Source of the DNA: a virus
Strand: one strand, 5' to 3'
IMG/VR virus record: IMGVR_UViG_3300044844_000193
Span: 1 to 27,760 of that record
Length of the DNA: 27,760 nt
Shown here: positions 1-27,760 of the stretch, piece by piece
How the letters are laid out: every line of letters starts with the position of its first letter
Position numbering within the stretch: the first letter of the stretch is position 1
The notes under the pieces: generated by a model
Seen by the model: the letters and a program-made list of their open reading frames with translations, nothing else
Told to the model about the DNA's origin: nothing
The model's database searches: none
Translations under genes and position numbers: made by a program

Positions 1-107
1 GCAAAGTCAAGGTGCATCTCTGCCTGTTCTTTCAAGTCTGCTCTACCTATGCACTCTCGTGCGTTCTCCATGTGCCACTCATATACCTCTCGTACAGTCA
101 GAGTCAT
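1..107 (-). CDS. hypothetical protein, C-terminal part cut by window edge
   Basis: A minus-strand frame opens with ATG at 107 and stays open to the left edge, so at least 35 codons are visible (MTLTVREVYEWHMENARECI... then charged, helix-like residues). The ATG overlaps the stop of the next gene upstream as ATGA (104-107), the same coupling seen at many junctions in this region. That overlap, together with the lack of stops, is the main reason to call it. The product is not recognisable. It is predicted to be a small soluble helical phage protein. Confidence 0.55.
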   Translation of the reverse strand, partial: MTLTVREVYEWHMENARECIGRADLKEQAEMHLDF

Positions 108-355
108 GACAGCATCTCCTTCATCATGTCGTTCAGTTCATCGTAGCTCAGGCGTGTTCCGAGCCATTTGAAGCCATCAGGAGTACGAGCCTCCTCTAGA
201 TCGAGCCATCTGATGAACTCGCGATATGCGTTAGGGCCTTTGTACATACGCATGAACTCACATGCTCTGATGTACATCGGGTACTCGTTGTTGATCCATA
301 ACGCACAGTTCCAGGTGGCTCTGTTTTTCCATCCTTCGTAGCTCGTTTCAGCCAT
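104..355 (-). CDS. small conserved phage protein (WKNRATWN type)
   Basis: This 83-residue protein starts MAETSYEGWKNRATWN and goes on CALWINNEYP. The pattern of a WxNxATWN motif followed by 'ALWINN' at the N-terminus is one I associate with small phage and plasmid proteins of unknown function. The rest is charged and probably helical, and there is no signal peptide or membrane segment. The ribosome site is AAGGAG at about 10 bases before ATG, inside the end of the preceding micro-gene, whose stop lies at 348-350, so the two genes overlap by 8 bases. Function is unknown. The call as a real gene is secure from the conserved N-terminus and the tight packing. Confidence 0.8.
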   Translation of the reverse strand: MAETSYEGWKNRATWNCALWINNEYPMYIRACEFMRMYKGPNAYREFIRWLDLEEARTPDGFKWLGTRLSYDELNDMMKEMLS

Positions 356-461
356 TGCTGTGCTCCTTCATGTGTGAGGTCAGGGTCATATATGCAAAAG
401 ATGAGCGCACTTGTATTTCGCGCTCGCAGGTAGGACATATCACTATGCGATTTGCACTCAT
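348..461 (-). CDS. 37-residue C2H2-type zinc-finger micro-protein
   Basis: A 37-codon frame reads MSANRIVICPTCEREIQVRS and then continues to LTSHMKEHSNG. It holds CxxC (C9, C12) followed 18 residues later by HxxxH (H30, H34), the ligand set of a single classical zinc finger. Its ATG overlaps the stop of the 114-residue gene as ATGA (458-461). Its end contains the ribosome site of the next gene and overlaps it by 8 bases. The gene is too short for most callers. The coupling on both sides and the intact finger argue that it is real. A DNA-, RNA- or protein-binding role is inferred only from the finger. Confidence 0.7.
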   Translation of the reverse strand: MSANRIVICPTCEREIQVRSSFAYMTLTSHMKEHSNG

Positions 462-802
462 GATGCCCTCACTCGCAGATAGATATCGCTGTCGCGTAGT
501 GGTGCGCCTAGTGCTGTATCGCACTCGTCATAGCACATACGACAGCCCACATATCCATCGCATCCTTTGGCTGTAGCACCACAGCAAGATGTCAGACCTA
601 GATACTCACCATCTTTGAAGATGGGCTCATCTGTGCGCACAATCAGGTCGCCATACTCTGTGATGCCTACGAGGTGCTGAACCTCAGATTTAGGGGCGAG
701 GATGTATGAGCCATCCTCTAGATATACGCGCACTCGGCGCGGTTTGCTTGGCTCTGTAGTCACAAAGCGACCTACAGATGCATCGTAGTATCTGATAGTC
801 AT
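458..802 (-). CDS. hypothetical protein with C-terminal cysteine-rich (zinc-binding?) segment
   Basis: This protein of 114 residues has an N-terminal half of beta-type sequence. The C-terminal part contains six cysteines in a short span: 'SCCGATAKGCDGYVGCRMCY' and then DECD. The spacing suggests a zinc or other metal site. The start ATG at 802 lies two bases from the stop of the upstream 190-residue gene, and the stop overlaps the next ATG. I do not recognise the family. It is one of several small Cys-rich proteins in this early region. Confidence 0.75.
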   Translation of the reverse strand: MTIRYYDASVGRFVTTEPSKPRRVRVYLEDGSYILAPKSEVQHLVGITEYGDLIVRTDEPIFKDGEYLGLTSCCGATAKGCDGYVGCRMCYDECDTALGAPLRDSDIYLRVRAS

Positions 803-804
803 GA

Positions 805-1377
805 CTATGCCTTCACAGACAATCTCTTTATCGGCTTGCCACCGAAACGCACGATGGAGTTCTCATCACCTAACAGGATGTTGCCCTGTGCATCTTGGAT
901 GGCGATGCGCACATTGCCATTGCGTTTGATTTCTACACCTGCGAGGTACATCGTCTTGCCGTTGATAAGTGCCTCTTTGCCGAGGTCTGCATCTGTCATG
1001 TCATATCTCCATGCAGTCATGCAAAAGTCTTGCGCATATCGTGATGCTAGGTTGATGCCGTTCTGACCCATCTCGATGCCATCTGCTTTGATAGTGATGG
1101 AGTAGCCCTCGCCATACTTTGTACTGACCTGTGAGATTTGTAGTTTGCCCTGACAGATTTTGCGAGCCTCTACCTCGATCTCCTCAGTCATGCGCTTTGC
1201 AAGGTCACGAGATACAGAGTCATTGCAGAAAGCCTCTGTTTTGAACTGATATAGGTCGCCGTATTTTGATGATGTCTTACCTGCGACTAGACCATGTGCT
1301 CTGAATACTTCTTTACATACTGCGAGTAGTGCTGTTGATGTTTCTGATGCTACTGATTTCTCTACTGCGTTTGACAT
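805..1377 (-). CDS. hypothetical phage protein
   Basis: An upstream in-frame ATG exists at 1389, but the Shine-Dalgarno sequence GGAGG sits between it and the ATG at 1377. The likely product is therefore MSNAVEKSVASETSTALL..., 190 residues. The protein is soluble and mixed alpha/beta, with no recognisable catalytic motif. Two cysteines are scattered and do not form a cluster. It is preceded by a 79-base gap with a small hairpin, so it may head a transcription or translation unit that continues to the left edge. Function is unknown. Confidence 0.75.
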   Translation of the reverse strand: MSNAVEKSVASETSTALLAVCKEVFRAHGLVAGKTSSKYGDLYQFKTEAFCNDSVSRDLAKRMTEEIEVEARKICQGKLQISQVSTKYGEGYSITIKADGIEMGQNGINLASRYAQDFCMTAWRYDMTDADLGKEALINGKTMYLAGVEIKRNGNVRIAIQDAQGNILLGDENSIVRFGGKPIKRLSVKA

Positions 1378-1395
1378 ATCTGCCTCCATTTAGGT

Positions 1396-1411
1396 GGGGG
1401 ACTACTCCCCC
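1396..1411 (-). promoter_or_regulatory. GC stem-loop in the leader of the 190-residue gene
   Basis: On the minus strand GGGGGA-GTAG-TCCCCC forms a perfect 6-bp stem with a 4-base loop. It lies between the RusA stop (1457) and the ribosome site at about 1383-1388. No T-tract follows, so an intrinsic terminator is not well supported. It could be a leader hairpin or an RNA processing site. Confidence 0.4.
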
Positions 1412-1456
1412 TGCAGACAAGAAGGTACGCCTACCCCCTATGAATTACAAGTACCC

Positions 1457-1843
1457 CTACATAAGTGTCGGATGGGATGTCCACAGGCTGATATCTACGC
1501 CTATGCGCTCGCCATAGTCCTTGCGAGCTGTGATGGATATGACCTGCCCATCATCCCGATAGGCGATGGCTGTGAGCCCATCTAGGACAGCCCTGATGAG
1601 TTTGTCTAGGTCAGGGGCGACTGTGGGGTGAGATCGAGTCACAGTCCTCGGTTTAGGCATAAAAAAGGTCATATCAATACTTATTGCGCCGTCTCTCGGT
1701 AAAGCACCGGCATGACGAGCTCCCAGGGCGATAGCTGACCGCCACGCGGCGAGCGCAGAGCCCTGCGTGTGGATGATATGTCCGTTGATGACCTTCATAG
1801 ACCCCTGTGGTATGGGTCTGCCATCAACGAAGAATGAGATCAC
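1457..1843 (-). CDS. rusA: RusA-family Holliday junction resolvase
   Basis: This is a 128-residue endodeoxyribonuclease of the RusA family, which cuts branched DNA during phage recombination and replication. The N-terminus (FFVDGRPIPQGSMK) fits the family's first strand, where G-x-P-x-P-Q is typical. The diagnostic block is 'PDLDKLIRAVLDGL' (about 77-90), followed by AYRDDGQV (about 94-101) and a lysine at about 108. These supply the conserved aspartates D78, D80, D97 and D98 that bind metal. Its length matches the family. The ATG overlaps the stop of the 61-residue gene as ATGA (1840-1843). It belongs with the Cas4-like nuclease and the ERF-like protein in a recombination set. Confidence 0.92.
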   Translation of the reverse strand: MISFFVDGRPIPQGSMKVINGHIIHTQGSALAAWRSAIALGARHAGALPRDGAISIDMTFFMPKPRTVTRSHPTVAPDLDKLIRAVLDGLTAIAYRDDGQVISITARKDYGERIGVDISLWTSHPTLM

Positions 1844-2025
1844 ACGAGCAGTCTAACTGCTCCGTTCACAATCTCAAGATGGTCTTGACCTGTCTCATCT
1901 ATGACATAGAAGTCGTATGTGCCTATCCGGTCAGGGCCAAATGTGCTCTTGACTGTATAGGTGTGGTGGTTGATTACAACCTGATCTCCATAGCTGACCT
2001 CACCTGGACTGACTATCCGTTCCAT
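1840..2025 (-). CDS. small hypothetical protein
   Basis: This 61-residue protein looks all-beta (MERIVSPGEVSYGDQVVI..., ending GAVRLLV). It has a strong ribosome site, AGGAGG, 4 bases before the ATG, and an ATGA overlap with rusA. No cysteines, membrane segments or catalytic motifs are seen. The pattern of short strands with a conserved 'YDFYVIDETG' could be a small beta-barrel, but the function is unknown. Confidence 0.7.
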   Translation of the reverse strand: MERIVSPGEVSYGDQVVINHHTYTVKSTFGPDRIGTYDFYVIDETGQDHLEIVNGAVRLLV

Positions 2026-2078
2026 GACACCTCCTCGTGGTGTAATGATTACAGACAGGATAACACTATCTCTCAGGT

Positions 2079-2870
2079 TTAGCGTGAGCGTTTGTGTAGC
2101 AAGTCGCGGATGCTCTGAGGCATCGGCACAGCCTTCGCTCTCGCCTCATCTAGCTCCCTCTGATACTCGGCAGCCTTCGCTATCTCGATCTGTCTGCGCC
2201 TCTCTGACTCAGCCTTCTCCTGCGCAAGTTTCTCTTCTTTGGAGAGCTCTCTCGGTGGCAGAGGTTCATCACCCCACCGGTGGGCGTTCAGCCATGTGGC
2301 TGCGTGGGCTGTATAACTCGGACTGCGGTTAGGATCATCGGCATACCTCCGAGCCCCATCACATATCTCCTCACCTGTAGCTACCTGCAGGGCTTTCTCA
2401 AACGCTTTGAGTGCAGCCTGTTTTGCCACCTTTCTAGGATAGATAGACCAAAACACATCAAAGTGATGTTTCAATGATGGTTCTAAAGGATGGTTCTTGG
2501 GGCGTGATTGTCGCCCCGTGACTGTCGTAGTTGTCGCCCCGTCAGCGACATCGGTACGCCCCGTCACAATGTCGCCTCGTAATCTGTGGATATTTATCTG
2601 ATACAGGTGTGGTCTGCGATCCTCTCGGCATCCTGCCGAACCGCCAGAGTGCTTGAACATCCTGATGTAGCCCTCGCTCACTAGGTTGTTCACAGCTCTC
2701 TGGACAGTTCGTACTGAGATAGATGACTTGCTCGCGATAGTCGCTTGCGATGGATATGACTGCGTACCCTCATCGTTCGCATGATCCGCAATGACTAGCA
2801 ACACCATCTTCTCTACAGTAGGCAGGTCGGTGCGCCACACCTCTGCCATCAGTCGGATACTCACATACAC
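2079..2870 (-). CDS. helix-turn-helix replication-type protein
   Basis: This 263-residue protein begins MYVSIRLMAEVWRTDLPTVE, a typical entry to the HTH domain of phage replication proteins (helix_turn_helix_36 type). Residues about 15-75 form a winged HTH: a helix with 'LLVIADHAND', then YPSQATIASKSSISVRTVQR as the turn and recognition helix, then 'LVSEGYI' leading to the wing. A low-complexity Thr/Arg linker follows. The C-terminal part has 'FWSIYPRKVAKQAALKAFEK' and 'TWLNAHRW', a block found at the C-terminus of many phage replication initiators. The last about 40 residues are a charged Glu/Arg-rich helix. It probably binds the phage origin. No helicase or polymerase is visible in the window. 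Confidence 0.75.
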   Translation of the reverse strand: MYVSIRLMAEVWRTDLPTVEKMVLLVIADHANDEGTQSYPSQATIASKSSISVRTVQRAVNNLVSEGYIRMFKHSGGSAGCREDRRPHLYQINIHRLRGDIVTGRTDVADGATTTTVTGRQSRPKNHPLEPSLKHHFDVFWSIYPRKVAKQAALKAFEKALQVATGEEICDGARRYADDPNRSPSYTAHAATWLNAHRWGDEPLPPRELSKEEKLAQEKAESERRRQIEIAKAAEYQRELDEARAKAVPMPQSIRDLLHKRSR

Positions 2871-3190
2871 CCCAATATCTGCTCATATGTAATGCCATAC
2901 AGAGCTAGTTCATCTATCGCCCTAGCGCGTTGGTTTGGATACTTGCTAGGGTCACGCATTGATACACGCTCCATGCTCGTCATACCACCCCACACGCCGT
3001 AGTCCTCATTCTCGAAGGCGTATGTCAGGCATGACTGCCATAGTGGACAGCGAGCGCAGACCGAGCGCAGCGCGTTGATGTACTCGTACTGCAGGATCGA
3101 GCGTTGTTCCTCTACTGTGTAGAACAGGTCTGTATAGATACTGCCCTTGCACTCAGCCTGATCCCAATCTATTTCGCCATACTTGGGCAT
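2861..3190 (-). CDS. whiB-like: WhiB-like iron-sulfur transcription factor
   Basis: This 109-residue protein has the full WhiB signature. Four cysteines are placed as C14, C45, C48 and C54 (CxxCPLWQxC) to hold a 4Fe-4S cluster, and the turn GVWGGMT is at about 65-71. In the host family the cluster senses redox or NO and the protein acts with the principal sigma factor. Phage copies, such as the one in mycobacteriophage TM4, can act as dominant regulators of host WhiB genes. The basic C-terminal tail that normally contacts DNA is short here (about RDPSKYPNQRAR). It overlaps the replication-type gene by 10 bases and the nuclease gene by 22. It is the strongest marker that the host is an actinobacterium. 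Confidence 0.93.
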   Translation of the reverse strand: MPKYGEIDWDQAECKGSIYTDLFYTVEEQRSILQYEYINALRSVCARCPLWQSCLTYAFENEDYGVWGGMTSMERVSMRDPSKYPNQRARAIDELALYGITYEQILGCM

Positions 3191-3837
3191 CCACGCACCC
3201 CCGATGAGTCAAAGAAAGGGCAATAGTCCCTACAGAAACTCACGAACTTCTCAGGGGCAGGAGGTTCAGCATCGCTACTCACGATGTCTTTGATTTCATC
3301 TAGCCAGGCGATAGCCTCTAGTGCAGTCAGCTCGCTATATGGCTCTTGTACGACTCGGATATCAGCCATCTTGCCATCACGAGGTATGCCTACTAGAGCC
3401 ACCTCTTTGACATCGTAGCCGTTCTTGGACAGGAGATACCCATAGGTATGTATCTGCCACATCTTCTGCCGGTCATTTAGATATCGCAGACCTGACTTGG
3501 TAGTCGTCTTGAAGTCCACTACGAGTCCGATGTCTTTGATGAACAGGTCGCAATGACCGCGCAGACCCTCATGAGATATCTCTAACTCTATGAGGTAGTT
3601 GTCGCCAAAGGGATCGAGTCGAGTCATGACCTTCTCCATACCTGAGTGTATGAAAGTACCCAGGATAGCTCCGAGTGACTCTGTTGGATTTGTTTTCTCG
3701 TGCTGTTTGAGCTCGTGCCATACACGCCTACGACAGCCACCTAGACTGCTCGGCCCAATATCTACCTGCAGACTTCGATCTCTCTGAGCATCGTATCCCT
3801 GTAGTGATTTCACAACAACATCCTGTAAATCAATCAT
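3169..3837 (-). CDS. Cas4-like PD-(D/E)XK exonuclease with Fe-S cysteines
   Basis: This 222-residue nuclease is of the RecB/Cas4 type. In order: C35 in LGGCRRRVWHE; H64 in the 'GTFIHSGMEK' helix; E84 or E86; D97 in GHCDLFI; 'VVDFKTTTKSG' carrying D108 and K110; Q128 in the QxxxY-type helix; then C202, C206 and C217 near the C-terminus. One early and three late cysteines are the arrangement that holds a 4Fe-4S cluster in Cas4 and AddB proteins. The likely role is 5'-3' end resection feeding the ERF-like annealing protein. No cas1 or cas2 is near, so a CRISPR role is not supported. It overlaps whiB by 22 bases. Confidence 0.85.
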   Translation of the reverse strand: MIDLQDVVVKSLQGYDAQRDRSLQVDIGPSSLGGCRRRVWHELKQHEKTNPTESLGAILGTFIHSGMEKVMTRLDPFGDNYLIELEISHEGLRGHCDLFIKDIGLVVDFKTTTKSGLRYLNDRQKMWQIHTYGYLLSKNGYDVKEVALVGIPRDGKMADIRVVQEPYSELTALEAIAWLDEIKDIVSSDAEPPAPEKFVSFCRDYCPFFDSSGVRGCPSMAK

Positions 3838-3985
3838 TTTTGAGCCCTTTCTCGGCTACTACAGCACAGACCATCTGCACTCGTAGTGATGCTGCGTACC
3901 AATCGGATGAGATTTCTTTACCCTCTGAGAGGTCTATAGACCTAATCTCATCGGCTATCTTTTTGCGTAGCTCTGTCTCGGTCAT
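3830..3985 (-). CDS. 51-residue hypothetical protein
   Basis: A short frame reads MTETELRKKIADEIRSIDLS, then helical sequence to AEKGLKND. Its ATG overlaps the stop of the 122-residue gene as ATGA (3982-3985), and its end overlaps the nuclease start by 8 bases, so the frame fits exactly between two secure genes. The sequence is amphipathic and helical with one cysteine. It resembles small phage proteins of the form 'lrxkIaexIxx', but I assign no function. Confidence 0.7.
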   Translation of the reverse strand: MTETELRKKIADEIRSIDLSEGKEISSDWYAASLRVQMVCAVVAEKGLKND

Positions 3986-4350
3986 GACACATCCATACTC
4001 GCTCGCACAGATGCGCTCATAGACTGAGCAATCTTCACCTGTGTCTGCAGTCTGTTCACATTTGCTCTAGAGGCTTTCACCTTTGCCTCCTCTGTAGCGA
4101 TGGTCATGTGTTTCTCGGCGTTTGCCACGAGTGCGATGTCCTCGCGCTCGCCTACTGTGTAGTTTCTACCTGTAGGGGATGAGCGACCTGCTAGTTCTAG
4201 TCGAGATTTGGCTAGACCTATCTCATAGTCAGCGACTGCCGTGTGATACGACATCTCACATAACACGAGTTCCTGATGCGCTACATCTACCTCTTTGGAA
4301 AGTTGATAGAGACGACTCTCTATCTGCTGCGGTGTCACTACCTGAGTCAT
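3982..4350 (-). CDS. coiled-coil hypothetical protein
   Basis: This 122-residue protein is almost wholly helical. The first about 60 residues (QIESRLYQLSKEVDVAHQEL...) and the last about 45 (AEKHMTIATEEAKVKASRAN...) have heptad-like hydrophobic spacing, separated by a Gly/Pro/Ser-rich turn (GRSSPTGRNYTVGE). This suggests an antiparallel coiled-coil hairpin. Similar small coiled-coil proteins often sit beside phage annealing proteins and exonucleases. Its place in this operon suggests a DNA-metabolism accessory, but that is inference. Confidence 0.75.
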   Translation of the reverse strand: MTQVVTPQQIESRLYQLSKEVDVAHQELVLCEMSYHTAVADYEIGLAKSRLELAGRSSPTGRNYTVGEREDIALVANAEKHMTIATEEAKVKASRANVNRLQTQVKIAQSMSASVRASMDVS

Positions 4351-4517
4351 ATGACCACCTCCTCATGCCACTTCTCGGCTATGGCTCTATCTCTGTCGTA
4401 CTCGCAGTAGGTAATGCCTTTGTAATGATAGATAGTAGTTTCACTACTGTCTGCCCAACAAACCTCACATGATGCAAGGCGCGGTCTATAGGGACTCGGA
4501 TGTAGTGGTATCGCCAT
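4347..4517 (-). CDS. 56-residue hypothetical protein with CxxC
   Basis: The frame reads MAIPLHPSPYRPRLASCEVC and continues to AEKWHEEVVI. C17, C20 and C38, with a nearby His pair (H31), suggest a small metal site. Two in-frame ATGs occur at 4520 and 4517. AGGAGG is centred about 6-9 bases before the second, so 4517 is preferred. The start lies inside the end of the 94-residue gene, and the stop overlaps the next ATG as ATGA. It is too short for usual callers but fills the gap exactly. Confidence 0.65.
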   Translation of the reverse strand: MAIPLHPSPYRPRLASCEVCWADSSETTIYHYKGITYCEYDRDRAIAEKWHEEVVI

Positions 4518-4770
4518 CATCAGCCTCCTTCACGATGCGTAGCCCCTCATTTTTTTGTTTCTCTTGTAATGCAATGAGTTTTGTTGCATCCGCAGATAGA
4601 TCAAACGGATCGACAACGAGCTGATATCCAGCCATCTCTAGAGCCTCACCTAGTCGCTCAGGGAAGATGTCACCAAGAGCCGTTGCTACTGACCTGATAC
4701 CCATAGCGTTCTGATGTACTGCTACCACGAATCCCATCGTGGGTTGGAACTTCTTTTGTTTGTCACTCAT
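4486..4770 (-). CDS. hypothetical phage protein
   Basis: The ATG at 4770 (MSDKQKKFQPTMGFVVAVHQ) is chosen because it overlaps the stop of the winged-helix gene as ATGA (4767-4770). The in-frame ATG at 4809 would lie deep inside that gene. This gives 94 residues. The protein has a hydrophobic strand near the N-terminus (MGFVVAVHQ), then 'LGEALEMAGYQLVVDPFDLS' and an acidic tail. No family is recognised. It lies between DNA-binding and coiled-coil genes. Confidence 0.7.
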   Translation of the reverse strand: MSDKQKKFQPTMGFVVAVHQNAMGIRSVATALGDIFPERLGEALEMAGYQLVVDPFDLSADATKLIALQEKQKNEGLRIVKEADDGDTTTSESL

Positions 4771-5078
4771 AGGAGCATTCCCTGTTCTGCACATCGCCAT
4801 ACGATGCACTCGTTTCCGTGTTTGTTTTTCCGTGTAGTGCCGGTATCTATGATGTGTCCATCCTCGACTAGACCGCCACGAGTAGGTCTGACTGTATTGC
4901 CGTCTATCCCTAGTGCATCCTGTATCTCATCATCAGTCGCACCATGTAGTCCACGATTGACGATGTAGTCATACACTCTGCGCCGTTTCGTTCCTGATCT
5001 CGGCAGAGCCTTCTCTGCTGCGAGTATCGAGGTGCGCTGTGCATTACTCGCTACTCGTACTCGGTTGCGGTCTATCAC
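4767..5078 (-). CDS. winged-helix DNA-binding protein
   Basis: This 103-residue protein has a clear winged-helix core from about residue 33: RVYDYIVNRGLHGATDDEIQ, then 'ALGIDGNTVRPTRGGLVEDG' as the recognition helix and following helix, then HIIDTG and the wing 'TRKNKHGNECIVWR'. This layout is common in small phage proteins thought to act as transcription or replication regulators. It starts 1-4 bases into the stop of the ERF-like gene (ATGA at 5075-5078) and ends in ATGA with the next gene, so it is co-translated with both. Confidence 0.8.
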   Translation of the reverse strand: MIDRNRVRVASNAQRTSILAAEKALPRSGTKRRRVYDYIVNRGLHGATDDEIQDALGIDGNTVRPTRGGLVEDGHIIDTGTTRKNKHGNECIVWRCAEQGMLL

Positions 5079-5644
5079 AGTTGCACGAGCCTCTTGTTGA
5101 TAGCATCGAGCAGAGTGACTCCATCTACACGCACCTCTAGGATGCTCGCGTTTTCGTTATAGAGGCTCTTGAGTTCAGCCTTTGTAGTGATGTGTTCGAC
5201 TGTGGGAATGAGGATTGCAGCCTTCGCTGTCTCCTCAGGTGTTGGTACTTTGATGGTGAGAGCAGGTTTGGTATCTGCACTTTTAGCGCGCTCCACTTTC
5301 TCCATCTCATTACGAGTAGGGCGTGTTGGCTTTTTGCTATTCGGATCGACACCGAGGTAGCCAGCCATGCTGAGTGCGCGACCTGCAGCCGAGGTCGAAC
5401 AGTTCTCTAGAGCTGAGTACTTGTTCACAGGGCTAGAGCCCACCATCTCCTCGGCAAAGTCCACAGCCTTGAGGGTGTCGCCGTAGTACACCGATGCCTT
5501 CACGATGTACTGCAGAGGTCGGAGTGTGCTTGGATCGCGAACAATGTCCACGATTTCTGTAATGATGCGGAGATCAGCGTGGTCAGAGTGAGCTCGCTGT
5601 AATCTTTCCGCGACTGTCTCGTATGCGTTTAGATCAAACGCCAT
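5075..5644 (-). CDS. ERF-like single-strand DNA annealing/binding protein
   Basis: This 189-residue protein contains 'IVKASVYYGD' (about 47-56) and the block ENCSTSAAGRALSMAGYLG (about 80-98). The TSAxGRALxxxG pattern is the hallmark of ERF-type phage recombinases. The C-terminal third is a Pro/Lys-rich linker (KKPTRPTRNEMEKVERAKSA) plus a short helical domain. Such proteins anneal complementary strands during recombination-dependent replication. The Cas4-like nuclease and RusA nearby fit that pathway. It is the first gene of the leftward early cluster after a non-coding gap, so a promoter should lie within 5645-5778. The family call is from motif memory only. Confidence 0.6.
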   Translation of the reverse strand: MAFDLNAYETVAERLQRAHSDHADLRIITEIVDIVRDPSTLRPLQYIVKASVYYGDTLKAVDFAEEMVGSSPVNKYSALENCSTSAAGRALSMAGYLGVDPNSKKPTRPTRNEMEKVERAKSADTKPALTIKVPTPEETAKAAILIPTVEHITTKAELKSLYNENASILEVRVDGVTLLDAINKRLVQL

Positions 5645-5778
5645 GATGTGCCTTCTTTCTGTATGGGGCGCATCGCGCCCAGGGTCAGGTCAGACTTTAG
5701 GGGACACCACCGACAGATGGAAGTACCGCCACGCCCCCGATGTAATGAGTGGCATACTCAGGGGTCAGGGGGTGGGCT
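5645..5778. promoter_or_regulatory. divergent intergenic region with GC inverted repeat
   Basis: This 134-base gap separates the leftward ERF-like gene from the only supported rightward gene. It contains a perfect inverted repeat, GGGCGC-ATC-GCGCCC (5666-5680), just outside the ERF-like ribosome site. It also contains G-rich repeats of the form GGTCAGG (about 5683-5692 and 5760-5770). I cannot pick out convincing -35/-10 pairs by eye. A two-way control region is inferred from the gene directions. Confidence 0.45.
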
Positions 5779-5976
5779 ATGTCAGCCAGAGTACATATCA
5801 GTCTGTTCAACCTAATCGTGGAGGTTGAGTCAGACTTCAAATATCCAGATCAGATGCAGGATATGAGCAATAGAGCTATGGGTCTGTTTCAGGGTGCGAT
5901 TGAGTTTTGCAAGTCAAACAATCTAGATATCCGCACAGACGATGTAGATGACTTTATAGATGAGGAAGATGCCTGA
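5779..5976 (+). CDS. small acidic protein, lone plus-strand gene
   Basis: This is the only convincing plus-strand gene. The ATG at 5779 (MSARVHISLFNLIVEVESDF) is preferred over one at 5749 because an AGGGGGTGG ribosome-type tract lies 4-12 bases before it. That gives 65 residues. The N-terminus looks like a beta strand pair, then a helix (MSNRAMGLFQGAIEFCKSNN), then a very acidic tail (DDVDDFIDEEDA). Small acidic phage proteins can mimic DNA or bind host enzymes, but nothing here proves that. It faces the ERF-like operon across the control region, so a regulatory or host-takeover role is possible. Confidence 0.65.
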   Translation: MSARVHISLFNLIVEVESDFKYPDQMQDMSNRAMGLFQGAIEFCKSNNLDIRTDDVDDFIDEEDA

Positions 5977-6113
5977 TGTGCCTCGCCTGTGGCGACTGCA
6001 CTAGAGAACATCCCTACTCTGTAGATGACTCCATAGACTCGTTAGAGGCTACCAATCTACTGATGAGCCAGTCCACCACCGGCACAGCCACCGCGTTGCC
6101 GAGCTGTTTGTAG
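5976..6113 (+). CDS. possible Cys-rich micro-protein overlapping the methyltransferase 3' end
   Basis: Directly after the acidic gene, TGATG joins its stop to a new ATG at 5976. The 45-codon frame starts MCLACGDCTREHPYSVDDSI, which holds C2, C5, C8 and H12 in a compact metal-site pattern, then becomes featureless. About 100 bases run antisense to the end of the methyltransferase gene, where the reading may be only a shadow. The coupling and the N-terminal cysteines argue for it; the convergent overlap argues against it. Confidence 0.3.
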   Translation: MCLACGDCTREHPYSVDDSIDSLEATNLLMSQSTTGTATALPSCL

Positions 6114-6793
6114 CGATGGCTATCAGCCTGTCCCTCAGTCCATCCATCAGGGAAGCCCTGTAGTCGCTCACACTCTGTAGGAGTCAGTCGTCTGACAGTA
6201 GATGTAAATAGTGTCTGAAAGTTAGAAGTGCGCAGCGAGAACGAGGTGTCAGATACCAACGGCCCCTTACCGCCTCCAGGCTTGCCCTCTCGATCCTGTA
6301 GCACCATAGGTTCTTCCATATGCACCACTCCCATCTTGTCCATGTCTGTTCCTGATCTCAGAGTCTGCGCGATATCGCTAGTCGTCTGGTTGTAGGTATC
6401 AAATGTCTGAGCTACGAATAACTGAGCATGATGACTCTGTACTGATGGCTGATGCGCCTGTAGTGCTAGAGCTGTATCTGTAGGTGTAGCTGAGAAAGTA
6501 TCGGCCTGAGCATCCTCTCGTATCGAGTAGGCGACTGTCTCATCTTCGCCCTCCTGATAGACCATCGGCATATTGTTCCCACCTGTTCCCATACGCGCCT
6601 GTAGCGTGTTGATTTTGTCATCCTGGATGCGTATGTCATCCACTCGATTGCCATAGAAAACGATGACAGTAGCTCGTGTCTCGTGTGCGTTATCGAATAC
6701 ATTCAAGGTAGGTACTACCCCCCCCATCGCCCATGACTCGTTATCCTCAACAGTCTGAGCCCGTCTAGTCTTGACTGCCCACAGTAGGTTCAT
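6014..6793 (-). CDS. cytosine-C5 DNA methyltransferase, C-terminal part (separate frame)
   Basis: This 259-codon frame carries the target-recognition region and the last conserved motifs of a cytosine-C5 methyltransferase. These include 'VPTLNVFDNAHETRAT' near the start and, at the end, LTPTECERLQGFPDGW (motif IX) and 'YKQLGNAVAVPVV' (motif X). It has no catalytic motifs I-VIII; those are in the neighbouring frame, which ends at 6765. The frame has a TAG immediately before its ATG at 6793 and no good ribosome site there. It is therefore either the beta subunit of a two-chain enzyme, the product of frameshifting, or the tail of a broken gene. Removing one G of the GGG at 6778-6780 would fuse both frames. 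Confidence 0.85.
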   Translation of the reverse strand: MNLLWAVKTRRAQTVEDNESWAMGGVVPTLNVFDNAHETRATVIVFYGNRVDDIRIQDDKINTLQARMGTGGNNMPMVYQEGEDETVAYSIREDAQADTFSATPTDTALALQAHQPSVQSHHAQLFVAQTFDTYNQTTSDIAQTLRSGTDMDKMGVVHMEEPMVLQDREGKPGGGKGPLVSDTSFSLRTSNFQTLFTSTVRRLTPTECERLQGFPDGWTEGQADSHRYKQLGNAVAVPVVDWLISRLVASNESMESSTE

Positions 6794-7616
6794 CTATCAA
6801 CACCATCTGCATCCTGCCCTTATCAGGCATCCGTTGTTCGTTCGAGGTGGTAGTCAGAGATTGTGCCGTTGTTGATCCATCCCACCATGTCATCGTGTCA
6901 TGCGCTCGCGATGCGTTGAGTGATGGGCTCACTTCTCCGGTGGGGAAATCGTAGAGCTCGAAGTTTCCAGCCCTGCTACCTGCTCCAACGCTGTCTGTAG
7001 CTGAGTCGGTAGGGTCTTGCCCCTTCTTCCTGCTCGGCGGAGTATCCCCTGCGCTGCCTTCGGCGAGATCGAGTACTTCTGCAGGTGTTCTCCAGTCGTC
7101 TCCAGCACATCCGACAATGAAGATTCTGCGCCGTCTTTGGGGGACTCCGAAGTATTGAGCATCAAGCACACGCCACGCGATGCTATACCCCCTTTCAGCC
7201 AACGCCCCGATGACGACTCCCATATCCCTTCCTCCACTAGATGTGAGCAGACCAGGGACATTCTCAAGGATGAAATACCGCGCTTGCGTTTCATCAAGGA
7301 GTCTGCAGATTTCCCAGAAAAGTCCAGACCTAGCTCCTGCGAGCCCTGCTCGTTTCCCTGCCACAGACAAGTCTTGGCATGGAAATCCTCCAACGATGAC
7401 TCCGTTCTGCGGAGTAAATCCTGCGCTAATGAGTTGCTCACCTGATACCTCCTGGATATCACCTAGTATCTGACTGTTTGGGAACTGTTTGCGCAGTACA
7501 CCCTGCGCGTGTTTATCTATCTCGACTGATGCTACGACCTTGACCCCATTACGCTCTAGAGCTAGATCAAAGCCTCCGATACCTGCGAACAGGGATACTG
7601 CGGTCATCTGTGTCAT
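6765..7616 (-). CDS. dcm-like: cytosine-C5 DNA methyltransferase, N-terminal catalytic part
   Basis: This 283-residue frame starts after AGGAGG (4 bases before ATG) and carries, in order: SLFAGIGGFD (SAM-binding motif I, 8-17); 'GGFPCQDLSVAG' with catalytic C80 (motif IV); ENVPG (motif VI, about 118-122); and QRRRRIF (motif VIII, about 160-166). It then enters the variable region and stops at TAG 6765, before motifs IX and X, which lie in the next frame. Phage enzymes of this kind methylate phage DNA to escape host restriction. No restriction nuclease gene is adjacent. The protein alone lacks the motif that completes the SAM-binding fold, so it probably needs the downstream frame. Confidence 0.92.
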   Translation of the reverse strand: MTQMTAVSLFAGIGGFDLALERNGVKVVASVEIDKHAQGVLRKQFPNSQILGDIQEVSGEQLISAGFTPQNGVIVGGFPCQDLSVAGKRAGLAGARSGLFWEICRLLDETQARYFILENVPGLLTSSGGRDMGVVIGALAERGYSIAWRVLDAQYFGVPQRRRRIFIVGCAGDDWRTPAEVLDLAEGSAGDTPPSRKKGQDPTDSATDSVGAGSRAGNFELYDFPTGEVSPSLNASRAHDTMTWWDGSTTAQSLTTTSNEQRMPDKGRMQMVLIDEPTVGSQD

Positions 7617-7639
7617 AACGCCTCCTCTAGCGACCTACC

Positions 7640-8674
7640 CTAGTCCAGCCAGACCTTATATCCAGCCGTCACACGCCCTTTCACAGGGTCTATGAAATGT
7701 AGTCGCTGTGATGGAGTAGCTGAGGCTGCGAGCATAATCCCTGCATACCTGTTGTCACTCTCTGTCGATCCTGTTTGATACACCGCACCCTGCCCATTAG
7801 CCATCGGCCACTCTGCGTGTGTGTGATAGTGACCTACATAGACATCGCGAAACTCAAAGGGTAGAGAGCCTGATCTCCATCTATTCATATGCTGGACTAT
7901 AGCTCCTGGGCTTGCGTACCCATTGCGACCTATCTCATCTCCATGTATGAGGATGGCTCGGTAGTTTCCGATGATGACCTTCTGCCAGTCCTCTGGACAC
8001 TCCTGCCATGTCAGGCGTTTCTCACCCTGCAGTAGCTGACGAGCGAGCTCGTAGCACATCCGGTCAAAGTTATCGGATCGAGGCACATTGTCACGCTTTG
8101 ATCCTATGCGCCCATGATTACCCCACTCAGGTATGACTGTCACTTTCTCATAGTGGGCGAGCGCATATCGGACTACATCTACACACAGTCTAGAAACAGT
8201 CACATACTGCTCAAACAGGGTCGCATCTATCTCAAATGCCTGGGTAGGGAAGTTGAATAGTCCCTCGACCATATCTCCACCGAACAGGATGGCACAGTCC
8301 TTCACAGGATGGTCTGCCCTCTGTATCTCTGTGATGCGCACAGCTCGCTCGGCAAACTGCATGACTCTCTGCCGCATCACCTCTGAGTCATAGCTCGTGG
8401 TGCGCTTTGCCCCCTGCCAGTCGGTCATATGCCATAGGGCTACCTCTACCTTTGTCTTGCGCTTATCCACCGGCGGAGGTGTCACATTTGCGACAGGCCC
8501 GAAGGTCAGCATCGCATCATAGGCAGACTGATGGGTCGCCTCTACTAGGTCGTCTGTCTTTGTTTTCGCTTTCAGTAGCTGTTTCTGCATTCTAAATATC
8601 ACAGATCGTAGCTCTTTTACATCAGAGGACTCGATCCCCTCCGGCAGGTTGTTGAGTTGATCCTCTAGGCTCAT
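7640..8674 (-). CDS. calcineurin-like metallophosphoesterase (Mre11/SbcD-like)
   Basis: This 344-residue protein has all the metal-binding blocks of the superfamily: HMTDWQG (D85), 'GGDMVEG' (132-138), GNHGR (185-189), HGDEIG (244-249) and 'GHYHTH' (281-286). The first about 60 residues are a coiled coil (SVIFRMQKQLLKAKTKTDDL). The tail is a short beta region. Members in phages act as DNA exo- or endonucleases or as phosphodiesterases. No SMC-like SbcC partner is seen in the window. It overlaps the next upstream gene as ATGA and precedes the methyltransferase by 23 bases. Confidence 0.87.
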   Translation of the reverse strand: MSLEDQLNNLPEGIESSDVKELRSVIFRMQKQLLKAKTKTDDLVEATHQSAYDAMLTFGPVANVTPPPVDKRKTKVEVALWHMTDWQGAKRTTSYDSEVMRQRVMQFAERAVRITEIQRADHPVKDCAILFGGDMVEGLFNFPTQAFEIDATLFEQYVTVSRLCVDVVRYALAHYEKVTVIPEWGNHGRIGSKRDNVPRSDNFDRMCYELARQLLQGEKRLTWQECPEDWQKVIIGNYRAILIHGDEIGRNGYASPGAIVQHMNRWRSGSLPFEFRDVYVGHYHTHAEWPMANGQGAVYQTGSTESDNRYAGIMLAASATPSQRLHFIDPVKGRVTAGYKVWLD

Positions 8675-8916
8675 CGCGTAGCTATATCTTTCCCATGAGC
8701 TATGTAGCCCTCTTTATCTAGCCAGCTATCCTCATGCTCAGGATTACGCATTAGCCTGACTGTTTTCAGAGCATCCATCATCAGAGCTACCTGATAGGCA
8801 GGGATGTCAGGGATATCTAGGAGAGCACCCCACACTCTGCCGATTTTCTCAAAGTTCTCACCGGCATCGCCATACTGAGCCTCGCGTATCGCAAGTATCG
8901 TCTCTACTTTGGACAT
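8671..8916 (-). CDS. DUF6378-like phage protein
   Basis: This protein has 81 residues from the ATG at 8916 (MSKVETILAIREAQYGDAGE). A GTG two codons upstream is an alternative start. The blocks 'REAQYGDAGENFEKIGRVWG', VALMMDALKTVRL and DSWLDKEGYIAHG match the small phage family I know as DUF6378, whose members occur beside nucleotide and DNA-modification genes. The spacing of E, H and D residues resembles all-alpha NTP pyrophosphatases, but no catalytic assignment is made. It overlaps both neighbours. Confidence 0.75.
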   Translation of the reverse strand: MSKVETILAIREAQYGDAGENFEKIGRVWGALLDIPDIPAYQVALMMDALKTVRLMRNPEHEDSWLDKEGYIAHGKDIATR

Positions 8917-9140
8917 GCACACTCGCCCTTACGATGAGCCCTAAAACTATCTTGAGATGTTTTGTGACCCTCCTGTCTGAGTGCCTTGACTATCAGGCTG
9001 ACAGGTATGCCTCTCTCCCACGCTTTATCTATGGCTTTCTGATCCTCTTTGGATAACGAGAGATACAGATTCATATATGCGCATCCGTTTGATTTTCTAC
9101 TGCGCTTGGCGAACTCGTCTAGTGTGTCTGATAACGCCAT
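8904..9140 (-). CDS. helix-turn-helix protein of the early region
   Basis: GGAGG lies 6 bases before the ATG at 9140, which is therefore preferred to 9167 and gives 78 residues (MALSDTLDEFAKRSRKSNGC...). The second half, 'GIPVSLIVKALRQEGHKTSQ' and then DSFRAHRKGECAC, looks like a helix-turn-helix with a basic recognition helix and a Cys-containing end. The form is common in actinophages. It is the first gene left of the 9141-9251 boundary, so it may be a regulator of this transcription unit. Confidence 0.75.
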   Translation of the reverse strand: MALSDTLDEFAKRSRKSNGCAYMNLYLSLSKEDQKAIDKAWERGIPVSLIVKALRQEGHKTSQDSFRAHRKGECACPK

Positions 9141-9173
9141 ATCCCACCTCCGCACATACCCTAACACATACTC

Positions 9174-9188
9174 TCAAGTACTACTTGA
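9174..9188. promoter_or_regulatory. perfect 15-base palindrome (candidate operator)
   Basis: TCAAGTA-C-TACTTGA on the plus strand has perfect 7-base arms about one base. It lies in the non-coding gap between the lysis genes and the early genes, 34 bases upstream of the HTH gene start. Position and symmetry fit an operator for a dimeric repressor; the nearby HTH protein is a natural candidate. Confidence 0.45.
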
Positions 9189-9196
9189 TACCGATA

Positions 9197-9221
9197 GGGG
9201 TCAGATTTTGTGTCCGACCCC
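9197..9221. terminator. strong hairpin at the end of the lysis/late unit
   Basis: GGGGTCAGA pairs with TCCGACCCC (9 bp, one G-T wobble) round a 7-base loop, 31 bases beyond the stop of the holin-like gene on the minus strand. No clear run of T follows on either strand. It may be a weak or factor-assisted terminator that separates late from early transcription. Confidence 0.5.
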
Positions 9222-9251
9222 TTCGGCGTTTCCCAATGGAGGTAGGGAAGT

Positions 9252-9494
9252 CTATGCCTTCTTTTTGCGTGACTTCTTTGCAAGTTTGTCGAGCTCTAGA
9301 TCGACTACATCAGCGATGCGCCCGAATACAGGATCAGTCTTGTCAATGCCGCGAATAGCAGGGCCAACGATGGCTGCTGCGGTTGCGAAACCGAGAGCCT
9401 TGATATCAGTCACTCCTGCTGCATAGAGACTGACCGCAGTTAGAACGAAGTGCCGTAGTGCTGATTTGAGTGCTTGTAAGTGTTGCGGTTTCAT
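9252..9494 (-). CDS. holin-like small membrane protein
   Basis: This 80-residue protein has a short basic N-terminus and two hydrophobic segments: 'HFVLTAVSLYAAGV' (about 15-28) and ALGFATAAAIVGPAIRG (about 33-49). The C-terminus is charged and very basic (LDKLAKKSRKKKA). Size, topology and position directly after a CHAP endolysin fit a holin that times lysis. AGGAG lies 7 bases before the ATG. The segments are only moderately hydrophobic, so it could also be a scaffold-like membrane protein. Confidence 0.6.
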   Translation of the reverse strand: MKPQHLQALKSALRHFVLTAVSLYAAGVTDIKALGFATAAAIVGPAIRGIDKTDPVFGRIADVVDLELDKLAKKSRKKKA

Positions 9495-9501
9495 ATTTCT
9501 C

Positions 9502-9957
9502 CTAGTTAGGTCGAGCTACAGCCATGACTAGAGAATAGGCGCGCTTCTTTCGATATACGCCATCCCCATTTGACTGTGAGCCTCTTTTGTCTGCGGCTGT
9601 ATTGCCCTCGATACACCACAGGTACTTCTTTCCATCATTTTTGACCACGATACCGACATGATCGGGCTGTGCATCGTCATCAAACTGGAAGAACGCGATA
9701 TCTCCTGGCTGTGCCTGTCCGATAGGGATGAGTCTGTCCTTCTTAGAAAACCACTTGAGCCCTGCATCGCATGATGCAAACCCCTTCTTACCTGATGCTG
9801 CTACTGATGCAGACTGTCCTACCTGTGTGAAACACCAGGATACGAACATCGCACACCAAGGATTGTTGTTGAGCCCATACCACTTGCCATACTTTGTGTC
9901 GTTGATACCTGACTCTTGATATCCGAGCTCTCCTCTAGCTACCTCTACTACGCTCAT
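9502..9957 (-). CDS. endolysin, CHAP-domain amidase/peptidase
   Basis: This 151-residue enzyme consists almost only of a CHAP domain. The catalytic cysteine is C35 in NNPWCAMFVSWCF, the histidine is H100 in 'QPDHVGIV', and the third polar residue is N119 in IEGNT. QPGDIAFF at about 83-90 is the usual family strand. CHAP enzymes cut peptide cross-links or the amide bond in peptidoglycan. There is no separate wall-binding domain, signal peptide or membrane segment, so release probably depends on the neighbouring holin-like proteins. Its 14-base leader is identical to that of the ERF-like gene. Confidence 0.9.
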   Translation of the reverse strand: MSVVEVARGELGYQESGINDTKYGKWYGLNNNPWCAMFVSWCFTQVGQSASVAASGKKGFASCDAGLKWFSKKDRLIPIGQAQPGDIAFFQFDDDAQPDHVGIVVKNDGKKYLWCIEGNTAADKRGSQSNGDGVYRKKRAYSLVMAVARPN

Positions 9958-9970
9958 CTGTGCCTTCTTT

Positions 9971-10189
9971 CTATTTCTTTTTCATGAGCAGGGTGTATAT
10001 CTGATCTACTCTACTCTCTAGTTTGTCTATCTTTTTCTCTATTTCTCCGACCCTATCCTTCATAGACGAGCCCCCATTCGGCTTGAGCTCAGATAGATAG
10101 TGTTTCACTAGAAACCTCACAGCGACTGCGAGTGACCCTAGTATGGATATGAAGGCGAGGATGAAGCCTATGGACTCGTTGGGTGTCAT
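9971..10189 (-). CDS. membrane-anchored coiled-coil protein (possible second holin)
   Basis: This 72-residue protein has an N-terminal transmembrane segment 'SIGFILAFISILGSLAVAV' (about 5-23). A cytoplasmic-type basic stretch follows, then a heptad coiled coil (VGEIEKKIDKLESRVDQIYT) and a lysine tail. The plan matches small holin-related proteins of the XhlA kind that sit next to endolysins. There is no good Shine-Dalgarno sequence before the ATG at 10189, so translation may be weak. It stands directly before the endolysin in the leftward direction of reading. Confidence 0.65.
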   Translation of the reverse strand: MTPNESIGFILAFISILGSLAVAVRFLVKHYLSELKPNGGSSMKDRVGEIEKKIDKLESRVDQIYTLLMKKK

Positions 10190-10206
10190 GTGTCAGATGA
10201 TAACAG

Positions 10207-10833
10207 TTAGGCGAGGAGTGCTACGCCTGTGATGTTGATGACTGAGGTGGCATCTAGCGTGGCTGGCTTGTTATGTGTGACAGTATCTGATCCGCCGTTG
10301 CTAGTCGGATGCCACAGATACATCTGGCTCGCGCTCGCTCCTAGTGTGGCGAATATGCTGTAGGTCGTACCGCCATCCACGAGATATCCGCTAGCAGCGA
10401 GATCGTGCGCTCGTGTAGGGATACCGGCAGGGATAGTGATGTATATCTGACCTGTGCCGAAGTTGGTGACATTGGTGAAATCTATGATGGCGTTGGCTGT
10501 AATCATTTTACCGATGCGCTGTACCTCGATAGTCACAGGGTTGCCTGTATAGACCATGTTGTTGTTCACAGTCTGCATAGTCGTAGGTAGTACAGAGATG
10601 GTCGTGCTCAGGTTGTTGTCAGCTATCTCTATGAAGGCTGTGCCATTCCAGTACTTGAGCAGGTCAGCATCGGTGTCGTAGTACATATCACCCACGCGAG
10701 GGTTCGTAGGGGTACTCGTATCAAAGTCCACATTCGGAGCTGTAAGTCTCTGCGCTGTCTCTAGTTTGCGCAGTCTCTGATCTAGGTCGGACATAATCAT
10801 GCGCAGATCGAAGGGCTGATTGATATATGCCAT
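10207..10833 (-). CDS. minor tail/fibre-like protein
   Basis: This 208-residue protein starts MAYINQPFDLRMIMSDLDQR with a short coiled coil (LRKLETAQRL), then 'VGDMYYDTDADLLKYWNGTA', a small block that recurs in phage fibre proteins. It ends in a Thr/Ser/Gly-rich beta region. The layout of coiled coil plus beta-rich head suggests a trimeric fibre or a spike at the tail tip. It follows the tail hub-like gene by 7 bases. Confidence 0.65.
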   Translation of the reverse strand: MAYINQPFDLRMIMSDLDQRLRKLETAQRLTAPNVDFDTSTPTNPRVGDMYYDTDADLLKYWNGTAFIEIADNNLSTTISVLPTTMQTVNNNMVYTGNPVTIEVQRIGKMITANAIIDFTNVTNFGTGQIYITIPAGIPTRAHDLAASGYLVDGGTTYSIFATLGASASQMYLWHPTSNGGSDTVTHNKPATLDATSVINITGVALLA

Positions 10834-10839
10834 GTGTCC

Positions 10840-11937
10840 TCAGTTCGTAGTCGTAGTCAGGGTCAGGGTCACGCGCTCTGGCCCATCCTCGCCTGGCTGT
10901 ACCGAGAGTCCGACTATGCGGTAGATAGCATCTAGTGTCCCAGGGAATCGCTCATCCTGGATGACGAGTCGAGCATCATCGCCGATGGCATAGTCACCTA
11001 GCTCAGGTGTGGCATATGCCGGTACGACTACCTTGATGGTCGTAGGCGGATATGCGACTGCGAGTACCTGACCGGTAGCGAGCTCCTGTAGGTAGGTCGC
11101 ATCGGTGACATCTGAGTAGTTGGCCTGTTCCTCTAGCAACGGCCACCCATCTGCCAGGAGGACTGCATCCTGCGCAGTCTCTATCAGCTTGCCCTCGTTC
11201 GATCCTGCACCAAGCGCATAGACAGTATTGGCTGCTATAGCTCCATCCTCAGGATACTCATACTCCACGATGTTCCCTGCAGGGAACTCAAAGACGAGAG
11301 CCTCAGGGTCAGTCGGATCATAGACAGTACCTGTACGCGGATAGCCGAGTATCAGAGTCTTGAGTGGCTCATTTGTGATGGGGTCATAGGACACCTGGAT
11401 GTTGAAATCAAAGCCATCCTCACCCCTAGATAGGTCTTGGATAGCGTTATAGACACCCTTGAGCTCGTAGTCGTAGTAGGTGCGAGAGAGCAGTACGCCT
11501 GATGTTTCTGATCCTACGATGACTCCGATATCGCCCTCCGGTGGAGTCTGCGCGGTATTCATAATGGTGCGAGCTATGAGTAGCTGGTCTATGTTGGTGA
11601 AATCTATAGTGGTGGTGATGCGCCTACGCTCGAAGTAGGACTCAAACTCTCTAGCCACTAGGTTGAGAGTCTGATCCGCGCTGTTATATGTGCGCCCCCA
11701 GATGACTCCGCCCCATATCAGGATGCCGTTTCGATCTACATAGAGACCGGTGCGACCAGGGATAGTCGAGGCATTGACATTGAAGTCTGCAGTAGCCATA
11801 CCTGAGAGTAGGAGATGACCCTGTAGTGCTCCAGCCTGATTGAGCTGTTGGGTGAACGAGACTCCTGTGAGAGGTAGCTCCGCGAGGATGTCATTCGTCA
11901 GTAAATCGGCAAACAGATACCGATAGGTAGTAGTCAT
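10840..11937 (-). CDS. minor tail protein (tail hub/baseplate type)
   Basis: This 365-residue protein starts MTTTYRYLFADLLTNDILAE and has 'GLYVDRNGILIWGGVIWGRT' at about 80-100. This pattern is typical of actinophage minor tail proteins related to the Gp37-like hub of phage ReqiPepy6. It is rich in beta strands, with no peptidase motif seen. Its placement after the fibre genes instead of straight after the distal tail protein suggests that the fibre cluster was inserted between the distal tail and hub genes. Confidence 0.75.
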   Translation of the reverse strand: MTTTYRYLFADLLTNDILAELPLTGVSFTQQLNQAGALQGHLLLSGMATADFNVNASTIPGRTGLYVDRNGILIWGGVIWGRTYNSADQTLNLVAREFESYFERRRITTTIDFTNIDQLLIARTIMNTAQTPPEGDIGVIVGSETSGVLLSRTYYDYELKGVYNAIQDLSRGEDGFDFNIQVSYDPITNEPLKTLILGYPRTGTVYDPTDPEALVFEFPAGNIVEYEYPEDGAIAANTVYALGAGSNEGKLIETAQDAVLLADGWPLLEEQANYSDVTDATYLQELATGQVLAVAYPPTTIKVVVPAYATPELGDYAIGDDARLVIQDERFPGTLDAIYRIVGLSVQPGEDGPERVTLTLTTTTN

Positions 11938-11946
11938 TGGCTTTCC

Positions 11947-12675
11947 TTATTTATATTCTTTTTTAATCCAAAAAAATGTTTTGTAACTGTCAAAAAATCT
12001 AGTTCTTAATTTAGCCGTAATTTTATTTACAGAAGTTATATCTTTTTGTTTTCCTGCGACTCCTGACCATTTCTCTCTTTTGAAAGGAATGACTTGCGCC
12101 ATAGGTGTACCAACAGGAATTAAACCTTCAAAGTCAGGATCTTTAATTACAAATGGAAAATTAACTGCTGCGCTATAAGTATCGGTATCTACTACCCCTT
12201 CTAGTATAGTAAATATCGACTCTCTGTGAAATGGCTGAACAAATAAAGACGAATAACCTTTAGGGGTTTTAATAGCCCAAGGATTTATAAATTTAGGATA
12301 AGCATAGGGTTTTTTATTCGGGTGCATAGGTGCTTGCTCTATTGGGTGGAACTCTATTAAAGAATAATTTGACCACTCAAAATATTGCGTTTTTATTCCT
12401 TCTATTTCTTTGATGGAGACCCAAATATCTGCCGGAGTAGTAATTATGTATCCAGCCGTAAGAGCGTCAAAAACAGGCATACACTTTTTTATTGTCGCAT
12501 CAGTTTTGCCAGCACCTACGGGTCTTTTTTCTTTGTTTATGTAAGAGTCCATTTGTTTATACCAATCCGGTATAAACTTAGAAGCCGGTTGCGGCAACTC
12601 TAAATTAGATTGAGTAGTATCAATAAATATTATTTTATTGTTCAACCCAATTTTTAATTTCTTCATCCCAAACAT
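11947..12675 (-). CDS. conserved phage protein of the AT-rich cassette
   Basis: This 242-residue protein starts with ATG at 12675, served by GAAGGATATT just before it; M4 is an alternative. It shows FIPDWYKQMDSY, 'KKCMPVFDALTAGYIITTPA', NPWAIKTPKGYSSLF, and 'GTPMAQVIPFKREKW'. I associate this pattern with a family of unknown function found in marine tailed phages, though I am not sure of its formal name. The coding is plainly AT-rich (AAA, TTT, TTA, ATA codons), unlike flanking genes. It overlaps the end of the 117-residue gene by 41 bases in another frame. A structural or host-surface role is possible; nothing catalytic is recognised. Confidence 0.75.
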   Translation of the reverse strand: MFGMKKLKIGLNNKIIFIDTTQSNLELPQPASKFIPDWYKQMDSYINKEKRPVGAGKTDATIKKCMPVFDALTAGYIITTPADIWVSIKEIEGIKTQYFEWSNYSLIEFHPIEQAPMHPNKKPYAYPKFINPWAIKTPKGYSSLFVQPFHRESIFTILEGVVDTDTYSAAVNFPFVIKDPDFEGLIPVGTPMAQVIPFKREKWSGVAGKQKDITSVNKITAKLRTRFFDSYKTFFWIKKEYK

Positions 12676-12988
12676 AATATCCTTCCGTAGGCATAGGCAC
12701 AGGTGCTTGCCAACGCCATACTATCTCATCAAAAAGCCAACTAGGAAATGGCTTCACAGGAATAAACACATCTTTTGTAGGATCGTAAAAAAACCCAGTT
12801 CCAGCGTAACATTTTCTAATACGCGAATTGTAAGAAGTTTGTATCCAGCGACCACCGAAATGAGCTACTAAAAAATCTATACCTTTTTGCGGTTGCTCTA
12901 CGCCGTTTTCATCTAACAGTTCGTTGTTATTAACAACAAGGACTCTTTTAACAATAGAATGTTCATCTAACTCTGCAAAATGAGCCAT
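12635..12988 (-). CDS. conserved phage protein of fibre regions (MAHFAxLDE type)
   Basis: The ATG at 12988 overlaps the stop of the glycine-rich gene (TAATG), which sets the start and gives 117 residues. MAHFAELDEHSIVKRVLVVN, then 'WIQTSYNSRIRKCYAGTG', FFYDPTKDVFIPVKPFPSW and YYVWDEEIKNWVE form a pattern often seen beside tail fibre genes in cyanophages and other aquatic phages. The role is unknown; possibilities are a fibre chaperone or a capsid/tail decoration. It shares the AT-rich base use of its neighbours. Confidence 0.8.
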   Translation of the reverse strand: MAHFAELDEHSIVKRVLVVNNNELLDENGVEQPQKGIDFLVAHFGGRWIQTSYNSRIRKCYAGTGFFYDPTKDVFIPVKPFPSWLFDEIVWRWQAPVPMPTEGYYVWDEEIKNWVEQ

Positions 12989-13836
12989 TATGGGGCCACG
13001 CTTCCTGATCCTGTCCAAGCATAATAATAATATCCGCCTGAATTAACTGTGTTTGGAGAACCTGTCGTAGTTAAAGTGCTTGTTGAACGAACGATACATA
13101 GTCCAGAACCACCACCTCGCCCGTCACAACCGCCACCGCCACCGCTTCCGGTGCTTGCAACTCCTGCGTTTCCACCAGCGTTGCTGTTGCGGTTAGAGGC
13201 GTTTCCGCCACCGCCAGCACCGCCATTTCCCGGTCCGCTAGCAAGTCCTGGGTCACGACTTCCGCCACCGCCACCGCCAATAACTCCATTAGCCGTAACC
13301 GCACTTTGGAAATCGCCACTTAAAGTATTTTTAATAGCGTTAATCCAAGCTGCGTAAGTGGTAAATCCGTCACCGCCGTTTCCAGAGTTTGGACCACCAG
13401 CATTGCCAGCCGCACCTAAGCCACCGCCACCAGCAGATGCGTAGTTGGCAACATTGTAAGCACCACCCGGATTGCCGTAGCGCAAAGTACCGCCTGTGCC
13501 TTGATTGGCCGTTCCGCCGTCACCAATAGAAGGTCCTGCTCTACCTGAAGCAGAACCACCATTAACAGGTGCGCTACCTTCGCCGCCGCCAACTCCGCCG
13601 CCGTCCGCAATTATCGTGTTACCAAAATTGGAAGCCGTGCCCGAATTGTTAGCACCGCCACCCCCACCAACCGCTAAGTTGATTGTAGAAGATATATTCA
13701 AACTATGATAAACCGCACCGCCTGAGCCGCCGCCAGCCGCGTTACCGCCCTGACCGCCACCACCGCCGCCAATAATTAACACTTCTATGGCTTTAGCGGC
13801 TAATTTAGAAGAAGCAATAGTTCCAAGAATAGGCAT
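12988..13836 (-). CDS. glycine-rich tail adhesin
   Basis: The ATG at 13836 (MPILGTIASSKLAAKAIEVL) overlaps the preceding stop in TAATG and has GGAGAT upstream, giving 282 residues. After a short anchor the protein has many glycine runs (IIGGGGGGQGG, NLAVGGGGGANN, GVIGGGGGGSRD, 'STGSGGGGGCDGRGGGSG'), then ends in a beta region (STSTLTTTGSPNTVNSGGYY). Polyglycine bundles joined by variable loops are the receptor-binding fold of T2/S16-type gp38 adhesins, and similar proteins occur at fibre tips of aquatic phages. The loops between glycine runs probably set host range. Confidence 0.82.
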   Translation of the reverse strand: MPILGTIASSKLAAKAIEVLIIGGGGGGQGGNAAGGGSGGAVYHSLNISSTINLAVGGGGGANNSGTASNFGNTIIADGGGVGGGEGSAPVNGGSASGRAGPSIGDGGTANQGTGGTLRYGNPGGAYNVANYASAGGGGLGAAGNAGGPNSGNGGDGFTTYAAWINAIKNTLSGDFQSAVTANGVIGGGGGGSRDPGLASGPGNGGAGGGGNASNRNSNAGGNAGVASTGSGGGGGCDGRGGGSGLCIVRSTSTLTTTGSPNTVNSGGYYYYAWTGSGSVAP

Positions 13837-14486
13837 TAGGCAATATCTCCTACTACATACCACAGATCGGTACTTGCCTTGATACAAGTAGCTGATGAAA
13901 ACTGTGCTCGAAGTTTAGGTGCGGCTGATGTAGCTCCAGTACTAGATACTGTAGTAGTACCTGATGTCACAGCATTTATAGTGACCTGACCTGCGCCGAT
14001 TTGGATGATGTTGATCTGTGTGCCGATTGGATATGCCACAGATGCGTTTGTAGGGATCGAGTATGTCTGTGCCGATGCATTTGATGCTGTCACGAGTTTG
14101 CCGTTATCAGCGAGCACAAATGTATAGGTAGTACCTGTCTGCGCGTTTAGCGAGAGGTTGATGAGAGGTGCGTTGAGCGTTGGGCTCGTCAGCGTTTTGT
14201 TTGTGAGAGTCTGCGCTGTAGTCAGATCGACTGTAGTAGCTGTGTCGATTGCGATAGTGCCTGAGCCTGTGATAGTGCCACCGGATAGACCTGTGCCAGC
14301 CGTGATAGATGTGACTGTGCCTGATGCTTTATATCCGAGCGAGTTCCATGCTGTTGATCCATCGCCAATCTTGAACTTGCCTGTGTCTGACTCATATCCA
14401 AACTCACCTGCGGCTAGTGTCGGATTAGCCGATGTCCATTGAGCAGCCGTACCTCTGCGTATCTGTATCTGTGTGACGACTGCCAT
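13836..14486 (-). CDS. tail fibre protein with Mtd-like N-terminal domain
   Basis: The first about 52 residues (QIQIRRGTAAQWTSANPTLA, then 'GEFGYESDTGKFKIGDGSTA') match the N-terminal domain of the major tropism determinant, which anchors receptor-binding proteins to the tail tip. A repeat-rich middle has GTGLSGGTITGSGTI and 'LTNKTLTSPTLNAPLINL'. The last about 100 residues form a beta domain, NAQTGTTYTFVLADNGKL..., that is also present in the 346-residue neighbour. No reverse transcriptase or template repeat is visible in the window, so diversity-generating retroelement activity is not supported. Confidence 0.8.
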   Translation of the reverse strand: MAVVTQIQIRRGTAAQWTSANPTLAAGEFGYESDTGKFKIGDGSTAWNSLGYKASGTVTSITAGTGLSGGTITGSGTIAIDTATTVDLTTAQTLTNKTLTSPTLNAPLINLSLNAQTGTTYTFVLADNGKLVTASNASAQTYSIPTNASVAYPIGTQINIIQIGAGQVTINAVTSGTTTVSSTGATSAAPKLRAQFSSATCIKASTDLWYVVGDIA

Positions 14487-14743
14487 TAGGGAGTACCTCC
14501 ATTGACGACTTGAGTAGCGGTGGTGTCTGGAAACCCTCCGTTATATGGAGCTATGCTATCAAAAGAGCCACCATCCATATCGGTGAGTGTTGTAGCTGTT
14601 GATACTGCAGCCCATTGAGAGCCATCCCATACCATCAGACCTGTAGATGTATTGAAGTAGAGATCACCTGTACGAAGGGTAGGCGTTGATATTGCTGTCG
14701 CGCTTGCAGGGACATTTGTAGGTGTGAGTGCTAGACGACTCAT
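14486..14743 (-). CDS. small fibre-associated protein
   Basis: This 85-residue protein has the block 'TGDLYFNTSTGLMVWDGSQW' at about 26-45, the small module seen in many phage fibre proteins, and an acidic Asp/Gly-rich tail (LTDMDGGSFDSIAPYNGG). Start and stop overlap the neighbouring genes (ATGA at 14740-14743, TAATG at 14484-14488). It may be a fibre adaptor or a detached piece of a longer fibre. Confidence 0.7.
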   Translation of the reverse strand: MSRLALTPTNVPASATAISTPTLRTGDLYFNTSTGLMVWDGSQWAAVSTATTLTDMDGGSFDSIAPYNGGFPDTTATQVVNGGTP

Positions 14744-15780
14744 GAAATATCACCCATGATGAGCCAGTTATCTGTAGATGTCTGTACTGCAGTCAGAGTG
14801 CTGTATTGAGCTCGTGCTTTTGGAGATGCGGCTGTAGCACCTGTAGATACCACAGTCACGCCTGAGCCACCGGATACTGTCACCTGTCCAGCACCGAGCT
14901 GTGCCATGTTGATCTGTGCTCCGACAGGGTATGCCACAGAGCTGTTCGGTGGGATGGTCACAGCGATAGCAGCAGCGTTGGTCAGAGTGGTCAGTTTTCC
15001 GTTATCGGCTAGGACTGTTGTATAGGTCGTACCTGTCTGAGCGTTGATGCCTAGATTTATGAGTGGGGATGTCAATGTTTTATTGGTCAGAGTCTCAGTA
15101 CCGGTGAGGGTAGCTACTCCTGTCAGGGTGTTGCTCGCCGCACTAATCGTTTTATTGGTCAGAGTCTGCGCTGTGCTGAGATCGACTGTCACAGCCGTAT
15201 CTATAGATAGCGTGACTGATCCAGAAGAGCCACCTCCACTCAAGCCTGTACCGGCTACGACTGCGCTGATATCTCCTGACTCAGGGATATTGGTAGTCAC
15301 GAGCACACGAGTATCTGTGATGTTGGCTGTGGTGAGCGCGGTAGCACCTGCAGCCACAGCGACAGTCGCTAGTGAGATGCTGTTAGCAGGAGTCGCAGGA
15401 GCTACAGGGCTACCTGCAGGAGTACCTGCTACTACCTGTAGTACCACATTGTTGAGAGAGCCTGTGTAGTACGCATCGTTCACAGTCATGCATACTCGAT
15501 CTATACGAGGGTTCGTAGGATCAGCCGTAGTCACACCGAGCACTACTGTGTCATCGTTGTATCCGACATATGTACCCATGTTCGCCTGAGTAGTACCAAC
15601 AATGGCTGCCCATCCCGATGCCACGCGTACTGACATACCGGCAGGGCTGTTCTGAGTGACAGCTAGCGAGGTGTCTTTGATGATACCTGTCGTAGCCCAT
15701 AGAGCCTGAGTCGTAAGACGGTCATTCTCTGCAGGATGTGATCCGTTTTGTAGCCACGATGGGGGTGTTCTAAGTGTCAT
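14740..15780 (-). CDS. receptor-binding/tail fibre protein
   Basis: This 346-residue protein has AGGAG 7 bases before its ATG. The first about 180 residues (MTLRTPPSWLQNGSHPAEND...) resemble the upper baseplate-attached part of siphovirus fibre proteins. Next is GTGLSGGGSSGSVTLSIDTA, then the repeated segment AQTLTNKTISAASNTL / ETLTNKTLTSPLINLG. The C-terminal about 95 residues (NAQTGTTYTTVLADNGKL to IMGDIS) are a clear paralogue of the C-terminus of the 216-residue fibre protein. Confidence 0.78.
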   Translation of the reverse strand: MTLRTPPSWLQNGSHPAENDRLTTQALWATTGIIKDTSLAVTQNSPAGMSVRVASGWAAIVGTTQANMGTYVGYNDDTVVLGVTTADPTNPRIDRVCMTVNDAYYTGSLNNVVLQVVAGTPAGSPVAPATPANSISLATVAVAAGATALTTANITDTRVLVTTNIPESGDISAVVAGTGLSGGGSSGSVTLSIDTAVTVDLSTAQTLTNKTISAASNTLTGVATLTGTETLTNKTLTSPLINLGINAQTGTTYTTVLADNGKLTTLTNAAAIAVTIPPNSSVAYPVGAQINMAQLGAGQVTVSGGSGVTVVSTGATAASPKARAQYSTLTAVQTSTDNWLIMGDIS

Positions 15781-15788
15781 CTATGCTC

Positions 15789-16652
15789 CTAGATATACGC
15801 TGACTGCCAGGTCACGATTGCCCCTGTCACACCCACTACTGTACTACCTGCGTTGCCTGTCAGGTAGAAAGAGTTATTGCCTGGCTGTGCAGAGAACCAC
15901 TCGCCAGAGGTCAGTAGGTTGCGAGCAGGATTGCCGTTCAAAGTGATGAGTTTGTTATACAGGTCAATGACAAGAAAATCTGTGTTAGTAAGAGAGCAGG
16001 TGAAATTGAGCTCTTTGCCCTCTGTGTCATTTCCGAGTATGGGATTGATTATCGGCCCATTGAGTGTGATGGTCGGATATGTATCAGTCCATCCGTTGTT
16101 GGTGATAGTGGTGACGATTTCTACGCTACCACCACCATATAGGAGGTTATACACGCGGTCATAGGTACGACCTCCAGGAGGTGTATAGGCGAGAGTAGCT
16201 GTCTGGATATTGCTGTCGTAGTAGCGAGGATCAGGGCAGAAGAAGTTCACCTGTCCCACGATGTATCCATAGGTGTAGTTAGGATCAAGAGTGACCTGCA
16301 TACCTCTCACGCGAGCGTTGATGACCTGCTCATCCTCAGCGTTTGAGAGTAGGAAGTAGAGAGGTGTAGTACCTGATGTCTGAGGTAGTAGTGCTCTCTG
16401 TAATGTATTGAAGTTTGCCTGAGCTGAGCCGTTAGGTGAGCCTGTGACCTGGAAGGTGATGCTGATATTGCGCCCTGCTAAGAAGTCGCGACCTGTGAAC
16501 ATGCCATCGGCATATCCTCGGTTGTCATCCTGATTGCGGATACCAGGCAGACCCTCTAGACCATCTACAGCTAGTACCTGATATGGCGAGCCCTCTCCTC
16601 CAAAGACCTGATTATTGAAAGAGAACGAGTAGTTGGCTATGACTTGTGGCAT
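15789..16652 (-). CDS. distal tail protein (Dit-like)
   Basis: This 287-residue beta-rich protein is placed immediately after the tape measure gene, the usual place for the distal tail protein that forms the ring at the tail tip. 'YQVLAVDGLEGLPGIRNQDD' and GYADGMFTGRDFLAGRNISI match the N-terminal beta sandwich of siphovirus tail component proteins. 'VNFFCPDPRYYD' (about 134-145) is the usual join to the C-terminal jelly-roll-like half. The ATG overlaps the tape measure stop (TAATG). Confidence 0.83.
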   Translation of the reverse strand: MPQVIANYSFSFNNQVFGGEGSPYQVLAVDGLEGLPGIRNQDDNRGYADGMFTGRDFLAGRNISITFQVTGSPNGSAQANFNTLQRALLPQTSGTTPLYFLLSNAEDEQVINARVRGMQVTLDPNYTYGYIVGQVNFFCPDPRYYDSNIQTATLAYTPPGGRTYDRVYNLLYGGGSVEIVTTITNNGWTDTYPTITLNGPIINPILGNDTEGKELNFTCSLTNTDFLVIDLYNKLITLNGNPARNLLTSGEWFSAQPGNNSFYLTGNAGSTVVGVTGAIVTWQSAYI

Positions 16653-19600
16653 TAGATGTATCCCTGGCTCTGTCGTCTATTAGCAATGATTTGTGCGGAG
16701 CTCAACGCGTTTGTTGTACGAGATGCGATAGAGGCAGCACCGATAGCACCACTCTCCCTAGAGGCAAGAGCCGTAGGTGAGGTAGGTACGATGACATTGC
16801 CAAATCTGATAGCTGATACTGTCGCTGTGCTCACGAGCTGAGTATCTACTGCGGTGGCGGTAAAGGTCTGGCTGATATTTGTAGTTGTACCGCCCTTCGA
16901 TCCTGTACTACCACTCTGACCAGGTGGTGTGCCTGTGTATGGCATAGGTGTATAGACCGGTGCGCTCGCCATAGCAGCCATAGCAGCCTGAGCAGCCCTT
17001 AGAGCAGCCATAGCAGCAGCGACCTCAGCTAGTTTGGCTTTGAGGTCGTCTAGTTTCTTCTGTGTGTTTTTGTTGATCTCATCTATCGCCTTCTCATAGG
17101 ACTTCTGAGCATCCTCTAGGGCTTTCTGTAGGGTCTTTTGTGCCTCAGCTAGACCCTCATTGAGTCGCTTCTGTGCCTCAGCACGAGATTTGGCGAGTGT
17201 TTTCTCAGCCTCTGCGAGCGCAGCCTCAAGTGTGGCTTTAGCCTCAGCGATGGACTCGTTCATCTGAGTCATAGCCTCAGTCATACGAGCATCACGCTCT
17301 GCCTTAGCCTCAGTCATAGCAGATGCGTATGCAGCCTGAGCCTCAGATAGACCCTCCTGCATCTGTCGATCTACCTCAGTCAGAGAAACTCTGAGATCAG
17401 TAGCGACTTGGGTATATGCCTCCATGAGCTCCGATGTAGCTAACTTGCCACCCTCGTTCATGGTCTTGGCGAGCGCATCTAGCCCCGTCTCAGAGACAGT
17501 CTCGACCTGTCCATATAGGAGTTGTAGTTCTTTGGTCGCATCCGGTGATGCAGCCTTGAGTGCCTCAGCGATTTTGTTGCCAGCCTCAGGGCCGTTCTTG
17601 ACTACCTGCTCGATGAAGGTCTGGCTATAGCCCATACCTGCGAGCACAGCAGCGTTAGCCTGTAGCTCTTTCGCTGCCGCTAGTTTTGATTTCAGGTCAG
17701 TTAGTAGGGCATCGGCAGACTTGCCACCTGCCATAGCCTCGCCGAGATTGAAACCTGTCTTGGATGCGAACGCGGAGCGTAGTCGATCCATAGACTGTTG
17801 GATAATCCCTGCCTGTTTCTCCGCAGCCTTCTGTGTCAGCTCGGCGCGCTTGCTGTTAGCAGACTCTTGGATATCACGCAGTTTGTTCTGTAGGGCTTTC
17901 TCTAGGTCAGCCACCTTGTCGTTGTACTGTTTTGCTATCTGTATCTGTTGTGCGGCAAAACGCTTGCGCGCCTCAGTCTCAGCCTTGCGATAGTTATCCT
18001 GAGCATCAGCTCTCTGCTCTGCAGCGCGCTCCTCAGCATCAGCTATGGACTCTGCATATCGCTTGTTGAGATCAGCTACAGTTTCGTTATATCTTTCATG
18101 AGCCTCAGCCATGCGCTCATTGCGAGTCTCAAGTGCCTCCTGAGCCTTCTCCTGAGCATCAGAGATGACCTCGCTCATATCTTTGTAGATATCCTGGACA
18201 TCTTTCTGATAGTCCTTGAGCTTATCTAGGCGTTTCTGCTCCTCTTTTGCAGCCTTTTCTAGAGTCTTTGCATCTACAGTCGCTGTAGTAGTGGTCTTGC
18301 CACCCTTCTTAGTAGTCGCTACATCTGTCTCAGCTTTGGCTTTAGCCTTACCCACATTGTCTAGAGTCTTGATGAGGTCGTTTGCTTTCGCTGCCGCCTT
18401 ATCTGCAAAGTCGCTCACACCATCTAGACCCTTGTTCAGTAGATCGAGTCCGGTCTTTGCATACTTGCCTACGCCTGGAAGTTTGGATAGAGCTGTGAGT
18501 ACGAGTTTGAGTGGGGTCATGAGGAACTTGAGTACAGCCTCGCCCACCTTACCTACCATCGGGATGATAGATGCGAAGGCAGTCAGACCAGCCTTGCCTA
18601 CTGTGATGATGATGTTGCGGAATGTTTCGCTGTTCTTCCATAGTTTGACGAGACCTGCTGCGAGCAGACCTACTGCGATGACTATCAGACCGATAGGGTT
18701 CATCTTCTGCGCTAGATTCAGTAGTTTCTGAGCTATCTCTGCGCGCTTCACAGCGATGGTGTAGATACCCCATGCTACTGATCCGATACCGACTGCTATG
18801 GCAAACGCTTTGATCTCATCCTGATTGTTTTTGAAGAAGTTGCCTAGTTTGGTCAGCAACGGGATAGCAATCTTGAGTACACCTAGTAGCCCCTGGAATG
18901 CTGGCAGTAGAGCATCTCCGAGCGCGACCTTCGCATCCTCCATCTTTGCCTGTAGCGTTTTCATGGTGTTCGCTGTACCATCGGCAGTACGCGCATAGTC
19001 ACCCTGAGCTAGAGATGTGTCTTTCATGATGAGCGCATATGCAGCCTGAGCCTTAGCCGCAGGAGTGAGTGCCTCTGATGTGGACTTGATGAGTCCGAGA
19101 GATAGTGCCTCAGTCTTGAGTCGAGCCTCGTTCATCGCCACACCGAACTTCTTGAGTGGCTCTGTCTCACCGGATAGACCTGATCTCAAAGCGAGGATTG
19201 CATCATCTATCGAGGTGTTGTTGAAGGATGCCATGTCACCTGCGAGCTGTACGAGAGACATAGACATATCCTGTGCCTGTCCCTGTCCTAGCCCGAATGC
19301 CTGGAACAAGTTGCCGTATGTACCTGCAGCCTCTAGAGCAGCCTGATTACTGATACCCATGCTGTCTGCTGCGGTCTTGCCCCATGCCTCTACTGCTGCT
19401 GCACCTTCTCCAAAGACCACGCGCACCTTTGATAGTGACTCTGCCATGTTTGAGGCAGCCATAACTGTGTCTTTGGCAAATGCGACTATCTGCGTACCTG
19501 CAAAGGCAACACCGATAGTACCTGCTATGTTTTTGAGTTTGCTAGAGAAGTTGCTCATGCCGGTACTAGCGACTTTCACATTGTCATCTACACCTTTGAT

Positions 19601-19684
19601 GGCTGCCTGTGCCTGAGCTAGACCCTGTTTGAGGCTAGTGACATCAGCCTGTATCTGTACGAGAATCGGAGGTATTGCTGTCAT
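16652..19684 (-). CDS. tape measure protein
   Basis: The preferred ATG at 19684 (MTAIPPILVQIQADVTSLKQ) follows AGGGG at 7-11 bases and gives 1010 residues, the longest gene here. The N-terminal about 280 residues are helical with the phage TMP pattern ('QAALEAAGTYGNLFQAFGLG', DMASFNNTSIDDAILALRSG). Hydrophobic helices follow at about 290-410 ('MNPIGLIVIAVGLLAAGLVK', IIPMVGKVGEAVLKFL). There are then two long coiled-coil tracts built of exact 11-residue repeats (about 522-609 and 814-879) and a Gly/Thr-rich C-terminal part. The protein sets tail length and helps DNA entry; at about 1.5 Å per residue it suggests a tail of about 150 nm. No lysozyme or peptidase motif is seen. Confidence 0.95.
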   Translation of the reverse strand: MTAIPPILVQIQADVTSLKQGLAQAQAAIKGVDDNVKVASTGMSNFSSKLKNIAGTIGVAFAGTQIVAFAKDTVMAASNMAESLSKVRVVFGEGAAAVEAWGKTAADSMGISNQAALEAAGTYGNLFQAFGLGQGQAQDMSMSLVQLAGDMASFNNTSIDDAILALRSGLSGETEPLKKFGVAMNEARLKTEALSLGLIKSTSEALTPAAKAQAAYALIMKDTSLAQGDYARTADGTANTMKTLQAKMEDAKVALGDALLPAFQGLLGVLKIAIPLLTKLGNFFKNNQDEIKAFAIAVGIGSVAWGIYTIAVKRAEIAQKLLNLAQKMNPIGLIVIAVGLLAAGLVKLWKNSETFRNIIITVGKAGLTAFASIIPMVGKVGEAVLKFLMTPLKLVLTALSKLPGVGKYAKTGLDLLNKGLDGVSDFADKAAAKANDLIKTLDNVGKAKAKAETDVATTKKGGKTTTTATVDAKTLEKAAKEEQKRLDKLKDYQKDVQDIYKDMSEVISDAQEKAQEALETRNERMAEAHERYNETVADLNKRYAESIADAEERAAEQRADAQDNYRKAETEARKRFAAQQIQIAKQYNDKVADLEKALQNKLRDIQESANSKRAELTQKAAEKQAGIIQQSMDRLRSAFASKTGFNLGEAMAGGKSADALLTDLKSKLAAAKELQANAAVLAGMGYSQTFIEQVVKNGPEAGNKIAEALKAASPDATKELQLLYGQVETVSETGLDALAKTMNEGGKLATSELMEAYTQVATDLRVSLTEVDRQMQEGLSEAQAAYASAMTEAKAERDARMTEAMTQMNESIAEAKATLEAALAEAEKTLAKSRAEAQKRLNEGLAEAQKTLQKALEDAQKSYEKAIDEINKNTQKKLDDLKAKLAEVAAAMAALRAAQAAMAAMASAPVYTPMPYTGTPPGQSGSTGSKGGTTTNISQTFTATAVDTQLVSTATVSAIRFGNVIVPTSPTALASRESGAIGAASIASRTTNALSSAQIIANRRQSQGYI
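17048..17245 (-). repeat. six 33-base hendecad repeats in the tape measure gene
   Basis: Six consecutive 11-residue units start at residue 814: EAKATLEAALA, EAEKTLAKSRA, EAQKRLNEGLA, EAQKTLQKALE, DAQKSYEKAID, EINKNTQKKLD. The first unit begins at base 17245 and the last ends at 17048. The period is exact, as expected for a hendecad coiled coil. Confidence 0.85.
17858..18121 (-). repeat. eight 33-base hendecad repeats in the tape measure gene
   Basis: Eight consecutive 11-residue units span residues 522-609, from NERMAEAHERY, NETVADLNKRY and AESIADAEERA to NDKVADLEKAL and QNKLRDIQESA. Five of the eight end in Tyr or Phe. No residue is inserted or lost over 264 bases. Confidence 0.8.
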
Positions 19685-19685
19685 A

Positions 19686-20090
19686 TCAACCCCTGATCCG
19701 CGATGCAAACGCGCTAGTAAATACTCGGTTCAAAGTGCCGTTGGCTGAGAGGTTTCTCGCTGCTGGCCCTAGATAAGGATATTTTACCCCTGGCTTCCAT
19801 CTTGGATGTCCTAGTTCCACAGCTCGTGCATAGACCATCGTGGCAGATACGACTACTGAGTAGCTATCTCCAAATCCTTTGATAGGCATAGATGTAGTGA
19901 TACTTCTGCGCAGATTGCCTGTGCGCACATTCGGCCCTGGTCTGCCTGATGCGTTTTGTTTTGCCTGTCGCTCCACAGCTAGACCTGTGATCTGTATAGC
20001 CTGGGCAACAGCCATATCTATCTGTTGTGCTTTTGTTTGTACACCTGATATCACCTGAGACAGGTTGGGTATCGTCACTCGTATGGTCAC
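19686..20090 (-). CDS. HK97 gp10-like head-tail/tail completion protein
   Basis: This 134-residue protein starts with GTG at 20090, which overlaps the stop of the frameshifted chaperone as GTGA (20087-20090). 'VRTGNLRRSI' (about 55-64), SYSVVVSATMVYARAVELGH (about 76-95) and 'YPYLGPAARN' (about 104-113) are the pattern of the HK97 gp10 family, proteins of the neck or tail completion. It is unusually placed between the chaperones and the tape measure gene; the family normally sits between the capsid and major tail genes. Confidence 0.72.
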   Translation of the reverse strand: MTIRVTIPNLSQVISGVQTKAQQIDMAVAQAIQITGLAVERQAKQNASGRPGPNVRTGNLRRSITTSMPIKGFGDSYSVVVSATMVYARAVELGHPRWKPGVKYPYLGPAARNLSANGTLNRVFTSAFASRIRG

Positions 20091-20637
20091 GATCTCTCCA
20101 TCCTCTCCGCCTTCACCTCATCTACTACTGTGGCTATAGCCCAGAGCCAATCCGCCGTATTAGCCGGTAGATCATCTACCTGGTCAGGTGTCCATCCAAA
20201 CCTGTCGGCTGCGATGTAGTACACCCACTCCTCATCGGGATAGTCGAACGCCTCGTGGCGTTGTCCACCCTCAATCAGCCATTTGAGCCGTTCGAGTCGG
20301 CGGTAGTCGCTTTTGGGTCTTTCTCTGTCTCATCAGTCTTTGCGAGAGATGGGAACAGTACTTCTTGTGCCTCTTTGGTCAGCTCTACGAGTGCATCGTA
20401 GTCAGCCATATCTAACTCATCTAGTGTCTCTAGTTTGATAGATGGGATGATGAGATCGAACGACCAGTCCTCGACCAACATAGCGATGAGTGAGTCTGAT
20501 AGTGCCATCGCCTTTGATAAATCTCCGCCATCTACCTCTGATGCTCTGAGTACACGCTTACGATCTTTGACCTTGAGAGTCTTTGGGTCTTTGAGAGTAG
20601 CTGTAGCACCCGATGGTAGTTTGATTTGTTTTGACAT
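20087..20637 (-). CDS. tail assembly chaperone, long frameshifted product (gpG-T type)
   Basis: The short chaperone frame and the next frame join by a -1 shift at CCCAAAA (20311-20317). Bases 20637 to 20311 are read first, then reading resumes at 20311 and ends at TGA 20087-20089. The product is 183 residues: 109 shared residues and 74 new ones. The new part reads SDYRRLERLKWLIEGGQRHE, then 'FDYPDEEWVYYIAADRFGWT' and PDQVDDLPANTADWLWAIAT, a sequence typical of the T part of siphovirus chaperones. It has no start codon of its own. The ratio of short to long product controls loading of the tape measure protein, as in phage lambda. Confidence 0.9.
20275..20637 (-). CDS. tail assembly chaperone, short product (gpG type)
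   Basis: This 120-residue protein starts MSKQIKLPSGATATLKDPKT and shows the usual pattern of chaperones next to the major tail gene: 'KVKDRKRVLRAS' then DWSFDLIIPSIKLETLDELD, ending in an acidic Lys/Asp-rich tail. It stops at TGA 20275-20277, 11 codons past the slippery site. It sits between the major tail gene and the tape measure gene, as in nearly all siphoviruses. Confidence 0.9.
   Translation of the reverse strand: MSKQIKLPSGATATLKDPKTLKVKDRKRVLRASEVDGGDLSKAMALSDSLIAMLVEDWSFDLIIPSIKLETLDELDMADYDALVELTKEAQEVLFPSLAKTDETEKDPKATTADSNGSNG
20311..20317 (-). promoter_or_regulatory. -1 programmed frameshift site CCCAAAA
   Basis: In the zero frame the bases read GAC-CCA-AAA-GCG, so the heptamer C-CCA-AAA follows the X-XXY-YYZ rule. 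Slipping back one base gives CCC-AAA-AGC and opens the 74-codon T frame. A small stem, GCCG/CGGC, begins about 10 bases downstream and may help slippage. Confidence 0.85.
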
Positions 20638-20682
20638 TGTGCCTCCTTAGTAAATATGCCTCCGCGCATCATAACTCAAAAG

Positions 20683-20739
20683 GAACAGGGGCGTGGAATA
20701 GCGGGGAAGGCGATCCGCTATCAACCAACGCCCCTGTTC
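20683..20739 (-). terminator. long two-step hairpin after the major tail gene
   Basis: GAACAGGGGCGT (20683-20694) pairs exactly with 20728-20739. Inside it, ATAGCGG (20698-20704) pairs with CCGCTAT (20715-20721) round a 10-base loop. On the minus strand the hairpin begins 8 bases past the major tail stop and is followed by CTTTTGAG. It is likely a partial terminator or an mRNA 3'-end stabiliser, letting the major tail protein be made in excess over the chaperones. Confidence 0.75.
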
Positions 20740-20747
20740 TGGAACTA

Positions 20748-21734
20748 CTAGGCGTATGTGCCTGATGCTTTGGCGTTCTGTAGCACCCACTTGATAGGAG
20801 CGAAACCACCTGTTGTTCCTGCATCGGTGGTGTTGCCCTGTCCGTTGAGATCGACTGTGACTTGAACGAAGTCCTCGCCACGCTCGATGACTGCTGCGGT
20901 GTATGCGCCCTTCGTGATGGTCGCTTGGATTTGTACCGCAGATGCACCTGAGCCATATGCCCAGTTGAGCACGATAATCGGCTGTGTGTTGCTGAGATAG
21001 CGTGTGAGCTCTGTGTCGTTCTCCATGATGAAGGTGATCTTGCCTGTGACCTCAATAGGGCCGAGGAACACCGAGAATGGATTCTGTGTGCTGCTGATGC
21101 CATAGATAGGAGTGACATTGCGCTTCATGTCAATGTTTCCAGTCATAGCGTTGCTGACCGAGCTACCGCCGATAGATACAGTACCGCGCCATACCGGTGT
21201 AGGTAGGATGGTAGAGAAGGTCGGTGAGGTAGATGTTTCTACGCTAGATGCAAATCCTGTTGTTTTTGCATCGTACTCCAACATTCCATCTGCGTTGAAG
21301 CGGAGGGAGAAGTCTGAGAACTGGCATCCTGGATATGAGCGATTGCTCGCTGCATAGAAATCTGTAAGAGTGTAGCTGATTGGCTGGTCATCTGCTGCTG
21401 CTGTAAGGCTGTTTTTGAGCGAGATGGTGTGTGTATATGGCGCAGATGCACCTGTAGTCACCACGCTACCTAGCAGACCTGCGATGGAGTATCCGATGGT
21501 GTCTGCGAATACAGCTCCACCGAAGTCCACAGTCGATCTAGTGCGACCAGGGATGTAGTTGTAGTTCACAACATTTGAGCCACGAAGCCCTGTGTCGTAT
21601 AGCGGATCAATGATATCTACAGGCTTCAAGCTGTCCTTAGCGACAGGGATGAAGTCAGTAGGTGCTACAACCGTACCCTTTGTTGCTTCTTTGGCGATAC
21701 CGAGGTACGAGCGTACCGATTGTTGTACTGACAT
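20748..21734 (-). CDS. major tail tube protein
   Basis: This 328-residue protein starts MSVQQSVRSYLGIAKEATKG, the usual N-terminus of siphovirus tube proteins ('YLGIAKEATKGT' followed by a Pro/Asp-rich stretch). It then shows 'GRTRSTVDFGGAVFADTIGY', FSDFSLRFNADGMLEYDAKT and FIMENDTELTRYLSNTQPI, alternating strands of the tube fold. It stands directly before the chaperone pair and is followed by a strong hairpin. AGGAG sits 6 bases before the ATG. Its length suggests a C-terminal extra region past the core fold. Confidence 0.88.
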   Translation of the reverse strand: MSVQQSVRSYLGIAKEATKGTVVAPTDFIPVAKDSLKPVDIIDPLYDTGLRGSNVVNYNYIPGRTRSTVDFGGAVFADTIGYSIAGLLGSVVTTGASAPYTHTISLKNSLTAAADDQPISYTLTDFYAASNRSYPGCQFSDFSLRFNADGMLEYDAKTTGFASSVETSTSPTFSTILPTPVWRGTVSIGGSSVSNAMTGNIDMKRNVTPIYGISSTQNPFSVFLGPIEVTGKITFIMENDTELTRYLSNTQPIIVLNWAYGSGASAVQIQATITKGAYTAAVIERGEDFVQVTVDLNGQGNTTDAGTTGGFAPIKWVLQNAKASGTYA

Positions 21735-21735
21735 G

Positions 21736-21927
21736 TCACTCTCCTGTTTTCTGGTCTGTCAATGCAGACGGTTTGATTGGTGCTGTTGGTAGTACTTTGG
21801 GTGAACCTGCAGGTGCGCAGTCAGGATGTGCAAATCCTTCGGGCGCATCAAACTCATCACCTGGCTTGACCGTGATCCCGATAGCAGGGAACACTCTTTC
21901 ATCTGTGCCGTTATATTTCAGTCTCAT
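21736..21927 (-). CDS. small neck/tail-region protein
   Basis: This 63-residue protein starts MRLKYNGTDERVFPAIGITV and has 'KPGDEFDAPEGFAHPDCAPA'. The short FPAIGxxVKxGDEFxxPEGFA pattern is common in small proteins between connector and major tail genes of actinophages. The C-terminus is Pro/Lys-rich. It stops one base before the start of the major tail gene. The role is unknown; it is probably structural. Confidence 0.75.
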   Translation of the reverse strand: MRLKYNGTDERVFPAIGITVKPGDEFDAPEGFAHPDCAPAGSPKVLPTAPIKPSALTDQKTGE

Positions 21928-21935
21928 AGTGCTCC

Positions 21936-22424
21936 TTATGCTTGGATCATCTCAGTCACATCGAATTCTAACTCAGCATATGTCTCTGTTGCGCCCTCAT
22001 TGCTAGTCGCAGGTTCTCCATACCGAGCTCTGATGATGGGCTCTGCACCCTGCCACACGAGGTTGCCTGTGGTGTCACCGAAGTTATGGTCAGATCGAAG
22101 CCTCTCTTTGATGTTGTCCACGAGGGTATCAAAATCTGTCATTGCACTCTCGGCGTTTGTATGCATAGAGTGTGTGTAGAGCTGTATGACTACTGTGTAA
22201 TCAACGCGCTTCCATCCGCTATGCGCTCCGCCTATGGCTAGACGGGTCTCGTTCTCCGCCACGATAAAGACGACAGCAGCAGATCGAGTCATCTGCCCAG
22301 GCTGTGCGTTCACCTGATAGTTGATGCGCTTTGGGAACGATGTGAACACCTGATTGAGCGTAGGTATAGGTGGATTTGATATGAAAGATGTGAGGGTAGC
22401 TCGTACCCCTGTGCGCCCTGCCAT
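21936..22424 (-). CDS. tail terminator/neck protein
   Basis: This 162-residue protein lies between the head-tail adaptor and the major tail gene. It is mixed alpha/beta, with strands ('AAVVFIVAENETRLAIGGA', RVDYTVVIQLYTHSM) and a helix (MTDFDTLVDNIKERLRSD), and ends ETYAELEFDVTEMIQ, like tail terminators, which share the lambda gpU fold. Its ATG overlaps the adaptor stop in TAATG. The call rests mainly on position and secondary structure pattern. Confidence 0.65.
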   Translation of the reverse strand: MAGRTGVRATLTSFISNPPIPTLNQVFTSFPKRINYQVNAQPGQMTRSAAVVFIVAENETRLAIGGAHSGWKRVDYTVVIQLYTHSMHTNAESAMTDFDTLVDNIKERLRSDHNFGDTTGNLVWQGAEPIIRARYGEPATSNEGATETYAELEFDVTEMIQA

Positions 22425-23311
22425 TACCTGATCCTGCGGTACTTGTTCACCATGTCAAGGGCTAGAACGATATCTCCTGAGTATCGGGCGTTGTTTCCGA
22501 TATTGACCGTAGGCTGAGTAGTCAGGTTCATCGTCATGCTGTTGTCGCCGCGTACCTTGAGTAGGGCTGTAGTGATGAGGATGCAAGCCTGTTTGATGGC
22601 GTTAGGCATGTTGCCGATAGCCACTCCTGCGGCATGGGTATAGGCGAGCGCGCTAGTTAGAGGTACAGTCGTAGAGTCGTTCGTATATGTACTAGCTACT
22701 GTGATGCGCTCGCTTTTCGATCCATCATAGATGCGGTATTGCTGACCGGCGATGAAGCCTGTGCCATCGGTGACTGTCAGAGAGGTAGCTCCTGCAGTAG
22801 CAGTAGCGATGGTCGTATTGACGAAGCCTGAGACATAGGTGTACTGAGTGAAAACCTGTTGGCGTGGGCTGTAGCCAAAGCCAAAGCCCAACGGCCCTTG
22901 AGAACTGTAGTTCAGGCCGAGATTTGATAGAGGAATGATGAGTTGTTGAGCCTCAAACCATGCTGTAGAGCAGTCAGGTAGGGCTACTAGGTTGTTGGGG
23001 TCTGCCCCATACTGAAAACTAGAGAGCGAGATGATGGGTGAGTTGTTGGGATGCAGAGCTATCATGCCCTGTCCATTGACCCTGACTCGCTGTGTTTCTG
23101 TGTACTGATCTGCCACAACGGACTGATTTAGATACTCGTTCATATATGAGGATGCTCGTAGGATCACATTTGCGAGCTCGGCATCCTGCGCTGCCTGATT
23201 ACCGCCTACGACTAGGTTGTTGTAGTCAATAGAGGTAGGAGCATCTTTGTACTCTTGGACTGTGAGATAGGGCATCTCTCGTGTCGTATCGGGCGTGATA
23301 CCTACTGCCAT
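22424..23311 (-). CDS. head-tail adaptor (connector) protein with inserted beta domain
   Basis: This 295-residue protein starts MAVGITPDTTREMPYLTVQE. The helix ANVILRASSYMNEYLNQSVV (about 48-67) and the closing helical part 'MPNAIKQACILITTALLKV' are typical of gp6-like adaptors that sit under the portal. Between them are a beta stretch and a distinct module at about 168-232 ('ATAGATSLTVTDGTGFIAGQ', QYRIYDGSKSERITV), which looks like an inserted domain. It stands two genes after the capsid protein. Confidence 0.75.
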   Translation of the reverse strand: MAVGITPDTTREMPYLTVQEYKDAPTSIDYNNLVVGGNQAAQDAELANVILRASSYMNEYLNQSVVADQYTETQRVRVNGQGMIALHPNNSPIISLSSFQYGADPNNLVALPDCSTAWFEAQQLIIPLSNLGLNYSSQGPLGFGFGYSPRQQVFTQYTYVSGFVNTTIATATAGATSLTVTDGTGFIAGQQYRIYDGSKSERITVASTYTNDSTTVPLTSALAYTHAAGVAIGNMPNAIKQACILITTALLKVRGDNSMTMNLTTQPTVNIGNNARYSGDIVLALDMVNKYRRIR

Positions 23312-23313
23312 GA

Positions 23314-23589
23314 CTACTCCCCATCTCTAGCTATATCTGTCGCCTCTACTCCACAGCGACCACACTTGCGAAACCACCCATCAAAGCCACAGGCTGTGCA
23401 GGTGAAGCCTCGTTGCATATCGCCTTGCGCATATGGGTTGAGTGATGCTTCAAAGAAGCCCTCTCGTTTCATCGCCTCGCCATGTGCTCGACTTTCTACA
23501 TTGTAAAGACCACCCCTATCAGGGTTGTACTTCACACCGCCAATGACTGTCTCTTTCACGCCTCTATCTGGAGCTACATATCTTGGCAT
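23314..23589 (-). CDS. zinc-ribbon protein of the head module
   Basis: This 91-residue protein has two CxxC pairs, CTAC and CGRC, separated by 10 residues (GFDGWFRKCG between), a small zinc ribbon near the C-terminus. The N-terminal half carries 'KYNPDRGGLYNVESRAHGEA'. GGAGG lies 5 bases before the ATG. Similar short ribbon proteins follow the capsid gene in several actinophages. A structural or stabilising role is likely but not shown. Confidence 0.75.
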   Translation of the reverse strand: MPRYVAPDRGVKETVIGGVKYNPDRGGLYNVESRAHGEAMKREGFFEASLNPYAQGDMQRGFTCTACGFDGWFRKCGRCGVEATDIARDGE

Positions 23590-23608
23590 TTTGCCTCCTA
23601 TAACTGAT

Positions 23609-23638
23609 GGAGAGTGCGGCTATTACACCGCACCCTCC
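23609..23638 (-). terminator. hairpin after the major capsid gene
   Basis: On the minus strand GGAGGGTGCGG pairs with CCGCACTCTCC (11 bp, one G-T pair) round an 8-base loop, 18 bases past the capsid stop. There is no T-tract, so it is more likely a partial terminator or mRNA-stabilising stem than a full stop. Confidence 0.6.
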
Positions 23639-23656
23639 TCGCCTTATTCAGTTGTA

Positions 23657-25321
23657 CTACGCGGAGATGATTCCTGATACTGCGCCGTTCCATGCTGGAG
23701 CTGTGCAGAAGAAAGTACCTCGGAAGTAGGTTGAGAAGTCATAGCTGAACTGAGTCACAGGCCATTGGATGCCCATGTAGTCCTGAACCATGAAGTTCGC
23801 CCATACATCGCTCACTTCGGTATCTGGGATAGGAAGTGTGAATGATAGGACAGGTGCAACACCTTGATTTAGCCAAGGATGAACCATGAGATCGACAGCC
23901 TTACCGGTGACTTCGTTCTGGATACCGGTGACGATAGAACCATATGTGATTCCATCCTTACCTGGCTCCTGGATAGTCAAACGATAGTTAGCTGTAGAAC
24001 CACTCTTGATTGCATCTGAGAGTTGCTTACGGTCATTGCCGTTGAGTAGCACTAGATCAGGATCAGCCTTGACATTTGAGTAGAGCTGTGCGAACACAGT
24101 CTGGAACTCTGCGCCAGGGTTGGCTGTGCTGAAAGTGCTGTTGATGCTGTTGTTGAAGCCTGAGTTAGCTCCGAGGACAGTAGGAAGAATGCCGTCATAT
24201 CCTGTTGCATATGCAGAAGTATCTGCGGATGCGCGAGATGCTGCTGCACCTGTTGTGGTGAAGGCAGCGTTGTTGCCGGTCAAACCTGATGTACCTGCAC
24301 CTTGAATGGTGAAAGTGCCTGTTCCGCGAAGTGTTCCCTGATACTTGAGGTTCGCTGCGCCTGTGGCTGTACCAACATAGATGTTGTAGCCAAGAGCACC
24401 TGCGACTGCGGTGCTTACTGTGACAGTAAGAACATCGCCTGATGCGACTGCGGTGTTTGCCTCTGTACCGAGGATGGACTCGCCAAAGCCGTTGCCTGAG
24501 ATACCAGCATCTGCGGTGACATTTACATAGTAAGTGGCAGCAGCAAGAGCTGTTTGTGATCCTGATGCAACAGGTGATGCGAGTGTGAAGGTAGGTGCTG
24601 ATAGTGCGCCTGAGTAGCCTGATGCAGTACCACGAGCCATAAGCATCATGCGTTCTTCCATCAACATCGTTGCATATAGCGTAGATGTGGATGAGAGCTG
24701 ACGAAGATCTTGATATCCAAGACCTGAGAAGTTAGCATCGAACGAAACGCTGTCGGATAGTGAGTAGCTGTTGTATGGCAACACTAGGTCGTCAGCAGCA
24801 TATGAGATAACTGGGCCGCGCTCGTAGTTGATAGAACCAAAAGTAGCGGTTGAAGTTTCTGTAATACCAGGCCATAGGTTTCCGACTCCGCCTGTACCTG
24901 TACCTGTGTATCCGAGGATTCTCTTGACACGGTGAGATGTACCGACACCCTTCTTGCGAGGGATGCGATTGCGTAGTGGAGTTGGGCGTGGTGTGAGCAG
25001 TTTTGCAGGGGCTTCTAGATCGAAGGCTGCAAAGGATGTGCTCAATGGAGATGTAAGGGTGATGTCCTTCTGGATATCCTGCATCGCCATGCGTTGTGCG
25101 GCGAGTGCATTCTGTAGTCCAGCTACTGCATCAGGAGCAAGGCTCTTGTTTGCAACGAGCGATTCCATCGCTGATGTTGCATCTACAGGTGCTTGTCCTG
25201 GGACAGATGAGGCATTACCCAATGACTTGTTGAGGCTACCGAGGTATTCCTCATGGCGTTGCGCTGCCTCTACCGGTGAAACATCACCGAAGAGATCAGT
25301 AGCACGAGGCATTTCAGCCAT
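23657..25321 (-). CDS. major capsid protein, HK97 fold with inserted Fn3/Ig-like domain
   Basis: This 554-residue protein follows the protease/scaffold gene, as usual for HK97-type heads. The N-terminal about 90 residues (to 'MQDIQKDITLT') are helical, a delta-like region. 'TPRPTPLRNRIPRKKG', ATFGSINYERGPVISYAADD and 'LVLLNGNDRKQLSDAIKSGS' mark the shell core. Residues about 240-350 form a Thr/Ala/Gly-rich beta module (AATYYVNVTADAGISGNGFG; 'GALGYNIYVGTATGAANLKY') like a fibronectin type III or Ig domain, which probably projects from the capsomer. The ATG at 25321 has AAAGGA 8-9 bases upstream. Confidence 0.88.
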   Translation of the reverse strand: MAEMPRATDLFGDVSPVEAAQRHEEYLGSLNKSLGNASSVPGQAPVDATSAMESLVANKSLAPDAVAGLQNALAAQRMAMQDIQKDITLTSPLSTSFAAFDLEAPAKLLTPRPTPLRNRIPRKKGVGTSHRVKRILGYTGTGTGGVGNLWPGITETSTATFGSINYERGPVISYAADDLVLPYNSYSLSDSVSFDANFSGLGYQDLRQLSSTSTLYATMLMEERMMLMARGTASGYSGALSAPTFTLASPVASGSQTALAAATYYVNVTADAGISGNGFGESILGTEANTAVASGDVLTVTVSTAVAGALGYNIYVGTATGAANLKYQGTLRGTGTFTIQGAGTSGLTGNNAAFTTTGAAASRASADTSAYATGYDGILPTVLGANSGFNNSINSTFSTANPGAEFQTVFAQLYSNVKADPDLVLLNGNDRKQLSDAIKSGSTANYRLTIQEPGKDGITYGSIVTGIQNEVTGKAVDLMVHPWLNQGVAPVLSFTLPIPDTEVSDVWANFMVQDYMGIQWPVTQFSYDFSTYFRGTFFCTAPAWNGAVSGIISA

Positions 25322-25347
25322 TGTGTTGTCCTTTCGTTGTTTGGGTT

Positions 25348-27417
25348 TTACTTGTTCAGGGTGTCATGCTCTGCTGCAAACTTCTCAGCTAGAACGCGAT
25401 ATCCCTTTGCAAGTGTTGGGTCAGTTGTTGCCTTTGCTTTCGCGTTATACATAGCAGCCTTCACTAGAAGGTCGCTAGAGGTTTCAGCCACAGGTTTCGC
25501 TGTGCGCTTTGGGCCTCCTGCTGCCGCGAGAGATTTAGCCGTAGCTAACTCAGTTTCCAAACTCATCGCACGACCCTCTGCTGCCTCTTTTGCAGACATG
25601 AGTGCCTCGATCTCCGTTCTGATGGACTGTGTTGCGCTCTTTATCGCTTCTTCAACGATGGCTTCTACATCTGTGGATTTAGGCTCATCCGCAGAAACTT
25701 CATCTTCTTCTTTCTTTTCAGCATCATCTGGCTCTGCACTTTTAGGTGTCTGGTCAGGTGTGTACATCTCTGCTGTTGTCACATGAGATGGCTTCGCTAC
25801 ATTTGCAAAATCGTTTGTTTGTGTGAGTCCATGATCTGATCCTGGCTGAGCACATCCGCACTCTAGGCACTTAGTCACCTCTGCAGACTTCTCTGCATCA
25901 GCATCTGCCTTGTAGTACTTGTCGCACATACTCTTGATGGCATCATCTTTCATGCCAGCCTCTTTGCATCGCTTCATGAATGACTCTTTGGACTCATCCT
26001 TCTTAGGCATAAACTTCTTCATGTCCTCATCATCTTCATGCTCTGTCTTTTTCTTATCGGCCTCAGGCTTTTTGGACTCCTCATCCTTTTTGGCTGCGAG
26101 CTCGATATCTTCTAGTACTTCTTCCACTTCTCCCTCTGCTTTCTCCCCTTCGTACCATGCAAAGAGGTGGTGTACTGCCTGTAGTAGGTGCGCGAGTGAC
26201 ATTTGTTCATCATGTCCCTCACTCATTTCTTCTGCTTCGATAGCGATGAGCTGTGCTAACGCTTGTCGAGCAGAGTCGTATGTCTTGCGGTCAAACTTGA
26301 GGAGGTCTGTACCTCGATACGCTTTGGATAGCTGAACGATCTCGTTCGCTAGTGTTGTCATGGCATCCTCCTCAGAGATGTGCAATAAGTCTAAAGTATT
26401 GGCGGTCTTTTTTGTTTTGCGTTTGTATTTGCCCCCACGCTTTTTGTACTCGCGTACCACCCAGGCATTCGCTACAGCCGATGGATATACATCGAACTTG
26501 TCTTTAGCCTCACGCTTGACTCGGTTGTAGAGCTCCATATCTGCAGGTTCTGACCCTGCTCCGCCCTCGTTGATGCTCTCATAGTCAGGCTTCTCATCAG
26601 CCTTCTCAATGAGCTCCTCTACCTGGATCATAGAGTCCTCGCCTACCGCAGACTTGGCTAGGAGTAGCTGACAGTTTGGATTTGCCGGTCTATCTACTAG
26701 AGATACCTCGACTATCTGACCATCTACGATGCGCCCATTGGCTGCCACTTTGTCTCGTGTCACGCGTGGGTTTTTGATACCTATAGAGAAACCTTTGAGT
26801 ACACCTGTCTCTACCTTTTTGACCGATACAGGATCAACGACTAGGGCTGTGATGTAGTGTCCATCGCGCTTGAGCTCATACTCTTTGGCTACACCTGCAG
26901 CGATATTGCTGTGCTGCTCGCGGATGTTTCCACCGGACTTGAACCATGCTGGCATGGCTCGATCTAGCCAGTCACCATCGCATATCTGTTGATCTATATC
27001 TACTGAGTCATCTGTTGCCTTGCCATAGACAGTCAGAGTGCCGTCAGAGTTTCTATCCGCCTTCTCGATACCAAAGTACGAGGTAGTCAGATTGCTCATA
27101 GTGGACTTCTCCTTGCTTTCTTGTGATCTGATGATGCCTCTAGCCCAAGACCATCCTGCATCGCCACCCCATAGTAGCCATGCGATGTATCCTGCCGAGT
27201 CTTTTCCCCAACCCTCGCCCTTCTTATCTACCTCATGACGAGCGAAGTAGCTGTTCATCCGCTTGATGGTGTCATAGCTGATAGATGCGCCATTAGATAA
27301 ATCTCTAGCTCTAGCGACTCCTACAGCCGTACCTCCGCGCCCATGCTTTTCTCTGAGCTCTAGCCCACGCTTTGCATTACTGCGTACTGCTTGAGGAGGA
27401 ACGAAACCATCGGCCAT
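25348..27417 (-). CDS. capsid maturation protease fused to N-terminal module and C-terminal scaffold
   Basis: This 689-residue protein has clear parts. Residues 1-100 hold 'GGTAVGVARARDLSNGASIS', TIKRMNSYFARHEVD and 'AGYIAWLLWGGDAGWSWARG', a module found in phage head proteins. Residues 107-255 are an HK97-type prohead protease with H169 (REQHSN) and S211 ('GVLKGFSIGI') as likely catalytic residues, then VEVSLVDRPANPNCQL. Residues 293-332 ('AKDKFDVYPSAVANAWVVRE', YKKRGGKYK) match a small domain I know as DUF5872. The rest is acidic and Lys/Glu-rich, with 'CLECGC' and a coiled coil (AIVEEAIKSATQSIRTEIEA), a scaffold-like end. Internal starts at codons 107 and 353 have good ribosome sites. Confidence 0.85.
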   Translation of the reverse strand: MADGFVPPQAVRSNAKRGLELREKHGRGGTAVGVARARDLSNGASISYDTIKRMNSYFARHEVDKKGEGWGKDSAGYIAWLLWGGDAGWSWARGIIRSQESKEKSTMSNLTTSYFGIEKADRNSDGTLTVYGKATDDSVDIDQQICDGDWLDRAMPAWFKSGGNIREQHSNIAAGVAKEYELKRDGHYITALVVDPVSVKKVETGVLKGFSIGIKNPRVTRDKVAANGRIVDGQIVEVSLVDRPANPNCQLLLAKSAVGEDSMIQVEELIEKADEKPDYESINEGGAGSEPADMELYNRVKREAKDKFDVYPSAVANAWVVREYKKRGGKYKRKTKKTANTLDLLHISEEDAMTTLANEIVQLSKAYRGTDLLKFDRKTYDSARQALAQLIAIEAEEMSEGHDEQMSLAHLLQAVHHLFAWYEGEKAEGEVEEVLEDIELAAKKDEESKKPEADKKKTEHEDDEDMKKFMPKKDESKESFMKRCKEAGMKDDAIKSMCDKYYKADADAEKSAEVTKCLECGCAQPGSDHGLTQTNDFANVAKPSHVTTAEMYTPDQTPKSAEPDDAEKKEEDEVSADEPKSTDVEAIVEEAIKSATQSIRTEIEALMSAKEAAEGRAMSLETELATAKSLAAAGGPKRTAKPVAETSSDLLVKAAMYNAKAKATTDPTLAKGYRVLAEKFAAEHDTLNK
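26359..26372 (-). promoter_or_regulatory. internal ribosome site and start for a scaffold-only product
   Basis: AGGAGG (26367-26372) stands 5 bases before ATG 26361 (codon 353, MTTLANEIVQLSKAYRGTD). Spacing and sequence are as good as at any true start here. Translation would give a 337-residue scaffold-like chain without the protease, as lambda Nu3 arises inside gene C. Confidence 0.55.
27097..27114 (-). promoter_or_regulatory. internal ribosome site and start for protease-scaffold without the N-terminal module
   Basis: AAGGAG (27109-27114) stands 9 bases before ATG 27099 (codon 107, MSNLTTSYFGIEKADRNSDG). The codon falls exactly at the boundary between the N-terminal module and the protease domain, which suggests an old gene fusion whose start survived. 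Confidence 0.45.
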
Positions 27418-27425
27418 AAGTCCAC

Positions 27426-27760
27426 CTATTCGATCTGTGCTACATAGGGATTGATATGTCTAACTCTAACAGGTTCGTGATTTTGTGATGGCATAGATGA
27501 CATCTGTATAACCTGACCACCTGTGTAGTTAGGTGCATTGAAGTCAGGGATGACAGGTAGTAGTGCGCATCTGCAGTTCGGGTGTGCCGGTGGCTGTGTG
27601 TGACCCGATGGGAAAGGTGCGCCGATACCTACAGTCTGTCCATCATTCTGTGCGCAGATAGGACATGGATCGAAGGTAGTCCACTCCATCTCAGATAGAC
27701 CTGCCTCGCTATATCGAGCGACTGTCGCTGCCGATACTGCTCTGTTTGACTCGGTGATAG
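27426..27760 (-). CDS. MuF-like head morphogenesis protein, C-terminal end (5' part outside window)
   Basis: The frame is open to the right edge, so it is the end of a longer gene. The visible part begins ITESNRAVSAATVARYSEAG, then 'EMEWTTFDPCPICAQNDGQT' and the motif PPAHPNCRCALLPV. This is the C-terminal signature of SPP1 gp7/Mu gpF minor head proteins, with CPxC and HPNCRC as a probable metal site. These are often fused to or placed after the portal gene, so portal and terminase should lie beyond the right edge. An internal ATG at 27689 is not the true start, because the conserved sequence continues upstream of it. Confidence 0.85.
   Translation of the reverse strand, partial: ITESNRAVSAATVARYSEAGLSEMEWTTFDPCPICAQNDGQTVGIGAPFPSGHTQPPAHPNCRCALLPVIPDFNAPNYTGGQVIQMSSMPSQNHEPVRVRHINPYVAQIE

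Follow-up and report, generated by a model that had tools for sequence, protein, structure and literature searches.

A slot for exchangeable, putative adhesin cassettes between two tail genes of a siphovirus-like phage

Phages that are otherwise close relatives differ in the adhesin cassette that lies between a fibre-like gene with an Mtd_N domain and a gene for a hub-like minor tail protein, and the closest relative of the cassette analysed here belongs to another phage lineage. It appears that these phages alter the part that recognises the host by exchanging a single gene block. The window, by which we mean the whole analysed stretch of 27,760 nucleotides (positions 1 to 27,760 of IMG/VR virus record IMGVR_UViG_3300044844_000193), contains one such cassette of three genes (Table 1). 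We consider it quite likely that the region as a whole serves host recognition as a slot for exchangeable cassettes, consisting of the joints, a docking leader, a glycine-rich binder, its partner of 117 residues and an optional accessory protein of 242 residues.

Table 1. Position of the cassette, its joints and its flanking genes in the window
Feature	Positions	Strand	Basis or remark
Left flank: 216-aa fibre-like protein, Mtd_N domain	13836..14486	-	PF18454, E 1.6e-16
Left joint: last 10 codons of Mtd_N gene and leader codons 1-10	13807..13867	-	codon identity
Leader MPILGTIASSK: first 11 adhesin codons	13804..13836	-	common to unrelated folds; homology ends just after
Glycine-rich adhesin gene, 282 aa, 32% glycine	12988..13836	-	first in cassette
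117-aa protein, phrog_7759	12635..12988	-	PHROG E 2.3e-38; AlphaFold pLDDT 93.6
242-aa protein, phrog_7084, predicted dUTPase-like fold	11947..12675	-	PHROG E 1.8e-54; pLDDT 93.7
Right joint: first 12 codons of 365-aa gene	11902..11937	-	codon identity and sibling alignments
Right flank: 365-aa hub-like minor tail protein, phrog_1885	10840..11937	-	E 2.2e-66

The genes around the slot are arranged as in the tail module of a siphovirus, namely tape measure, Dit, fibre genes, cassette, hub-like gene, fibre gene and endolysin. The phage is probably siphovirus-like and its host an actinobacterium; relatives of the 365-aa protein occur in Arthrobacter and Streptomyces phages. In the direction of transcription, the Mtd_N gene lies upstream of the cassette and the minor tail gene downstream. 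The three open reading frames that the first-pass annotation had placed between an Mtd-like fibre gene and a hub-like minor tail gene are found there, all on the minus strand, and their starts and stops overlap. Elsewhere in the tail module, a 208-aa fibre-like gene (10207-10833) contains a second variable segment: its C-terminal part (10214-10604) is non-homologous in two relatives (L083 and L089), with both sides aligning.

With the 365-aa gene as query we gathered 80 related loci. One of them, L082, shares 99.8% identity over 10.8 kb and also the cassette. In four others (L083, L084, L087 and L089) the flanks align at 80-93% DNA identity on both sides and nothing between the edges aligns; the same two genes enclose unrelated cassettes of 1.8-2.3 kb. 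Contents of the sibling slots are either beta-sandwich-type proteins accompanied by a protein of 78-99 residues, or a glycine-rich protein of 593 residues accompanied by proteins of 61 and 114 residues. The slot is occupied in 52 of the 52 loci that have both borders. Because it is never empty and siblings carry other cassettes, we regard the event as a replacement, and the original idea of a cassette inserted into the fibre cluster has to be abandoned. Outside L082, the closest match of the cassette lies in locus L003, as a single alignment with 72.5% DNA identity that spans window positions 11942-13785 and includes all three genes. The backbone of L003 has different tail-fibre and connector genes and is devoid of the hub gene. 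Flank and cassette therefore differ in their nearest relatives, which are the siblings for the former and L003 for the latter. Adhesin, small gene and 242-aa gene recur in this order across many backbones. The locus thus behaves as an exchangeable module in that close relatives have different content with sharp borders at the same place, and in that an unrelated backbone contains these three genes in identical order. Horizontal gain of the module, as first proposed, is supported by L003 together with the sibling flanks that enclose other cassettes; vertical inheritance in all close relatives is contradicted by those that are without the three genes.

The borders had been expected as clean edges near 11940 and 13840. 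They are sharp, and the right one (11937-11945) lies where it was predicted. Since homology to the siblings ends at about 13785-13822, the left one is situated inside the glycine-rich gene and not at 13836. The cassette therefore does not begin with the start of this gene, as had been assumed, and the first 10-11 codons belong to the backbone side.

These 10-11 residues, the leader, stay with the backbone while the remaining adhesin is swapped. In most slots preceded by an Mtd_N gene, the first protein opens with the leader, whatever fold follows; judged from sequence, the folds behind it include polyglycine, beta-sandwich, FN3-like and other types. The leader takes the form MPILGxIASS or related ones such as MSPILGSRGxSPRGYGFAG. 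A set selected by pattern (L321-L400) serves to illustrate the folds behind the leader and not as statistical evidence. In phages lacking the hub gene, a loose leader-like start is present in 21 of 137 glycine-rich ORFs vs 3 of 1101 others (p 3e-18, a descriptive value, as the regular expression was written after examples had been seen). A tblastn search of the phage collection with the leader region of 25 residues gave no match, the query being too short, and a literature search for the leader string found no paper. We suggest that the leader probably serves to dock the adhesin at the tail tip.

The adhesin itself matches phrog_2295 (E 2.6e-14) and, under the curated cut-off of 24.3 bits, Gly_rich_2 (PF21722; E 3.6e-4, 21.0 bits). 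Its glycine-rich body probably folds as a glycine-rich sandwich that is responsible for receptor binding. By analogy with glycine-rich adhesins elsewhere (PMC8651126, PMC9608196), the protein most likely binds the host and may determine host range. Of the initial notion of a host-range module with the polyglycine adhesin as its receptor-binding part, the exchange is supported by the compared loci, and the host-range role is a putative one drawn from this analogy.

The protein of 117 residues matches phrog_7759 over its full length (positions 1-120 of 125). Among the 52 slots, phrog_7759 is present in 27 of 30 glycine-rich cassettes and in 0 of 22 others, and a protein of about 78 residues in exactly the 19 slots with the sandwich-type family, although some of these loci are near-duplicates and the effective number is therefore lower. 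In phage loci collected with the 117-aa gene, this gene directly follows a glycine-rich one in 35 of 63 cases. Pfam gave no match up to E 0.1, a sequence search of solved structures no assignment, and a fold search of the PDB with the AlphaFold model no match under E 1; significant matches of the model in a viral model library are all uncharacterised phage proteins. With Tfa/gp25-type chaperones the protein shares adjacency to the fibre and co-segregation with it, but not similarity. We presume that it is probably a cognate assembly partner of glycine-rich adhesins, be it a chaperone or a tip component; as its fold has no significant match in the PDB, the word chaperone refers to association only. 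A protein of about 200 residues resembling 2OG-Fe(II) oxygenases is often encoded between glycine-rich and phrog_7759 genes (L181, L186, L197, L210, L213, L221, L226), and one phage record with a phrog_7759 relative carries a 2OG-Fe(II) oxygenase annotation.

The third protein, of 242 residues, matches phrog_7084 over its full length (positions 6-238 of 240) and belongs to a conserved family, in which D163, T190 and Q194 are invariant (72 sequences). Its predicted model has the overall fold of dUTPases (Foldseek probability 1.00, best E 2e-4, with a target-normalised TM of only about 0.6). A sequence search of solved structures gave chance-level matches only. DUF6065 (PF19541), for which a literature search found no paper, is matched by 28 of the 72 relatives at E up to 1 (best 1.9e-8) and by the window protein with 13.1 bits, under the curated cut-off of 26.6. 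As for genomic context, a gene with at least 20% glycine lies within two genes upstream in 39 of 59 nonredundant loci and a small gene directly upstream in 44 of 59. We suggest that the protein is probably an accessory of the adhesin module and not a dUTPase, which is the weakest step of our interpretation; that of a trimeric accessory or assembly protein seems the likeliest role, ahead of a working dUTPase. Often the gene is present in more than one copy, with two or three divergent versions that mostly stand in tandem (L009, L027, L033, L038, L051, L055, L056, L060, L068, L112).

The neighbourhoods of the family also allow for another function, namely that the protein helps to modify or tune the fibre or the host surface together with enzymes encoded nearby. 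In three phage loci (L068, L069 and L078) a relative adjoins a flavin-dependent tryptophan halogenase gene, identified by PF04820 in L069 and L078 (E 1e-103 or better) and by near-identical sequence in L068; a sulfotransferase and a glycosyltransferase are also encoded next to relatives in other phages. Nevertheless, the window's cassette contains no such enzyme and most relatives are partnered by an adhesin, so we find this role rather unlikely. Chromosomal relatives with 31-42% identity are common in alphaproteobacteria (L242-L320, mostly Rhizobiales and Rhodobacter), where they are often located near apparent ECF sigma and anti-sigma genes. The halogenase-neighbour loci and the chromosomal relatives in Rhizobiales mean that the family is not adhesin-specific.

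An active nucleotide enzyme of the dUTPase or dCTP deaminase type, riding in the fibre slot as an auxiliary metabolic gene, would explain the predicted fold, the invariant residues and the resemblance of GIVDTD and GTPIAQ to motifs 3 and 4. The latter two align with GTIDSD and RIAQ of true dUTPases, of which 14 from bacterial genomes served as motif reference, with a weak profile score (E 0.016, probability 2.8%). Inspection of the alignments by eye, however, found the family to be without the Asp of motif 1 (AGYII vs AGLDL), PRSG of motif 2 and RG.GGFGSTG of motif 5, so that residues of the canonical motifs 1, 2 and 5 which are invariant in the 14 reference dUTPases are missing. Moreover, no more than 4 of the 72 members touch the Pfam dUTPase model (PF00692; best E 0.014), and the gene accompanies adhesins in most loci. 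We hold such an enzyme to be quite unlikely and retain the accessory role.

Base composition had been the original hint of a foreign origin. GC content of the window falls to 0.366 at 12001-13000 vs about 0.50 elsewhere. When the codon use of each gene is compared with that of the other 35 window genes, amino acids held fixed, the three cassette genes are the most extreme in the window (z -10.2 for the 242-aa gene, -7.1 for the 117-aa gene and -6.4 for the glycine-rich gene), followed by a C5 methylase (z -5.6). Their GC3 amounts to 0.26, 0.26 and 0.36, respectively, vs 0.50. The scan along the window thus finds their codon use distinct from that of their neighbours, and the asserted preference for A and T in all three holds for codon choice; in the glycine-rich gene it is confined to third positions, its overall GC being 0.54 owing to glycine codons. 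The C5 cytosine methylase (6014-7616) is split over two overlapping ORFs, of which 6765-7616 encodes the N-terminal part of PF00145 and 6014-6793 its C-terminal part; it is the first ORF (6765-7616) that has the unusual codon use.

We rejected low GC as a sign of a recent AT-rich donor. Members of the 242-aa family have a mean GC of 0.33 vs 0.41 for their backbones, and 95% of 63 genes lie below their own backbone; for example, the 242- and 117-aa genes of L003 have GC of 0.33-0.34 vs 0.435 in the flanks. As the family is AT-rich almost everywhere, low GC alone is no proof of recent transfer; it is the mark of a circulating gene pool rather than of a single recent donor. The same fact lends some support to an ancestral origin of the three genes, with loss or replacement in the sister phages and with odd codon use resulting from selection and not from transfer, since composition is then no clean sign of import. 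However, the closest relative of the whole cassette belongs to a different backbone, and the phages most closely related in the flanks carry other cassettes. We therefore judge ancestry of the three genes to be very unlikely, and the slot is exchanged under either direction.

Hints about the way of exchange come from the joints. On the left side, siblings remain homologous beyond the Mtd_N stop codon and for another 5-16 codons at the beginning of the adhesin gene; on the right side, homology starts again with the ATG of the 365-aa gene. The ribosome-binding site of the latter gene belongs to the cassette side and differs between siblings. As a measure of conservation we used codon identity among distant siblings at positions with the same residue. 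For the Mtd_N gene it reaches 0.91-0.96 over the final five codons and 0.68-0.69 over the preceding five, and for leader codons 2-10 it is 0.58-1.00 per codon, vs about 0.2-0.5 inside genes. Two other gene ends that contain the start site of the following gene, those of the 346- and 85-aa genes, served as controls and have 0.66 and 0.56. In the 365-aa gene, codons 1-12 display a smaller rise than the left side (0.43-0.57 vs 0.25-0.35 in the rest of the gene). Conservation of the left joint could be partly due to the ribosome-binding site that the end of the Mtd_N gene contains. The pattern suggests that cassettes may be exchanged via homologous recombination through short shared joints. That a site-specific recombinase or invertase acts on repeats at the slot edges, as the invertible adhesin genes of haloarchaeal viruses such as phiCh1 (PMC8651126) might lead one to think, is hardly credible, given that no convincing repeat is common to both joints (the best direct pair across the slot is 28 nt at 71%, and the only inverted pair, 18 nt at 78%, lies inside the cassette) and that the window holds no alternative cassette copies.

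A possible model of cassette exchange by homologous recombination would then be as follows. The two joints, that is, the end of the Mtd_N gene with the leader codons on one side and the start of the minor tail gene on the other, would recombine homologously. The incoming adhesin would keep the leader of the backbone and dock by it to the tail tip, whereupon its glycine-rich body would bind the receptor. The cognate partner of 117 residues would travel with the glycine-rich adhesin and aid its assembly, and the dUTPase-fold protein of 242 residues might join as an optional third member with an accessory or assembly role. A much broader version of the model is also imaginable, in which the leader, of 10-20 residues, is a portable docking tag that accepts unrelated folds across lineages, with cassettes bringing partners specific to each fold. 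One of these would be a trimeric protein of dUTPase fold, taken from nucleotide chemistry into the assembly or function of the adhesin. This extension we put forward as doubtful.

If our assumptions are true, the slot offers a precise and testable anatomy of host change for uncultured aquatic phages, in which a single slot with two joints and a constant leader receives adhesins together with their own partners. The leader would then be a handle for finding adhesins in uncultured phages, and the partner rule would predict the area of function of PHROG families 7759 and 7084, both of which are widespread and of unknown function.

That phages exchange host-recognition genes as modules is well established (PMC10579305, PMC7468147, PMC7029224), and glycine-rich adhesins are known determinants of host range (PMC8651126, PMC9608196). 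The distantly related Alteromonas phages A5, V22 and P24 have common host recognition modules, in which, as in our case, a fibre and its small cognate chaperone gene move together, there between morphologically different phages (PMC10579305). The text of that paper does not mention glycine or call the fibre glycine-rich, and its chaperone consists of alpha-helices and bears beta-hairpin tentacles (PMC10579305); unlike these modules, the window's slot keeps a short N-terminal leader and swaps the rest among close siblings. In haloarchaeal viruses, a glycine-rich adhesin and a small gene following it are part of a region which is hypervariable and tracks host range (PMC8651126). This arrangement of Hafunaviridae (HF2, HCTV and relatives) resembles that of the cassette, and in HF2 a relative of the 242-aa gene even adjoins the hypervariable adhesin locus. 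It is, however, on the opposite strand and convergent to that locus, the small gene cannot be recognised as phrog_7759, and the leader is missing from the adhesin. Cyanophage Pam3 provides another parallel, as the glycine-rich distal domain of its fibre binds the host and a small assembly partner adjoins (gp24/gp25; PMC9608196), although the fold of the 117-aa protein does not match the Pam3 fibre complex significantly (probability 0.18). Finally, metagenomic islands and phage pan-genomes likewise comprise near-identical genomes with abrupt differences in host-recognition genes (PMC7468147, PMC7029224); those reports describe variable regions in general, whereas here the joints, the leader and the partner rule are resolved. 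Within the literature searched, the leader-anchored slot with resolved joints, the phrog_7759 partner rule and the predicted dUTPase-like fold of phrog_7084 are new.
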